A DNA stretch of 64,000 nt. It comes from Nitrogeniibacter mangrovi (lineage in GTDB: Bacteria > Pseudomonadota > Gammaproteobacteria > Burkholderiales > Rhodocyclaceae). The DNA lies in the NCBI RefSeq assembly GCF_010983895.1, contig NZ_CP048836.1, positions 3,348,001 through 3,412,000 of the forward strand, read 5' to 3'. Positions 1 to 64,000 of this stretch are shown in pieces. Under the pieces are notes generated by a model. The model had not been told where the DNA came from, made no database searches, and saw only the letters and a program-made list of their open reading frames with translations. Each line of letters opens with the position of its first letter. Position 1 is the first letter of the stretch. The translations under genes were made by a program, and so were the position numbers.

Positions 1-1
1 C

Positions 2-292
2 CCGGCGCTGCAATCCAGCCTCGACGCCCTGGTCGCGCCACTGCAGGCGCAGCCGACGCTGCAGGCACTGATCGTCGGTCACACCGACAGCATCGGGCGC
101 GAAGGCTACAACATGCTGTTGTCGCGCAAGCGTGCCCGGGCGGTGCGCGACTATCTCATGGCCGCCGGCATCGATCCGATGCGCCTGACCGCGGAAGGGC
201 GCGGCGAAACCGAACCGGTCGCCGACAACGACACGCCGGAAGGCCGCAGCCGCAATCGGCGCGTCGAAATCCGCCTGTTTCTGCCCCGGTAG
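2..292 (+). CDS. OmpA-family C-terminal domain protein (partial, 5' end outside window)
   Basis: Only the last 96 residues are inside the window; the reading frame is open from base 2 to the TAG at 290-292. The segment matches the peptidoglycan-binding OmpA/MotB C-terminal domain: a GHTDSIG core near the window start, then LSRKRARAVRDYL, GEGR-like AEGRGETEP and the closing NRRVEI motif. In this family the Asp of GHTD and the Arg of NRRVEI contact the diaminopimelate of peptidoglycan, so the product is expected in the periplasm or outer membrane. What precedes the domain (a beta barrel, lipoprotein signal or DUF4398-type region) cannot be seen. The domain call is secure; the protein name is not. 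Confidence 0.85.
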   Translation, partial: PALQSSLDALVAPLQAQPTLQALIVGHTDSIGREGYNMLLSRKRARAVRDYLMAAGIDPMRLTAEGRGETEPVADNDTPEGRSRNRRVEIRLFLPR

Positions 293-364
293 ATGCACGA
301 GGTGTGACGCGAGCGGCAGACGCTTTGATAAACTTCCGCTTTTGGCAGCAACCGCGGAACGTTC

Positions 365-2476
365 ATGTCGCGCAAGATCTTCGTCACCAACGCCCTGCCC
401 TACGCCAACGGCGACATCCACCTGGGGCACCTGGTCGGGTACATCCAGGCCGACGTCTGGGTGCGCTTCCAGCGCATGCAGGGCCATGAAGTGCATTATG
501 TGTGCGCCGACGACACCCACGGCACGCCGGTCATGTTGCGCGCCGAGAAGGAAGGCGTCAGCCCCGAGCAGCTCATCGCCCGGGTCCACGGCGAGCACCT
601 GCGCGACTTCACCGACTTCTCGGTAGCCTTCGACAATTACCACTCCACCCATTCGGACGAAAACCGCTTTTTCGCCGAGGACATCTACGCCAAGCTCAAG
701 GCGGCCGGCCTGATCGAGACGCGCGCCATCGAGCAGTTCTACGACCCGGTCAAGCAGATGTTCCTGCCCGACCGCTTCATCAAGGGCGAATGCCCCAAGT
801 GCGGCGCGGCGGACCAGTACGGCGACAACTGCGAAGTGTGTGGCGCGGCCTACGCCCCCACCGACCTCAAGAACCCGTTCTCCGCGGTCTCCGGCGCCAA
901 ACCCGAGATGCGTTCGTCAGAACACTATTTCTTCAAGCTGTCCGACCCGCGCGCGGTCGATTTCCTGCGCGACTGGACCCAGGGCAGCAACGCCAGCGGC
1001 ACCCGGCGCCTGCAGGCCGAGGCGGCCAACAAGATGAAGGAGTGGCTCGGCGAGCCGGGCGAGAACAAGCTCTCCGACTGGGACATCTCGCGCGATGCGC
1101 CCTACTTCGGCTTCGAGATTCCGGGCGCGCCGGGCAAGTACTTCTACGTGTGGCTGGACGCCCCGATCGGTTACTTCGCCAGCCTCAAGCATCTGGCCGA
1201 GCGCAGCGGCGCCATCGACATCGACCGCTTCATCGGCGGCGAGGCAGCCCGCGACACCGAGATGGTCCATTTCATCGGCAAGGACATCCTCTACTTCCAC
1301 GCCCTGTTCTGGCCCGCGATGCTGCATTTCGCCGGCTACCGCACGCCGAGCCAGCTGGCGGTGAACGGGTTCCTCACCGTCGATGGCGCGAAGATGTCCA
1401 AGAGCCGTGGCACCTTCATCACCGCGCGCTCCTACATCGAGCAGAAGCTCAACCCGGAGTGGCTGCGCTACTACTTCGCCGCCAAGTCCAACGGCACCAT
1501 GGAAGACGTGGATCTGTCGCTCGACGACATGATCGCCAAGGTCAACGCCGATCTGGTGGGCAAGTTCATCAACATCGCCAGCCGCTGCGCCGGCTTCATC
1601 ACCAAGCGCTTCGACGGCAAGCTCGGCGCGCCGGACCTGGACGCGCTCGCGCCCTACCGCGCCAGCCTCGATTCGGGTGAAGTCGCCAGGGCCTACGACA
1701 ACCGCGACTACAGCCGCGCCCTGCGCGAGATCATGCGCCTGGCGGACGCAGCCAACGCCTATGTGAACGATCACAAGCCCTGGGAGCTGGCCAAACAGGA
1801 CGGACAGGATGCGGCGCTGCATCGCGTCTGCTCCACCGCGCTCAACCAGTTCCGCATCCTCGCCGGTCTGCTCAAGCCGATCCTGCCGACCGTGGCGGCA
1901 CAGGTAGAAGCCTTCCTGAACATTGCACCGCTGACATGGGGTCAGCTGACCGACACGCTGCCCGCCGGTCACGCCATCAACAAGTACCAGCACATGATGA
2001 CCCGCATCGAACGCGCCCAGATCGACAAGCTCATCGACGCCAACAAGGCGTCGCTGGCGCCGGTGCCCGAGAACAGCAGCCGCCAGCGCCATGCCGAATC
2101 CCAGCAAAAGTCGGCCGAGGCCCAGGCCGGCGCGGACGACACCATCAAGATCGACGACTTCACCAAGGTGGATCTGCGCATCGCGAAGATCGTCTCGGCC
2201 GAACACGTCGAGGGCGCCGACAAGCTGCTGCGCCTGCAGCTCGACATCGGCGAGGACCAGCCCCGCCAGGTCTTCGCCGGCATCAAGTCGGCCTACGATC
2301 CGGCCACCCTGGTCGGCCGGATGACAGTCATGGTCGCCAACCTCGCCCCGCGCAAGATGAAGTTCGGCATGAGCGAGGGGATGGTGCTGGCCGCCTCCGA
2401 CGAGAGCGGTGCCACCCCGGGCCTGTTCATCCTCTCCCCCGACGCCGGCGCCACCCCCGGCATGCGAGTGAAATGA
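365..2476 (+). CDS. metG: Methionyl-tRNA synthetase
   Basis: Charges tRNA-Met with methionine in the cytoplasm. 703 residues, the usual length for the long proteobacterial form. The class I HIGH signature appears as HLGH at residues 18-21 and the KMSKS loop is intact at 343-347. A zinc knuckle is visible with Cys pairs at about 143/146 and 156/159 (CPKC, CEVC). The C-terminal residues, from about 590, form the EMAP/Trbp111-type tRNA-binding OB domain ([15 protein letters not shown]), joined by a charged linker. The ATG at 365 gives the expected [16 protein letters not shown] start; an extended -10-like TGATAAACT lies about 30 bases upstream. It heads a four-gene operon in which each downstream start overlaps the previous stop. 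Confidence 0.97.
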
Positions 2477-2730
2477 CCATGAACGACACCCAAGACCTCG
2501 CCAAGGCAGGCCTCTCCAAGTGGATCGCCCTCCATGTGATCGGCTCGCTGATCGCCGTCCTCGGCGCCCTCTACCTGCTCGCCAACATGACCCTGATCCC
2601 CGGCGTGCCCGGCTCGCCCTTTCAGGCGCTGGCGATGCTGGCCGGCGGCCTCATCCTCGACTTCTGGGGTGTGGTCGGCCTGACCCGGATCCTGCGCGCA
2701 CGCAAGGCCGCCAAGGCGGCAAAGGCATGA
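2473..2730 (+). CDS. Small two-helix membrane protein, function unknown
   Basis: 85 residues. Two hydrophobic segments are visible, about residues 19-41 ([20 protein letters not shown]) and 52-73 ([19 protein letters not shown]), with a basic Lys/Ala-rich tail, so it is probably an inner-membrane protein with a cytoplasmic C-terminus. Its ATG at 2473 overlaps the metG stop (ATGA); a second in-frame ATG at 2479 is an alternative start. Its own stop overlaps the acylphosphatase start. I do not recognise a family. The position between metG and acyP suggests it is co-translated with them, but nothing in the sequence gives a role. Confidence 0.75.
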
Positions 2731-3020
2731 GCGCCAATCCCATCGCCCGGCGTCTGGTCATCACCGGCACGGTGCAGGGGGTCTGGTATCGCGCCAGCAC
2801 CGTCGAGGCCGCGCAGCGGCTGGGCGTGGCCGGCTGGGCGCGCAACTGCGCCGACGGCTCCGTCGAGGTGCTCGCCGTCGGCGCGCACGACGCGGTGCAC
2901 GCGCTCATCGAATGGGCCCACGACGGCCCGCCCAAAGCCGTGGTCAGCCAGGTCGCGACCACGGTCGTCGAGGTTCCCGAACCGCCCCCGACCGACTTCT
3001 CCATCGCCCCCGACGCATGA
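2727..3020 (+). CDS. acyP: Acylphosphatase
   Basis: 97 residues, typical size. Hydrolyses carboxyl-phosphate bonds such as acetyl phosphate or carbamoyl phosphate. The family signature GTVQGVWYR at residues 14-22 supplies the catalytic Arg22, and GWARNCADGSVEV supplies the catalytic Asn40. The ATG at 2727 overlaps the preceding stop, and the final codons overlap the start of the SulP gene, so all four genes of this operon are coupled. The last 15 or so residues are proline-rich and not conserved in the family. Confidence 0.95.
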   Translation: MSANPIARRLVITGTVQGVWYRASTVEAAQRLGVAGWARNCADGSVEVLAVGAHDAVHALIEWAHDGPPKAVVSQVATTVVEVPEPPPTDFSIAPDA

Positions 3021-4702
3021 TCCGCTTCCGCCCCCGCCTGCTCGACGCGCTCAAGGACTACTCGCGCACCCAATTCGCCCAGGACGCCGGCAGCGGCGTC
3101 ACCGTGGGCGTGCTCGCGCTGCCGCTGGCCATGGCCTTCGCCATCGCCTCGGGCATGTCGCCCACCGCAGGCATCTGGACCGCCATCGTCGCCGGCCTGA
3201 TCATCTCCCTGCTGGGTGGCTCGCGCGTGCAGATCGGCGGACCCACCGGCGCCTTCATCCCCATCGTCTACGGCATCGTCGCCGACTACGGCGTCGCCAA
3301 CCTGCTGGTGGCCACCCTGCTGGCCGGCATCATGCTGTTCGCCATGGGCGCCTTCCGCCTCGGCGGCCTGATCCGCTTCATCCCGGTCTCGGTGGTCACC
3401 GGCTTCACCAACGGCATCGCGGTGGTGATTTTCCTCTCCCAGATCAAGGACTTCCTCGGTCTCAAGATCGCCGAGCTGCCGGGCGATTTCTTCGGCAAGG
3501 TCAGCACCCTCGGCCAGCACCTGCACACCATGCACGGGCCGACCGTGGCGGTCGCCGTCGCCTCCCTGCTCACGCTCATCTTCTGGAATGCGCTCGCACG
3601 CCGCTTCCGGCCGCTCGCGCGGGTACCGGGCCCGCTGGCGGTGCTCGTCATCGCTACCGCGATCAATGCCCTCGTCGGCCTGCCGGTGGATACCATCGGC
3701 ACCCGCTTCGGCGGCATTCCCCAGTCGGTGCCGGCCATCGGCCTGCCGGACCTCGATTTGTCCGCGCTCAGCAAACTCATGGCGCCGGCGCTCACCATCG
3801 CCATGCTCGGCGCCATCGAATCGCTGCTCTCGGCGCGGGTCTCCGACAACATGATCGACGACCGGCACGACCCCAACCAGGAGCTGATGGCCCAGGGCCT
3901 GGCCAACATGGCTGCGCCCCTGTTCGGCGGCTTCGCCGCCACCGGCGCGATCGCGCGTACCGCCACCAACATCCGCAGTGGCGGGCGCACCCCGGTGGCC
4001 GGCATCATCCATTCGCTGGTGCTGCTCGCCGTGGTCCTGGCGCTGGCACCCATGGCGGCCTACATCCCGCTGGCCACCCTGTCGGCGATCGTGGTGATGG
4101 TCTCGGTGCACATGGGCGAATGGCATGCCTTTGCGCATCTGAAGCGCTTCTCCATGGCCTACCGCACCATCATGCTGGGCACCTTCTTCATCACCGTGGT
4201 CCTCGACCTCACCCTGGCGGTCGAGATCGGCCTGGTGCTCTCCAGCCTGTTCTTCATCCGCCGCGTCTCCGACCTCACCCGGATCGAGCCGGTGAGCCTG
4301 CCCGAGGGCGTGTGCGAGCGCAGCGGCGACCGCCTGCTGGTGTTCCGCCTCTTCGGCAGCCTGTTCTTCGGCGCCGCCAACAAGCTCGAAGACCTGCTCC
4401 ACGAGCTCGACCGTCATCCGAAAGTCATCGTCCTGGCGCTCGACAAGGTCATCAACATCGACACCAGCGGCCTCGACATCCTCCAGACCCTGCATCGCGC
4501 CATGCGCAAGCGCGGCGCCACGCTGCTGCTGTGTGAGCTGAACCCGCAGCCGCGCTCCATCATTGTGCGCTCGGGCTTCCTCGATGCGCTGGGTGCGGCG
4601 AACGTGACCGACACCTACGCGCAGGCCCTCGCGCGCGGCCAGAAGCTGTGCGCCGACGACGCGGCCAGTGCCACCCCGCCACCGGTGCCGCCGCTGCCGT
4701 AG
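3017..4702 (+). CDS. SulP-family anion transporter with STAS domain
   Basis: 561 residues. An integral inner-membrane protein of the SLC26/SulP family, which moves sulfate, bicarbonate or other anions, often with a cation or in exchange. The N-terminal part carries about 11-12 hydrophobic helices and the family sequence GVLALPLAMAFAIASG plus GPTGAFIPIV. From about residue 430 there is a cytoplasmic STAS domain with the conserved INIDTSGLDILQTL loop. The ATG at 3017 overlaps the acyP stop; the frame is open further upstream, but that extension would run inside acyP and is not credible. The substrate cannot be told from sequence. No clear Rho-independent terminator follows. Confidence 0.92.
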   Translation: MIRFRPRLLDALKDYSRTQFAQDAGSGVTVGVLALPLAMAFAIASGMSPTAGIWTAIVAGLIISLLGGSRVQIGGPTGAFIPIVYGIVADYGVANLLVATLLAGIMLFAMGAFRLGGLIRFIPVSVVTGFTNGIAVVIFLSQIKDFLGLKIAELPGDFFGKVSTLGQHLHTMHGPTVAVAVASLLTLIFWNALARRFRPLARVPGPLAVLVIATAINALVGLPVDTIGTRFGGIPQSVPAIGLPDLDLSALSKLMAPALTIAMLGAIESLLSARVSDNMIDDRHDPNQELMAQGLANMAAPLFGGFAATGAIARTATNIRSGGRTPVAGIIHSLVLLAVVLALAPMAAYIPLATLSAIVVMVSVHMGEWHAFAHLKRFSMAYRTIMLGTFFITVVLDLTLAVEIGLVLSSLFFIRRVSDLTRIEPVSLPEGVCERSGDRLLVFRLFGSLFFGAANKLEDLLHELDRHPKVIVLALDKVINIDTSGLDILQTLHRAMRKRGATLLLCELNPQPRSIIVRSGFLDALGAANVTDTYAQALARGQKLCADDAASATPPPVPPLP

Positions 4703-5038
4703 CCTTCCCCCGGGTCGCGGCGCGGCCCTCGGGTGCCGTATGCCGTTTGACCGATTCCCCTGCACGCCGGATAATCGATTGACATAATCAAACCACAGCC
4801 GGCATCCACCCCCCATGAGACATCACCCGCTCAGCGTCCGCACCCGCCCGCCCCGACCGCCCGCCGTGCCGTCCGGGCCCCCGCAGCGCCTTCGCCTGCC
4901 CTGATCCGCACCCCCGCTTTTCCCGGTCACGCCGTGCGGCCGTCTGCGACGCACGGACGGCATGCGCGCCTTGCGCTATCTCAATGATTTCGGGTGGCCA
5001 CACGCGCACCATGGAATCGGGAGGGGTGGAGTTGTTCC
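4703..5038. other. Intergenic region, long untranslated leader of the PAS-GGDEF-EAL gene
   Basis: 336 bases without a supported gene. It holds a good sigma-70 promoter (4747-4775) and then about 255 bases of probable 5' leader. The leader contains overlapping inverted repeats around 4931-4964 (CCGTGCG with CGCACGG, and GCCGTC with GACGGC) that could form alternative hairpins. A 29-codon Arg/Pro-rich frame starts at 4815 but has no ribosome binding site and is not called. A weak imperfect dyad TTGA-N5-TCAA sits at 4779-4791. Confidence 0.5.
4747..4775 (+). promoter_or_regulatory. Predicted sigma-70 promoter of the 5039 PAS-GGDEF-EAL gene
   Basis: -35 box TTGACC at 4747-4752 and -10 box GATAAT at 4770-4775, separated by the optimal 17 bases. 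Each box matches consensus at five of six positions. Transcription would start near 4782, leaving an unusually long leader before the ATG at 5039. Confidence 0.6.
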
Positions 5039-7702
5039 ATGCACAAAGTTGATCGCCCCGGATTCTTCGGCATCGCAGCCAGCCTCATTGCCGGGCTCTG
5101 CGCATCGGGTTCCAGCTACGTCCTGCTGGCCGTGACCGGCCCATGGGCGCAGAGCCGTCTCGTGCCCTTGCTCGGCAGCGCCTTGGTCGGCCTGAGCATC
5201 GCCGGCGGCCTCGCGTGGGGCCAGCGGCGCGGGCGTCATCGCTCCCGACCGTTGCCCGCGGACGACGCCGCGAGCGCGCGGGCGCAGATCGACGTGAGCG
5301 AGGCGCGCTTTCGCGACATCTTTGAACAGGCCGCGGTCGGCATTGCGCTGTGCGACGCGGACGGCGTCGTCGAGCAGGCCAACGCACGTTTCCTCGATCT
5401 CGTCGGGCGCAACACACACGAGACCGTCGGCCGGCGCCTCGAAACGCTGCTCGGCACCCCGGAGACCACCGCCCCGCACCCGTTCGAGCATGCGACCGCG
5501 TCCTGGCGTTGCCGCCGGGCGGACGAGACCGATGTATGGCTGCAGGTAAGCCGCACCCCCTGCGGCGAAGGCACCGGGCAGGCGTTGCCCTTCATCGCCA
5601 CGGTGCAGGACATCACCCACCTGCATGGTGCCGCCGCCGCACTGGCCGAGGAAGAGCACAAGCTGCGGGCCGTCCTGGGCACGCTGGGCGAAGGCGTGAT
5701 CATGCGCGACGCCGACGGTCGGGTGGTGCTGCATAACACGGCGGCGGCCCGCATCTTCGGCCTCGACGATGCGGACACGGCGGCGTTCCATATCGGTAGC
5801 GGCCAGCTGCGTTTCGTGCGCGAGGACGGCGAACCCCATGCGATCGACGAATTCCCGTCCATGCAGACCCTGCGCGACGGCGAAGCGCACAGCGGGGTGG
5901 TCGGCGTGGCGCGCCGGGACGGCAGCACCCGCTGGCTGTGGGTGCACTCGAAGGCGATCATGGCCCCCGAGGGCACCCCGTCCGCGGTCGTCAGCTCGAT
6001 TGCCGACATCACCCGCATGCGCGAGGCGGAAACCCGACTGCGTCTGGCCGACCGGGCCATCGACCACAGCGCCGATGCCATCATGATCACCACTGCCGAG
6101 GGGCTGATCCTGCGCGTCAACCCGGCCTTTACCCGGATCACCGGCTACAGCGCCGACGAAGTGATCGGACATACGCCGGCGCTGCTGCGCTCGGGACAAC
6201 ACGAACCGGCGTTCTACGCCACCTTGTGGGAGTCGATCCGCCGCACCGGCAGCTGGCAGGGCGACATCTGGAATCGCCACAAGGATGGCAGCCTGTTCGC
6301 TGAACGCCTGTCGATCAGCGCCGTGCGCGACGCCAGCGGCCGGCTGTCGCACTATGTGGCGGTGTTCTCCGACGTCACCGAGGCGCGCGCCAAGGAACAG
6401 CGCGCCTTGCACATGGCGCATCACGACCCCCTCACCGGCTTGCCCAACCGCAACCTGATGGCCGACCGGCTCGAGCGCGCCCTGAGCCGCGCAACGCGCG
6501 ACCAGCGCCAGGTGGTGCTGATGTTCCTCGACCTGGATCGGTTCAAGGAGGTCAACGACAGTCACGGCCATGCGGTCGGGGACGCCCTGCTCAAGGGGGT
6601 GGCCCGTCGCCTCGAAGACTGCGTGCGCGACTCCGACAGCGTGGCCCGCCAGGCGGGCGACGAGTTTCTCATTCTCCTGCCGGACCTGGAGGACGGCGGT
6701 CGCGCCGGCCAGGTCGCGGCCAAGATCCTCTCCGCCCTGAGCGCACCGGTGGCAGTGGAAGGACGACACATCGCCATCTCGGCCAGCATCGGCATTGCGC
6801 TGTTCCCGACCGACGCGCGGGACGCGGACACGTTGCTGGCCCATGCGGACACCGCCCTCTATCACGCCAAGGGCGCCGGACGGAACACCTTCCGCTACTT
6901 CACCGAATCCATGAACGCCGAGGCGGAACGGCGTCAGCGCGTGGAACAGCAACTGCGTGCCGCGCTCGCCCACGACCGCCTGCAACTGGCCTTCCAGCCG
7001 CTCCGGCACCTCGCGGACGGACGCATCGTGGCCATGGAGATACTGTGTCGCTGGCGCGACAGCCTGTTCGGCGACATCGATCCGGCGCACTTCGTGGCCG
7101 AGACCGGCGATGTGGCGCTGCTGGAAGCCATCGACCGGTGGACGCTGGCGCGCGCCTGTCGCGAGGCGGCGCGCTGGCACGCCGCTGGCGCCGGGGTGCC
7201 GGTGGCCGTCAACGTTTCCGCCCGCCATTTCCGTCGTGACAGCCTGGTCGATATCGTCGGCGACGCGCTCGCCGACGCCGGCCTGCCGGCCGCGCAACTG
7301 GAGATCGAGATGCCGGAGCGGATCCTCCACGACCCCGATCCGCAGATTGCGACCACGCTGAACCGCCTCAAGCGGTTGGGTGTGCGCCTCGTCGTGGACG
7401 AATTCGGCACCGGCTGCGACTCGCTCACCCGCCTCAAGGCCTATGGCATCGATCGGCTGAAGATGGACCGCAGTCTCACCGCAGGCCTGGAGGACAGCCC
7501 TGATCAGCAGGCGATCATGAACGCCATGATCGCCCTCGGGCACCATCTGGACATCGAAGTGCTGGCCGAAGGGGTGGACACCGCCGGCCAGCACGACCGG
7601 ATCATGGCGGCCGGCTGCCGCCTTGGCCAGGGGCGCCTGCTCGATGCGCCGATGAACCCGGCCGCGGCCCTGGACCGCCTCAAGTCGGCCGCGGCCCCGT
7701 GA
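5039..7702 (+). CDS. Membrane PAS-PAS-PAS-GGDEF-EAL protein with altered catalytic motifs
   Basis: 887 residues. The ATG at 5039 follows a strong GGAGGGGTGGAG ribosome binding site. Two hydrophobic segments (about residues 8-30 and 41-58) anchor it in the inner membrane. PAS domains follow at about 80-200, 205-330 and 335-455, then GGDEF (about 460-625) and EAL (about 635-880). The GGDEF loop reads AGDEF (539-543) but keeps an RxxD inhibitory site (RDSD, 530-533). The EAL motif reads EIL (667-669), DDFGTG reads DEFGTG (787-788) and AEGVET reads AEGVDT, so phosphodiesterase activity is doubtful. Some AGDEF enzymes are known to be active, so cyclase activity remains possible. It ends convergently 15 bases from dnaE; a palindrome TGAGGC-N9-GCCTCA spans both stop codons. 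Confidence 0.9.
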   Translation: MHKVDRPGFFGIAASLIAGLCASGSSYVLLAVTGPWAQSRLVPLLGSALVGLSIAGGLAWGQRRGRHRSRPLPADDAASARAQIDVSEARFRDIFEQAAVGIALCDADGVVEQANARFLDLVGRNTHETVGRRLETLLGTPETTAPHPFEHATASWRCRRADETDVWLQVSRTPCGEGTGQALPFIATVQDITHLHGAAAALAEEEHKLRAVLGTLGEGVIMRDADGRVVLHNTAAARIFGLDDADTAAFHIGSGQLRFVREDGEPHAIDEFPSMQTLRDGEAHSGVVGVARRDGSTRWLWVHSKAIMAPEGTPSAVVSSIADITRMREAETRLRLADRAIDHSADAIMITTAEGLILRVNPAFTRITGYSADEVIGHTPALLRSGQHEPAFYATLWESIRRTGSWQGDIWNRHKDGSLFAERLSISAVRDASGRLSHYVAVFSDVTEARAKEQRALHMAHHDPLTGLPNRNLMADRLERALSRATRDQRQVVLMFLDLDRFKEVNDSHGHAVGDALLKGVARRLEDCVRDSDSVARQAGDEFLILLPDLEDGGRAGQVAAKILSALSAPVAVEGRHIAISASIGIALFPTDARDADTLLAHADTALYHAKGAGRNTFRYFTESMNAEAERRQRVEQQLRAALAHDRLQLAFQPLRHLADGRIVAMEILCRWRDSLFGDIDPAHFVAETGDVALLEAIDRWTLARACREAARWHAAGAGVPVAVNVSARHFRRDSLVDIVGDALADAGLPAAQLEIEMPERILHDPDPQIATTLNRLKRLGVRLVVDEFGTGCDSLTRLKAYGIDRLKMDRSLTAGLEDSPDQQAIMNAMIALGHHLDIEVLAEGVDTAGQHDRIMAAGCRLGQGRLLDAPMNPAAALDRLKSAAAP

Positions 7703-7717
7703 GGCAGCGGCGCCGCC

Positions 7718-10700
7718 TCAGCGATAGATCACGCTGACCGCGTCCTCGGCGGGCAACCACTCGCGCAAGCTCTCGAGCAGGGCGTCCTCGAGACGGACCC
7801 GCCACTGTGCGCCCAGCGGCAGTTCGCCCTCGGCGCTGGTGTTGCGGTAACGCACCCGTACCGGGCAGGCTTCGTCACGATACGGCGAGAGCAGATCCTG
7901 CAGACGCTGTGCCGCGGCCCCCGCGCCACCCGCCTCGGCCACCTCGCCGTTGAGCCGGATCTCCAGCGCGCGCGCATTCTGGCCGCGTGCCTCGGCCAGG
8001 GTGAGCAACTTGTCGGCGACGATGCGCAACCCGCCGGAAAAGTCGTCGTTGCTCACCTTGCCCTCGACCACCAGCACCTCGTCCACGGTGATGCGATTGC
8101 GATTGGCGTCGAAGGTCTCGGAGAACACCGACACCTCGCGCACCGCGGTGCCGTCGTCGAGCACCACGAAGGCCATCTTGCCGCGCGCGGTCATCTTGGT
8201 GCGCACGTCCATCACCACCCCGGCCAGTTGCACCGGATCGCGGGAGGGTTCGAGCTGGGTCAGGGTGCGGCGCACGAAGCGGCGTACCTCGGCCTTGAAG
8301 CTGTTGAAGGGGTGGCCGGAGAGGAAGAAGCCGATGGCGGTCTTCTCTTCCTTGAGCAGCTCGCGCTCGGTCCACGGGCGCACCTTGGCGTAATCCACCA
8401 TCGGCCCGCCGGCATCGGGCAGGGCGTCGAACAGCCCGCCCTGCAGGGCATTGGCGGCGATCTGCTCGGCCGCCTCCATGGCCGAGGGCACGGTGGCGAT
8501 GAGCTTGGCGCGATCGGCGTCGAGGGTGTCGAAGGCCCCGGCGCGGATCAGCGCCTCGACCACGCGGCGATTCACCGCGCGCCGGTCCACGCGCTCGCAG
8601 AAGTCGAACAGATCCTTGAAGGGCCGCTCCTCGCGTGCCTTGAGGATGGCCCGCACCGCCGGCTCGCCCACGCCCTTCACGGCGCCAAGACCGTAGCGGA
8701 TGGTCTTGCGGTCGGTGGGCACGAAACGGTAGTCGGAGGCGTTCACGTCCGGCGGCAACACCGTAAGGCCGTTGACCGGCGAGATCGCGTCCTCGTAGAA
8801 GATCTTGATGGTGTCGGTGTTGTCCAGGTCCGAGGACATGGTGGCGGCCATGAAGGCCGCGCAGTGGTGCGCCTTGAGCCACGCGGTGTGGTAGGTGACC
8901 ACCGCGTAGGCGGCGGTGTGCGACTTGTTGAAGCCGTACTCCGCGAACTTGGTCATCAGGTCGAACAGCTGTTCGGCCAGCGCCGGGTCGTAGCCGCGCG
9001 TCTTGGCACCGTCGGCGATCGTCGTGCGGTGCTTGGCCATCTCCTCGGCTTTCTTCTTGCCCATCGCCCGGCGCAGCATGTCCGCACCACCGAGCGTGTA
9101 GCCGCCGATGATCTGCGAGATCTGCATCACCTGTTCCTGATACACGATCACGCCATAGGTGGGCTCCAGGCAGGCTTTCAGGTCAGGGTGGAAGTAGTCG
9201 ATCTCCTGCTTGCCGGCCTTGCGCAGGATGAAGTCGTCCACCATGCCCGAGCCCAGCGGGCCCGGCCGGTAGAGCGCGAGCACGGCGATGATGTCCTCGA
9301 AGCGGTCGGGGCCGAGCTTCTTGAGCAGCTTCTTCATCCCGTCCGATTCGACCTGGAAGATCGCGGTGGTGTTGGCGTCCTTGAGGATCTGGTAGGCGGC
9401 GGGGTCGTCGAAGCTGAGCGCGGCCAGATCGGGGCGCTCGCCCTCCAGGCGGCCGACGTAATCGACCGCCAGCTCGATAATCGTCAGGTTGCGCAGGCCC
9501 AGAAAGTCGAACTTCACCAGGCCGACGGCTTCCACATCGTCCTTGTCGAACTGGGACACCGGTGTGGCGTCGTCGCCATCGGCGATGTAGAGCGGACAGA
9601 AGTCGGTGAGCTTGCCCGGCGCGATCAGCACCCCGCCGGCATGCATGCCCACGTTGCGCGACAGGCCTTCGAGCGGCTCGGCCAGAGACCACAGCTCCTG
9701 AATCGATTCACCATCGCCCGGATCGGCCATCATCTCGTCGATCTGCGGCTCCTGATCGCGGGCGTCATTGAGCGACAGAGGCTTGTTCTGCACCACCGGG
9801 ATCAGCTTCGAGAGCCGGTCGCACATGCCATAGGGCAAGTCCAGCACCCGGCCCACGTCGCGCACCACCGCCTTCGAGGCCATGGTGCCGAAGGTGGCGA
9901 TCTGACTCACCGCATCGGCGCCGTAGCGCTCGCGCACGTATTCGATCACCCGATAACGGTTGTCCTGGCAGAAATCGATGTCGAAGTCGGGCATGGACAC
10001 CCGCTCGGGGTTCAGGAAGCGCTCGAACAGCAGCGCGTACTTGAGCGGATCGAGGTCGGTGATGCGCAAGCTGTAGGCCACCAGCGAGCCGGCACCCGAG
10101 CCCCGCCCCGGCCCCACCGGCACGCCGTTGTGCTTGGCCCAGTTGATGAAGTCCGCCACGATCAGGAAGTAGCCCGGGAAACCCATCTGCACGATGGTGT
10201 CGGTCTCGATCCGGAGGCGTTCGTCGTATTCCGGGCGGCGCCGGGCGCGCTCCTCGGCATCCGGATACAGCTCCTCGAGGCGCACCTCCAGGCCGGCCTT
10301 CGCCTCGGCGACGAGGAAGTCGTCCAGGGTCATGCCCTCGGGCGTCGGGAACAGGGGCAGGAAGTTCTTGCCCAGCTGCACCGTCAGCGAACAGCGCTTG
10401 GCGATCTCGACGCTGTTCTCCAGCGCCTCGGGCAGGTCGGCGAACAGGGCCGCCATCTCGTCCTGGCTCTTGAGGTACTGCTCCTCGGTAAAGTCTCTGG
10501 GCCGGCGCTTGTCGGCGAGCACATAGCCCTGGGCGATGCACACCCGCGCCTCGTGGGCCTTGAAATCGTCCTTGTTGAGGAACTGCACCGGATGGGTGGC
10601 CACCACCGGCAGTTCCAGATCGTTGGCCAGTTGTACGGCGGCACGGATGTAGGCTTCGGTGCCCGGATGGCCGGCGCGCTGCAGCTCGATGTAGAAGGCG

Positions 10701-11203
10701 CCCGGAAAGCGCTTCATCCACTGCCGCGCCAGCGCCTCGGCCAGGGCGGTGTTGCCGTTCATGAGCGCCTGGCCGACATCGCCGCCCATGGCGCCGGACA
10801 GGCAGATGAGATCGCTGGCGGCGCCATCGTCGAACCACTCGGCGCGCATCTCGGCGCGGCCGCGGTGTTTGTTGGTCAGGTAGGCCTGGGTGAGCAGTTC
10901 GCACAACTGGCCGTACCCCGCGCGATTCCGGCAGATGAGCAGCACCCGGGAGGGCTTGTCGCGGTCGCCCTCGTTGGTGATCCACGCATCCACCGCCACG
11001 ATCGGCTTGATGCCCTTGCCGCGGCAGCCCTTGTAGAACTTGACCATGCCGAACAGGTTGGCCAGGTCGGAGATGCCCAGCGCCGGCATGTGATCGGCGG
11101 CGGCGCGGGAAATGGCCTGGCCCACCTTCACGATCCCATCGGAAATCGAGTATTCGGTGTGCAGGCGCAGGTGGATGAAGCGGGGGTCGGTCGGCGAGCT
11201 CAT
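7718..11203 (-). CDS. dnaE: DNA polymerase III alpha subunit
   Basis: 1161 residues, the same length as the E. coli enzyme. It is the replicative polymerase of the chromosome. The N-terminal PHP domain begins FIHLRLHTEYSISDG. The catalytic palm includes GPGRGSGAGSLVAY and the metal-binding PDFDIDF motif. A likely beta-clamp-binding motif, QGGLF, is at about residue 918, and an OB-fold region follows before the C-terminal domain. The ATG at 11203 gives the usual MSSPTDPRFIHLR beginning; the frame is open further upstream but that extension lacks family similarity. It is transcribed alone, against both neighbours. Confidence 0.97.
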   Translation of the reverse strand: MSSPTDPRFIHLRLHTEYSISDGIVKVGQAISRAAADHMPALGISDLANLFGMVKFYKGCRGKGIKPIVAVDAWITNEGDRDKPSRVLLICRNRAGYGQLCELLTQAYLTNKHRGRAEMRAEWFDDGAASDLICLSGAMGGDVGQALMNGNTALAEALARQWMKRFPGAFYIELQRAGHPGTEAYIRAAVQLANDLELPVVATHPVQFLNKDDFKAHEARVCIAQGYVLADKRRPRDFTEEQYLKSQDEMAALFADLPEALENSVEIAKRCSLTVQLGKNFLPLFPTPEGMTLDDFLVAEAKAGLEVRLEELYPDAEERARRRPEYDERLRIETDTIVQMGFPGYFLIVADFINWAKHNGVPVGPGRGSGAGSLVAYSLRITDLDPLKYALLFERFLNPERVSMPDFDIDFCQDNRYRVIEYVRERYGADAVSQIATFGTMASKAVVRDVGRVLDLPYGMCDRLSKLIPVVQNKPLSLNDARDQEPQIDEMMADPGDGESIQELWSLAEPLEGLSRNVGMHAGGVLIAPGKLTDFCPLYIADGDDATPVSQFDKDDVEAVGLVKFDFLGLRNLTIIELAVDYVGRLEGERPDLAALSFDDPAAYQILKDANTTAIFQVESDGMKKLLKKLGPDRFEDIIAVLALYRPGPLGSGMVDDFILRKAGKQEIDYFHPDLKACLEPTYGVIVYQEQVMQISQIIGGYTLGGADMLRRAMGKKKAEEMAKHRTTIADGAKTRGYDPALAEQLFDLMTKFAEYGFNKSHTAAYAVVTYHTAWLKAHHCAAFMAATMSSDLDNTDTIKIFYEDAISPVNGLTVLPPDVNASDYRFVPTDRKTIRYGLGAVKGVGEPAVRAILKAREERPFKDLFDFCERVDRRAVNRRVVEALIRAGAFDTLDADRAKLIATVPSAMEAAEQIAANALQGGLFDALPDAGGPMVDYAKVRPWTERELLKEEKTAIGFFLSGHPFNSFKAEVRRFVRRTLTQLEPSRDPVQLAGVVMDVRTKMTARGKMAFVVLDDGTAVREVSVFSETFDANRNRITVDEVLVVEGKVSNDDFSGGLRIVADKLLTLAEARGQNARALEIRLNGEVAEAGGAGAAAQRLQDLLSPYRDEACPVRVRYRNTSAEGELPLGAQWRVRLEDALLESLREWLPAEDAVSVIYR

Positions 11204-11498
11204 GGAGGCGGATTTTACCCCCGGACGCGGCGCAAGGGGATGTCGTGGATCGCTCCGGGAGCCCCGTGGGCATCCCCGTGAGCGCCGTCCACGGCGGCAC
11301 CACACGGGCCCCACCGTTCGTCGTCCGGCCCATATTCCCATGTGCTCGCGGCGACGCATCGAGGGCTATAGTGAGAGGGTCCGGGCGCCCGTAGGCATGC
11401 GCTCCGGATCGACCGACCGGCACGATCCGGCCGGCGCATAACACCACGTGGCACCCGACCGACGGAGGTCAGCGGCTCGGGCCCCGAGGAGAAGCAAC

Positions 11499-13274
11499 AT
11501 GCTCATGGATCCACGCAAGCCGTCCGATGCGGACCGGCCTGCACGGATCGGCCCCGACACGCCGACCCTCCCGGTCTCGGCGCTGAGCGTCGCTGCCGCG
11601 CTGATGGACGCTGATGGACACTGCGTCCAGGTCAACGCGGCCTTCGCACGCTTGCTGTCCCGATCCATCGCCGACCTCGAAGGGCAGCCCTGCGCCCACC
11701 TGCTGCCCGGCGGCGCGGAGCGCATCCGCACGCTGATGGCGCAGGCGCGCGCGCTCGGGACGACCCAGTGCGCCGACCTGGTCGACGACGCGGCCCGGCC
11801 TGCCCCAAGCATTCACCGGGTGCGCTGTCAGCCGCTCGCCGATGATCGGTTGCTGGTGTCGGTCGAACCGGCGCCGACGCCCCAGGCCAACGACATCCTC
11901 GACCATCTGGTGAGCTTCGTCGGCGTGCTCGCACCGGACGGCACGGTGCTCGAAGCCAATCGCGCCTCGCTCGACGCGGCGGGCATCGCGCTCGAGGCAG
12001 TGCGTGGGCGCAAGTTCTGGGACTGCCACTGGTGGCAGCATTCACCGCAGACGGCGGCGCGCATCCGCGAGGCGGTAGATCAGGCGGCAGCCGGGGCCTC
12101 GCCGCGATTCGACATCGGCAAGCGCATGGCCGGCGAACAGATCGTCACCATCGACCTGATCCTCTCGCCGGTACGCGACGCCGCCGGCGCCATCACCCAC
12201 CTGATCTACAGCGCCATCGACGTGAGCAGCCGCAAAGCCGGCGAAGCGGCGCTGCAGCGCTCCGAACAACGCTTCCGCCAGGTGGTCGAATCGGCGCCCG
12301 ACGGGCTCGCGATGGTCGACCCGGCCGGCCGCATGGTGCTGGTCAACTCGAGCATGGAGCGGCTGTTCGGCCACACCCGCGAGGAGATGCTCGGTCAGGG
12401 CATCGAAATGCTCATGCCCGAACGCCATCGCCACGGCCACGACACGCTGTTTCGCGGCTACATGTCGGCCCCCGAGGCGCGCGACATGGCGGGCCGGCGC
12501 GAACTGTACGCCCGGCGCAAGGACGGCAGCGAATTCCCGGTGGAGATCGGCCTCAACCCGATCGGCACCGAAAGCGGCACCATGGTGCTGGCCACCATCC
12601 AGGACGTGACCACGCGCAAGGCGGACCGCCGCATGATCGAAAAGGCGCTCGAGGAGAAGACCGTGCTCCTGCACGAGATCCACCACCGGGTGAAGAACAA
12701 CCTGCAGATCATCTCCAGCCTGCTCAACCTGCAGGCCCGCAGCGCCGACCCCTCGGTGCGCCAGGCGCTCTCGGAGAGCCAGGGCCGGGTCAAGGCCATG
12801 GCCCTGATCCACCAGTTGCTCTACGAGCGCAACGACTTCTCGCGCATCGACCTGGCTTCCTACCTGCGCCGGCTGTGCGCCCTGCTGCAGGAGAGTTTCC
12901 GCGACGGCCCCGCGCGCTTCGAGTTGAACGTCCGTGCCGAGGAGGAGGTCCATATGGACCTGCAGCGGGCGGTGCCCTGCGGGCTGCTCGTGAACGAGCT
13001 GGTCACCAACGCGATCAAGCACGCGTTTCCCGACGGCCGCCATGGCCACGTCGAGGTCACGCTGACCCGCCAGGACGCATCCCACTGCCTGATCGTGGTG
13101 GCCGACGACGGCATCGGCCTGCCCGCCGACATCGACCCCGGCCGCAGCCGGTCGCTGGGCATGCAGCTGATCCCGCTGCTGTGCGATCAGGCGGGCGGCG
13201 CGTGGGCCGTCTCCCGCGCGCCGGGCACCCGCTTCGAACTGACGCTCGACACCACCGAACGGGAGGCCACATGA
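11499..13274 (+). CDS. PAS-domain sensor histidine kinase, HisKA_2 type
   Basis: 591 residues. The ATG at 11499 follows GAGGAGAA with good spacing; a GTG at 11448 is a poorer start. No membrane helix is visible, so the kinase is probably cytoplasmic. PAS-like regions occur at about 25-125, 135-245 and 255-380. The dimerisation/phosphoacceptor region is of the HisKA_2/HWE kind: LLHEIHHRVKNNLQIISSL around residues 391-409, with the phospho-His in the HHRVKN box. The ATPase domain follows with N-box NELVTNAIKHAF (about 497) and G-box VVADDGIGLP. The stop overlaps the next start (ATGA), so kinase and response regulator are made together and very likely form a cognate pair controlling c-di-GMP. 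The signal sensed is unknown. Confidence 0.93.
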   Translation: MLMDPRKPSDADRPARIGPDTPTLPVSALSVAAALMDADGHCVQVNAAFARLLSRSIADLEGQPCAHLLPGGAERIRTLMAQARALGTTQCADLVDDAARPAPSIHRVRCQPLADDRLLVSVEPAPTPQANDILDHLVSFVGVLAPDGTVLEANRASLDAAGIALEAVRGRKFWDCHWWQHSPQTAARIREAVDQAAAGASPRFDIGKRMAGEQIVTIDLILSPVRDAAGAITHLIYSAIDVSSRKAGEAALQRSEQRFRQVVESAPDGLAMVDPAGRMVLVNSSMERLFGHTREEMLGQGIEMLMPERHRHGHDTLFRGYMSAPEARDMAGRRELYARRKDGSEFPVEIGLNPIGTESGTMVLATIQDVTTRKADRRMIEKALEEKTVLLHEIHHRVKNNLQIISSLLNLQARSADPSVRQALSESQGRVKAMALIHQLLYERNDFSRIDLASYLRRLCALLQESFRDGPARFELNVRAEEEVHMDLQRAVPCGLLVNELVTNAIKHAFPDGRHGHVEVTLTRQDASHCLIVVADDGIGLPADIDPGRSRSLGMQLIPLLCDQAGGAWAVSRAPGTRFELTLDTTEREAT

Positions 13275-15694
13275 ACGGCCGCATCATGATCGTCGAAGAC
13301 GAACGCATCGTCGCCCTGGACCTGCGCCAGACCCTCGAATCCTTCGGACACGAGGTCGTCATGGTCGCCTCCAGCGGCGAACAGGCGGTCGCCGAAGGCC
13401 CCCGGCTCAAGCCCGATCTGGTGCTCATGGACATCCACCTCGACGGCCCCATGGACGGCACCGCCGCCGCCTGCGTCCTGCAGGAGCACAGCATTCCGGT
13501 GCTGTTCCTGACCGCCTTCGCCGGCCAGGCCATGCTGGATCTGGCCGAGCGCAGCAGTCCCTACGGCTACCTGGTCAAACCCGTCGAGACCCGGGCCCTG
13601 CAGGCCACCGTACGCATGGCCCTGGCGCGCCGTCGCGCCGAGTTGCAGGTGGAGAAAGGCGAGGAGCGCCTGCGCCTGGCCATGGACGCCGCCGAGCTCG
13701 GTGTGTGGGAATGGGACGCGACCCGGCACCGATTCGTGAGCGAGGGGCGCTTCGAATCCATTTTCGGTTGTTCGCCGGAGTCCCTCGACGACGCCGAACG
13801 CGGCTTCCTCGCACGTATCGACCCGGCCTTTCGGCCAGGCATCGCCGAAGCCCTGACCCAGGGCCAGGCGATCCGCACCACGGTCAAGCTGAACGAGTCG
13901 CCGGACAGCGGCGACAACGGCTGGGTCGACCTCCACGCCCAGGCCTTCTCGCGGCCGGACGGGGGCCTCGACCGGGCCGTCGGCGTCATTCGCGACGTGA
14001 CCCTCGAGCGCGAGCAGGAAGAACGCCTGCGCCGCGCCGCGGTGGTGTTCACCAGCACCGGCGAGGGCATGGCCATCCTCGACGTCGACCATCGGGTGAT
14101 CTCGATCAACCCGGCCTTCGAGACCCTGACGGGCTTCACCGAACACGAGGTCAAGGGCCTGGCGCCGGACGATTTCCTGCATGCGCGACGACGTGAAGAC
14201 AGCTTCGAAGCCCGCCTGCAGGAGAGCGACTCCGATTACTGGAGCGGCGAGGTCGCCTGCCTGCGCAAGGACGGCACCCTGTTCCCGGCCTGGCAACACC
14301 TGTGCGTGGTCCGGGACGCCCAGGGGCAGGTAGGCAACTACGTGCTCGCGATCTCCGATACCGGCGCGCTGCGCCGCGCCGAGGCACAGATCAATCACCT
14401 CGCCTACCACGACACCCTCACCGGCCTGGGCAATCGCAACATGCTGGAGGACACCATCGAGCGCGAAATCGACCGGGCCCGCCAGCACGGTGGCCGGGTG
14501 GCGGTGCTGTTCATCGACCTGGACGGTTTCAAGCTCATCAACGACACCCTCGGGCATGCCGCCGGAGACACGCTGCTGCGGGAAGTCGCCCACCGGATCA
14601 GCCGCATCCTGCGCCGCACCGACACCGCCATCCGTATCGGAGGCGACGAATTCGTCGTCGTCGTTCCCGACATCACCCGCCTGGAGGACTGCGCCAGCCT
14701 GGCCGAGAAACTGCTGTGCGAGATCCGCACCGGCATCGACCTGGAACACGAGCGCCTCAGCGTCTCCGCCAGCATCGGCATCGCGGTGTTCCCGGACAAC
14801 GCGAACGACTTCACCGGCCTCGTCCAGGCCGCCGACAGCGCCATGTACGGCGCCAAGGAGCGCGGGCGCAACCGGTACGCTTTCTACTCCAACGACATGG
14901 CCGAGCGCGCGATCGAGCGCCTGCACATCGAACAGGGCCTGCTGCGCGCCATCGCCGGCGACCAGCTGCTGTTGCAATATCAGCCGGTGGTGCGCCTGGA
15001 GGACGGCCAGCTGGTGGGCTTCGAAGCCCTGATCCGCTGGGACGAACCGACCCACGGACGCATCGGTCCCGATCGCTTCATCCCGGTCGCCGAGGAATGC
15101 GGCCTGATCGACTACATCGGCGCCTGGGTGCTGCGCACCGCCTGCGCCCAGGCAGTGAGCTGGATCCGCCAGGGCTTCGAGGCGCTGCGTCTGGCGGTCA
15201 ATGTCTCGGCGCGGCAGATGAGCGCCGGCGATTTCGTCACCACGGTCCGGGAGATTCTCGACGAGACCGAGTTTCCGCCCGACCAGCTCGATCTGGAGAT
15301 CACCGAAAGCACCCTGCAGTCGGTGGACCACAGCCGCCAGCTGCTCGCCGAACTGCGTGCGCTCGGGGTGTGCATCTCGATCGACGACTTCGGCACCGGC
15401 TTCTCGTCGCTGTCGCTGCTCAAGCACCTGCAGATCGACCGCATCAAGATCGACCGCTCCTTCGTCCAGGATCTGCCCGGCGATGCCAACGGCGTCGCCG
15501 TCACCGAAGCCATCGTCGCCATGGCCAACCGCCTCGGCCTGTCCCTGATCGCCGAAGGCGTCGAGACCGCCACCCAGCAGGAATTCCTGCGCAAACTGGG
15601 CTGCGACGAGGCCCAGGGCTACCTGTTCTCGCGCCCGCTGGACGTGCGCGACGTGGACATGCTCATCGCCGCCCCGCCGGAACACCTGTCCTGA
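13271..15694 (+). CDS. Response regulator with PAS-PAS-GGDEF-EAL output
   Basis: 807 residues. The receiver domain occupies about 1-120, with phosphoacceptor Asp54 (VLMDIHLDG), the acidic pair in VEDE and Lys in LVKPVE. Two PAS domains follow (about 130-250 and 255-375). GGDEF at 457-461 is intact, preceded by an RxxD inhibitory site (RRTD five residues before). EAL is canonical: EALIRW at 585-590, NVSAR, EITES, DDFGTG, KIDRSF, AEGVET and QGYLFSRP. Both cyclase and phosphodiesterase catalytic sets are therefore present, and net direction may depend on phosphorylation or PAS input. The ATG at 13271 overlaps the kinase stop. Acts in the cytoplasm; no membrane segment is visible. Confidence 0.95.
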   Translation: MNGRIMIVEDERIVALDLRQTLESFGHEVVMVASSGEQAVAEGPRLKPDLVLMDIHLDGPMDGTAAACVLQEHSIPVLFLTAFAGQAMLDLAERSSPYGYLVKPVETRALQATVRMALARRRAELQVEKGEERLRLAMDAAELGVWEWDATRHRFVSEGRFESIFGCSPESLDDAERGFLARIDPAFRPGIAEALTQGQAIRTTVKLNESPDSGDNGWVDLHAQAFSRPDGGLDRAVGVIRDVTLEREQEERLRRAAVVFTSTGEGMAILDVDHRVISINPAFETLTGFTEHEVKGLAPDDFLHARRREDSFEARLQESDSDYWSGEVACLRKDGTLFPAWQHLCVVRDAQGQVGNYVLAISDTGALRRAEAQINHLAYHDTLTGLGNRNMLEDTIEREIDRARQHGGRVAVLFIDLDGFKLINDTLGHAAGDTLLREVAHRISRILRRTDTAIRIGGDEFVVVVPDITRLEDCASLAEKLLCEIRTGIDLEHERLSVSASIGIAVFPDNANDFTGLVQAADSAMYGAKERGRNRYAFYSNDMAERAIERLHIEQGLLRAIAGDQLLLQYQPVVRLEDGQLVGFEALIRWDEPTHGRIGPDRFIPVAEECGLIDYIGAWVLRTACAQAVSWIRQGFEALRLAVNVSARQMSAGDFVTTVREILDETEFPPDQLDLEITESTLQSVDHSRQLLAELRALGVCISIDDFGTGFSSLSLLKHLQIDRIKIDRSFVQDLPGDANGVAVTEAIVAMANRLGLSLIAEGVETATQQEFLRKLGCDEAQGYLFSRPLDVRDVDMLIAAPPEHLS

Positions 15695-15706
15695 ACCGGT
15701 ACGGCG

Positions 15707-16657
15707 CTACATCAGGCCCGCGCCGCGCACGATCATGATGCCCACGCTGGTGGTCAGGATCGAAGCCAGCGTGGTCAGGGCGATGATGTTGGCAGCCAGC
15801 ACCGCGTTGCCGCCCATGGCGCGCACCATCACATAGCTGGCCGCGGCCGCGGGCGTGGAGGACATGAGCAGCAACACCCCCAGGTCGATGCCGCGAAAGC
15901 CCACCGCGAGGCCGCCGAGCACGAACACCAGGGGCACGAACACCAGCTTGGCCACGCTCGCCAGCAGGGTGTTGCGCGTCTCCAGGCGCAGGCGCGCGAA
16001 GTCGAGCGAGGCCCCGGTGCACAACAGCGCCAGCGGCAGGGTGAGGTTGGCGAAATACTGCCCCGACTGGATCACCAGCGCGGGCAGCTTGACGCCCGCC
16101 CAGGACACCGGCAGCGCCAGCACGATACCGATGATGATCGGGTTGGTGGCGATCCCGCGCAGCACCCCGGCCACGCTGCGCCGCGCATGCAGGGAACGGC
16201 TCAGGGTGATGACCGCGAGGATGTTGAAGAGAATGGTGATCAGGCCCAGGTACAGCGACGCGGCCACCAGCCCGGACTCGCCATAGGCATTGACGCAATA
16301 GGCCAGGCCGACGATGCCCATGTTGGAGCGGAAGCCGCCCTGCACCACCACGCCCCGATCGGCCGGCTCGGCCACCCAGCGCGCCGCCACCCATTCGAGC
16401 ACCACGAAGGTGGTGACGGTGGCCAGTGCGCCGAAGGCCACCAGCGAGACATTGGCGGCGGCCTCGAAATTGGTCTTGCTGATGCTGATGAACAGCAGCG
16501 CCGGCAGGGCGACGGTGAACACCAGCCGCGAGCCGGCCTCGACGAAGGCATCGGTGAGCATCCCGACCCGCCTCAGCCACACGCCGAGGGCGAGGATCAC
16601 GAAGATCGGTCCGGTGACCGAGAAGGAAAAGTCGAGAATGTCGAAGAACGCGTTCAT
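15707..16657 (-). CDS. AEC (auxin efflux carrier) family transporter
   Basis: 316 residues with about ten hydrophobic segments arranged as two repeats. The family sequence features are clear: VFTVALPALLFISISK near residue 50, NMGIVGLAYC, and LPLALLCTGASLDF in the second half. Bacterial AEC proteins export or import small organic acids such as malate or malonate, but the substrate here cannot be assigned. The ATG at 16657 overlaps the stop of the upstream rhomboid gene (ATGA), so it is translationally coupled to it. Confidence 0.88.
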   Translation of the reverse strand: MNAFFDILDFSFSVTGPIFVILALGVWLRRVGMLTDAFVEAGSRLVFTVALPALLFISISKTNFEAAANVSLVAFGALATVTTFVVLEWVAARWVAEPADRGVVVQGGFRSNMGIVGLAYCVNAYGESGLVAASLYLGLITILFNILAVITLSRSLHARRSVAGVLRGIATNPIIIGIVLALPVSWAGVKLPALVIQSGQYFANLTLPLALLCTGASLDFARLRLETRNTLLASVAKLVFVPLVFVLGGLAVGFRGIDLGVLLLMSSTPAAAASYVMVRAMGGNAVLAANIIALTTLASILTTSVGIMIVRGAGLM

Positions 16658-17874
16658 GCTTCACGGCCCACCGGATTGAGCAGGCCACGGTACGCGCCGC
16701 GCCCGCCGCCCGCCATACGCACTTTCCGCGACCGACCGCGAAACTCAGCGTGCCGGCGGCCGTCCCCCCCTGGGGCGAGCAGCATGCGATAGTCGAGCAG
16801 ATATTCATCCGCCCGGGCCTGCAGGGCGTTGGACCGCTCGATCCAGCGCCGCTGATGGGTCTGGATCGCCATCTCCAGCGCTTCGAGGGCCTCGCGCCGC
16901 GCCGCCAGGTAGCGCAGCAGCGGCCCGGCGCGCCAGTCGCCCTGCCCGCCGGTGGCCACTTCGTCCTCCAGCTGCCGCCAGGCGGGGATCAGCTCCCGGT
17001 CGAGGATGTCCACCGCCGCCGCATCGTCGATTTGCCCCTGGCGCAGGGCATCGGCCAGGAAGTGGTAGCGCTGCACCAGTTGCTCCTCGCGCTCGGCCAC
17101 CTGCGCCGCCACCGCGTTGAAGGCGAAACTCTGGGTCAGCGCCGGGCGCACCGGCGGCGTGACGAACCACAGGGTCCCGGCCGCAAGCGCTACCACCGCC
17201 AGCGCGCCAGCGAAGCGCACCCGCGGCACGCGCGCATCGCCCACCGGCACCGCCAATCCGGCCCCGAGCAGCACGCCGCTGATCAGCCCGCCGACATGGG
17301 CCGCGTTGTCGATCCCGGGCAACACCAGACCGGCGATCAGGGAGTAGCCGATGAAGATCACCAGCGCCTTGCGCAGGCGCCGGAAGGTGTCCGGCGGCAG
17401 GCTCGTGCGGGTCACCAGCACATGGCTCAGCAGGGCCCCGAAGACGCCGAAGATGGCCCCCGAGGCGCCGATGCTCAGGCCATTGGGGCGCCACCACACG
17501 CTGGCCACGCTCGCCACCAGCCCGGCGGCCACGTAGATGAGCGTGAAACGGCGCGGGCCGAACAGGCGCTCGGCCAGCTGGCCGGCCTGGTACAGCGCGA
17601 GCATGTTGAGCGCCACATGCAGCAGCCCGCCATGCAGGAACAGCCCGGTGAACAGACGCCACAGCTGACCCTCGCGGGTCTGCACCGCATAGTTGCCGCC
17701 CCAGTCCGCGAGCAGGCTGCCCGGAATGTGCCACAAGGCGTCGGCCTGCACCGCCGTCGCCGCGAAGACGAGGAAGTTGATCGCCACCAGCGCGGTGGTC
17801 ACCCACGCCCGAGGCACATGGGCGTAGAGGGCGTCGAGGAATGCTTCCGGGGTCGAATGGCGCGGCGCGGACAT
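16654..17874 (-). CDS. Rhomboid-family intramembrane serine protease with C-terminal extension
   Basis: 406 residues. The catalytic dyad is visible: Ser138 in GASGAIFG and His193 in NAAHVGG, with the oxyanion-site HVALN (His86, Asn90) in the HGG-containing helix. About six to seven membrane helices lie between residues 25 and 240. After that, some 165 residues form a non-membrane extension rich in Glu, Arg and Leu (helical, possibly coiled coil), ending in a very basic tail. Rhomboids cleave transmembrane helices; no substrate is suggested by the neighbours. It is coupled by a 4-base overlap to the AEC transporter gene downstream. The start at 17874 has only a weak ribosome binding site. Confidence 0.9.
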   Translation of the reverse strand: MSAPRHSTPEAFLDALYAHVPRAWVTTALVAINFLVFAATAVQADALWHIPGSLLADWGGNYAVQTREGQLWRLFTGLFLHGGLLHVALNMLALYQAGQLAERLFGPRRFTLIYVAAGLVASVASVWWRPNGLSIGASGAIFGVFGALLSHVLVTRTSLPPDTFRRLRKALVIFIGYSLIAGLVLPGIDNAAHVGGLISGVLLGAGLAVPVGDARVPRVRFAGALAVVALAAGTLWFVTPPVRPALTQSFAFNAVAAQVAEREEQLVQRYHFLADALRQGQIDDAAAVDILDRELIPAWRQLEDEVATGGQGDWRAGPLLRYLAARREALEALEMAIQTHQRRWIERSNALQARADEYLLDYRMLLAPGGDGRRHAEFRGRSRKVRMAGGGRGAYRGLLNPVGREA

Positions 17875-17923
17875 GCCCCCGTTTATACACGAGGCGCGCG
17901 GCCCGCGTTCGCGCCCGGCACGC

Positions 17924-18487
17924 TCAGCTCAGGCGCAGCACCGTTTCGGCCACGCGCCGGCCGAGGTGCTCAGCGGTGCGCAGGTCCGACTCGTTCATCG
18001 CCTCGGCGCCCTGGTCGGCATTGGACTGGGCCATGGCGCCGGAGTAGCTGCCGATGCGGTTCAGATCGGCTGCCGAGCCGGTGCTGGAATTGTTGCCCGG
18101 CATCAGGCCGAGGCTGGTCCACAGCATGCCGTGCTGGCCGGCGAACACCATCAGCTGCACCAGCGAGTTGAGCTTGTCGCCCGATTGCGAGGCGGAGTTG
18201 GTGAAACCGGCGGCGACCTTGTCCTTCCAGCCCTGCGAGAACCACACCTTGGAACTGGCGTCCATGAAGGCCTTGAACGGCGCGGAGACGCTGCCCATGT
18301 AGGTGGGCGCACCGAAGATGATGCCATCGGCGTCAGCCAACACCGTCCACGCGTCGTCGTCCATGGCATCCACGGACACCAAGCGGGCACTGACGCCCTC
18401 GACCGCATCGGCGCCCTTGCACACATGATCGGCCATTCGATGGGTATGGCCGTAACCCGAGTGATACACCACGGCAACCTGTTTCAT
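17924..18487 (-). CDS. Flavodoxin / WrbA-like NAD(P)H:quinone oxidoreductase family protein
   Basis: 187 residues. The N-terminus VAVVYHSGYGHTHRMA is the FMN phosphate-binding loop of the flavodoxin-like fold, GAPTYMGSVSAPFKAFMD is the conserved isoalloxazine-binding region, and NSASQSGDKLNSL follows. The family includes WrbA-type quinone reductases and NADPH-dependent FMN reductases; exact substrate is open. The ATG at 18487 follows GGAG at suitable spacing; an in-frame ATG at 18502 is a less likely alternative. It is divergent from a LysR-type gene across an AT-rich spacer, the usual arrangement for a regulator and its target. Confidence 0.88.
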   Translation of the reverse strand: MKQVAVVYHSGYGHTHRMADHVCKGADAVEGVSARLVSVDAMDDDAWTVLADADGIIFGAPTYMGSVSAPFKAFMDASSKVWFSQGWKDKVAAGFTNSASQSGDKLNSLVQLMVFAGQHGMLWTSLGLMPGNNSSTGSAADLNRIGSYSGAMAQSNADQGAEAMNESDLRTAEHLGRRVAETVLRLS

Positions 18488-18690
18488 GTTCGTTTGCTCC
18501 ATTGGGGGGTTGGGGGTGTGAACCTGCATCATCCGCCCACAGGACCCGCCGATCCGCACCGGATGGCCCGCACCCGTACGGCAACGTTCGCCCGGAAGAA
18601 TGAATTCCGTTCACATGTGACGTATTGTCTTTAATGAGCTAAAAAGAAAAAAGCGACAATTTTTGACTCAAACATTGAAGTGAATTCAAC
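18488..18690. promoter_or_regulatory. Divergent regulatory region between the flavodoxin-like and LysR genes
   Basis: 203 bases, clearly more AT-rich than its surroundings. Three dyads are visible: a perfect 10-base palindrome TCACATGTGA at 18611-18620, ATTGTC (18624-18629) with GACAAT (18655-18660), and TTGAA-N5-TTCAA at 18675-18689. The last contains a T-N11-A (18676-18688), the classical LysR-binding pattern, and abuts the lysR ATG, which would suit autorepression. Function is inferred, not shown. Confidence 0.5.
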
Positions 18691-19668
18691 ATGAAACTGT
18701 CCCTCGACGCTCTGCACATGCTCGATGTCATCGACAGCGAAGGCAGTTTCGCGGCGGCGGCGCGCCGGCTGCATCGCGTCCCCTCGGCACTGACCCACGC
18801 GGTCCGCCGTCTCGAGGCCGACCTGGGCTACCCGTTGTTCCAGCGCGAGGGGCGCCGCGCCGTGCTGACGGTCGCCGGAAGCACCCTGCTCGACCAGGGG
18901 CGCGTGCTGCTGCGTGCCGCCGGGGAGCTCGAATGCCGGGCCAAGCGCGTGGCCACCGGCTGGGAGGCGCAGCTGCGCATCGGCCTCGATGCGGTCATCT
19001 GCTTCGAGGACTTCCTGCCGCTGGCGGCGGCCTTCCTGGCGGAGCAGAACGGCACCCGCCTGTCCATCGAGCGGGAAGTGCTCGGCGGCAGCTGGGATGC
19101 CCTGGCCTCGGGCCGCGCCGATCTGGTCATCGGCGCCTCCGGCGATGCGCCCCCGCAGACCGGCCTGGCCTCGGCCCCGCTCGGCGTCATCGACCTGGTG
19201 TTCTGCGTCAGCCCCCATCATCCGCTGGCCGGCCACCCCGATCCCTTGCCGACCGACGTGGTCAGCGCTCACCGGGCGATCGTGCTCGCCGATACCTCGC
19301 GCACCCTGCAACCGCGCAGCGCGGGCCTGTTCGAGGGCCAGGACACCATGGTGGTGCCGGACTTCCCCGCCAAGCTCGCCGCCCAGATCGCCGGCCTCGG
19401 CGTCGGCTACCTGCCCCCGCAACTGGCCCGTCCGGCCATCGCGCGGGGCGATCTGGTGGCGCGGCGCACGAGCGTGCCACCGCCGCGCAATACCCTTCAC
19501 GTGGCCTGGCGCAGCAGCCACCAGGGGCACGCCCTGGCCTGGTTCCGCAAGCGCCTGGCCGAGTCACGCTGGCGTGAGCGGCTGGCGCGCAGTACAGCCC
19601 CCATCGGCGCGCAGATGAATCATTCCGAAACGTTCGACCGGTCGGCGCCTCATGCAGAACACGTATAA
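18691..19668 (+). CDS. LysR-family transcriptional regulator
   Basis: 325 residues. The N-terminal winged helix-turn-helix is typical: LDALHMLDVIDSEGSFAAAA then LHRVPSALTHAVRRLEADLG (recognition helix) and PLFQREGRRAVLT. Residues from about 90 form the two-lobed periplasmic-binding-protein-like effector domain (GRADLVIGASG). The PSALTHAVRRLE helix resembles the YhaJ/DmlR-like branch. The effector is unknown. It is transcribed away from the flavodoxin-like gene and probably regulates it. The C-terminal 40 residues are longer than usual and carry a perfect TATAAT over the stop codon that may serve the next gene. Confidence 0.93.
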   Translation: MKLSLDALHMLDVIDSEGSFAAAARRLHRVPSALTHAVRRLEADLGYPLFQREGRRAVLTVAGSTLLDQGRVLLRAAGELECRAKRVATGWEAQLRIGLDAVICFEDFLPLAAAFLAEQNGTRLSIEREVLGGSWDALASGRADLVIGASGDAPPQTGLASAPLGVIDLVFCVSPHHPLAGHPDPLPTDVVSAHRAIVLADTSRTLQPRSAGLFEGQDTMVVPDFPAKLAAQIAGLGVGYLPPQLARPAIARGDLVARRTSVPPPRNTLHVAWRSSHQGHALAWFRKRLAESRWRERLARSTAPIGAQMNHSETFDRSAPHAEHV

Positions 19669-19669
19669 T
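19664..19669 (+). promoter_or_regulatory. Possible -10 element for the GAF-GGDEF gene
   Basis: A perfect TATAAT overlaps the lysR stop codon, 38 bases before the next ATG. No convincing -35 is found 16-18 bases upstream, so this is a weak call that would need an activator or be read together with lysR transcription. Confidence 0.35.
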
Positions 19670-19707
19670 CGATCCTCCAGGCCCGCCCAAGCCATTGACG
19701 GAACAAG

Positions 19708-20757
19708 ATGATTCACGTCCTCAAGCATGTCGAGTCGATCACCCGGCACCGCGACCGCACCCTGCTCGAAGTGGGGGTGGCCTCGGCGCTGTACGAGATC
19801 CTGCGTCCCGAGGCCGTCAACCTCTTCAAGGTCCAGGACGCGGGGCACCGGACCCTGCTGCACCGGCTCGCCCACGCCGGCAGCGACGGGGTGCGCTATT
19901 GCGACACCGATTTCGACACCGCCGACGAGATCCTGGCGCTCGACTCGCGCGAGGACTTCCGCGCCTGCGTGGCCGAGGAGCGCATCGTCGCCGACGCCTC
20001 GGCCGGAAACGGCCGGATCACCTACTGCCTGCCGGTGGCCTACGATGGCAAGGTCAGCGGGGTGATCGAGCTGCGCGCCTCGGCAGCGCTGGACAACGAG
20101 CGGCTCGATCTCGCACTCGGCTTCATCAACCTGTATCGCAACTACCTGAGCCTGCTCGACTACAGCGAGCGGGACACCCTCACCGGTCTGCTCAATCGGC
20201 GCACTTTCGACGACAATCTCGACAAGATCCTGGGGGCCATCACCGCATCACGGGTGGACGAGGCGCTCCTGCCCGGTGCCGACCGGCGCCAGCACGGCCC
20301 GGTCTCGGCGCCGCACTGGCTGGCGGTCATGGACGCCGACCGCTTCAAGCGCATCAACGACGAATTCGGCCACCTCTACGGCGACGAGGTCCTGATCCTG
20401 CTGGCCAATCTGATGCGCGAGAGCTTTCGCTTCGAGGACAAGCTGTTCCGCTTCGGCGGCGAAGAGTTCGTGGCGGTGCTGACCCCGACCTCGGCCGAGG
20501 ATGTGGCACGGGTCCTGGAGCGCTTTCGCGAAAAGGTGGAGCAGTACCATTTCCCCCAGGTGGGTCAGGTCACCATCAGCATCGGCTACGTGCCCCTGCG
20601 CGCCGGCGACACCCCGTCGGCCGCCCTAGGGGCCGCCGACGAGGCGCTCTACTACGCCAAGAATCACGGCCGCAACCGCGTCTGTGCCTACCCGGCGCTG
20701 GTCGAGGCCGGCGAGATCCTGCCGCGCACCTTCAACGACGATCTGGAACTGTTCTGA
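19708..20757 (+). CDS. GAF-GGDEF diguanylate cyclase
   Basis: 349 residues, no membrane segment. An N-terminal GAF-like sensor region occupies about 1-150 and ends in a helix leading into the GGDEF domain (DTLTGLLNRRTF at about 155). The active-site loop is GGEEF (250-254), an active variant, and an RxxD inhibitory site (RFED) lies five residues before it. An insertion of about 35 residues, rich in charged residues and containing a Gly/His run, sits between the DTLTGLLNRR motif and the MDADRFKRIND metal-binding motif. Makes c-di-GMP in the cytoplasm in response to an unknown ligand. Close spacing to lysR (39 bases) allows co-transcription. Confidence 0.93.
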   Translation: MIHVLKHVESITRHRDRTLLEVGVASALYEILRPEAVNLFKVQDAGHRTLLHRLAHAGSDGVRYCDTDFDTADEILALDSREDFRACVAEERIVADASAGNGRITYCLPVAYDGKVSGVIELRASAALDNERLDLALGFINLYRNYLSLLDYSERDTLTGLLNRRTFDDNLDKILGAITASRVDEALLPGADRRQHGPVSAPHWLAVMDADRFKRINDEFGHLYGDEVLILLANLMRESFRFEDKLFRFGGEEFVAVLTPTSAEDVARVLERFREKVEQYHFPQVGQVTISIGYVPLRAGDTPSAALGAADEALYYAKNHGRNRVCAYPALVEAGEILPRTFNDDLELF

Positions 20758-20773
20758 GCGCAGCGAACACCGC

Positions 20774-21133
20774 TCAGCGCCGCGCCGCCTCCTCGCGGGC
20801 CCGGGCCAGGGCGGCCTTGCGTTCGTCGTCGGCCGCCTGGATGCCGGCACGCACGTCCCGGCTCAGGGCGCCCCCCGTGTGCCGTTCAATGACCTGGATG
20901 ATCCGCTGCCCAGTGTCGGTGATGCGCGGGCCACGCGGCATGCCGTCGAGCACCACCGACACCGGCACGCCGCCGAGTTGGGCGGCACGGGTGGCGAACT
21001 GGCGATCGATGCGATGTTCCTCGGCCTTCATGTAGGCGATGCCGGCGGGCGAGAGCAGCGGACCGGCGGCCTGAAGCGGGCCCGCCCCCAGGACGCTGGC
21101 GCCGATGAGCACCGCGAGGATCGTACGCCTCAT
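20774..21133 (-). CDS. Small exported protein, function unknown
   Basis: 119 residues. A clear signal peptide (MRRTILAVLIGASVLGAGPLQA, cleavage near AAG at about 22-23) indicates export to the periplasm. The mature part is charged and probably helical, ending in an Ala/Arg/Glu-rich stretch. I recognise no domain. Its ATG overlaps the stop of the quinone oxidoreductase gene, so the two are coupled, but the oxidoreductase is cytoplasmic and no shared job is evident. Confidence 0.7.
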   Translation of the reverse strand: MRRTILAVLIGASVLGAGPLQAAGPLLSPAGIAYMKAEEHRIDRQFATRAAQLGGVPVSVVLDGMPRGPRITDTGQRIIQVIERHTGGALSRDVRAGIQAADDERKAALARAREEAARR

Positions 21134-22107
21134 GCGACCACCAGCACGGTCGAACCGGTGGTGCGCCGGGCTTCCAGATCCCGGTGCGCCTGGGCGGCCT
21201 CGGCGAGCGCGTAGCGCTGGTTGATCTCCACCTTGACGATGCCCCGGCCGACCACGTCGAACAGCTCGGCCGCCATCTGGTCGAGGCGCTCACGCTCGGC
21301 GGCGTAGGTGAACAGGGTCGGACGGGTGACGAACAACGACCCCATCTTGGCGAGCAGGCCGAGATCGACGGGCGGCACCGCGCCCGAGGCGTTGCCGAAA
21401 GAGACCATCAGCCCCATCGGTCGCAGGCAGGCGAGCGAATCCATGAAGGTGTCCTTGCCCACCGCGTCGTAGACCACCGGCACGCCCTGCCCCCCCGTGA
21501 GTTCGCGTACCCGCTCGGCGAAGGGTTCTTCGCGATAGAGGATGGTGTGATCGCAGCCATGGGCGCGCGCCAGCGTCGCCTTTTCCGCCGAGCCCACGGT
21601 GCCGATGACGGTGGCGCCCAGATGCTTGGCCCACTGGCACAGGAGCAGGCCGACGCCGCCGGCGGCGGCATGGACCAGGATGGTGTCGCCGGGCTTGACC
21701 ACATAGGTCTGGCGCAGCAGGTACTGGGCGGTGAGGCCCTGGAGCATCATCGCCGCCGCGACCTCGTCACCCACCGCATCGGGCAGCTTCACCAGCGGCG
21801 CCGCCGGCATGGTGCGCGCCTCGGCGTAAGCGCCGAGCGGGCCGCCCGCGTAGGCCACCCGGTCGCCCACGGCCAGGTGGTCGACGCCGGGCCCGAGCGC
21901 GGTGACGACGCCGGCGGCCTCGACCCCGAGGCCGGAGGGCAGCTCGACCGGATACAGGCCGCTGCGATGGTAGGTGTCGATGTAGTTCAGGCCCACGGCA
22001 GTGTGACGCAGGCTCACTTCGCCCGGCCCCGGCGGCGGCACGTCGACCGCCACCCACTGGAGGACTTCGGGGCCACCGGTCTGCTCGAATCGGATGGCAT
22101 GCGTCAT
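21130..22107 (-). CDS. qorA: Zinc-independent NADPH:quinone oxidoreductase, MDR family
   Basis: 325 residues. Reduces quinones or related enones with NADPH in the cytoplasm. The N-terminus AIRFEQTGGPEVLQW and the LRHTAVGLNYIDTYHRSGLY signature are those of the QOR branch, and the Rossmann motif HAAAGGVGLLLCQWAKHLGA is intact. Zinc ligands of alcohol dehydrogenases are absent, as expected. The start at 22107 is chosen because AGGAG lies upstream at good spacing; the frame is open further upstream. It overlaps the small exported-protein gene. Confidence 0.93.
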   Translation of the reverse strand: MTHAIRFEQTGGPEVLQWVAVDVPPPGPGEVSLRHTAVGLNYIDTYHRSGLYPVELPSGLGVEAAGVVTALGPGVDHLAVGDRVAYAGGPLGAYAEARTMPAAPLVKLPDAVGDEVAAAMMLQGLTAQYLLRQTYVVKPGDTILVHAAAGGVGLLLCQWAKHLGATVIGTVGSAEKATLARAHGCDHTILYREEPFAERVRELTGGQGVPVVYDAVGKDTFMDSLACLRPMGLMVSFGNASGAVPPVDLGLLAKMGSLFVTRPTLFTYAAERERLDQMAAELFDVVGRGIVKVEINQRYALAEAAQAHRDLEARRTTGSTVLVVA

Positions 22108-22126
22108 GACGCTGACTCCTTGCACA

Positions 22127-23257
22127 TTAGCGAACGATGGAAAAACCGACGCGCAGCTGCGGATCGCGCGCCCGATCGTATTCGAGCAGTGTATCGCCTT
22201 CACCGTCGAAATACTGCATGTGGAAGAAGCCGCCCCCGGCGCGCGGGAACAGCCCCTTGAGCGGGTAGGACAGGTCCACCTGGGTGGCGCCCTTGCCGGC
22301 CTCGCCGCGGCGGATCAGCACCGCCCCCTTCCAGTCTTTGTGCCAGAAACTCGCCTCCAGCTGGCCATAGCCGCGATAACGCTGGATGTCGGGGTTGTCG
22401 TTCTTTTCGATGTAGCCCCAGAGCTTGGGCTTGAACCCGATGGTGTTCAGATCGGACAGCCGGTAACGCCAGTCCATCTGCAGGAAGACGGTGTTGATGC
22501 TGCGCGAGCGCTCGCCGTCACGGCCGTTCGATTCGTGCTCCAGGCCGCCGCGCCAGACCACCGAGTGGCGGCTGTCCTTGGCCAGATGCATGGGCCAGTC
22601 GTAGAACAGCGAGGGCCGGTAGCTGGTGTCGCGAAACGGCGCGGACGGTTCGCCCAGGTCCCAGATGGAGGTCTGGGTGTAGCCGAAATGCAGCCCGCCG
22701 AGGATGGGCACAAGACTGGCGAAGCCCCGGTCGCGCTCGAACAGACGGTACTTGAAGCTGAGCTGGAAACGCGCCGAAAAATCGGCATCGGGGCTCACCA
22801 GGAAGTACATGGGTTCGTTGGTGGTCAGCGCCGGCTCGGTCGGCTGCACCACCGGCTCCGGCACGACCTCGGTACGGGTCGGCAGGGGCGCGGCGTCGGC
22901 ACCGGCCACGGCGGGCGCGCCCACCCGGACCAGCACCGCATTGCGCGCCACGTCCTTGAGGGTCACGGTCGCCATGCCGGACAAGGTGTCCGGCCACACG
23001 AAGGCATAGCGTCGGGTCTGCCCGTTCTGTTCGCCATCGGCAGACATCGGTACCGCCACGACGAGCTCGTCGATGCGCGCGCTGGCGACCAGGGCGTCGG
23101 GCAAGCGCGCGCCGGGCGCGGTATCCACCACGGTGGCCCCGGAGGCCCGGCCGGGCGTGACCGTGGTCTCGTCGAGGACCAGCAGTCGCTCGGCGAACGC
23201 GGCGTGGGCCAGGCCCAGCAAGACAAGCAGGGCAGCGCCCCGGAAAATGGTGGACAT
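22127..23257 (-). CDS. pldA: Outer-membrane phospholipase A (OMPLA)
   Basis: 376 residues with a signal peptide (MSTIFRGAALLVLLGLAHAAFA). The C-terminal 230 residues are the OMPLA barrel. The catalytic residues are present with the family spacing: His241 and Ser243 in HESNGR and Asn255 in SRSIN (E. coli His142, Ser144, Asn156). YRPSLFYDWPM is also conserved. Residues about 25-140 are an extra N-terminal domain, longer than in the enterobacterial enzyme, of unknown role. The enzyme hydrolyses phospholipids misplaced in the outer leaflet. It is followed 19 bases later by qorA. Confidence 0.93.
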   Translation of the reverse strand: MSTIFRGAALLVLLGLAHAAFAERLLVLDETTVTPGRASGATVVDTAPGARLPDALVASARIDELVVAVPMSADGEQNGQTRRYAFVWPDTLSGMATVTLKDVARNAVLVRVGAPAVAGADAAPLPTRTEVVPEPVVQPTEPALTTNEPMYFLVSPDADFSARFQLSFKYRLFERDRGFASLVPILGGLHFGYTQTSIWDLGEPSAPFRDTSYRPSLFYDWPMHLAKDSRHSVVWRGGLEHESNGRDGERSRSINTVFLQMDWRYRLSDLNTIGFKPKLWGYIEKNDNPDIQRYRGYGQLEASFWHKDWKGAVLIRRGEAGKGATQVDLSYPLKGLFPRAGGGFFHMQYFDGEGDTLLEYDRARDPQLRVGFSIVR

Positions 23258-23325
23258 CGCAGACGACCGGAAATGACGACCGGCTGATTCTATCAAGCCC
23301 GCCCCGTTCGGGCTGCGCACCAGGG

Positions 23326-24477
23326 TCAGCCGGAGGGGGCGGCAGCCTCCTCGCCGGTGCGCGAACTGACCCGGATCGGCTCGCGGATCGCATGGGCCGC
23401 GAGCAGCCGGTGCAGGGCGGCGATGGCGGTCTCGGTCAGTTCGTGCCCCTTGGTGAGCACCATCAGGCCGTTGGTGGTGCGAATGTCCTCCTCGACCACC
23501 CAGCCGGGCATGAGCTCCGAGACGCGCGCCGCACGCCGTCCGGCCACCCCGGCGCGCAGATCGGACAGGGCCTTGATGATGTAATCGGGAATGGCGGGCT
23601 TGAGCGCCCGCAGGATCTCCCAAGGCCGCTCCAGGCCGTTTTCCCGGGTCGCATGACGCTCGAGTTCGAGGGCGGCGCGCAGCAGCTGGCTGCCACGGAT
23701 GACCTCGAGCGCTTCGTCGGCCGGCGCGGCGCTGTGCTGATAGCGGATGATCCGCGCCACCGTCTCCATGCGGGGGATGCGCTCGACCAGGCGGCAAGCC
23801 ACCTCGGGATGGGAGCGCAGCAGCTCGCGCTGCTCCGGATCGAGGTTGCGGTGCGCCGCATCGGCCTGCACCACCTCGGCGGGAATGCCGACACAGCCGA
23901 TCTGGCTGAGCGCGGCCGCCACGTTGTAGATCCAGCCGTCCGGCCATTCGAGCTTCGGCAACGCGTGACGCACACACGACTGGGCGAAGGTGGAGCGCTG
24001 GAAGGCCCACGGCGCGACCATCGCAAGGACCTCGGTGAGGGTCTTGACCGAGGCGCTCACGGTGGTTTCGAGCAATTCCTTTTCGGCACGCAGCAGGCGG
24101 TACTGGCCGACCGCGTCGGCGAGCGTGGCGCTCAGTTCGTCCTTGGGACACGGCTTGCACAGGTAGCGGAAGATCGCGCCCTTGTTGATGGCGGCGATCG
24201 AGGACTCGAGATCGGCCTGCCCGGTCAACAGCAGACGCACGCTGTCGGGCGACAGCTCCCGGGCCTTGGCCAGGAAGGTGGCGCCATCCATGCCCGGCAT
24301 GCGCATGTCGGACATGATCACCGCGAAGGGTTCCTGCCAGCGGATGGCGTCCAGCGCGGCCTCGCCCCCGTTGGCCACGACCACGTCGAAATCGGCCCCC
24401 AGGTTCCGCTCCATCGCCGACAGGACGTTGGGCTCGTCGTCAACGCAGAGAATGCGCGGCAAGGGCGTGTCAGTCAT
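23326..24477 (-). CDS. Response regulator with degenerate HD-GYP-like output domain
   Basis: 383 residues. The receiver is intact: DDE near residue 13, phosphoacceptor Asp57 (VIMSDMRMPGMDG), Thr in LLTGQ and Lys in LCKPCP. The output region (about 150-340) can be aligned by eye to RpfG-type HD-GYP domains, but the catalytic HD is replaced (AALSQIGCVGIP where HDIGKIGIP is expected), the second pair reads YQH instead of HH, and the GYP loop is missing. The HPEVACRLVERIP helix is preserved. It is therefore predicted to lack phosphodiesterase activity and to act by binding. It overlaps the preceding REC-HDOD gene by 8 bases and is the last gene of the FIST cluster. Confidence 0.85.
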   Translation of the reverse strand: MTDTPLPRILCVDDEPNVLSAMERNLGADFDVVVANGGEAALDAIRWQEPFAVIMSDMRMPGMDGATFLAKARELSPDSVRLLLTGQADLESSIAAINKGAIFRYLCKPCPKDELSATLADAVGQYRLLRAEKELLETTVSASVKTLTEVLAMVAPWAFQRSTFAQSCVRHALPKLEWPDGWIYNVAAALSQIGCVGIPAEVVQADAAHRNLDPEQRELLRSHPEVACRLVERIPRMETVARIIRYQHSAAPADEALEVIRGSQLLRAALELERHATRENGLERPWEILRALKPAIPDYIIKALSDLRAGVAGRRAARVSELMPGWVVEEDIRTTNGLMVLTKGHELTETAIAALHRLLAAHAIREPIRVSSRTGEEAAAPSG

Positions 24478-25570
24478 CGGAAATGTCCTCGTTCGTCGAT
24501 TGCATCCAGGCCTGCCACTGCGGCCACTTGGCGCCGACGCCGACGCGCTCGAGATAGGCCAGGTCGGGCTCGCGGCCATTGGCGAGCCGGGTCGCCACAT
24601 GCACCACGCCGGCGGTATCGAAGTGGGTGGGTGAGCTGCGCGCCGGATCTTCATGCCAAGCCACCGCATTGACGATCTCCATGGGCAGCCCCCACACCGC
24701 CAGCAGATAGGCCCCGACGGCGGCATGCAGGGGCGTGGCGCAGGCGGTCACCTCGTCGCGCACCTCCGGGTCGGCGATTTCGGGGATGCTCAAGGCCACA
24801 TGGGCCAGCAGCGCCGCCGTGGGCGCCGGGCCCTTGATGCCACCGATGTGGGCGGCCAGCTGACTGGCCAGCAGGGCCCGGTGCTGGAGCGCATCGATAT
24901 GACCGTCACCGTCCCCGGTGGCGAACACCTGGGCGGCCAGCACCAGCAGGCGCACATTGTCCAGCCCCAGCCGGGCAATCGCCTGGCCGACGTCGTGAAT
25001 GGCGCTGCCGCGCGCAAAGTAGGCCGAATTGGCCAGCTGCAGCAGCTTCGCCGACAGGGCCGGATCGCTGCCGAGCAGATCGGCGATGCGGCGCAGATCG
25101 GTCTCCGGATCGGCCATGAGTTCGCACAGCCGGGTAAACACCTTGGGCGAAGCGGGCAGCCGGCTGATGCGACCGACCACATCCACCACCTGCGGATCGG
25201 CGAACAAGGCGCGCAGCCCGATGGCGTTCTCCACCGCGTCGAGCAGGGCCTTGCTGTCGCAGGGCTTGGCGACGAACTGATGGGCCACGTCCAGCATGCG
25301 CATGGTCGCGTCCATCTCGGAGTAGCCGGTCAGGATGATCCGGATCGTGCCGGGCCAGCGCTCGCGCACCCGGACGAGCAGCTCGGCGCCATCCATGAAG
25401 GGCATGCGCATGTCCGAGATGACCACGTCGGCCGGCTGCGCCTCGAGCATCTCCAGCGCCTCCTGGCCGCTGGTGGCGAAGCGCAGACCCCAGTCACGCC
25501 CGCTCATCATCAGGGTCCGCTCGATACCGGCCAGCACCCGCGGCTCGTCATCGACAACCACCACCTGCAT
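24470..25570 (-). CDS. Response regulator with HDOD output domain
   Basis: 366 residues. The receiver domain (1-120) has the acidic residues DDE at 8-10, Asp53 (VVISDMRMPFMDG), Thr (ILTGYS) and Lys (VAKPCD). An HDOD domain follows at about 135-330: RISRLPASPKVFTRLCELM, then LGSDPALSAKLLQLANSAYF and IARLGLDNVRLLVLA. HDOD domains are HD-related but non-catalytic and work as signalling or scaffold modules. The ATG at 25570 follows GGAGTACGTG and overlaps the kinase stop by one base (TGATG). It is probably phosphorylated by the neighbouring histidine kinase. Confidence 0.93.
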   Translation of the reverse strand: MQVVVVDDEPRVLAGIERTLMMSGRDWGLRFATSGQEALEMLEAQPADVVISDMRMPFMDGAELLVRVRERWPGTIRIILTGYSEMDATMRMLDVAHQFVAKPCDSKALLDAVENAIGLRALFADPQVVDVVGRISRLPASPKVFTRLCELMADPETDLRRIADLLGSDPALSAKLLQLANSAYFARGSAIHDVGQAIARLGLDNVRLLVLAAQVFATGDGDGHIDALQHRALLASQLAAHIGGIKGPAPTAALLAHVALSIPEIADPEVRDEVTACATPLHAAVGAYLLAVWGLPMEIVNAVAWHEDPARSSPTHFDTAGVVHVATRLANGREPDLAYLERVGVGAKWPQWQAWMQSTNEDISDD

Positions 25571-26682
25571 CACGTACTCCTTCCCGCACCGCCGTCGAGC
25601 GGCAGGCGCACCACGAAACAACTGCCGACCCCTTCTTCGGACTCGCAGAAGATCTCACCCTGGTGCTTGTCGACCACCGTGGAATAGGCGATCGCAAGCC
25701 CCTGACCGGTGCCCTTGCCCACCGCCTTGGTGGTGAAGAAGGGGTCGAAGATCCGATCGCGAATCCCGATCGGAATACCGCTGCCATCATCGCACACCCG
25801 TATCTCCATGGCATCGCCCCGGCAGGCGGCGGAGATCTCGATGCGGCCCTTGTCGCGCACCCCTTCGCGCAGCGTACCGGCGATCGCATGGGCCGCGTTG
25901 ACCACCAGGTTGAGCACCACCTGGCCGATCATGTCGCGCTGGCACGGCAGGCTGGGCAGATCGTCCGCGAAGCGGGTCTCGACCTCGGCCACGTATTTCC
26001 ATTCGTTGCGCGCCACCGTCAGCGTGGTGGCGATCAGCTCGCGCATGTCCACCGGCTCCTTCTCGCCGCCGGAGGGATGGGAAAACTCCTTCATCGCGGC
26101 GACGATGCGCGAGATGTGCCCCAGGCCTTCGAGCGACTCGTCGAGGGCGCCCGGGATCTGCCGCCGCAGGAAGTCGAGCCGGGCGCGCTTGAGGGTCGCG
26201 TCGAATTCGACCATCGCCTCCGCCTCCGGCAGCAGCGGGCGGGCCACCTCGGCCAGGCCCACGGCCTTGTCGACCAGGCCGAGCAGCGTCCCCGAGGCGG
26301 TCTGGATGAAACCGACGTTGTCCATGACGTACTGGGTCGGGGTGTTGATCTCGTGGGCGATGCCCGCCGCAAGCTGGCCGACGGACTCCATCTTCTGCGC
26401 CTGCAGCAGCTGCGCCTGGGTCAGGCGCAACTCCTCTAGCGCCCGCTGCAGTTCGTGCCGCTCCGTCTCCAGTTCCTCGGTCTTGCGGGCGACGACCTGC
26501 TGCAGCGAGAGGTTCTGCTCCAGGATCGCGTAGGGCGAATCCTTGCCGCTGACCGCCTCCTGCATGAGACGCCGCTTGAGCACCTCGATCGTCTTGTCGC
26601 GGGCGACCAGCTTGCGCTGCAGGGCCTCGCTCGACAGGGCCGCATAGGGGCTTGCGGCGGCCGGTGTTTCGATCTCGCTCAC
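25570..26682 (-). CDS. Soluble sensor histidine kinase of the FIST cluster
   Basis: 370 residues, no membrane helix. An N-terminal helical, probably coiled-coil region (about 20-105) leads to the phosphoacceptor segment QLAAGIAHEINTPTQYVMDN (about 103-122). The ATPase core has N-box NLVVNAAHAI, G1 DDGSGIP, F-box FDPFFTTK and G2 GTGQGLAIA. It starts with GTG at 26682, supported by GGAGG within the end of the FIST gene. With no sensor domain of its own, it must take its signal from a partner, and the FIST protein encoded three bases upstream is the obvious candidate. It overlaps the REC-HDOD gene. Confidence 0.93.
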   Translation of the reverse strand: MSEIETPAAASPYAALSSEALQRKLVARDKTIEVLKRRLMQEAVSGKDSPYAILEQNLSLQQVVARKTEELETERHELQRALEELRLTQAQLLQAQKMESVGQLAAGIAHEINTPTQYVMDNVGFIQTASGTLLGLVDKAVGLAEVARPLLPEAEAMVEFDATLKRARLDFLRRQIPGALDESLEGLGHISRIVAAMKEFSHPSGGEKEPVDMRELIATTLTVARNEWKYVAEVETRFADDLPSLPCQRDMIGQVVLNLVVNAAHAIAGTLREGVRDKGRIEISAACRGDAMEIRVCDDGSGIPIGIRDRIFDPFFTTKAVGKGTGQGLAIAYSTVVDKHQGEIFCESEEGVGSCFVVRLPLDGGAGRST

Positions 26683-26685
26683 GGT

Positions 26686-27801
26686 TCAACCTCCGATGGC
26701 CACGGCGGTGAACGTCTGGTTCACGTGCACGCCGTTGAACTGTTCACCATAGGTGGAAAATCCGAACACCCGGTTGGCGGCCATGAGCCGGCCGACCGCG
26801 GCGTCGATGCCCTCGCCCTCGAATTCGAGCCGGCGCAGGATGCAGTCGCAGGCCAGGATCAGGGCTGGCTCGGGCATCGCGCGACGCAGCTCCGAGAAGG
26901 CCGTCTGCAGGGTTTCGAGCGGATCGACGGCGGCGCCGATGGTCACGATCAGCCCCTCCTCGATCGCGCAATAGCAGGTCAGGGACATGTCCGCGCCGAT
27001 CTGCTGGACGGAACGCACATAGGGCTCCTGACCGAAGGACAGCACGAGCGGATGGCAGGAGAACACCTCGGCCGTCAGCGCGTCCGGGGTCAGCCCCAGC
27101 GCCTCGGCGTAGGCCACGGCCGCCGGTTCGCCGTTCATCTCGTAGATGATCCGGCGCTCCGGGTCGGCGGCGGTGATGACCAGTTCGGTCGCGGTGGGAT
27201 GAAAGTGCTGCACCTTCATGGGCTGGATCGGCGCGTCGCACTCGACCAGACAGAACACGGCCGCGTCGCTGAGGAAGCGACCGGCACCGTCATAGACGTG
27301 GGTGCTTTCGAAGCGCAGGTCGTCGCCGGCCGAGCCGCCGACGATGGGCATGTTGCCGACCGCCTGGTAGAGGCTGGCGACCAGGCGCTCCTCGAGCATG
27401 GACAGGCCATCGACCAGCAGCAGGCCGAAGCGGCTCAGGTCCGGATGCGCGGCACCGCGTTCGCGCACCGCCTCGGCGATGCGCACGGCCCGGTGGGCAT
27501 GATCCGCGAGCGGGGTGATCGGATACGGCTGCAGACGCAGGCCGCCACCGCGAAAACCCACCCCGAGAATCCCGGTGTGTTCGAATCCGTCCGCGCCGAT
27601 CTGCCCGGCCGCCGTGCACCCGGTGGTCGGGCAGACAAAGGTGTCCTGCAGCGCCGATCCGAGTTCCCCGAGCACGTAGTCCGGGGAACAGAAGAAGATG
27701 ACCGCATCGAGGGTGCCCGGGCCGAAGGCCGCCGCCAGCTCGGCGACGGCCTGGCGCGGGTCCATCGACCGGCTCTCGCCATGTACGACTTCGATCGCCA
27801 T
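26686..27801 (-). CDS. FIST-domain sensor protein (NosP-like)
   Basis: 371 residues. The N-terminal FIST domain is recognisable from DAVIFFCSPDYVLGELGSAL and PTTGCTAAGQIGADGF, and the FIST_C domain covers about 225-350 (ACDCILRRLEFEGEG, GFSTYGEQFNG). FIST proteins bind small ligands. The NosP subgroup binds haem, senses nitric oxide and is encoded next to a histidine kinase that controls biofilm and c-di-GMP. The arrangement and length here match that pattern, so NO sensing is a reasonable inference, not demonstrated. The ATG at 27801 follows AAGGGAG; an upstream GTG at 27807 is possible. First gene of the cluster. Confidence 0.88.
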   Translation of the reverse strand: MAIEVVHGESRSMDPRQAVAELAAAFGPGTLDAVIFFCSPDYVLGELGSALQDTFVCPTTGCTAAGQIGADGFEHTGILGVGFRGGGLRLQPYPITPLADHAHRAVRIAEAVRERGAAHPDLSRFGLLLVDGLSMLEERLVASLYQAVGNMPIVGGSAGDDLRFESTHVYDGAGRFLSDAAVFCLVECDAPIQPMKVQHFHPTATELVITAADPERRIIYEMNGEPAAVAYAEALGLTPDALTAEVFSCHPLVLSFGQEPYVRSVQQIGADMSLTCYCAIEEGLIVTIGAAVDPLETLQTAFSELRRAMPEPALILACDCILRRLEFEGEGIDAAVGRLMAANRVFGFSTYGEQFNGVHVNQTFTAVAIGG

Positions 27802-27896
27802 TGTCACTCCCTTTCAGGGCTATCAGGCTTCTTGTATCGGCGCCCTCCGGGCAAGCTTGAATCGGACACGGCGCGAGCGGACACGGGACGAGGACG

Positions 27897-27920
27897 AAAA
27901 AAGGGCGCCCGCAGGCGCCC
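27897..27920 (-). terminator. Rho-independent terminator of maeB
   Basis: On the minus strand, a 7-base GC stem (GGGCGCC pairing with GGCGCCC, 4-base loop) is followed by six T residues. It lies 22 bases after the maeB stop and separates maeB from the FIST cluster. Confidence 0.85.
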
Positions 27921-27942
27921 TGGCTCGGCAACGGGGCCCGGT

Positions 27943-30231
<2,289 letters not shown>

Positions 30232-30532
30232 GAGTCCCCCTCTAAGGTCTCTCCAGCCAATCGATTCCGTCGCCGGGGCGACGGCCTGCCCTTCACGTCT
30301 CGACTCGCCGCTTTGAGGTTTGTGGTTGTCACCGCAACAGGGTGTTGCGGTCGCGGCGGGGCGTGGTACCGGCCGGGGAGAGACCGGGATCGCGCCATGC
30401 GAAAAAGCGCGCGCATTATCGCATGAAGCGATTCGGGCAGCCATGGTAAACCCTTATCGCGACGCAGCATTGCTGGCAGAATGTGCGCACACCGAACACA
30501 ATCGGGCGGCATCGAAGGGGAGGCAAGACAGC
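30232..30532. other. Divergent intergenic region maeB / parA-like
   Basis: 301 bases between divergent starts. No gene is supported. No sigma-70 promoter pair with good boxes and spacing could be picked out on either strand, though both genes must start here. Confidence 0.4.
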
Positions 30533-31312
30533 ATGCGACGTGTGATCTTCAATCAGAAAGGGGGCGTCGGCAAATCCACCATCACCTGCAACCTGGCGGC
30601 CATCGGCGCCCACCAGGGCAAGCGCACGCTGGTGGTGGATCTGGACCCGCAGGGCAATTCCACCCGCTACCTGCTGGGTGCCGGCGCCGACGCGCTGGAC
30701 GCGTCACTGGCCGATTTCTTCGACCAGACGCTGAACTTCCGCCTCAACCCCAAGCCGCTCGACGAATTCGTGGTCGAATCCCCGTTCCCGGGCCTGTACG
30801 TGATGCCCTCGCATCCGGAGCTCGAAGAACTGCAGGGCAAGCTCGAATCGCGCTACAAGATCTTCAAGCTGCGCGAGGCGCTCGATGAACTGGCCGACGA
30901 ATTCGACGCCATCTACATCGACACCCCGCCGGCGCTGAACTTCTACACCCGCTCGGCGATGATCGCCGCCGACGCCTGCCTGATTCCCTTCGACTGCGAC
31001 GATTTCTCCCGCCGCGCGCTCTACGCCCTGCTCGACAACGTGGCCGAGATCCGTGCCGATCACAACGACGCGCTCGAGATCGAGGGCATCGTGGTCAACC
31101 AGTTCCAGCCGCGCGCCAGCCTGCCGAAAAAGGTGGTGCAGGAGCTCATCGACGAGGGCCTGCCCATCATCGAGCCCTACCTGTCGGCCTCGGTGAAGAT
31201 CAAGGAGTCGCACGAGAAAGCCCAACCCATGATCCACCTCGACCCGAAGCACAAGCTCACCGGGCAATACGTGGACCTGCACGACACCCTGGCGCGAAAA
31301 TACGGCACCTGA
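30533..31312 (+). CDS. Orphan ParA/MinD-type ATPase
   Basis: 259 residues. The deviant Walker A motif KGGVGKST (about 9-16) marks the ParA/MinD/Soj class; Walker A-prime VVDLDPQGNSTR and Walker B YIDTPP follow. These ATPases position DNA or protein complexes by ATP-dependent dimerisation on the nucleoid or a surface. No parB, parS-like repeat or chemotaxis gene lies nearby, so this is not the chromosomal segregation locus. The ATG at 30533 follows AGGGGAGG; the frame is open for 200 bases upstream but without similarity. Cargo unknown. Confidence 0.9.
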   Translation: MRRVIFNQKGGVGKSTITCNLAAIGAHQGKRTLVVDLDPQGNSTRYLLGAGADALDASLADFFDQTLNFRLNPKPLDEFVVESPFPGLYVMPSHPELEELQGKLESRYKIFKLREALDELADEFDAIYIDTPPALNFYTRSAMIAADACLIPFDCDDFSRRALYALLDNVAEIRADHNDALEIEGIVVNQFQPRASLPKKVVQELIDEGLPIIEPYLSASVKIKESHEKAQPMIHLDPKHKLTGQYVDLHDTLARKYGT

Positions 31313-31381
31313 GGGCGGCGATCGGGAGCTTTTTCGCCCGCGCGCAGTCCACCCGGCCGTCCAGATATCCGAGAGATCCTC

Positions 31382-32074
31382 ATGACCCGCAGCATCCGCC
31401 TCTGGGACCTGCCCACCCGCCTCGTTCACTGGTCCCTCGTGGCCGGCGTGGTCGGCGCCTTCGTCACCGCCAAGATCGGCGGCAACCTCATGCTCTGGCA
31501 CGAGCGCATCGGCCTGCTCCTGGTCGGTCTGCTGGTGTTCCGCCTGGTCTGGGGCTTCGTGGGCTCCACCTACGCCCGTTTCGGCCACTTCGTGCGCGGC
31601 CCGGGGGCCATCGCCGCCTACATCAAGGGCCAGTGGCGCGGCATCGGCCACAACCCGCTCGGCGCCCTGTCGGTGCTCGCCCTGCTCGGCCTGCTCGCCG
31701 CGCAGGCGCTCACCGGGCTGTTCGCGAACGACGACATCGCCTTCAACGCCCCCCTCTATCCGCTGGTCTCCAAGGACACCTCAGACGCGCTGACCGGCTG
31801 GCATCATCGCGGCGAGATTGCCCTCTACGTGCTGGTCGGCCTGCATCTGGCCGCGATCGTGTACTACGCCGTGGCCCGGCGCGAACGCCTGGTGCCGGCC
31901 ATGATCACCGGCCGCCGCGACGTTGGCGCCGACGCACCGCACCGCGATGCACGCGGCGGCGGTCCGGTCGCCTTCATCGTGGCGCTGGTCCTGGCGACGG
32001 CGGCGGTCTGGTCCGCGTCGGGCGCCTTCAATCCACCGCCCCCGCCACCGAGCATCGACACGCCGGCGTGGTGA
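31382..32074 (+). CDS. Cytochrome b561-family protein
   Basis: 230 residues. Starts RLWDLPTRLVHWSLVAG, the classical first helix of bacterial di-haem cytochrome b561/CybB-like proteins, with candidate haem histidines in VHW (helix 1), HER (helix 2), GWHHRGE and VGLHLAAIVYY. Four helices form the core and a fifth, near the C-terminus, is followed by a proline run. The partner is often a small c-type cytochrome; a cytochrome c' gene is encoded convergently just downstream. Inner membrane electron carrier; donor and acceptor not known. Confidence 0.88.
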   Translation: MTRSIRLWDLPTRLVHWSLVAGVVGAFVTAKIGGNLMLWHERIGLLLVGLLVFRLVWGFVGSTYARFGHFVRGPGAIAAYIKGQWRGIGHNPLGALSVLALLGLLAAQALTGLFANDDIAFNAPLYPLVSKDTSDALTGWHHRGEIALYVLVGLHLAAIVYYAVARRERLVPAMITGRRDVGADAPHRDARGGGPVAFIVALVLATAAVWSASGAFNPPPPPPSIDTPAW

Positions 32075-32084
32075 GCCCGGCACC

Positions 32085-32118
32085 ATGAAAAAGACCGCCC
32101 CGGGGCGGTCTTTTTCAT
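32085..32118. terminator. Bidirectional palindromic terminator
   Basis: A perfect 34-base palindrome between convergent genes. Each arm is ATGAAAAAGACCGCCCC or its complement, so both strands give a GC-rich stem ending in a T-run. It serves the cytochrome b561 gene and the cytochrome c' gene. The centre CCGCCCCGGGGCGG is identical to the one in the terminator at 45574-45603. Confidence 0.92.
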
Positions 32119-32155
32119 TTTCATTGTGGCGTGCGACGGCCTCGGGGTGCCTGTC

Positions 32156-32629
32156 TCATTCCTCTTCGCGGAATTTCTCGTGGCACGCTTTGCAGGCCTT
32201 GCCGGTCTCGCCGAACTGGGCCTTGATGGCGGCCGGGTCGCCGGTCGCGGCGGCCGCCTGCAAGGCGTTGGCCTGCTTGACGAAGTTCATCGCGATCTTG
32301 CGCACTTCATCCGGTTGCTGGAAGAACGCGGACTTGAGCCGGGTCTTCTCCCATCCCTTGCCCTGATCGGTCCCCGGCGCATACAGCGCCCCCATGCCGG
32401 AATTGGCCACGGCGGCGATAACATTGGCGGCCGCCTCGACCTGAGCCTTGTCGTAGGGCACCGCGCCGTCGACCACCTGGGCCTTGATCTTGCCCATGTT
32501 CCAGGCCATGAAGGCATAGCCGGACTGGCGGAACTTGATCATGTCCTCGGGTTTGACCTGGGCGGAGGCGGCCGTGGCCAGGCCGAGGGCGGCCAGACCG
32601 ACGAGTGCACGGGCTGCGATGTGTTTCAT
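32156..32629 (-). CDS. Cytochrome c' (class II c-type cytochrome)
   Basis: 157 residues with a signal peptide (MKHIAARALVGLAALGLATAASA). The haem-binding motif is CKACH close to the C-terminus, the class II arrangement. KPEDMIKFRQSGYAFMAWNMG matches the first helix of the four-helix bundle. Periplasmic; cytochromes c' bind nitric oxide and are common in denitrifying betaproteobacteria, where they protect against NO. Convergent with the cytochrome b561 gene. GGAG lies upstream of the ATG at 32629. Confidence 0.93.
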   Translation of the reverse strand: MKHIAARALVGLAALGLATAASAQVKPEDMIKFRQSGYAFMAWNMGKIKAQVVDGAVPYDKAQVEAAANVIAAVANSGMGALYAPGTDQGKGWEKTRLKSAFFQQPDEVRKIAMNFVKQANALQAAAATGDPAAIKAQFGETGKACKACHEKFREEE

Positions 32630-32818
32630 GGATGCAATTCTCCAAGCATGCAATGGGGATGGCCGGCGCGCGCCGGCCGACGATGATCGGGGGCGTACGC
32701 GTGCCGTACGCCGTCAGAATATTAACCGACCCTGATATTCCGACGACTGCGATGCGTCAAAGTTTCGCGGAAAACGGCCGTTACGAAGTGCATCGCCCGC
32801 TGACAGAAAACGACAGGC

Positions 32819-33622
32819 ATGACCGCCACACTGAACGTCACCGAACTCGATACGCTCATCGTCGAACCCTCCGCCATGCAGGCCCGGATCATCGCCCAGG
32901 CGTGCACCGACCTGGGCCTGCCTGCGCCCCGGCACGCCTCCAGCACCGCGGAGGCGATCGACACCATGCTGGCGCAGCGCCCGGACCTGGTCATCAGCGC
33001 CCTGTACCTGCCCGACGGTTCGGGCACCGAGCTGGTCCGGCAGATGCGCGCCCACCCCCTGCTCGAGGCGGTCGCCTTCATCCTGGTGTCCAGCGAAACC
33101 AACCCCCAGGCCCTCGACCCGGTGCGCCAGTCGGGCATCTGCGGCATCGTGCCGAAGCCGTTTTCGAACGCGCAGCTCGGCCGCGCCCTCGACAACACCC
33201 TCGATCTGCTGTCGGCCGAGGCGCTCGGCGGCACCGACACGCCGCTGGAGGATCTCAAGGTGCTGGTGGTGGACGACAGCCCCAACGCGCGCAGATTCAT
33301 CCGCCGCGTGCTCGGCAACCTGGGGGTGGAACACTTCATCGAGGCCGGCGACGGGGCCGAGGCCATGGCCATCATCAACGACGTGATGGTCGATCTGGTG
33401 GTCACCGACTACAACATGCCGGAGATGGATGGCCGGGAACTGGTCGAGCACATCCGCCGCCAGAGCTGGCAGCGCGCCGTGCCCATCCTGATGGTCACCA
33501 GCGAATCCGATGCCGGTCGCCTGGCCGCCGTTCAGGATGCGGGCGTCTCCGGCATCTGCGACAAGCCCTTCGAGCCGGCCACGGTCCGCAGCCTGCTCGC
33601 GCGCATGCTCGGCGCCGGCTGA
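32819..33622 (+). CDS. Tandem receiver-domain protein (REC-REC)
   Basis: 267 residues, two CheY-like receivers and no output domain. The first (about 10-125) lacks the phosphoacceptor: the site reads VISALYLPDG with Ala61 where Asp is expected, though SS and Lys (PKPFS) persist. The second (about 145-265) is complete: VVDDS, Asp197 in VVTDYNMPEMDG, Thr in MVTSES and Lys in CDKPFE. It resembles a fused pseudo-receiver and CheY, able to act as a phosphate sink or protein-protein switch. No kinase is adjacent. It ends 7 bases from the convergent uvrD stop. Confidence 0.9.
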   Translation: MTATLNVTELDTLIVEPSAMQARIIAQACTDLGLPAPRHASSTAEAIDTMLAQRPDLVISALYLPDGSGTELVRQMRAHPLLEAVAFILVSSETNPQALDPVRQSGICGIVPKPFSNAQLGRALDNTLDLLSAEALGGTDTPLEDLKVLVVDDSPNARRFIRRVLGNLGVEHFIEAGDGAEAMAIINDVMVDLVVTDYNMPEMDGRELVEHIRRQSWQRAVPILMVTSESDAGRLAAVQDAGVSGICDKPFEPATVRSLLARMLGAG

Positions 33623-33629
33623 GCGCGCC

Positions 33630-35825
33630 TCACCCCACCGGTTCGAGCTTGGCCACGCCGAGCAGCAGCCACTTCATGCCGTTGGGGCCGAAGTTGATCT
33701 GGATGCGCGCATCCGCCCCGCTCCCCTCCGCCGCCACGATGGTGCCGACGCCGAAGCGCGCATGCTGCACCGCCTGGCCGATGCGCAGCCCGTTGAGGTC
33801 GCGCGAGGCCTGGGCCGGCGCCGTGGCGGCGCGGCGCATGCCGGCGCCGAAAGCGCCGGGCGATGGCTGCCGCGACGCGCTTTGCTGCGGCGTGAGCCAC
33901 TTGGTCAGCCCCACCGGGATCTCGTCGAGGAAGCGCGAACGCATGCAATAGCGCGTCTGCCCATGGAGCATGCGGCTTTGCGCCAGCGACACGTACAGGC
34001 GCTGGCGCGCCCGCGTGACCGCCACGTACATGAGGCGGCGCTCCTCTTCCAGCCCGTCGAGCTCGCGCACGCTGTTGTCGTGCGGAAACAGGCCCTCCTC
34101 CAGGCCGGTGAGGAACACCACGTCGAACTCCAGCCCCTTGGCCGAATGGACCGTCATGAGCTGGATCGCGTCCTCGCCGGCATCGGCCTGGTGGTCACCG
34201 GCCTCGAGCGAGGCATGGGCGAGGAAATCGGCCAGCAGGGGGTGATCCACGGCCGCTTCGGGCGCCGGCATCTCGGCGACGAAGTTGGCCGCCGCGCTGA
34301 TCAGCTCGTCCAGGTTCTCGAGCCGTTCCTGACCGTCCTTGGCCTTCTGGCTCAGGTAGTGCTCGCGCAGGCCCGACTGGTCGAGCACGTGATCGACCAC
34401 CTCGGGCAGCGGCAGGGCCGCGGTATCGCTGCGCATCTTCTCGATCATGGCCACGAAGGGCTCGATCGCCTTGCGCGGCTTGCCGGTCAGGTGCGAGACG
34501 GTGGCGTAGAGACTGCCGTTGAAGGTGCGCGCGGCGTCCTGCAGCGCTTCGAGCGAGCGGGCGCCGATGCCGCGGGTGGGGAAATTGACCACCCGGGCGA
34601 AGGCGGTGTCGTCATCGGGGTTGGCGATCAGGCGCAGGTAGGCCAGCGCATGCTTGACCTCCTGGCGCTCGAAGAAGCGCAGGCCGCCATACACGCGATA
34701 CGACACCCCGGCCGAGAACAGCTGGTGCTCGAGCACCCGCGACTGGGCATTCGAGCGGTACAGCACTGCGATGTCGGAGCGGCTCAGGCCGTCGCGCACC
34801 AGCGACTGGATCTCCTCGACCAGCCAGCGCGCCTCGTCGCCGTCGGTAAAGGCCTCGTAGACGCGGATCGGCTCGCCTTCGCCCTGATCGGTCCACAACT
34901 GCTTGCCCAGGCGCTGGGTGTTGTTGGCGATGATCGCGTTGGCCGCGTCGAGGATGTTGCCGCAGGAGCGGTAGTTCTGCTCCAGGCGGATCACGTTGGG
35001 CACCTGGAACTCACGCTCGAAGGCCAGCATGTTGCCCACCTCGGCGCCGCGGAAGCGGTAGATCGACTGATCGTCGTCGCCGACGCAGAACAGGCACGCG
35101 CCCGGCACCTCGCCATCGCCGCCGGCGAGCAGCTTCAGCCAGCGGTACTGCAGTTTGTTGGTGTCCTGGAACTCATCCACGAGAATGTGCCGGAAGCGGC
35201 GCTGGTAGTGCTTCCGGATCGGTTCGTTGTGCTTGAGCAGCTCGTAGCTGCGCAACAGCAACTCCGCAAAATCCACAACAGACTCGCGCTGGCACTGGGC
35301 CTCATACTCCGCGAACAGTTCGACGCGGCGGCGGGTGAACTCGTCCCAGGCCTCCACGTCGGCGGGCCGGTGGCCCTGTTCCTTCTGGCCGTTGATGAAG
35401 TGCTGCAGCTCGCGCGGCGGGTACTTCTCGTCATCCACGTTGAGGGTCTTGAGCAGGCGCTTGATCGCCGCCAGCTGGTCGGCCGAATCGAGGATCTGGA
35501 ACAGCTGGGGCAGATTCGCCTCGCGATGATGCGTGCGCAGCAGCCGGTTGCACAGGCCGTGGAAGGTGCCGATCCACATCCCCCGGGTGTTGATCGGCAG
35601 CATCGCGGTGATGCGCGCGATCATCTCCTTGGCAGCCTTGTTGGTGAAGGTCACCGCGAGGAGGCCCTGCGGGGTGACCTGGCCGGTCTGGATCAGCCAC
35701 GCGATGCGCGTGGTCAGCACCCGCGTCTTGCCCGATCCGGCGCCCGCCAGGATCAGGGCGTGCTGGGGTGGCAGGGTGACTGCCTGGGTTTGTTCCCGGT
35801 TCAGTCCGGCGAGCAGATCGGTCAT
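33630..35825 (-). CDS. uvrD: DNA helicase II, UvrD/PcrA family
   Basis: 731 residues. A 3'-5' superfamily I helicase acting in nucleotide excision and mismatch repair. Walker A LAGAGSGKT (about 26-34), motif Ia FTNKAAKEM, motif II VDEFQDTN, motif III GDDDQSIYRFRGA, motif IV QNYRS, motif V TVHSAKGLEFD and motif VI LMYVAVTRA are all present. The C-terminus has the Tudor-like RNA polymerase interaction region (GQAVQHARFGVGTIV). An AGGAGG sits just before the ATG at 35825, and a TAGAAT-like -10 is visible about 25 bases upstream of the start. Confidence 0.97.
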   Translation of the reverse strand: MTDLLAGLNREQTQAVTLPPQHALILAGAGSGKTRVLTTRIAWLIQTGQVTPQGLLAVTFTNKAAKEMIARITAMLPINTRGMWIGTFHGLCNRLLRTHHREANLPQLFQILDSADQLAAIKRLLKTLNVDDEKYPPRELQHFINGQKEQGHRPADVEAWDEFTRRRVELFAEYEAQCQRESVVDFAELLLRSYELLKHNEPIRKHYQRRFRHILVDEFQDTNKLQYRWLKLLAGGDGEVPGACLFCVGDDDQSIYRFRGAEVGNMLAFEREFQVPNVIRLEQNYRSCGNILDAANAIIANNTQRLGKQLWTDQGEGEPIRVYEAFTDGDEARWLVEEIQSLVRDGLSRSDIAVLYRSNAQSRVLEHQLFSAGVSYRVYGGLRFFERQEVKHALAYLRLIANPDDDTAFARVVNFPTRGIGARSLEALQDAARTFNGSLYATVSHLTGKPRKAIEPFVAMIEKMRSDTAALPLPEVVDHVLDQSGLREHYLSQKAKDGQERLENLDELISAAANFVAEMPAPEAAVDHPLLADFLAHASLEAGDHQADAGEDAIQLMTVHSAKGLEFDVVFLTGLEEGLFPHDNSVRELDGLEEERRLMYVAVTRARQRLYVSLAQSRMLHGQTRYCMRSRFLDEIPVGLTKWLTPQQSASRQPSPGAFGAGMRRAATAPAQASRDLNGLRIGQAVQHARFGVGTIVAAEGSGADARIQINFGPNGMKWLLLGVAKLEPVG

Positions 35826-36096
35826 GCATCCTCCTTGTGGGGGCTCATTCTACCCGGCTCGCCGACCGGACTGTGCTGCGGGAACAAGCACTTGTCGAAA
35901 CCCGACAAAAAGACTAAGGTTTGATTGTGCAAAGCAACATTTGTTTGAACTTTCTCACGAACATACGCCTCAAAACCGCGTAGAATTCAAACTATCGTTT
36001 GTATTGCCCTGCACCAACAGAGCAGAGAAAACCGCCCACAAGGCGGCGCTTGCAGGACCATGACATGAGCCGGAGACCGGCCGAAGGAGTACAGAG
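35826..36096. promoter_or_regulatory. AT-rich divergent promoter region with inverted repeat
   Basis: 271 bases between uvrD and the unknown gene at 36097. Bases 35890-36010 are markedly AT-rich. The inverted repeat CAAAC-TATC-GTTTG lies at 35988-36001 and could be an operator. I could not fix a -35/-10 pair for the plus-strand gene with confidence. Confidence 0.35.
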
Positions 36097-39310
<3,214 letters not shown>

Positions 39311-39344
39311 GCGCCGCAAGCGCCCACCCCACCGGAGTGCCTGT

Positions 39345-39848
39345 ATGACCCTGCCCCTGCGACGCCACCTGTTCGTTGCCCTCGCGGCCCTGGTGCTGAG
39401 CGCCTGCGGCTTCCACCTGCGCGGCAACATCGCCATGCCGTTCCATACGGTCTATCTTGCGGGCGACGAGAACAATGCGGTGCTCGTCGACCTGCGCCGC
39501 CAGCTGCGGCTCAACGATGTCGAGGTCGTCGACACCGCCCCACAGGCCGAGGCGGTGATCCGGGTGATCCAGCTCAGGAAGGAAAAGGACATCCTCAGCC
39601 TCAACGCCGCCGGCAAGGCGCGTGAGTACCGGCTCTTCTACACCCTCGCGTACGCGGTCGACACCCCCACCGGCAAGACCCTGCGCGCGCCGGACCGCAT
39701 CATCCTGCGCCGCGACATCACCTTCGACGACTCCCAGGTGCTGGCCAAGGCACAGGAGGAGACGCTGTTGTACAACGACATGGAAAACGACCTGATCCAG
39801 CAGCTGATGCGTCGCCTCGCCACGATCAAGCTCGACACCGCGCAATGA
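39345..39848 (+). CDS. lptE: LPS-assembly lipoprotein LptE
   Basis: 167 residues. Lipoprotein signal with lipobox LSAC, acylated Cys21, followed by GFHLRG, the hallmark start of mature LptE. It plugs the LptD barrel in the outer membrane and helps insert lipopolysaccharide. The rest matches the family only in outline, as usual for LptE. Its position between leuS and holA is the standard one. The stop overlaps the holA start (ATGA). Confidence 0.95.
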   Translation: MTLPLRRHLFVALAALVLSACGFHLRGNIAMPFHTVYLAGDENNAVLVDLRRQLRLNDVEVVDTAPQAEAVIRVIQLRKEKDILSLNAAGKAREYRLFYTLAYAVDTPTGKTLRAPDRIILRRDITFDDSQVLAKAQEETLLYNDMENDLIQQLMRRLATIKLDTAQ

Positions 39849-40888
39849 AGCTCGCGCCCGACCGTCTCGCCACCCAGCTGGGGCAGACGCTCGGCGCGCT
39901 CTACGTCGTCCATGGCGACGAACCGCTGCTCGTCTCCGAGGCCGGCGACGCGATCCGCGCCGCGGCCCGGCAGCAGGGCTTCGACGAACGCGAGATCCTG
40001 GTCAGCGGCCCCGGTTTCGGCTGGGAGGCCCTGTTCGCCTCCACCGGCACGATGTCCCTGTTCGGCAGCCGCAAGGTGGTCGACCTGCGCATCCCCAACG
40101 GCAAGCCCGGCAAGGACGGCGGCGACGCCCTCAAGCAGCTGGCCGAACATACGCCCGATCGCGCCGAGGACGTGCTCACCCTGATCACCCTGCCCGAGCT
40201 GGACTGGGCCACCCGCAAGACCGCCTGGTTCGGTGCGCTCGACAGGCGCGGCGTGGTGGTCGAATGCAACGCTCCGCCCCGCGAGCAGCTGCCCGGCTGG
40301 ATCGCCCTGCGCCTGGGCGCGCAGCAGCAGTCGGCGCCCGCCGAGGCACTCGCCTTCATCGCCGACCATGTGGAAGGCAATCTGCTGGCCGCGCATCAGG
40401 AATTGCGCAAGCTGGCGCTGCTGTATCCGGCAGGCGAGCTGAGCCTGGAGCAGATCCGCGAGGCGGTGCTCGACGTGGCCCGCTACAGTGTCGAACATCT
40501 GCGCATGGCGCTGCTCGAGGGCAACGCCGCGCGCTGCAGCCGCCTGCTCGAGGGGCTGGCGGGCGAAGGTACGGCGCCGCCGCTGGTGCTGTGGACGCTG
40601 GCCAACGAGGTACGCACCCTGGCGCGCATCCAGTCGGCCCAGCAGCGCGGCCAGCCGGTCGCGGCGGCCATGAAGGCCGAGCGCGTGTTCGACGACCGGC
40701 GCCGCAATGCCCTGCAGCGCGCCCTCGGCCGCCTGCGCCCCGGTGCCGTGCGCGCGGCCCTGGCCCACGCGGCGCGCATCGATCGCATCATCAAGGGCAT
40801 CGCCCCCGGCGACGTCTGGGACGAGTGCCTGCGCCTGTGCCTGCGCCTGTGCCCGCCGGGCACCGCGCGCCCCGCGCCGGGCCGCTGA
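39845..40888 (+). CDS. holA: DNA polymerase III delta subunit
   Basis: 347 residues. Clamp-loader subunit that opens the beta clamp. [20 protein letters not shown] near the N-terminus is the family start, followed by the AAA+-like fold without Walker motifs ([13 protein letters not shown]). The C-terminal helical collar domain is present. The last 25 codons include a direct repeat of CGCCTGTGCCTG that encodes LRLCLRLC, and a Pro/Arg tail. Coupled to lptE by a 4-base overlap. Confidence 0.95.
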
Positions 40889-40899
40889 TCCGCCCCGCT

Positions 40900-40929
40900 T
40901 TGCCGCATCCGCCGTCGATGCGGTAATCT
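40900..40929 (+). promoter_or_regulatory. Predicted promoter and overlapping inverted repeats upstream of proA
   Basis: -35 TTGCCG (40900-40905) and -10 TAATCT (40924-40929), spacing 18. The inverted repeat CGGTAAT-N7-ATTACCG (40921-40941) overlaps the -10 box and shares three bases with a second hairpin CCGCATC-N7-GATGCGG (40903-40923), so the two stems exclude each other. Confidence 0.4.
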
Positions 40930-40964
40930 GGTCAATTACCGTCTCGTATCGACAACGCCGCATC

Positions 40965-42242
40965 ATGGACATCGCAAGCTACATGCAGACCGTCGGCCAG
41001 CAGGCCCGCGCCGCTTCACGCGTGCTCGCCGCCGCCACCACCGACGCCAAGAACCAGGCGCTGAGCGCCATTGCCAGCCGCCTGCGCTCGAGCAAGGACG
41101 CGCTGCTGAGCGCCAACGCCGCGGACCTCGCCCAGGCCCGGGACGACGGCCTGGAGCCCGCCCTGGTCGACCGCCTCACGCTCACCGAAAAAGGCATCGA
41201 GGCCATGGCCCAGGGCCTGGAGCAGATCGCCGCCCTGCCGGACCCGGTGGGCGAGATCACCGACGTCAAACGCCGCCCGAGCGGCATCCAGGTGGGCAAG
41301 ATGCGCGTGCCGCTGGGGGTGATCGGCATCATCTACGAGGCCCGCCCCAACGTGACCGCGGACGCGGCCGGCCTGTGCCTCAAATCGGGCAACGCCGCCA
41401 TCCTGCGCGGCGGCAAGGAGGCCATCCACAGCAATCAGGCCATCGCCGCCTGCGTGCGCGCCGGCCTGGGCGATGCCGGCCTGCCGGACACCGCGGTGCA
41501 GGTGATCGAAACCACCGACCGGGCCGTCGTCGGCCAGCTCATCACCCTGCCCGAGTATGTGGACGTGATCGTGCCGCGCGGCGGCAAGGGCCTGATCGAG
41601 CGCATCTCGCGCGAGGCGCGCGTGCCGGTGATCAAGCACCTGGACGGGAACTGTCATGTCTACGTGCACACGGCCGCCGATGCGGACAAGGCCGTGGCCA
41701 TCGTCGAAAACGCCAAGACCCAGCGCTACGGCACCTGCAACACCGCAGAATCCCTGCTGATCGACGCCGCCATCGCCGATGCCCAGCTGCCGCGCATCGG
41801 CCAGATGCTGGCCGACAAGGGCGTGACCCTGCGTGCCTGTGCGCAAAGCCTGGCGATCCTGCGTGCGGCGGGCGTCGATCCGCGCCATCTCGAAGCCGCC
41901 CAGGAGAGCGACTGGTCCGAGGAATATCTCGCGCCGATCATCGCGGTGCGCGTGGTCGACGGGCTCGATGCGGCCATCGAGCACATCAACCGCTACAGCT
42001 CCGGGCACACCGAGAGCATCGTCTCCGAGAACTACACCGCCGCCATGCGCTTCCTGCGCGAGGTCGATTCCGCCTCGGTCATGATCAACGCCTCCACCCG
42101 CTTCGCCGACGGCTTCGAGTACGGGCTGGGCGCCGAGATCGGCATCTCCACCGACAAGATCCACGCGCGCGGCCCGGTCGGCCTCGAAGGGCTCACCAGC
42201 CAGAAATGGATCGTGTTCGGCAACGGCGAGGTGCGCCGCTGA
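40965..42242 (+). CDS. proA: Gamma-glutamyl phosphate reductase
   Basis: 425 residues. Second step of proline synthesis: reduces gamma-glutamyl phosphate to glutamate semialdehyde with NADPH. Aldehyde-dehydrogenase fold with [30 protein letters not shown] and the catalytic Cys258 in [26 protein letters not shown] is the expected C-terminal motif. The ATG at 40965 (MDIASYM) is chosen over the longer open frame, which would run back into holA. proB is not next to it in this window. Confidence 0.97.
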
Positions 42243-42276
42243 CATTTGGCACGATCGTTCGCAAGCCTGTTAGGAT

Positions 42277-42308
42277 GGGCGGGTGTCGCGCAGGGGCGGC
42301 ACCCGCCC
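42277..42308 (+). terminator. Possible terminator or leader hairpin between proA and the chalcone-isomerase-like gene
   Basis: A 9-base stem, GGGCGGGTG with CACCCGCCC, 14-base loop, followed by TGTGTCTTTC in place of a pure T-run. It ends 20 bases before the next ATG. It could end proA transcription or lie in the leader of the next gene. Confidence 0.4.
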
Positions 42309-42328
42309 TGTGTCTTTCTGGAGACTCC

Positions 42329-42895
42329 ATGAGAACCCTCACCGCCCTCCTGTGCTGCCTTTTCACCCTGCTCGCCCACGCCACCACCGAGGTGGCCGGC
42401 ATCCGGTTTCAGGATTCGGCCACCATCGGCGAACACACGCTCGCCCTCAACGGCGCCGGCCTGCGCACGAAATTCTTCTTCAAGATCTACGCCGTCGGCC
42501 TCTATCTGCCGTCCAGGGCAACCACCGCCGCGGCGGCCCTGGAGGATACCGGCGCCAAACGCATCGATCTGACCCTGCTGCGCGACCTCTCCGCCAGGAA
42601 ATTCGTCGACGCCCTCGACGCCGGGCTGGAAAAAAACCTGAGCGCGACGGAAATGGCCGCGCTGAAGCCCCGCATCACCCAATTCACCCAGACCCTGCTG
42701 GCCCTCGGCGAGGCCCATGAAGGCACCCGCATCCAGATCGACTACACACCCACGCGCGGCACCCAGCTCGTCGTCGCCGGGCAGGACGCGGGGGCCCCGA
42801 TCGCCGGCGCCGAATTCTTCGACGCCCTGCTGCGGGTATGGATCGGCGCCCATCCGGCGCAGGACGACCTGAAGGCCAGACTGCTGGGGCGGTAG
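42329..42895 (+). CDS. Exported chalcone-isomerase-like protein
   Basis: 188 residues with a signal peptide (MRTLTALLCCLFTLLAHA). The mature protein matches bacterial chalcone-isomerase-like proteins: VAGIRFQDSATIGEHTLALNGAGLRTKFFFKIYAVGLYLP, then LRDLSARKFVDAL and IAGAEFFDALLRVWIG. Each segment is typical of the Chalcone_3 group, whose members are mostly periplasmic and of unknown biochemical role (fatty-acid binding has been proposed for relatives). Flavonoid isomerisation is not implied. GGAG precedes the ATG at 42329. Confidence 0.88.
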   Translation: MRTLTALLCCLFTLLAHATTEVAGIRFQDSATIGEHTLALNGAGLRTKFFFKIYAVGLYLPSRATTAAAALEDTGAKRIDLTLLRDLSARKFVDALDAGLEKNLSATEMAALKPRITQFTQTLLALGEAHEGTRIQIDYTPTRGTQLVVAGQDAGAPIAGAEFFDALLRVWIGAHPAQDDLKARLLGR

Positions 42896-42940
42896 GGCCT
42901 GGGATCTTCGCACCTGCCCGCCGCTATGGCATACTTGAGC

Positions 42941-43046
42941 GCTTATGGCGTTCACTTCGCCATGTCGTTTGCTCTGGGGTAGAGCAATCGGGTCGGCGTG
43001 GCCTTCGGGCCGCGCCGCACCCACCCGCCGCTTGATTCCCCCCGAT
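42941..43046 (+). ncRNA. Candidate structured RNA or 5' leader of ogt (three tandem hairpins)
   Basis: Three perfect stems follow one another in the gap before ogt: ATGGCG-N7-CGCCAT (42945-42963), TTGCTCT-N5-AGAGCAA (42969-42987), and a 10-base stem capped by TTCG (42994-43017). ATCGGG at 42987-42992 can also pair with CCCGAT at 43041-43046, enclosing the third hairpin. A CATACT (42930-42935) could be a -10 box. I do not recognise an Rfam class, and high G+C favours chance hairpins, so this is a candidate only. Confidence 0.3.
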
Positions 43047-43067
43047 CCGAGCGCGCAGAATCCCCCC

Positions 43068-43532
43068 ATGCCGTTTGCCGCCATTCTCCCTGCCCCCTTC
43101 GGTGCGCTCGGTATCGACTGCGCCGGCGAGCAGCTCGCCGAAATCCGCTTCCTGCCCCCCGGCACCCGCAGCCACGCACCGGAAACGCCCTTGGCGCGGG
43201 AGGCCTGCGCGCAACTGGCGCGCTGGCTCGACGATCCGACACACGCCTTCGATCTGCCCCTCCGGCCGGCTGGCACCGCGTTCCAGCGCCGGGTGTGGGC
43301 CGCGATCGCGGCCATCCCGGCCGGTCAGGTGCGCACCTACGGCGAGCTGTCCACCGACCTCGAAAGCGCGGCCCGGGCCGTGGGCCAGGCCTGTGGTGCC
43401 AACCCCTTCCCCATCGTCATTCCCTGCCATCGGGTCGTCGCGCGCGATGCGCTGGGCGGCTTCGCGAACGCGCGGGGTGGCTTCCTGATCGACACCAAGC
43501 GATGGCTGCTCCGTCACGAACGCCTCGCGTAA
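43068..43532 (+). CDS. ogt: Methylated-DNA-[protein]-cysteine S-methyltransferase
   Basis: 154 residues. Removes methyl groups from O6-methylguanine by a one-time transfer to its own cysteine. The active-site motif IPCHRVV is intact (Cys120), preceded by the helix-turn-helix FQRRVWAAIAAIPAGQVRTYGEL and the RAVGQACGANPFPI arginine-finger region. The ATG at 43068 gives a full family-length protein; the frame is open upstream across the hairpin region, but no similarity is seen there. The ribosome binding site is poor. Its end overlaps the xerD start by 31 bases in another frame. Confidence 0.93.
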   Translation: MPFAAILPAPFGALGIDCAGEQLAEIRFLPPGTRSHAPETPLAREACAQLARWLDDPTHAFDLPLRPAGTAFQRRVWAAIAAIPAGQVRTYGELSTDLESAARAVGQACGANPFPIVIPCHRVVARDALGGFANARGGFLIDTKRWLLRHERLA

Positions 43533-44437
43533 GCCCGCTCGGCACGACCGACCAGGCCGACCTGGACGCCTTCTGCGACGGCCTGTGGCTGGAGGACGGC
43601 CTCGCCCGCAACACCCTGGAATCGTATCGCCGCGACCTGGCCCAGTTCGCCCGCTGGCTGTCCAGCACCCGGCAGACGGCGCTGAGCGACGCCCGCACCG
43701 AGCACCTTCAAGCGTATCTGGCGGAGTTTTCGCGGCGCGCAAAGCCGGCAAGCCAGCGTCGTCTCCTCTCCGCCTGGCGCCGCTACTACCAGCGCCAGCT
43801 GCGCGATGGGCGTATCCGCCAAGATCCGAGCGCCGCGATCGATCCACCCCTGCCGGCGCAGCGCTTTCCCAAGACGCTCTCGGAAGGGGCTGTCGACGCC
43901 CTGCTGGAGGCGCCCGACGCCGACACCCCGCTCGGCCTGCGCGACAAGGCCATGCTCGAAACCCTCTACGCCACCGGCCTGCGGGTCTCCGAGCTGGTCG
44001 GCCTGCAGGTGTTCGAACTCAGTCTCAACGACGGCGTCGTCCGCGTGATGGGCAAGGGCGCCAAGGAGCGGCTGGTGCCCATCGGCGCCCAGGCCGGCGA
44101 CTGGCTGCGCCGCTACCTGTCCGCGGCCCGTCCGGCCATCCTTGCCGGGCGCCAGTCCGACGCCCTGTTCGTCACCCGTCAGGGCAAAGCCATGAGCCGG
44201 CAGATGTTCTGGCGCCTCATCAAACAATACGGTCTGGCCGCCGGGCTGGATCGCGACCGGCTCTCGCCGCACACGCTGCGTCACGCGTTCGCCACCCACC
44301 TGCTCAACCACGGCGCCGACCTGCGCGTCGTCCAGCTGCTGCTGGGCCACGCCGATATCTCCACCACGCAGATCTACACCCATGTCGCCCGCGCGCGCCT
44401 CAAGCAGCTGCACGCGATCCATCATCCACGCGGCTGA
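43502..44437 (+). CDS. xerD: Tyrosine recombinase XerD
   Basis: 311 residues. Site-specific recombinase that, with XerC, resolves chromosome dimers at dif. The N-terminal SAM-like DNA-binding domain begins LDAFCDGLWLEDGLARNTLESYRRDL. Catalytic residues are visible: Arg161 (TGLRVSELV), Lys in VMGKGAKERLVP, HTLRHAFATHLL, LLGHADISTTQIY with Tyr292. LGHADISTTQIYTHV is the XerD signature. The only in-frame ATG before the domain is at 43502, inside ogt, so the two genes overlap by 31 bases and are probably coupled. xerC is not in the window. Confidence 0.95.
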   Translation: MAAPSRTPRVSPLGTTDQADLDAFCDGLWLEDGLARNTLESYRRDLAQFARWLSSTRQTALSDARTEHLQAYLAEFSRRAKPASQRRLLSAWRRYYQRQLRDGRIRQDPSAAIDPPLPAQRFPKTLSEGAVDALLEAPDADTPLGLRDKAMLETLYATGLRVSELVGLQVFELSLNDGVVRVMGKGAKERLVPIGAQAGDWLRRYLSAARPAILAGRQSDALFVTRQGKAMSRQMFWRLIKQYGLAAGLDRDRLSPHTLRHAFATHLLNHGADLRVVQLLLGHADISTTQIYTHVARARLKQLHAIHHPRG

Positions 44438-44465
44438 TTCCCGCCGCCCCTCGCCCGACGCGCCC

Positions 44466-44954
44466 ATGAACGCCAAACACCCGGAAACACCCGCCACCCG
44501 CGCCCTGCGACACGAACGCATCGCCTTCGCGCCGCTCGTCTATACCTACGAGGACCATGGCGGCACCCGGGTCGCCGCTCACGCCCTGAATCTATCCGAA
44601 CACGCGGTCATCAAGACCCTCGTGATGGAAAATGAACAGGGCAAACCCCTGATCGTCCTGATGCACGGCGACCGGGATGTGGCTGTAAAAAAACTGGCCT
44701 CGCACATCGGCGCAAAAACCATTCACCCGTGCACGCCCGAGGTGGCGCAGAAGCACACGGGTTATCAGGTCGGCGGAACATCACCGTTCGGATTGCGAAA
44801 ATCGATGCCCATCTATTTGGAACGGAGCATCCTGGATTTGCCGCTCATTTACGTCAATGGCGGCAAACGCGGATTTCTGGTCGCCATTCACGCCCACGAC
44901 CTGATGCGCTCACTGCAGCCGGAAACCGTCGCGGTGGCGCGTCAGCCGGACTGA
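44466..44954 (+). CDS. ybaK: YbaK/EbsC-type aminoacyl-tRNA deacylase
   Basis: 162 residues. Hydrolyses mischarged tRNA, Cys-tRNA(Pro) in the characterised YbaK proteins. Conserved elements include VIKTLVMENEQGKPLIVLMHGD, the catalytic-pocket Lys in VAVKKLASHIGAK, and YQVGGTSPFGLRKSMPIYLE, a family signature (GGxSPxG). It lies 28 bases after xerD, so co-transcription is likely. The ATG at 44466 gives standard length. Confidence 0.93.
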   Translation: MNAKHPETPATRALRHERIAFAPLVYTYEDHGGTRVAAHALNLSEHAVIKTLVMENEQGKPLIVLMHGDRDVAVKKLASHIGAKTIHPCTPEVAQKHTGYQVGGTSPFGLRKSMPIYLERSILDLPLIYVNGGKRGFLVAIHAHDLMRSLQPETVAVARQPD

Positions 44955-45195
44955 TCGAGCGGCACTGCATCCCGCACAGTCCGTCCCCCGCAATCTCTTC
45001 CGCGAAGATATTCATGCGCCAACAGGGCGCGCAGATTTTCTTTTGAATACCTTTTCCAATAAGACGTCGGTTGATTTGAATTAAGGCTTGATGGCAGAAT
45101 CGCGGTGGCTGCCGTGATATTGCCGTAACGGCGGACCGAATCAATCATGATCTGCCCACGGCCAATCGCCAACACACCACTAACAAGGCCTCGAT
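44955..45195. promoter_or_regulatory. AT-rich leader of the H-NS-like gene
   Basis: 241 bases, much richer in A+T than the surroundings (about 45010-45110 especially). No promoter with both good boxes and spacing could be fixed. AT-rich DNA of this kind is the preferred binding target of H-NS proteins, so autoregulation is plausible. Confidence 0.35.
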
Positions 45196-45555
45196 ATGAA
45201 TATCAAGCTGAACGACATGACGGTGACCGAACTGCGCCGCCTGCGTGGCAAAGTAGACGCCGAGCTCAAGCGCCGCGATGACGTCGCGCGGAAGGAAGTC
45301 CTGAAACAGGTCAAGAAAATCGCTGCAGATCATGGCGTTTCACTCAGCGACGTACTCGCCGAAGCCAAGCCGGCACGGGCCGCACGCAAGACGACGACTC
45401 GCAAATCCGCCACAAAGGGCAAGCGCGTTCCGGTGAAATATCGCAATCCCGCCGACAGCAGCCAGGGATGGACGGGTCGCGGGCGCAAGCCACGCTGGGT
45501 CGAAGAATGGCTTGCAGGCGGAAAATCCCTGGACGACCTCTTGGTCAGCCAATAA
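45196..45555 (+). CDS. H-NS family nucleoid protein
   Basis: 119 residues. An N-terminal helical oligomerisation region (about 1-55, LRRLRGKVDAELKRRDDVARKEV) is followed by a basic linker (RAARKTTTRKSATKGKR) and the C-terminal DNA-binding domain PVKYRNPADSSQGWTGRGRK, PRWVEEWL. The GRGRKP loop inserts in AT-rich minor grooves. This is the short BpH3/Bv3F-like betaproteobacterial form. It silences AT-rich or foreign DNA. A strong terminator follows. Its own promoter region is AT-rich, which suits self-repression. Confidence 0.94.
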   Translation: MNIKLNDMTVTELRRLRGKVDAELKRRDDVARKEVLKQVKKIAADHGVSLSDVLAEAKPARAARKTTTRKSATKGKRVPVKYRNPADSSQGWTGRGRKPRWVEEWLAGGKSLDDLLVSQ

Positions 45556-45573
45556 TCACTGCCTGCCGGAAAT

Positions 45574-45603
45574 AAAAATGGCCGCCCCGGGGCGGCCATT
45601 TTT
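45574..45603. terminator. Bidirectional palindromic terminator
   Basis: A perfect 30-base palindrome between the convergent H-NS-like and folB genes: AAAAATGGCCGCCCC and its complement. Both strands yield a 10-base GC stem followed by T5. Its core CCGCCCCGGGGCGG is the same as in the terminator at 32085-32118. Confidence 0.92.
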
Positions 45604-45636
45604 ATTTCGGTGATGCGCGCTCATATTCGCTGCATT

Positions 45637-46011
45637 TCAGTCGGCATCGAAGATGGCGCGCCCGTCGCGCCCACGCTGGATATAGACGCCGACCCGGCGC
45701 ACGTCCTTCATGATGCCTATTTTGGCGATCCGGAGCTTGACCCACGGCGCATTGAACTCGTCGAACAGCAAGGCGACGACGAATTCCCCCAGCGTTTCGA
45801 TCAGGTTGAAATGGCGCTTCCCCAGTTCATCCCGGATCCGCTCGATCACCTTCGCATAGTCGATGGTGTCGTCGATATCATCGCGCTCGGCGGCCGCATC
45901 CGGCACACCGAAGGTCAGATTCAGTTCCAGGGTTTGTGCCGCCACCTGCTCTCGCGGATAAATGCCGACCCGCGCCTTGACGCGCAATTCTTCGATGAAG
46001 ATGAAATCCAT
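45637..46011 (-). CDS. folB: Dihydroneopterin aldolase
   Basis: 124 residues. Folate pathway: converts dihydroneopterin to 6-hydroxymethyl-dihydropterin and glycolaldehyde. [19 protein letters not shown] is the conserved N-terminus, with the catalytic Glu at 21, [13 protein letters not shown] the central helix, and LRIAKIGIM supplies the catalytic Lys. It is divergent from plsY with a 71-base gap, an arrangement common in beta- and gammaproteobacteria beside tsaD. Confidence 0.95.
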
Positions 46012-46082
46012 GCGAACTCTCGACTAGAATTGCTGCCATTCTATCCGAACCGCCACGCCGCACCCGGCGCGCGTCCCACTGC

Positions 46083-46691
46083 ATGAATACCGTCACCCTC
46101 GGCTTCGTCCTGCTCGCCTATCTGATCGGCGCCGTCCCGTTCGCCGTCCTCGTCAGCAAAGGCTTCGGCCTGGCCGATCCGCGCGGCTACGGATCGGGCA
46201 ACCCCGGCGCCACCAACGTACTGCGCTCGGGCAACAAGCTCGCCGCCGTCCTCACCCTGCTGGGCGACGCACTCAAGGGCACGCTGGCGGTCTGGATCAT
46301 GGCGCGCTGGGGCAGCGATGCGCCCGTCGCCGTCGCCTCGGCCGGCCTGGCCGCCTTCATCGGCCACATCTTTCCGGTAACGCTTGGTTTCAAGGGCGGC
46401 AAGGGCGTGGCCACGGCGGTCGGGGTGCTGCTGGCGTTCAGTGGCTGGCTCGCGCTGGCCTGCGTGCTCATCTGGCTGCTCACCGCCATCGTCTCGCGCT
46501 ATTCCTCGCTCGCGGCACTGCTCGCCGCGCTGGCGGCGCCGCTGGTCGCCCAGGCCCTGATCGGCGTCCCCGCGATCACGGGCGCCTGCGTCGTCATGGC
46601 CGCGCTGCTGGTCTACCGCCATTCGGCCAACATCAGACGCCTGCTCGCCCGCACCGAACCGAAGATCGGCCAGAAGAAACAAGCCGGCTGA
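46083..46691 (+). CDS. plsY: Acyl-phosphate glycerol-3-phosphate acyltransferase
   Basis: 202 residues, about five membrane helices. Makes lysophosphatidic acid from acyl-phosphate at the inner membrane. The three family motifs are visible: [12 protein letters not shown] (motif 1), [19 protein letters not shown] (motif 2) and RYSSLAAL (motif 3). The C-terminus is basic ([11 protein letters not shown]). Stops 9 bases before the convergent tsaD end. Confidence 0.95.
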
Positions 46692-46700
46692 TCCGCGGGC

Positions 46701-47717
46701 TCAGGCGGCGGGCGCGACCACCGTATCGAGCGGCCAGCGCGGCCGCACCGTGACCGCACCGCCGGCATGCCCCGCCGCCCCGGCCGCGAGCCGCATGGCA
46801 CCGGCGAACGCGATCATCGCGCCATTGTCGGTGCACAAGGCTGGCTCGGGGTAATAGACCCGCCAGCCACGCCGGGCGGTCATCTCGTCCAGGCGCGCAC
46901 GCAAGGCCTGGTTGGCGCCGACCCCGCCGGCCACCACGAGCCGTTTCAGCCCGGTCTGCTTCAGGGCCAGCTTCGCCTTGTGGGTCAGCACATCGACGAC
47001 CGCTGCCTGAAACTCGGCCGCCAGATCCGCCGGCGCGGCGCCTTCGCCTCGCAGCACCGTCATCACCGCGGTCTTCAAGCCACTGAAACTGAAGTTCAGG
47101 TCACCCGAATGGAGCATGGGCCGGGGCAGGCTGAACCGACCCGCGCGGCCCTGGTCGGCCAGCTGCGCCAGCGCCGGCCCGCCCGGGTAAGGCAGACCCA
47201 TGACTTTCGCGGTCTTGTCGAAGGCCTCGCCGGCGGCGTCGTCCACCGACTCCCCCAACAGCTGGTAACGCCCCACGCCATCGACCCGCATCAACTGGGT
47301 ATGCCCCCCGGAGACCAGCAGCGCGACAAACGGAAACGCCGGCGCATCGGCTGCCAGCAGCGGTGAAAGGAGGTGCCCTTCGAGATGATGGATGGGCAGG
47401 GCCGGCACGCCCAGCGCCGCGGCCATGGCCTCGGCCGTGCCGGCCGCGACGAGCAGAGCCCCCGCCAGCCCCGGACCCGCCGTGTACGCAATGGCCTCGA
47501 GCGAATTCAGACCAAGCCCCGCATCGGCCATGACCTGGCGGATGAGGGCGGGCAGCCGGCGCACGTGATCCCGCGAGGCCAGCTCCGGCACCACGCCGCC
47601 GTAGGCGGCATGCAGATCGATCTGCGAGTGCACCCGATGGGCCAGCAGACCGCGCCCGGTCTCGTAGAGCGCCACGCCGGTTTCGTCACACGAACTTTCC
47701 AGTCCCAGTACGATCAT
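46701..47717 (-). CDS. tsaD: tRNA N6-adenosine threonylcarbamoyltransferase
   Basis: 338 residues. Transfers threonylcarbamoyl to A37 of ANN-decoding tRNAs, with TsaB/TsaE. Metal ligands are in the [10 protein letters not shown] motif, and [12 protein letters not shown] is the C-terminal Asp motif. The N-terminus is [17 protein letters not shown]. Three adjacent start codons (GTG 47723, ATG 47720, ATG 47717) are present; 47717 has the best spacing from GAGG. Divergent from rpsU. Confidence 0.96.
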
Positions 47718-47780
47718 CATCACCTCGATTGTCCAGCCGCCATTCTAGCCGCTCCCCCCGGGCCGGACCACAATGTGGAC

Positions 47781-47809
47781 TTGGCAGCGGCGCCCCGAGA
47801 GAGTAGACT
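47781..47809 (+). promoter_or_regulatory. Promoter of the rpsU operon
   Basis: -35 TTGGCA (47781-47786), 17-base spacer, -10 TAGACT (47804-47809). It drives rpsU and probably the yqeY-dnaG-rpoD block. Confidence 0.7.
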
Positions 47810-47848
47810 TCGCGGTTTTCCGTACATTTTCAGGCGAAGGAACAGGCA

Positions 47849-48061
47849 ATGCCGGGCATCCGCGTTAAAGAAAACGAGCCGTTTGAAGTAGCCATCCGCC
47901 GCTTCAAGCGCACCATCGAAAAGGCAGGCACGCTGACCGAGCTGCGTTCCCGCGAGTTCTACGAAAAACCGACGGCCGAGCGCAAGCGCAAGCTGGCTGC
48001 TGCAGTCAAGCGCCATCACAAGCGCCTGCGCAGCCAGATGCTGCCGCCCAAGATGTACTGA
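47849..48061 (+). CDS. rpsU: 30S ribosomal protein S21
   Basis: 70 residues. Starts [21 protein letters not shown], the S21 signature, with the basic C-terminal helix. AAGGAA lies before the ATG. First gene of the classical macromolecular-synthesis operon rpsU-dnaG-rpoD, here with a yqeY-type gene inserted, as is normal in betaproteobacteria. Confidence 0.97.
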
Positions 48062-48149
48062 GCCGGTTCGGCCAGTCTTCTCACCACGACCGGCGCGGCC
48101 ATCGCTGCGTCCGTCGTGGTTTTTGCGTTTTCAGGTCAGGAGTTCCGCC

Positions 48150-48596
48150 ATGTCGCTCAAACTTCGTATCCAGGATGACATGAAGGCCGCCATGCGCGCG
48201 CGCGACAGCGAGCGCCTCGGCGCCCTGCGTTTCCTGCTCGCCGCCATCAAGCAGCGGGAAGTGGATTCTCAGGCCGAACTGGACGACGCCGGCGTCACCG
48301 CCGTCATCGAGAAGCAGCTCAAGCAGCGACGGGATTCGGCCACCCAGTATGCCGATGCCGGGCGTACCGATCTGGCCGACAAGGAGAACTTCGAGATCAC
48401 CGTACTCGAAGCCTACATGCCGGCGCAGATGAGCGAAGCCGAGATCGATTCGGCGGTCGCCCAGGCCGTCGCCAGCACCGGCGCCAGCTCGCCGGCGGAC
48501 ATGGGCAAGGTGATGGGCGCGCTCAAGGGCGCCCTGGCCGGCCGCGCCGACATGGGACTCGTCTCCGCCCGCGTCAAGCACGCCCTCGCCCGCTGA
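48150..48596 (+). CDS. GatB/YqeY domain protein
   Basis: 148 residues. MSLKLRIQDDMKAAMRARDSERLGALRFLLAAIKQ is the typical start and EAYMPAQMSEAEIDSAV the conserved linker; MGKVMGALK is the C-terminal motif. Its domain is shared with the tail of amidotransferase subunit GatB and is thought to contact tRNA, but the free protein has no settled role. TCAGGAG lies before the ATG at 48150; an upstream in-frame ATG is less well supported. Confidence 0.92.
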   Translation: MSLKLRIQDDMKAAMRARDSERLGALRFLLAAIKQREVDSQAELDDAGVTAVIEKQLKQRRDSATQYADAGRTDLADKENFEITVLEAYMPAQMSEAEIDSAVAQAVASTGASSPADMGKVMGALKGALAGRADMGLVSARVKHALAR

Positions 48597-48615
48597 CCTC
48601 CGCAGGGCACCGGCC

Positions 48616-50394
48616 GTGATCCCGCAGTCCTTCATCCAGGACCTGCTCGGTCGCGTCGACATCGTCGACGTGATCGAGCGCCATGTCCCCCTGAAGAAGA
48701 AGGGGGCGAACTACTTCGCCTGCTGCCCGTTCCATGGCGAGAAGTCGGCCTCGTTTTCCGTCAGCCCGACCAAGCAGTTCTATCACTGCTTCGGCTGTGG
48801 CGCCCACGGCAGCGCGATCGGCTTCCTCATGGAGTACAGCGGCCTCGGTTACGTGGAGGCCATCCAGGAGCTGGCGCGCCAGATCGGCGTCGAGGTCCCC
48901 CAGGAGATCCGCCACGGCCATCGCGACACCGCCCCCGCCAGCCGTTCGCTGACCGAGCTGCTGGGCACCGCGGCACGCTTCTACCGAGAACAGCTCAAGA
49001 ACGCCCCGCGCGCGATCGACTACCTCAAGCGCCGCGGCCTCACCGGTCAGGTTGCCGCCCGCTACGGCATCGGCTACGCCCCCGAGGGCTGGCAGGCGCT
49101 GGAGAAAATCGTCCCGCGCTACGACGATCCGGCGCTGCTGGAGGCGGGGCTGGTGATCGAGAACGACCAGGGGCGACGCTACGACCGCTTCCGCGACCGG
49201 ATCATGTTCCCGATCCTCGACGCGCGCGGCAACATCATCGGCTTCGGCGGCCGGGTGATCGACCAGGGCGAGCCGAAGTACATGAACTCGCCCGAGACCC
49301 CGGTGTTCGAAAAGGGCCGGGAACTGTACGGCCTGTTTCAGGCCCGCCAGGCCATTCGCACCGAGAACGCGGCCATCGTCGTCGAGGGCTACATGGACGT
49401 GGTCGCACTGGCCCAGCACGGCGTCAACAACGCGGTGGCGACGCTGGGCACGGCCACCACCGCCACCCATGTGCAGAAACTGTTCCGCCTGGTCGATCGC
49501 GTGGTGTTCTGCTTCGACGGCGACGCCGCCGGGCGCAAGGCCGCGTGGCGGGCACTCGAGTCGGCTCTCGAGGCACTCACCGACGCCAAGCAGATCGCCT
49601 TCCTGTTCCTGCCCGAGCAGCACGACCCGGACTCCTTCGTGCGCGAAGCCGGCGCAGACGCTTTCCGCGAGGCGGCCGCCAGCGCGACCCCGCTCACCGC
49701 CTTTCTGCTCGACCACCTGAGCGCGGAACAGGATCTGGGGACCGCCGAAGGCCGTGCCGCCTTCGCCCACACGGCCCGCCCCCTGGTGACACGGGTCGGC
49801 GCACCGATGCTGCGCCTGCAGCTGGTCAAGGCCGTCGCCCAGCGCTGCAGCCTGGGCGAAGCGGAACTGATGCAGGCCTGGGGCATGGCCTCGCCGCCAC
49901 CCCAGGGCGGACGCAAGACCGCCGCACCCCCGCAACGCGCCCCGCGCCGCCCGCCCTCGCCGCTCGAAACCACGCTACTGAGAATCGTGGTGCGCCACCC
50001 GGCCTGGGCGGCACGCTTGCCGGTCGATCTCATTCCGGAGGCCTCGGACGCCGGCCGCGCCCTGATCGCCATCATCGACGCCATCAGCGTGGGCGACCTG
50101 GGCAACGACACCACCCTCGGCACCCTGATGGAGCACTTCCGCGATACGCCCCACCAGGCGACCCTGAACCGCTTCTGCGTCGAGGAAGCCGAGGAAGTCA
50201 TCGCCGACGAGGTGGTTGAAACCCTGTTTCTCGACACCATTCACAAGTTGCACGCCCAGACCCTTCAGGAACAGATCGAGGCCCTCGCCGCACGGGCCGC
50301 CAGCCTGAGCCCCGAAGAGCGGAAACGCTACGCGCAACTGATCCGGCAACGCCAGGGGAACCCCGGCGGCCACCCCAAAGTCTCAGATTCGTAA
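48616..50394 (+). CDS. dnaG: DNA primase
   Basis: 592 residues. Synthesises RNA primers at the replication fork. N-terminal zinc ribbon with CCPFH and HCFGCG (about 36-65). The TOPRIM core has VVEGYMDVVAL and CFDGDAAGRKAA. The C-terminal DnaB-binding region follows a Pro-rich linker (about 430-455). It starts with GTG at 48616, as MIPQSFIQDLLGR, 19 bases after the yqeY stop. The rpoD promoter candidate overlaps its 3' end. Confidence 0.96.
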   Translation: MIPQSFIQDLLGRVDIVDVIERHVPLKKKGANYFACCPFHGEKSASFSVSPTKQFYHCFGCGAHGSAIGFLMEYSGLGYVEAIQELARQIGVEVPQEIRHGHRDTAPASRSLTELLGTAARFYREQLKNAPRAIDYLKRRGLTGQVAARYGIGYAPEGWQALEKIVPRYDDPALLEAGLVIENDQGRRYDRFRDRIMFPILDARGNIIGFGGRVIDQGEPKYMNSPETPVFEKGRELYGLFQARQAIRTENAAIVVEGYMDVVALAQHGVNNAVATLGTATTATHVQKLFRLVDRVVFCFDGDAAGRKAAWRALESALEALTDAKQIAFLFLPEQHDPDSFVREAGADAFREAAASATPLTAFLLDHLSAEQDLGTAEGRAAFAHTARPLVTRVGAPMLRLQLVKAVAQRCSLGEAELMQAWGMASPPPQGGRKTAAPPQRAPRRPPSPLETTLLRIVVRHPAWAARLPVDLIPEASDAGRALIAIIDAISVGDLGNDTTLGTLMEHFRDTPHQATLNRFCVEEAEEVIADEVVETLFLDTIHKLHAQTLQEQIEALAARAASLSPEERKRYAQLIRQRQGNPGGHPKVSDS

Positions 50395-50400
50395 TATAAT
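50395..50400 (+). promoter_or_regulatory. Possible -10 box of an internal rpoD promoter
   Basis: A perfect TATAAT starts one base after the dnaG stop codon, in a short AT-rich stretch. No clear -35 box lies 16-18 bases upstream. rpoD is known to have extra promoters near the end of dnaG in other proteobacteria, which makes the element plausible. Confidence 0.35.
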
Positions 50401-50441
50401 TTTCTGTTTTTCCGTCATTTCCGAAGACCCCGAGGACCACT

Positions 50442-52460
50442 ATGGCCGAGGAAAAAGCCAAGAAGCCCCGCAAGAGTTCCACCACTGGCCGCGCCGCCAA
50501 GCCGCGCGCCAAGAAGAAGGGCAAGATCGCTGATGTGCTGGCCGCCGCAAGCGCGCCGCAGACGCCGCTCGACGCCGAGGTGCGTCGCACGCAGCTCAAG
50601 ACGCTGATCGCCCTGGGCAAGGAGCGTGGCTATCTCACCTACGCGGAGATCAACGACCATCTGCCGGACGACCTGGTCGACGCCGAGCAGATCGAGTCGA
50701 TCATCGCCACCTTCAACAGCATGAGCATCCAGGTCTATGACGAGGCCCCCTCGGCCGAAGACCTGCTCATGTCGGACAGCGTGGCCGCCTCGCCGGATGA
50801 CGATGCCGAAGAAGAGGCCGAGCAGGCCCTGTCCTCCGTGGACTCCGAATTCGGCCGCACCACCGATCCGGTGCGCATGTACATGCGCGAAATGGGCACC
50901 GTCGAGCTGCTCACCCGCGAGGGCGAGATCGAGATTGCCAAGCGCATCGAAGACGGCCTCAAGCACATGGTCCAGGCCATCTCCGCCTGCCCGACCACCA
51001 TCGCCGAAATGCTCGAGCTGGCCGACAAGGTCGCCCACGACGAGATGCGCATCGACGAGATCATCGACGGCCTCATCAATCCGGACGACGGCGAGGACGA
51101 ATACCCGGCCGGCGCCAAGAGCGCGGCCGCCGCCGACGACGACACCGACGAATCCGCGGACGAGAGCGACAGCGACGACGACAACGACGAGGACGATGAC
51201 GACGACAGCAGCAGCAGCGAAGACGACGGTGCCGCATCGCTCAAACTGCTCAGGGAAGAGGGTCTGAAGCATTTCGCCATCCTCGCCGAGCTGTTCGAGC
51301 AGCAAATGAAGGTGCTGGAGAAGAAGGGCTCCCAGGATCCGGAATACGCCGAACTGCAGAAGCTGATCTCCGATCGCCTGCTGCACCTGCGCTTCAACGC
51401 CCGCATGATCGAGAACCTGTGCGACTCGGTGCGTCACATGGTCGAGCAGGTGCGCAGCCACGAGCGCGACATCCTGCGCTTGTGCGTGGATCGCGCCGGC
51501 ATGCCGCGCACCCACTTCATCAAGCACTTTCCCGGCCACGAGACCGACCTGGACTGGCTCAAGGCCGAGATCGCTTCGGGCAAGAACTTCGCCGAAGGGC
51601 TCATGCGCGTGCACCCGGCGGTGATGGAATCGCAGCAGAAGCTCATGGAGCTCGAAGCGCGCCTGGGCATCTCGCTCAAGGAACTCAAGGACATCAACAA
51701 GCGCATGTCCACCGGCGAAGCCAAGGCCCGTCGGGCCAAGCGCGAGATGACCGAGGCCAACCTGCGCCTGGTGATCTCCATCGCCAAGAAATACACCAAC
51801 CGCGGCCTGCAGTTCCTCGACCTGATCCAGGAAGGCAACATCGGCCTCATGAAGGCGGTGGACAAGTTCGAATACCGCCGTGGCTACAAGTTCTCCACCT
51901 ACGCCACGTGGTGGATCCGCCAGGCCATCACCCGCTCCATCGCCGACCAGGCGCGCACCATCCGGATTCCGGTGCACATGATCGAGACCATCAACAAGAT
52001 GAATCGCATCAGCCGCCAGATCCTGCAGGAAACGGGGCAGGAACCCGATCCGGCCACGCTGGCCAAGAAGATGGACATGCCCGAGGAGAAGATCCGCAAG
52101 ATCATGAAGATCTCCAAGGAGCCCATCTCCATGGAGACCCCGATCGGCGACGACGACGACTCGCACCTGGGCGATTTCATCGAGGACACCTCGACCCTCG
52201 CCCCCAACGAGGCGGCGCTGTATTCCAACCTGCGCGACGCCACCTCCGAGGTCCTCGACTCGCTCACCAGCCGCGAGGCCAAGGTGCTGCGCATGCGCTT
52301 CGGCATCGAAATGAACACCGACCACACCCTCGAGGAAGTCGGCAAGCAGTTCGACGTCACCCGCGAGCGCATCCGCCAGATCGAAGCCAAGGCCCTGCGC
52401 AAGCTGCGCCACCCGTCCCGCTCGGAGCGACTGCGCAGCTTCCTCGACAGCGACTCCTGA
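50442..52460 (+). CDS. rpoD: RNA polymerase primary sigma factor (sigma-70)
   Basis: 672 residues. A basic Lys-rich N-terminus (about 1-30) precedes region 1.1 and then [11 protein letters not shown] (1.2). A very acidic insert of about 40 residues, rich in Asp, Ser and Glu (about 230-268), interrupts the non-conserved region. Core binding and -10 recognition regions 2.1-2.4 are intact ([38 protein letters not shown]), as are region 3 and the -35-binding 4.2 ([20 protein letters not shown]). It ends with SFLDSDS. It is last in the rpsU-dnaG operon. Confidence 0.97.
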
Positions 52461-52470
52461 CCCACCCCAT

Positions 52471-52496
52471 CGGTGCGGACCGCCCGGTCCGCACCG
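52471..52496 (+). terminator. Strong hairpin between rpoD and the tRNA
   Basis: An 11-base perfect stem (CGGTGCGGACC with GGTCCGCACCG) and a 4-base loop directly after the rpoD stop. No T-run follows, since the tRNA begins 4 bases later. It could be an attenuator, an mRNA 3'-end stabiliser or a processing signal for the tRNA. Confidence 0.45.
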
Positions 52497-52499
52497 TCC

Positions 52500-52576
52500 G
52501 GGCCTTTAGCTCAATCGGTTAGAGCAGAGGACTCATAATCCTTTGGTTGCGGGTTCGAGTCCCGCAGGGCCCACCA
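52500..52576 (+). tRNA. tRNA-Ile2 (anticodon CAU)
   Basis: 77 bases with the CCA encoded. Acceptor stem GGGCCTT pairs with AGGGCCC. D-arm TAGCTCAATCGGTTAGAGC, anticodon loop around CTCATAA with anticodon CAT, T-arm with GGTTCGAGTCC. The GACTCATAATC anticodon arm is that of the isoleucine tRNA whose C34 is modified to lysidine by TilS and reads AUA, not of an elongator or initiator tRNA-Met. Confidence 0.93.
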
Positions 52577-52696
52577 CCCCCCGACACCACGGCTCCGCCG
52601 GGCCGAAGCGCTCCCCAAAACCATGCGTATCGCGTAGAGTTATGCGCATCCGGGCGGCTGCTTCAAGCAACCGCTATCGAATGGAGCCCGCCGCGC

Positions 52697-55102
52697 ATGA
52701 CGCACCCCGTCAGGCACCTCATCGAAGCCTTCCGCCGCACGCTCGCGCCCTTTCAGGCCGACGAAGCGCACGCCGGCCGCTTCCGTGCGCGACAGATCCA
52801 GGCCGTCCTGCGGCTGACGCCGTTGACGATGTTTGCCAACGCGCTCAACGCCAGCATCGTCACGGCGACCTTCCTGGGGCAGATCAACCCGATCCTGCTC
52901 ATGGGCTGGGCGTTGTGCATTCTGTATGCGTCCGGCGTCGGGATCGAGGCCTGGCTCAAGTGGCGACACGGCAAGGCGCCCGAATCGGTGTCTCCCCGGG
53001 CCCTGTCACAGGCGGCCAAGCACGCCGCGCTGCTCGGCCTGCTCTGGTCGCTGGTGCCGATGTTCTTCCTGCCGGCCGCCTCGCTGGAACAACAGCTGAT
53101 GCTGGCCTCGATCACCGTCGGCATGCTGTGTGCCGGCGGTTTCGCGCTGGCCACCGTGCCACAGGCGGCACTCACCTACGTGACCGTGCTCGGCCTCGGT
53201 ACCTTCATCGGCCTGCTCAGGCTCGACCACCCGCTGTCGGTCGAGCTGGCGCTGCTGCTGGCCATCTACACCCTGATCGTCCTGGGGAGCGTGCTGTCCA
53301 ATGCGCGCACCTTCGGTGCGCGCCTCGTGGCCGAAGCCGACGGTGAGCGGCAGCGCCAGCTCATCGGACTGCTGCTGCGCGACTTCGAGGAGAGCGCGAG
53401 CGACTGGTTGTGGGAGATCGACCGTCACGGCCGCCTCACCCATGTGTCGCGGCGCATGGCCTCGGTGTTCGGGCGTGACGAAGCCGCCCTCCTGCACCAG
53501 CCGCTGCTCGAACTGATCGCCAACACCCTCGACCGGGCCACGACGGACGAGCGCCAGGCGCTGGAGGGCCTGCGCCGCTGCTTCGCGGGCCACGAGCCGT
53601 TCCGCGATGTGCTCGCCCCGGTCATTCTTGGCGGCGAGACGCGCTGGTGGTCGCTGACCGCCAAGCCGCTGCTCGACGATGCCGGCGAGCTGGCCGGCTG
53701 GCGCGGCGTCGGCACCGACGTCACTGCCTCGCTGGCCGCCCAGCGCGAGGTCACCCGACTGGCCCATTTCGACGGTCTCACCGGGCTGGCCAATCGCCAC
53801 CGCTTCCAGGAGGTGCTGGCCGGCATCGAGGACGGCAGCCCCGAGCATCCGGGTCAGGCCCTGCTGCTGTGCCTGGATCTGGACAATTTCAAGACCGTGA
53901 ACGACTCCCTCGGCCACTCCTTCGGCGACGGGCTGCTGCGGGTCGTGGCCCAGCGCCTGCTCGGGCGCACGCGGCGCTCCGATCTGGTGGCGCGTCTGGG
54001 CGGCGACGAATTCGCCATCGTCCGCGAAGGGCCGGTCACCCCGGAAGATGCCGAGGATCTGGCCGAACGCCTGATTCAGATCCTCAGCGACCCGTGCGAG
54101 ATCGACGGCATCCGGGTGCGCGTCGGCGCCAGCATCGGCATCGCCATCGCCCCCAAGGACGGCCAGAGCGGCGACCAGTTGCTCAAGAATGCGGACATCG
54201 CGCTCTATGCCGCCAAGTACGAAGGCAAGGGCCGGTTCCGCTTCTTCGATTACGAGATGGACACCCGGGCGCGCCGCCGCCTGTTCCTTGAGCATGAACT
54301 GCGTGGCGCGCTCAACCGCGGCGAATTCCATCTGGTCTTCCAGCCGCAGTTCGCCACCGACACTCGGGCCATCACCGGCTGCGAGGCCCTGCTGCGTTGG
54401 GTCCATCCCCGTCTCGGCCCCATCAGCACCCAGGAATGCATCGCCGTGGCCGAAGAGTCGGGCCAGGTCGAGGCCATCGGCAACTGGGTGATCGACAGCG
54501 CCATCGACACCGCAGTGCACTGGCCGGAGTCGATCAACGTGTCGATCAACCTCTCGCTCGCCCAGTTCATGGACCCGACCCTGTGCGACCGCATCCTGAA
54601 CAAGCTGTACACCGCCGGTCTGCCGCCGCACCGGCTTGAACTGGAGTTGACCGAATCCGTCTTCCTGAGCGACCAGAAGATGGCCGAACAACAGCTCCTG
54701 ACCCTCAAGGGGGCCGGCATTCGCATCGCCCTCGACGATTTCGGCACCGGCTACTCGTCACTGGCCTACCTGCGCAACTATCCCTTCGACCGGCTCAAGA
54801 TCGATCGCGCCTTCGTGAGCGAGATCCCGCACGTGCCCGAGGCCGCTGCCATCGTCCGGGCGGTCATTGCCATGGCCAACTCGCTGCACATGGACACCTG
54901 CGCCGAGGGCGTTGAAAACGAAGCCCAGCTGGCGCATCTGCAGCAGGAGGCCTGCCACACCGTGCAGGGCTTCCTGCTCGCCCGTCCGATGACCGCCGAG
55001 GCCCTCAAGGGCTTTCTCGACGGCCATCGGATCGCTTCGCCGGCTCCGCCCCGCCGGGCCGGGACGGTCACACCGATCGAGGCCCACCGCCAGCGGCTGT
55101 GA
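52697..55102 (+). CDS. Membrane PAS-GGDEF-EAL c-di-GMP turnover protein
   Basis: 801 residues. The N-terminal 200 residues hold about five hydrophobic segments (MFANALNASIVTATFLG to LLLAIYTLIVLGSVL), resembling an MHYT/MASE-like membrane sensor. A PAS domain follows (about 225-345), then GGDEF at 435-439 with RRSD inhibitory site five residues before, then EAL at 563-565. EALLRW, NVSINLS, ELTES, DDFGTG, KIDRAF and AEGVEN are all present, so both activities are possible. The ATG at 52697 is preceded by GGAGC at rather long spacing. It lies 86 bases before the HD-GYP gene. Confidence 0.93.
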   Translation: MTHPVRHLIEAFRRTLAPFQADEAHAGRFRARQIQAVLRLTPLTMFANALNASIVTATFLGQINPILLMGWALCILYASGVGIEAWLKWRHGKAPESVSPRALSQAAKHAALLGLLWSLVPMFFLPAASLEQQLMLASITVGMLCAGGFALATVPQAALTYVTVLGLGTFIGLLRLDHPLSVELALLLAIYTLIVLGSVLSNARTFGARLVAEADGERQRQLIGLLLRDFEESASDWLWEIDRHGRLTHVSRRMASVFGRDEAALLHQPLLELIANTLDRATTDERQALEGLRRCFAGHEPFRDVLAPVILGGETRWWSLTAKPLLDDAGELAGWRGVGTDVTASLAAQREVTRLAHFDGLTGLANRHRFQEVLAGIEDGSPEHPGQALLLCLDLDNFKTVNDSLGHSFGDGLLRVVAQRLLGRTRRSDLVARLGGDEFAIVREGPVTPEDAEDLAERLIQILSDPCEIDGIRVRVGASIGIAIAPKDGQSGDQLLKNADIALYAAKYEGKGRFRFFDYEMDTRARRRLFLEHELRGALNRGEFHLVFQPQFATDTRAITGCEALLRWVHPRLGPISTQECIAVAEESGQVEAIGNWVIDSAIDTAVHWPESINVSINLSLAQFMDPTLCDRILNKLYTAGLPPHRLELELTESVFLSDQKMAEQQLLTLKGAGIRIALDDFGTGYSSLAYLRNYPFDRLKIDRAFVSEIPHVPEAAAIVRAVIAMANSLHMDTCAEGVENEAQLAHLQQEACHTVQGFLLARPMTAEALKGFLDGHRIASPAPPRRAGTVTPIEAHRQRL

Positions 55103-55188
55103 GCACTCGCGGCACGCGGGCGCCACGCTCAACTCGGGGGCTGCACTGCCGTTAACCCGGTACTGACGCCGGACCCGAAGAGCCCCGA

Positions 55189-56232
55189 ATGAAGATCGCG
55201 ATCATCGACGACACGCCGCTGAACCTGACCCTGATGCAGGCGCTCGTCAGCAAACTGCCCGAATGCGAACCGCAGCCGTTCGCCGATCCGGCGGAGGGGC
55301 TGGCCTGGTGCCAGCAGAACGAGCCGGACCTGGTCATCGTCGATTACATGATGCCGGGGCTCGACGGCGTGGAGTTCATTCGCCGCTTCCGCGCCACCCC
55401 GCAGCGCGGCGACGTCCCGATCCTGATGGTGACGGCCGACCACGAACGCCAGACTCGCTACAACGCGCTGCAGTCGGGCGCCACCGATTTTCTCAACAAG
55501 CCCGTGGACCGCAACGAATTCCAGCCCCGGGTCCATAACATGCTGGCCCTGCGCCGCGCCCATCTGGCCACGCGCGAGCGGGCCCGCACGCTCGAGATCG
55601 AAGTCGCCAAGGCCACCGCGCTGGTGCACGACCGCGAGCAGGAAACGGTCACCCGCCTGGCCCGCGCCGCCGAATTCCGCGACCCGGAAACCGGCGCCCA
55701 CATCCAGCGCATGGCGCACTACTCCGCGCTCATCGCCCGCCAGGCCGGCCAAAGCGACGCCTACTGCACCATGCTCCTGCTCTCGGCCCCGATGCACGAC
55801 GTGGGCAAGCTGGGCATCCCCGACCACATCCTCATGAAGCCTGGACGGCTGACGCCGGACGAGTTCGAGCAGATGAAGCGCCACCCCGAGATCGGCTACG
55901 ACATCCTCAAGGATTCGACCTCGCCCGTGATCCAGGCGGCAGCGACCATCGCCCTGTCCCATCATGAAAAATTCGACGGCTCCGGCTACCCCAACGGCCT
56001 GTCCGGCGAGGCCATCCCCCTGGCCGGGCGCATCGTCGCCGTGGCCGACGTGTTCGACGCGCTCACCTCCGCGCGCCCCTACAAACCCGCCTGGCCGCTG
56101 GACGAGGCACGGCAGTTTCTCGTCGAGGGCCGCGGACAGCATTTCGACCCCAGCTGTGTCGATGCCCTGCTTGCCGACTGGCCGGCCGTACTCGACATCC
56201 GGGACCGCTTCCGGGACGAAGACGAGCACTGA
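55189..56232 (+). CDS. Response regulator with HD-GYP phosphodiesterase domain
   Basis: 347 residues, RpfG type. The receiver carries Asp52 (VIVDYMMPGLDG) and Lys in LNKPVD. A helical linker (about 120-165) leads to the HD-GYP domain, fully conserved: HD at 203-204 (MHDVGKLGIPD), HHE at 258-260, and GSGYPNGL. It hydrolyses c-di-GMP to pGpG/GMP. It is followed 3 bases later by the hybrid kinase, which is probably its phosphate donor or partner. Compare the degenerate copy at 23326. Confidence 0.94.
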   Translation: MKIAIIDDTPLNLTLMQALVSKLPECEPQPFADPAEGLAWCQQNEPDLVIVDYMMPGLDGVEFIRRFRATPQRGDVPILMVTADHERQTRYNALQSGATDFLNKPVDRNEFQPRVHNMLALRRAHLATRERARTLEIEVAKATALVHDREQETVTRLARAAEFRDPETGAHIQRMAHYSALIARQAGQSDAYCTMLLLSAPMHDVGKLGIPDHILMKPGRLTPDEFEQMKRHPEIGYDILKDSTSPVIQAAATIALSHHEKFDGSGYPNGLSGEAIPLAGRIVAVADVFDALTSARPYKPAWPLDEARQFLVEGRGQHFDPSCVDALLADWPAVLDIRDRFRDEDEH

Positions 56233-56235
56233 GGC

Positions 56236-59200
56236 ATGCGCGCCCTGCTCGACCGACTGCGTCCCCGATCACTGCGTCACCGTATCGTCGCCGTGTTCGT
56301 CGTGATGGGTCTGGTCACGGTGCTGGTGGCGACGGCGACCCTGCATCGCATCCTGCCCGAACGCGCCACCGCACGGCTCGAAGAGAACACGCGCGCCCTG
56401 GTCTCGCTCGTGGCCACCCTCATGGCCGATGCCGTCGCCGCGAACGACGTCCCGACCCTGGTGCAGAAGCTCAACCCGTTCGCGGATCATCCCGGGCTCA
56501 ACGAACTGGTCGTCTCCGACCGCCAGGGGCTCGGCCTCGCCCTGATCAGGCGAGACGGCACGGGCAACGTCCAGACGGCAGCCCCGAACACCCACCCGCT
56601 ATCACCGCCAACGGACGCAGACAATGTGCGCGTCGACGGGCATGGCCTGACAGTCTGGGCGCCTATCGGCCAGATCGCCCCGCTGGGCTGGGTGCGCGCC
56701 ACGGTCGCGACGGCGCCGGTCACCGATGCCGCCGCGCTGGCCCTCAAACTGGGCGCACTCGGCCTGCTGCTGCTGGCGGTGGCCAGCGCGGCGCTCAATC
56801 AACTGCTCAAGGCGCCACTGCGCGACCTCGACGCGGCGACGGCCTTTGCCGGCCGCATGGGCGAGGACGAAGCCGGGTATCTTCACCTGCACGGCGACGC
56901 CACGGAACTGCGCCAGCTGGCCGACGCCCTGAACTGGACCGCCATCCATCTGTGGGACGAGCGCGCGGCGCTCGAGGAGAGCGAGGCGCGCAAGCGCGTC
57001 ATCACCGAGGCCGCCCTCGACAGCATCATCACCATCGACCCCCGCGGCATGGTCGTGGAGTTCAATCCGGCCGCCGAACGTACGTTCGGGTACAGCCGCG
57101 CCGAGGTGCTCCAGGCGCCGCTGTCCGAATTCATCATTCCGCCCGATCTGCGCCAGGCCCACGAGGCCGGCATGCAGCGCTACCTCGAGACCGGCACGGG
57201 ACCGGTCATCAACCAGCTGATCGAGATCCGCGCGATGCGCAAGGGTGGTCAGGAATTTCCCGTCGAGATGGCGATCCTGCCCGTGGAACTGGACGGCAAG
57301 CGCCTGCTCACCGCCTACCTGCGCGACATCAGCGAGCGCAAGACCGCCGCGGCGACGATGGAAGCCAAGGAAGCGCGCATCCGCGGCATTCTCGACAACC
57401 TCAGTGAACTGGTGTTCGAAACCGACGCCGATCTGCGCTGGCAGTATCTCAACCCCACCTGGGTGCATCTGGCCAACCTGCCCGTCGACGCCGTGCTGGG
57501 CCGGCGTGCACTGGCCTGGGTCGGCGCCCGCGAGCGCAAGCGCCTGCGCGAACAGCTCGACATGCTCGCCGCCGGCAAGAGCGAACGCCTGCGCGCCGAC
57601 GTGAGGACCATCGGGGTGGCGGGCGAGCCGGTATGGCTCGAACTGTTCGTCCGCCCGTTGCGCGCAGCGGACGGTTCGCTGACCGGGTATTCCGGCACCG
57701 CCACCGACGTGACCGCGCGCAAGCAGGTCGAGCAGACCCTGCGCGAGGCGAAGGAGATCGCGGAACACGCCAATCGCGCCAAGAGTGACTTCCTCGCCAA
57801 CATGAGCCACGAGATCCGCACGCCGATGAACGCCATCATCGGCATGACCGACCTGGCCCTGGAAACCGATCTCGACGACGAGCAGCGCGAATATCTCTCC
57901 CTGGTCAAGGGCTCGGCGGACAGTCTGCTGAGCGTGCTCAACGACATCCTCGACTTCTCCAAGATCGAGGCGGGCAAGCTCGATTTCGAGCACATCCACT
58001 TCGGCTTGCGCGACTGCGTGTCGCTGGCCCACCGCACCCTCGAGGACCAGGCCGGCCGGCACGGACTGACGCTCACGCAGCATGTCGATCCCACGGTCCC
58101 CGATCAGCTGCTCGGCGACCCGCACCGGCTGCGTCAGGTGCTCCTCAACCTGGTATCCAACGCGATCAAGTTCACCGAACAAGGCCATGTCAGCATTCGC
58201 GTGGCCCTTGCCGAGAGCAGCGCCACCGAGGCCGAACTGCAGTTCACCGTCGCGGACACCGGCATCGGCATCCCCGAAGACAAGCAGGCCATGATCTTCG
58301 ACGCCTTCGCCCAGGCGGATGGCTCCTCCACCCGGCGCTATGGCGGCACCGGTCTCGGCCTGGCCATCTGTTCGCAACTGGTCCATGGCATGCACGGGCG
58401 CATCTGGGTGGAGAGTTCCCCGGGCAAAGGCAGCCGGTTCCACTTCACGGCCCGCTTCGACCGCGCGCCGGCGCAAGCCCCCGCCCATGCCCGGGACACC
58501 GACCTGACGTCACTGCAGGTGCTTGTGGCGGCTGGCGGCGAGGCGGTGCGCCAGCATCTTCAGAGCATGCTCGAGAGCTGGCACATGTGCGTGACCCTGG
58601 CCACCACCGGCGCCTCCGCCCTGCAGATGCTGCGCACCGGGCTCAGCGAACCGGGCACGCGCTTCGACGTCCTGGTCGCCGATGCCGAACTCGGCGACAT
58701 GAACGCCTTCGACTTCTACCGCCGCCTCGGCGAATCGGGCGATCCGCTTCCCGAGGTCCGCCTGATGACGGCCCACACCGGCCAGCGCGGCGACGCGGCC
58801 CGCTGTCGGGCGCTCGGCGTCCATGTCTACCTGACCCGGCCGGTGCAGCCTTCCGATCTGCTCGACGCCATCCTGCAGACGCTCGGCGCCGAGGGTATGG
58901 GCCCGCTCATCACCCGCCACAGCCTGCGCGAACAGCGCCGGCGACTGAACATCCTTCTGGTCGAGGACAACAAGGTCAATCAGACCCTCGCCCTGCGCCT
59001 GCTGGAGAAGCTCGGCCATGTCACCCATGTGGCCAACAACGGCCGCGAAGCCATCGACGCCTGGACGAGCGCGCGCTTCGACGTCATCCTGATGGATCTG
59101 CAGATGCCCGAAATGGGAGGGCTCGAGGCCACCGCGCTGATTCGCGAACGGGAACGGGGGCGCGGAGAACACACGCCCATCCTTGCCATGACGGCCCACG

Positions 59201-59709
59201 CCATGGAGGGCGACCGGGAGCGCTGCCTGGCCGCCGGCATGGACGACTACATCGCCAAACCCATCCAGCCGCCGGCCCTGGCCGCCGCGCTGGCCCGGCT
59301 TGGAGAGAGCTCCCTCATGAACGACGCGGACATCCCGATGCCCCCCGACAGCCCCGACAAGGCCCCAGCCTTCGACATCGGCACGGTCCTGGCCAATCTG
59401 GGCGACGACCGGGAACTGCTCGACCAGCTGGCCGAACTGTACCTGCAGGACGAAGCGCAGATGCGCGCGCAACTGGACACCGCCGCCGCGAACATGGACC
59501 TGAGCGCCCTGCATTCGGCCACCCATGCCATCAAGGGCGCGGTCGCCAACTTCTCCGCCGACGCAGCGATCCGCGCCGCCAACCTGGTCGAATCCCTCTG
59601 CCGCAGCGGGAACATGGACGCGTTGGGCGAGGCGGTCGCGCGCTTCAATGCCGCCCTGGACGCTTTCTCGGACGCGCTACGAACGCTGCTTGCCGAAGCG
59701 GACTCCTAA
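56236..59709 (+). CDS. BarA-type hybrid histidine kinase with HPt domain
   Basis: 1157 residues. Two membrane helices (about 15-37 and 170-190) flank a periplasmic sensor of about 130 residues, followed by a HAMP-like region, two PAS domains (about 245-375 and 380-505) and the kinase core: HisKA His525 (NMSHEIRTPMNA), N-box NLVSNAIKF, G boxes DTGIGIP and GGTGLGLAI. Then a first receiver (about 755-875), a second receiver with Asp954 (ILMDLQMPEMGG) and a C-terminal HPt with His1097 (THAIKGAVANF). The first receiver has lost its acidic pair (AAGGE) and reads TRPVQP in place of the Lys motif, so it is probably a pseudo-receiver. Forms a His-Asp-His-Asp relay, likely to the HD-GYP regulator encoded upstream. 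Confidence 0.95.
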   Translation: MRALLDRLRPRSLRHRIVAVFVVMGLVTVLVATATLHRILPERATARLEENTRALVSLVATLMADAVAANDVPTLVQKLNPFADHPGLNELVVSDRQGLGLALIRRDGTGNVQTAAPNTHPLSPPTDADNVRVDGHGLTVWAPIGQIAPLGWVRATVATAPVTDAAALALKLGALGLLLLAVASAALNQLLKAPLRDLDAATAFAGRMGEDEAGYLHLHGDATELRQLADALNWTAIHLWDERAALEESEARKRVITEAALDSIITIDPRGMVVEFNPAAERTFGYSRAEVLQAPLSEFIIPPDLRQAHEAGMQRYLETGTGPVINQLIEIRAMRKGGQEFPVEMAILPVELDGKRLLTAYLRDISERKTAAATMEAKEARIRGILDNLSELVFETDADLRWQYLNPTWVHLANLPVDAVLGRRALAWVGARERKRLREQLDMLAAGKSERLRADVRTIGVAGEPVWLELFVRPLRAADGSLTGYSGTATDVTARKQVEQTLREAKEIAEHANRAKSDFLANMSHEIRTPMNAIIGMTDLALETDLDDEQREYLSLVKGSADSLLSVLNDILDFSKIEAGKLDFEHIHFGLRDCVSLAHRTLEDQAGRHGLTLTQHVDPTVPDQLLGDPHRLRQVLLNLVSNAIKFTEQGHVSIRVALAESSATEAELQFTVADTGIGIPEDKQAMIFDAFAQADGSSTRRYGGTGLGLAICSQLVHGMHGRIWVESSPGKGSRFHFTARFDRAPAQAPAHARDTDLTSLQVLVAAGGEAVRQHLQSMLESWHMCVTLATTGASALQMLRTGLSEPGTRFDVLVADAELGDMNAFDFYRRLGESGDPLPEVRLMTAHTGQRGDAARCRALGVHVYLTRPVQPSDLLDAILQTLGAEGMGPLITRHSLREQRRRLNILLVEDNKVNQTLALRLLEKLGHVTHVANNGREAIDAWTSARFDVILMDLQMPEMGGLEATALIRERERGRGEHTPILAMTAHAMEGDRERCLAAGMDDYIAKPIQPPALAAALARLGESSLMNDADIPMPPDSPDKAPAFDIGTVLANLGDDRELLDQLAELYLQDEAQMRAQLDTAAANMDLSALHSATHAIKGAVANFSADAAIRAANLVESLCRSGNMDALGEAVARFNAALDAFSDALRTLLAEADS

Positions 59710-59739
59710 CGCGTCGGGGGCGCGCACTGGGCGCCCGGC

Positions 59740-60120
59740 TCAGCGCTGGATCAGCTCGATCTTGTAGCCGTCCGGATCCTCGACGAAGGCGATCACCGTG
59801 GAGCCGTGCTTCATCGGGCCGGCCTCGCGCACCACCTTGCCGCCGCGCGCGCGAATGGCATCACAGGCCGCATAGGCATCGGGCACGGCCAGGGCGATGT
59901 GGCCGTAGCCATTGCCCAGATCGTAGTGCTCGGTATCCCAGTTGTGGGTCAGTTCGATGACCGCGGTCTCCGCCTCCGGGCCATAGCCGACGAAGGCCAG
60001 GGTGAAGCGGCCGTCCGGATAGTCCTGCTTGCGCAGCAGCGTCATCCCCAGCACTTCGGTGTAGAAGGCCAGGGACTGGTCCAGATTGCCGACTCGCAGC
60101 ATGGTATGCAACAGGCGCAT
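59740..60120 (-). CDS. gloA: Lactoylglutathione lyase (glyoxalase I)
   Basis: 126 residues. Converts the methylglyoxal-glutathione hemithioacetal to S-lactoylglutathione. All four metal ligands are at the E. coli positions: His5, Glu56, His74, Glu122, and the sequence [23 protein letters not shown] is the Ni-type form. GGAGAACACTC lies before the ATG at 60120. Confidence 0.96.
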
Positions 60121-60150
60121 GAGTGTTCTCCTTTCCTGGGTAATCGCGCC

Positions 60151-60882
60151 TCAGCCCGGTGACGCCTCGATCAGTTCGGGCAGACTCGGGCCGCAGGCGC
60201 GCAGACGGCGGCGCGCACCCTGCGCGCCGGGGTAAATCGATTCGACCACCGCCCAGAAGGCCGGCGAGTGGTTCATGTGCACCAGATGGGCCACCTCGTG
60301 GGCGACCACGTAGTCGATCAGGTCGGCAGGCAGATGGATCAACCGCCAGTGCAGGCGGATCGCCCGCTCGCTGCAGCTGCCCCAGCGCGTGCGGGCGCTG
60401 GTCAGCCGCACCGGCGGCGGCACCCGACCCAGGCGCGCCGCCTGCGTTTTCACCCGCGTCTCGAAGTCGGTCAGCGCCCGCGCCTTGATCGCCGCCATGG
60501 CGGCGCGATGCACCGACTGCCCCGAGATGCACTGCAGCGCCAGCATCGGAGCGCCCTCACCATCGACCCGCCACTGCGCGCGGCCGCGCCCCGTGCTCAC
60601 CTCGAGCCGGCATGCCTGGTCCAGGAGCGGAAACTCGGCGCCATGGCGCAGCGCGATCTGCTGCGGCTGCGGGCGCGCCGCCCAATCATCGAGGGTCCGG
60701 ATCACCCAGTCGCGATGATCGGCCAGAAAGGCATCGACGATCCGCTGCGGCGTGCGCAGCGGCACGGCCACCCGCAACCCCGCTTGATCGACGCGCAGGG
60801 CCAGGGTCCGGCGGCGGCTGTGCTGCAGGCGGTAATCGATCGGCCGACCCGCCAGCTCGATGCGCCGGGGCTTGCCGCTCAC
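60151..60882 (-). CDS. YgjP-like zinc metallohydrolase (DUF45)
   Basis: 243 residues. The HExxH zinc site is in VVAHEVAHLVHMNHSPAFW, preceded by TSARTRWGSCS, the family signature. Members resemble zincins and are found in nearly all proteobacteria; UTP pyrophosphatase activity has been reported for E. coli YgjP, so a hydrolase role is likely but its substrate here is not certain. The GTG at 60882 overlaps the previous stop (GTGA) and GGGAAG lies upstream. A longer in-frame start at 60924 falls inside the neighbour. Confidence 0.9.
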   Translation of the reverse strand: MSGKPRRIELAGRPIDYRLQHSRRRTLALRVDQAGLRVAVPLRTPQRIVDAFLADHRDWVIRTLDDWAARPQPQQIALRHGAEFPLLDQACRLEVSTGRGRAQWRVDGEGAPMLALQCISGQSVHRAAMAAIKARALTDFETRVKTQAARLGRVPPPVRLTSARTRWGSCSERAIRLHWRLIHLPADLIDYVVAHEVAHLVHMNHSPAFWAVVESIYPGAQGARRRLRACGPSLPELIEASPG

Positions 60883-61625
60883 TTGTCTTCCCAGTCGTAG
60901 CCCCGCTCGCTGAGCGTCTGGCACAGGCTCGCCATGGCCGCATCCACCTCGGCCTTGCGCCCCTTGACACCCAGCTCCAGGCTACGGCGCCGATCGCCCT
61001 CGGCGAAGCTGGGCAGGCTGAACAGGGTCACGTCCGGATACTCGGCACAGATGCGCTCCATGAGGTCGATGAGGCGGCCCTCATAGGCCTCCCAGACGGT
61101 CACCGCCCGCTCCACGTAATCCTCCGCATGGTGCAAGGCCGCGTAGTGGGTGTCGAGCGTCCACGCCACCATCGGCCACGCCATCACCGGGAAGCCGGGC
61201 ACGAAATGGTGCCGTTCGACCGCAAAGCCCGGGATCTGGTTGTACGGATTGGGAATGATGTCGCTGCCTTCGGGATACACCCCCATCTGCAGGCGGTGGT
61301 CGGTGATCTCATCGCCGAACTTGGCGCGGATGATCGCCTCGGCTTCCGGATGCAGGCGCAGCGGCCGCGCCAGCGCCGCCGCCGCGCACTGGCGGGTGTG
61401 GTCGTCCGGCGTCGCGCCGATGCCGCCGAAGCTGAAGACGATGTCGCCGGTGGCGAGCGTCTCGCGAAGGGTCTGCGTCAGGCGCGCCCGGTCGTCGCCC
61501 ACATAGCGCACCCACGAGAGCATCAGCCCGCGCTCGCCGAGCAGCTCGATCAGCTTGGCCAGGTGCTTGTCCTGGCGCCGGCCGGAGAGGATTTCATCCC
61601 CGATGATGATGGCCCCGAATCCCAC
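60879..61625 (-). CDS. Molybdopterin-binding (MoCF/CinA-like) domain protein
   Basis: 248 residues. GFGAIIIGDEILSGRRQDKH and FSFGGIGATPDDHTRQ match the MoCF_biosynth/CinA N-terminal fold; PGFPVMAWPM is the third family loop. Stand-alone versions are common; in CinA the domain joins to a deamidase but here the C-terminal deamidase is absent. It starts with GTG at 61625, after GAGAGGAG. Function in nucleotide-cofactor (FAD/ADP-ribose) metabolism is possible, not shown. Confidence 0.85.
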   Translation of the reverse strand: MGFGAIIIGDEILSGRRQDKHLAKLIELLGERGLMLSWVRYVGDDRARLTQTLRETLATGDIVFSFGGIGATPDDHTRQCAAAALARPLRLHPEAEAIIRAKFGDEITDHRLQMGVYPEGSDIIPNPYNQIPGFAVERHHFVPGFPVMAWPMVAWTLDTHYAALHHAEDYVERAVTVWEAYEGRLIDLMERICAEYPDVTLFSLPSFAEGDRRRSLELGVKGRKAEVDAAMASLCQTLSERGYDWEDK

Positions 61626-61637
61626 GTGACACTCCTC

Positions 61638-62387
61638 TCAGGCGGGCATCGCCCCGTTCATGGTCGGACCGCCCCGCTCGCGCCGCAGGGCTTCGAGCAG
61701 GTAATGCACATAGGCGAGGCCACAGAAGGCCGGCGCGAACAGGTTGAGCACCGGCACGTAGGCCAGCAGCGCACAACCGACGCCGAGGCCGAGCAGGCCC
61801 GCGCTGTAGCGCTTGCGCAGGCGCGGCATCTCCTCCCGATCGCCGTGCAGCATCAGAGCATCGTAGCCGAAGGCCTTCTTGTTCATCCAGGCGGTCAGCA
61901 GGATCGAGACCACCAGCCCGACCCCGGGAATGAGCCAGAACGGCAGCGACACCACGATGCCGACCAGGAACAGCAGCACCGCGACGACGGCATTGATCGC
62001 GCTGCCGGTCACGGTGCCGCCCTTGCGCATCTCCAGATCCGAGTAGCGGGTCACGGCCACCTTTTCGAGCATCATCGGCAAGGCGACGACCGCCACGACG
62101 AGCGCCGCGGTGACATACACCATGGGCAGGAACAGCACCGCTAGGGTGATCTTGACGAGGACGAGCACCGCCGCCGCGCCCAGCTCGGAGGTGTTCATGT
62201 GCTGGGCGGCCCAGTCCCAGCTGCCGATCCAGCCCATGACGCCATCGACCATCGGTTGCCAGAACACGATGCCGAGCACCAGCCAGACGAGGGCGGCGGC
62301 CAGCGAGGGCCAGATCAGATGCCAGAGCACACCCCGTTCGGTGAGGCTCTTCACGGCGCGGGCATAGGCCCGGAGGATGTCCTTCAT
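61638..62387 (-). CDS. EI24/CysZ-family membrane protein
   Basis: 249 residues with about six hydrophobic segments. MKDILRAYARAVKSLTERGVLWHLIWPSL and LPFWLIPGVGLVVSILLTAWMNKKAFGYDAL are typical of the EI24 domain group, which includes the sulfate transporter CysZ. There are no cysteine-biosynthesis genes nearby, so the substrate is open. The ATG at 62387 is the best start; GTG codons just upstream are possible. It lies 12 bases before the molybdopterin-binding gene and the three genes downstream are closely packed. Confidence 0.82.
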   Translation of the reverse strand: MKDILRAYARAVKSLTERGVLWHLIWPSLAAALVWLVLGIVFWQPMVDGVMGWIGSWDWAAQHMNTSELGAAAVLVLVKITLAVLFLPMVYVTAALVVAVVALPMMLEKVAVTRYSDLEMRKGGTVTGSAINAVVAVLLFLVGIVVSLPFWLIPGVGLVVSILLTAWMNKKAFGYDALMLHGDREEMPRLRKRYSAGLLGLGVGCALLAYVPVLNLFAPAFCGLAYVHYLLEALRRERGGPTMNGAMPA

Positions 62388-62533
62388 GACGACGTTGATG
62401 ACCTTTTCGATGATGGTCGCATGGGCGCGACCGACACGACGGATTGTAGCGCGGCGCACAAGACATCGCCGACCCACGGGACAGACCGCGCCACGCCGGA
62501 GCGGTTCCGTCGCGTCGGGCACGGAGGCCCGCG

Positions 62534-64000
62534 CTAACGCGGCCGCCCGTCCCAGATCTTCTTCAGCCGCTTGACCGACACCGGCATGGGCGTACGCAGC
62601 TCCTGCGCGAACAGCCCCACCCGCAACTCCTCGAGCAGCCAGCGGAAATCCTCGAGGAAGGGGTCGTCCACGCCCTGGCGTTTCGCGTCGATCCATTCAC
62701 GCTCGAAGGCCCGGTGCAGGGCCTGCCAGTCGGCCATGAGCTGGGCGTCCCGGTCGGGGTTGTTGCGCAGCTTGTCGAGCCGCAGGCCGGCGGCCTTGAG
62801 GTAGCGCGGGTAGTGGCTGAGGCGCTCGTAGGGCACGACAGTGAGAAAACGCGGCACGATCAGCGCGTCGAGCTGGGCGCGCAGGTCGGCCGCCACCGCC
62901 GGATGGGCCTTGAAGCCGGCGAGGCGCTTTTCCAGCGCGGTGCGCTCGGTCAGGATGCCATCGGTCAGGCGCAGCAGCTCCTGCCCCACCAGGGTGATGC
63001 GCGGTTTGGCCTCCTGCAGGCGCTGCGCGAAGGCGGCGGCGGTGGTGGGCAGAGGATCGACCACGCAGGTGCGCGCCAGGGTCGCCTGCACGAGCTGATC
63101 CTTGAGCTCCTGCTCGCTGCCGAGGGTGGCGTAGCGCAACGCCACGTCGCGCAGGCCGTTCATGCGCCCCAGGGCCTTCACCTGGTCCTTCAGGCACAGC
63201 GCGAACAGGCGCGCCAGACCGACGCGGTGCACCCGCTCGGCCTCCTCGGGTGTATCAAAGGGGCGCAGCGACACCGAGTCGCCGTCGTCATGCAGCGCCG
63301 GAAAGCCGATCACCTCGCGCTTGCCCACTTTCAGCGAGATCAGTTCCGGCAGCTCGCCGAAGCTCCAGTCGGTCAGGCCGCTGTATTCGGCCACGACGGT
63401 CTCGGCCTCGGGCGGCGCGGGCGCGTCCTCCTCGTCCGTGTCAGTCGCCGGCACCACCTCGGCGGAGGCCAGGGCGGCCTCGAAGGCCGCCGCCACCTGC
63501 TTGTGAAAACGCCCGCGCAACTCCGCCAGATTGCGCGACTGCGCCATCACCCGGCCGTGCGGATCCATGACCCGGAAGTTCATGAAGCAGTGCGGGTTGA
63601 GATTCTCCGGGCGGAAGGATTCGAGCGGCAGCTTGAGCTGCACCCGCTCCTCGACGAACTGCTGGAGCGCCTTGAGCAGGGGCTGCTCGGGCGTCCATTC
63701 GCCGGCCTCGACCGCATCGAGAAAGGCCTCGACGCTGTCAGCCATGGGCTGCAGGCGATGGCGGTGCTTTTGCGGCACGGTGCGCAGCAGCGCGGCCACC
63801 TTCTCCTCCAGCAGGCCCGGCACCAGCCATTCGCAGCGATGGGCTGGCACCTGGTTGAGCATGGCCAGCGGCACGGTGAGGGTGACGCCGTCGTCCGCCT
63901 CGCCCGGGGCGTGCACATAGTCGAGCTTGAGGCGCTGGCCGAACACCGCCAGATGCGCCGGGAAGCGCTCGGTGGTGATGCCCTCGGCCTCATGGCGCAT
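62534..64000 (-). CDS. hrpA: ATP-dependent RNA helicase HrpA (C-terminal part, 5' end outside window)
   Basis: The last 488 residues are present; the gene continues past base 64000. The segment is the DUF3418 C-terminal region found only in bacterial HrpA proteins: FPAHLAVFGQRLKLDYVHAPGEADDGVTLTVPLAMLNQV, WLVPGLLEEKVAALLRTVPQKHRH, and TDWSFGELPELI. The closing sequence LKKIWDGRPR is as expected. The helicase motifs lie outside. The protein acts in mRNA processing and rescue of stalled ribosomes in E. coli. Confidence 0.92.
   Translation of the reverse strand: MRHEAEGITTERFPAHLAVFGQRLKLDYVHAPGEADDGVTLTVPLAMLNQVPAHRCEWLVPGLLEEKVAALLRTVPQKHRHRLQPMADSVEAFLDAVEAGEWTPEQPLLKALQQFVEERVQLKLPLESFRPENLNPHCFMNFRVMDPHGRVMAQSRNLAELRGRFHKQVAAAFEAALASAEVVPATDTDEEDAPAPPEAETVVAEYSGLTDWSFGELPELISLKVGKREVIGFPALHDDGDSVSLRPFDTPEEAERVHRVGLARLFALCLKDQVKALGRMNGLRDVALRYATLGSEQELKDQLVQATLARTCVVDPLPTTAAAFAQRLQEAKPRITLVGQELLRLTDGILTERTALEKRLAGFKAHPAVAADLRAQLDALIVPRFLTVVPYERLSHYPRYLKAAGLRLDKLRNNPDRDAQLMADWQALHRAFEREWIDAKRQGVDDPFLEDFRWLLEELRVGLFAQELRTPMPVSVKRLKKIWDGRPR

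Follow-up and report, generated by a model that had tools for sequence, protein, structure and literature searches.

A conserved four-gene cassette of a NosP-like FIST protein, a soluble kinase and two response regulators with non-catalytic outputs in Nitrogeniibacter mangrovi

Introduction

Where does a signal go when a FIST-domain protein and a soluble kinase are encoded together with two response regulators that have both lost the catalytic motifs of their output domains? This question is raised by four adjacent genes in a 64,000-nucleotide stretch of the Nitrogeniibacter mangrovi genome (hereafter the window). NosP pathways are studied for nitric oxide (NO) control of biofilms, and in Burkholderia the nosRPK genes encode the FIST sensor NosP, the soluble kinase NosK and NosR, a receiver (REC) protein with a degenerate HD-GYP domain; the portion of that work cited here leaves the dead HD-GYP domain as an output at the stage of hypothesis (PMC12570481). 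The Hno network of Shewanella oneidensis comprises the kinases HnoK and HnoS, the REC-EAL protein HnoB, the transcription factor HnoC and the degenerate HD-GYP protein HnoD; HnoD keeps HnoB, an EAL phosphodiesterase, suppressed through direct contact unless the kinases lift the suppression (PMC6335343, in the sections cited). Contrary to the HD-GYP description, the inactive domain of HnoD is described as a diguanylate cyclase (DGC) in the cited part of PMC8738867.

Results

Operon layout and domain content

The four genes occupy positions 23326–27801 of the minus strand as a single tight operon (Table 1), with a 3-base gap between the FIST and kinase genes, a 1-base overlap between the kinase and HDOD genes, and an 8-base overlap between the two regulator genes. 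Gene calls, domain matches and spacing thus bear out the preliminary description of four minus-strand genes that overlap or nearly touch. A terminator-like stretch, read by eye, separates the FIST gene from the malic enzyme gene and suggests that the transcript starts at the FIST gene; upstream of that gene, in the window and 14 relatives, there were no matches to FNR, sigma-54 or NsrR-like patterns. The flanking genes scanned encode a malic enzyme, a phospholipase A1 and a zinc-type dehydrogenase, and neither a REC-EAL phosphodiesterase (HnoB) nor a helix-turn-helix (HTH) regulator (HnoC) was found in the operon or among them.

Table 1. Features of the cassette region, in window coordinates
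Feature	Position	Strand	Evidence
FIST-FIST_C protein, 371 aa (operon gene 1)	26686..27801	-	Pfam FIST 137.5 bits, FIST_C 66.4 bits
Soluble histidine kinase, 370 aa, GTG start	25570..26682	-	HATPase_c 81.7 bits; HisKA 14.4 bits (below the HisKA cut-off)
REC-HDOD response regulator, 366 aa	24470..25570	-	REC 78.2 bits, HDOD 104.5 bits
REC-pseudo-HD-GYP response regulator, 383 aa	23326..24477	-	REC 63.3 bits; HD_5 61.9 bits over residues 146-249
Terminator-like stretch	27897..27920	-	G+C-rich inverted repeat, then a T run
Cytochrome c' gene	32156-32653		PF01322 match

The kinase carries H110 within the motif HEINT (H-box GIAHEINTPTQYV) and has no recognised sensor domain. In both receivers the acidic pair is intact, as are the phospho-acceptor aspartate (D53 in the REC-HDOD protein, D57 in the REC-pseudo-HD-GYP protein) and the T/S and K residues; with its intact receiver and Pfam HDOD domain, the first of these is an HDOD response regulator, a class whose output domain occurs commonly here, with 11 matches in the genome.

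The second regulator lacks the HD dyad and the HHE..DG.GYP motif that mark an HD-GYP phosphodiesterase: compared with three canonical proteins, HDIGKVGIP has become SQIGCVGIP and HHE..DG.GYP has become RYQHSAAPAD. The dyad was absent from 23/23 aligned relatives and a DG.GFP remnant was kept in 4, in a set partly collected with a profile built from such proteins and therefore biased towards them. The strip GCVGIP beside the former active site is conserved. As had been proposed from the first inspection, neither regulator has an intact catalytic output. Against the NosR profile NF053512 the window protein scored 210.4 bits, under the cut-off of 400, with its best stretch at residues 9–149, and the NosR family was matched at E up to 1e-20 by 17/17 of its relatives. 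In a tree, the 23 pseudo-HD-GYP rows separated from eight canonical rows on a branch supported at 99/98, for which the tool warns of a long branch. The structural model reached a pTM of 0.63 and its first 50 Foldseek matches were all receiver domains or receiver-containing proteins, so that the fold of the HD part is a predicted one.

A NosP-like sensor

The FIST protein matched the NCBIfam NosP equivalog NF041558 over nearly its full length (residues 10–370; 371.1 bits, E 6e-111), and because the curated cut-off is 450 bits we call it NosP-like rather than NosP. All 36 FIST proteins scanned matched this profile at E up to 1e-5. The window protein is a single-domain FIST-FIST_C protein adjoining a sensor-less soluble kinase, the arrangement of NosP, so the original assignment of a NosP/NosK-type pair stands in its gene arrangement and profile match, while the score stays below the cut-off and NO binding would follow from the likeness to NosP. 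By that analogy the protein is probably a candidate haem or NO sensor. Candidate haem ligands are H199 and H359, invariant in 36 FIST proteins; H199 is absent from the FIST proteins of Shewanella locus L179 and of L149, and a FIST chemoreceptor of the same genome has Asn at both positions. Cys62, Cys278 and Cys320 are invariant in 23/23 cassette-type FIST proteins, those of L112 and L136 included. An AF2 model (pLDDT 94.9) had as its best PDB match FBXO22, which contains a FIST domain, and the closest solved folds were FBXO22 and cyclic amide hydrolases. Searches by sequence for a solved FIST structure gave no credible match (best E 0.05, unrelated; none in a second search).

Three adjacent cytochrome d1 genes in the genome make endogenous NO plausible. 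The preliminary description had also drawn a cytochrome c' into an NO or redox circuit; that gene is real (Table 1), yet 4.4 kb and three genes (malic enzyme, ParA-type and cytochrome b561) separate it from the cassette, and as nothing was found in the window tying the two together, its place in the circuit is unsupported.

Conservation of the cassette

The same four genes in the same order were found at 18/18 other loci examined (those with a FIST identity of 57% or more and sufficient contig), which argues that the arrangement is not due to chance and agrees with the expectation of a gene order shared as a unit; at two further loci of at least 57% FIST identity the cassette was cut by contig ends. 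A search in Rhodocyclales and other betaproteobacteria had been suggested, and the range proved wider: carriers include Methyloversatilis, Azoarcus, Kosakonia, Phytobacter, Rouxiella, Mangrovibacter and Shewanella fodinae, among others. For counting, loci on the same contigs (L059/L109, L060/L106 and L058/L111) were taken once per pair, and L147 (Enterobacter sp. EA-1), in which all four genes are broken, was excluded; the 65 non-cassette FIST loci leave out the cassette loci, L054, L055, L147 and five duplicates. Several of the searches were run on samples. One used two peptide patterns from the cassette clade and favours that clade, and a sampled search gave a match besides the centre in 15/295 genomes, a figure possibly inflated by four found previously (G491, G494, G495, G496).

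For all four genes dN/dS was below 0.25 in seven pairs (one with saturated dS), indicating purifying selection, with values of 0.02–0.12 for the pseudo-HD-GYP gene. Across 19 cassettes, mean pairwise identity was 74.5% for the pseudo-HD output, 70.2% for the kinase, 68.0% for FIST and 56.7% for the HDOD output; the protein with the dead HD-GYP domain is thus conserved more strongly than the sensor. The four gene trees have two main groups in common and differ in the positions of the window and of Azoarcus. The four genes form one conserved signalling cassette that apparently moves horizontally. FIST relatives (E up to 1e-30) occurred on 162 plasmid records, every one below 60% identity, and the cassette of K. 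oryzendophytica had no near match in the E. coli collection. A tRNA gene lay less than 1 kb from the cassette at three loci (L102, L110, L056); integration at tRNA genes was rejected as a general rule, the DNA fetched for the 18 loci scanned including such a gene in only 4.

Other sensors and neighbouring enzymes

The trio of kinase, REC-HDOD and REC-pseudo-HD-GYP recurs in other bacteria without FIST, behind NIT, DAHL, PAS or Tll0287-like sensors. Among 20 fetched REC-HDOD loci, 14 have an adjoining pseudo-HD-GYP gene, 13 of these together with a kinase; the remaining six have no such neighbour, likewise three more viewed with short flanks. As to c-di-GMP enzymes, a GGDEF protein is encoded directly upstream of the Azoarcus cassette and a GGDEF-EAL protein one gene from that of Kosakonia sacchari. 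A motif search of 18 loci found no consistent neighbour of this kind, its hits being EAL-type frames at three Kosakonia loci plus one that is doubtful, and it undercounts at least in Azoarcus, whose GGDEF protein it missed.

At Shewanella locus L179, FIST, kinase, REC-pseudo-HD-GYP, HTH-REC, REC-EAL and REC-HDOD genes stand together, Hno names being assigned there from gene composition. Wider flanks covered six of eight Shewanella loci (all but L174 and L176), and among L179, L180 and L184 only L179 has FIST. The window pseudo-HD-GYP protein matched the HnoD-like protein of L179 at 28% over 439 columns (E 1e-42, 18-sequence set). From this composition, the cassette resembles a network of the Hno type stripped of its EAL and DNA-binding outputs.

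Discussion

Comparison with known systems

The claim that no system of this composition had been described needs dividing: a degenerate HD-GYP protein beside NosP and NosK is known from nosRPK, and another from HnoD (cited sections of PMC12570481 and PMC6335343), while for REC-HDOD as a partner, and for a trio that recurs, no description was found in the literature consulted. Common to nosRPK and the window are FIST, a sensor-less soluble kinase and a receiver with a catalytically altered HD-GYP domain in one operon, and the NosK H-box pattern H-E-x-x-T/N is of the same kind as that of the window kinase; the motif is HG-GTP in NosR, whereas in the window HD is SQ and GYP is absent, the gene order differs, and the cited part of the nosRPK report names no REC-HDOD protein (PMC12570481). 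Both the window FIST and pseudo-HD-GYP proteins fall below their NCBIfam cut-offs (NosP, NosR). Hno has a pseudo-HD-GYP regulator like the window's, fed there by an NO-linked kinase, but the window cassette is without Hno's REC-EAL and HTH regulators, and REC-HDOD is not among the three Hno response regulators named in the cited review text (PMC6335343 or PMC8738867).

Structure matches for the REC-HDOD type were to MmoQ (PDB 3p3q, 3ljx). Receiver-bearing HD-GYP c-di-GMP phosphodiesterases of the RpfG type have in common with the fourth protein the REC-HD_5 architecture and a similar C-terminal tail, whereas HD dyad and GYP are lost in the window protein. MmoQ, GsmR of Xanthomonas and DVU0330 all join REC to an HDOD output as the window protein does; in the part of PMC4114195 cited, GsmR and DVU0330 come with no mention of a FIST sensor or pseudo-HD-GYP partner, and DVU0330 retains its HD residues. 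Proteins that join HDOD to EAL also occur, in Vibrio and Acidithiobacillus (PMC12607878 and PMC6416229, cited sections).

A proposed pathway and its alternatives

From these likenesses we infer the ligand, phosphotransfer and targets of the cassette. FIST would serve as a detachable sensor in the cytoplasm. It would bind haem, with NO probably bound on the haem in turn, and would shift the soluble kinase beside it between kinase and phosphatase activity, both steps modelled on NosP/NosK. Operon structure and intact phospho-sites suggest that this kinase phosphorylates two receivers, whose outputs are expected to be non-enzymatic and to work through contacts with other proteins. On the model of HnoD, the pseudo-HD-GYP regulator most likely binds or lets go of a c-di-GMP enzyme whose gene lies at another place in the genome, and REC-HDOD, its usual partner, would act on the same target or in the same complex. 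We give this whole proposal a probability of roughly 0.6. A broader version, to which we would give somewhat less than an even chance, sees the trio as an output module of general use, whose two dead phosphohydrolase folds would act as a phosphorylation-gated pair, probably in one complex, on c-di-GMP enzymes, with FIST, NIT, DAHL, PAS or Tll0287-like sensors swapped in front; the window cassette would be its mobile NosP-linked form.

The input is where an alternative has most room. Kosakonia and Phytobacter, both carriers, are not known as classical denitrifiers, and the sub-cut-off NosP score, the three invariant cysteines and a model near cyclic amide hydrolases, a fold that by its name would bind small ring compounds, are all compatible with sensing haem availability, redox state or a small molecule in the FIST fold, the remaining pathway being unchanged. 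We hold this unlikely, though worth keeping in mind, given a NosP profile match at E 6e-111, a sensor-less kinase like that of nosRPK, and the cytochrome d1 genes clustered in this genome.

For the outputs, it is distinctly improbable that both regulators are nucleotide effectors, with the dead HD-GYP and HDOD domains binding c-di-GMP or another nucleotide to gate protein binding and no enzyme directly controlled. Degenerate GGDEF and EAL domains do serve as c-di-GMP effectors (cited section of PMC6416229), and the pseudo-HD output is highly conserved, GCVGIP included; against this, dyad and GYP motif are lost throughout the 23 relatives but for the remnant in four, and HnoD works by touching the EAL protein HnoB directly (PMC6335343, as cited). 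That this is an ordinary NosP operon with decayed, functionless outputs, as the catalytic residues missing from both might suggest, is hardly credible: gene order kept across several families, dN/dS of 0.02–0.25, receivers that are intact and a pseudo-HD output whose conservation exceeds that of the sensor all contradict it.

In this cassette a dead HD-GYP domain is joined by a second non-catalytic output, HDOD; several families have kept the two together, and the operon encodes no catalytic regulator. The cassette would therefore offer a minimal system for the pseudoenzyme question, free of HnoB and HnoC, and REC-HDOD may be an overlooked component of the Shewanella network.

Anatomy and conservation of the cassette

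The preliminary description placed four nearly touching or overlapping minus-strand genes at 23326-27801, and we recovered them with the same coordinates and strand. The FIST and kinase genes are separated by 3 bases, the kinase and REC-HDOD genes overlap by 1 base and the REC-HDOD and REC-HD_5 genes by 8 bases; a terminator-like stretch, read by eye, lies ahead of the FIST gene, between it and the malic enzyme gene. As described, no sensor domain was recognised in the kinase, whose H-box (HEINT) fits H-E/D-x-x-T/N, the phosphatase motif that a passage of PMC12570481 gives for NosK, the soluble kinase of the Burkholderia Nos system. Phosphorylation residues are intact in both receivers, and the second regulator has indeed lost HD and GYP, with SQIGCVGIP at the site of canonical HDIGKVGIP and no GYP motif.

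Genes of the cassette, in window coordinates
Gene	Coordinates	Strand	Position in cassette order
FIST	26686-27801	-	1
Soluble histidine kinase	25570-26682	-	2
REC-HDOD	24470-25570	-	3
REC-HD_5 (REC-pseudo-HD-GYP)	23326-24477	-	4

Searching GTDB with six FIST queries from the cassette clade gave 56 loci. Among the 18 with FIST identity of at least 57%, 16 have the complete set of four genes, its order and strand unchanged; the other two (L104, L111) are interrupted by contig ends. With two extra cassettes from a search of the window's family (L056, L057), the gene order, which the preliminary description proposed to look for elsewhere, is kept in 18 complete cassettes, the window's own not counted. 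They come from Methyloversatilis, Azoarcus, Kosakonia (seven), Phytobacter (two), Mangrovibacter, Rouxiella, Enterobacter sp. Bisph1, Shewanella fodinae, a gammaproteobacterial MAG and two genomes of the window's family. In Enterobacter sp. EA-1 (L147), each of the four genes is split into several frames, more likely through poor assembly than decay.

No cassette was found among FIST loci at 53% identity or less, which mostly hold FIST with or without a kinase match nearby. In 13 of these 65 loci the fetched stretch includes an HDOD or HD-like frame. REC-HDOD is present in L112 (where the stretch stops after it), L136 and L149; L092 has an HDOD protein, as does L120 on the opposite strand; L148 gives a weak HDOD match; and several others have frames whose HD-GYP motifs are intact. 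In L136, a Polyangiaceae MAG, a divergent REC-HDOD accompanies FIST, kinase and REC-pseudo-HD-GYP.

Distribution and selection

The distribution of the cassette clade is patchy. Among 199 genomes of the window's family, 6 (its own included) have a FIST protein of at least 60% identity, and in the order sample of 300 its own genome alone has one; the clade is present in 1 of 77 Shewanella genomes. In the K. sacchari family, 15 of 295 genomes have the pseudo-HD-GYP protein, with two internal stops in one of them and four others already among the genomes collected. Flanking genes vary across genera and also inside Kosakonia. The window kinase and pseudo-HD-GYP protein are nearest to K. oryzendophytica (71% and 77%; Methyloversatilis L094, 62% and 68%), the HDOD protein to Shewanella fodinae (62%) and the FIST protein to Methyloversatilis (63%). 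This patchiness is most simply explained by horizontal transfer; the branching of the gene trees near the window sequences has poor resolution.

In the seven pairs compared, dN/dS values were as follows: FIST 0.02-0.16, kinase 0.04-0.09, REC-HDOD 0.07-0.25 and REC-pseudo-HD-GYP 0.02-0.12; one of these pairs, L102/L107, is unreliable (dS >1). Across 19 cassettes the pseudo-HD output has a mean identity of 74.5%, higher than that of FIST (68.0%) or of the HDOD output (56.7%). Because conservation is this strong in a dead enzyme, the pseudo-HD-GYP protein is, judged from its sequence, a working part.

The regulator pair behind other sensors

In a sample of 398 genomes of the phylum, a REC-HDOD profile (E up to 1e-50) had matches in 26, the window's own counted. 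We retrieved 20 stretches, which take in 21 of the 29 places listed in other genomes. REC-HD_5 of the window's type immediately adjoins REC-HDOD in 14 of the 20 (five families, eight pairs from one of them), and 13 of these also have a kinase above 200 bits; none of the 20 has a FIST match inside roughly 5 kb. At three further listed places (L191, L192 and L200), viewed with 1.5 kb flanks, no adjoining REC-HD_5 of this type was seen. Pfam assigned NIT, DAHL, PAS, Tll0287-like plus PAS, or REC-PAS-GAF to eight module kinases and one upstream frame. At L205:5326-10753, in a genome of the window's class, the three genes are followed by a REC-GGDEF protein (GGDEF 31 bits).

The HD dyad is absent from all 23 REC-pseudo-HD-GYP proteins aligned (window, L102, L136, 14 module members, six Shewanella); D is retained in L215 and a DG.GFP remnant in four. 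In a tree of 31 HD regions, one supported branch (99/98) parts these 23 from eight canonical rows, with a tool warning that long branches meet at canonical row L148, and the window and 16 others form a supported set (100/98). A single origin of HD loss is suggested, not proved, because only eight canonical rows were included.

Predicted structures and literature

The FIST model was confident (pLDDT 94.9, pTM 0.92); among solved structures it comes closest to FBXO22 (E 7e-8, TM-score about 0.5) and to cyclic amide hydrolases. The REC-pseudo-HD-GYP model was good per residue (pLDDT 83.5) with uncertain domain arrangement (pTM 0.63); its best 50 matches listed were all receiver domains or receiver-containing proteins. 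Literature joining HDOD with FIST, or HDOD with response regulator and nitric oxide, was not found in searches outside which most subscription papers fall, so that absence is not proof. Accessible passages of publications treating HDOD, HD-GYP, histidine kinase and operon do not describe the REC-HDOD/REC-pseudo-HD-GYP pair.

Other FIST genes and cytochrome genes

A second FIST protein of the genome (G000:C1:3742081-3743178; L054:6055-7209) outscores the window's on the NosP profile (402.5 versus 371 bits), likewise under the cut-off; the same-strand frame upstream encodes a histidine kinase bearing a bacterial sensor domain, PF21623. At G000:C1:866998-868131 (L055:5580-8960), FIST, FIST_C and MCPsignal share a single 1127-residue frame, a FIST-chemoreceptor fusion with Asn at both the H199 and H359 places; some 2.6 kb downstream is a gene for a REC-sigma54-activator. 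Tandem NosP-like genes occur in Zoogloeaceae or betaproteobacterial MAGs (four in L137:1-3938, two each in L130 and L133), in L130 and L133 just downstream of a frame with an intact HHE..DG.GYP motif.

The window's cytochrome c' gene (32156-32653; PF01322, 119.9 bits) lies next to a gene for cytochrome b561, which is on the opposite strand. Three cytochrome d1 matches (PF02239) side by side at G000:C1:3587059-3595176 suggest a denitrifier producing its own NO.

Relation to the Hno network and proposed mechanism

Two locus types hold the next relatives of the pseudo-HD-GYP protein in Shewanella (six of eight loci fetched; L182 is from the S. fodinae genome itself). By Pfam, L179 holds FIST, kinase, REC-pseudo-HD-GYP, HTH-REC, REC-EAL and REC-HDOD together; L180 and L184 have all four regulators (by profile, motif or Pfam) and no FIST match. 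In L181-L183, a REC-HDOD gene lies divergently beside the REC-pseudo-HD-GYP gene and a kinase, PAS being found in the one kinase checked (L181). Assigned by composition, the non-HDOD regulators of L179, L180 and L184 fit HnoD, HnoC and HnoB of the Shewanella Hno network as summarised in a passage of PMC6335343, which does not name REC-HDOD among the regulators.

In the most likely scheme, the FIST protein would control whether its partner kinase is in the kinase or the phosphatase state, in the way that NosP acts on NosK, and both receivers would be loaded with phosphate by that kinase. The pseudo-HD-GYP regulator, judging from HnoD, probably acts by contact, either inhibiting a c-di-GMP enzyme or releasing it. 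The HDOD regulator probably works on the same kind of target, because Vibrio and Acidithiobacillus have proteins that join HDOD to EAL domains (passages of PMC12607878, PMC6416229) and REC-HDOD comes immediately after REC-EAL in L179. The analysis itself establishes how the genes are arranged, how well they are conserved, the selection on them and the recurrence of the module; ligand, phosphotransfer and target are inferred. A GGDEF protein at 19708-20757, 2.6 kb from the cassette end, is a candidate target. The sign of any NO effect is not predictable, since it varies among species according to a passage of PMC12570481. Set against the L179-type composition, the window cassette looks like a Hno-type network cut down to two non-catalytic regulators.
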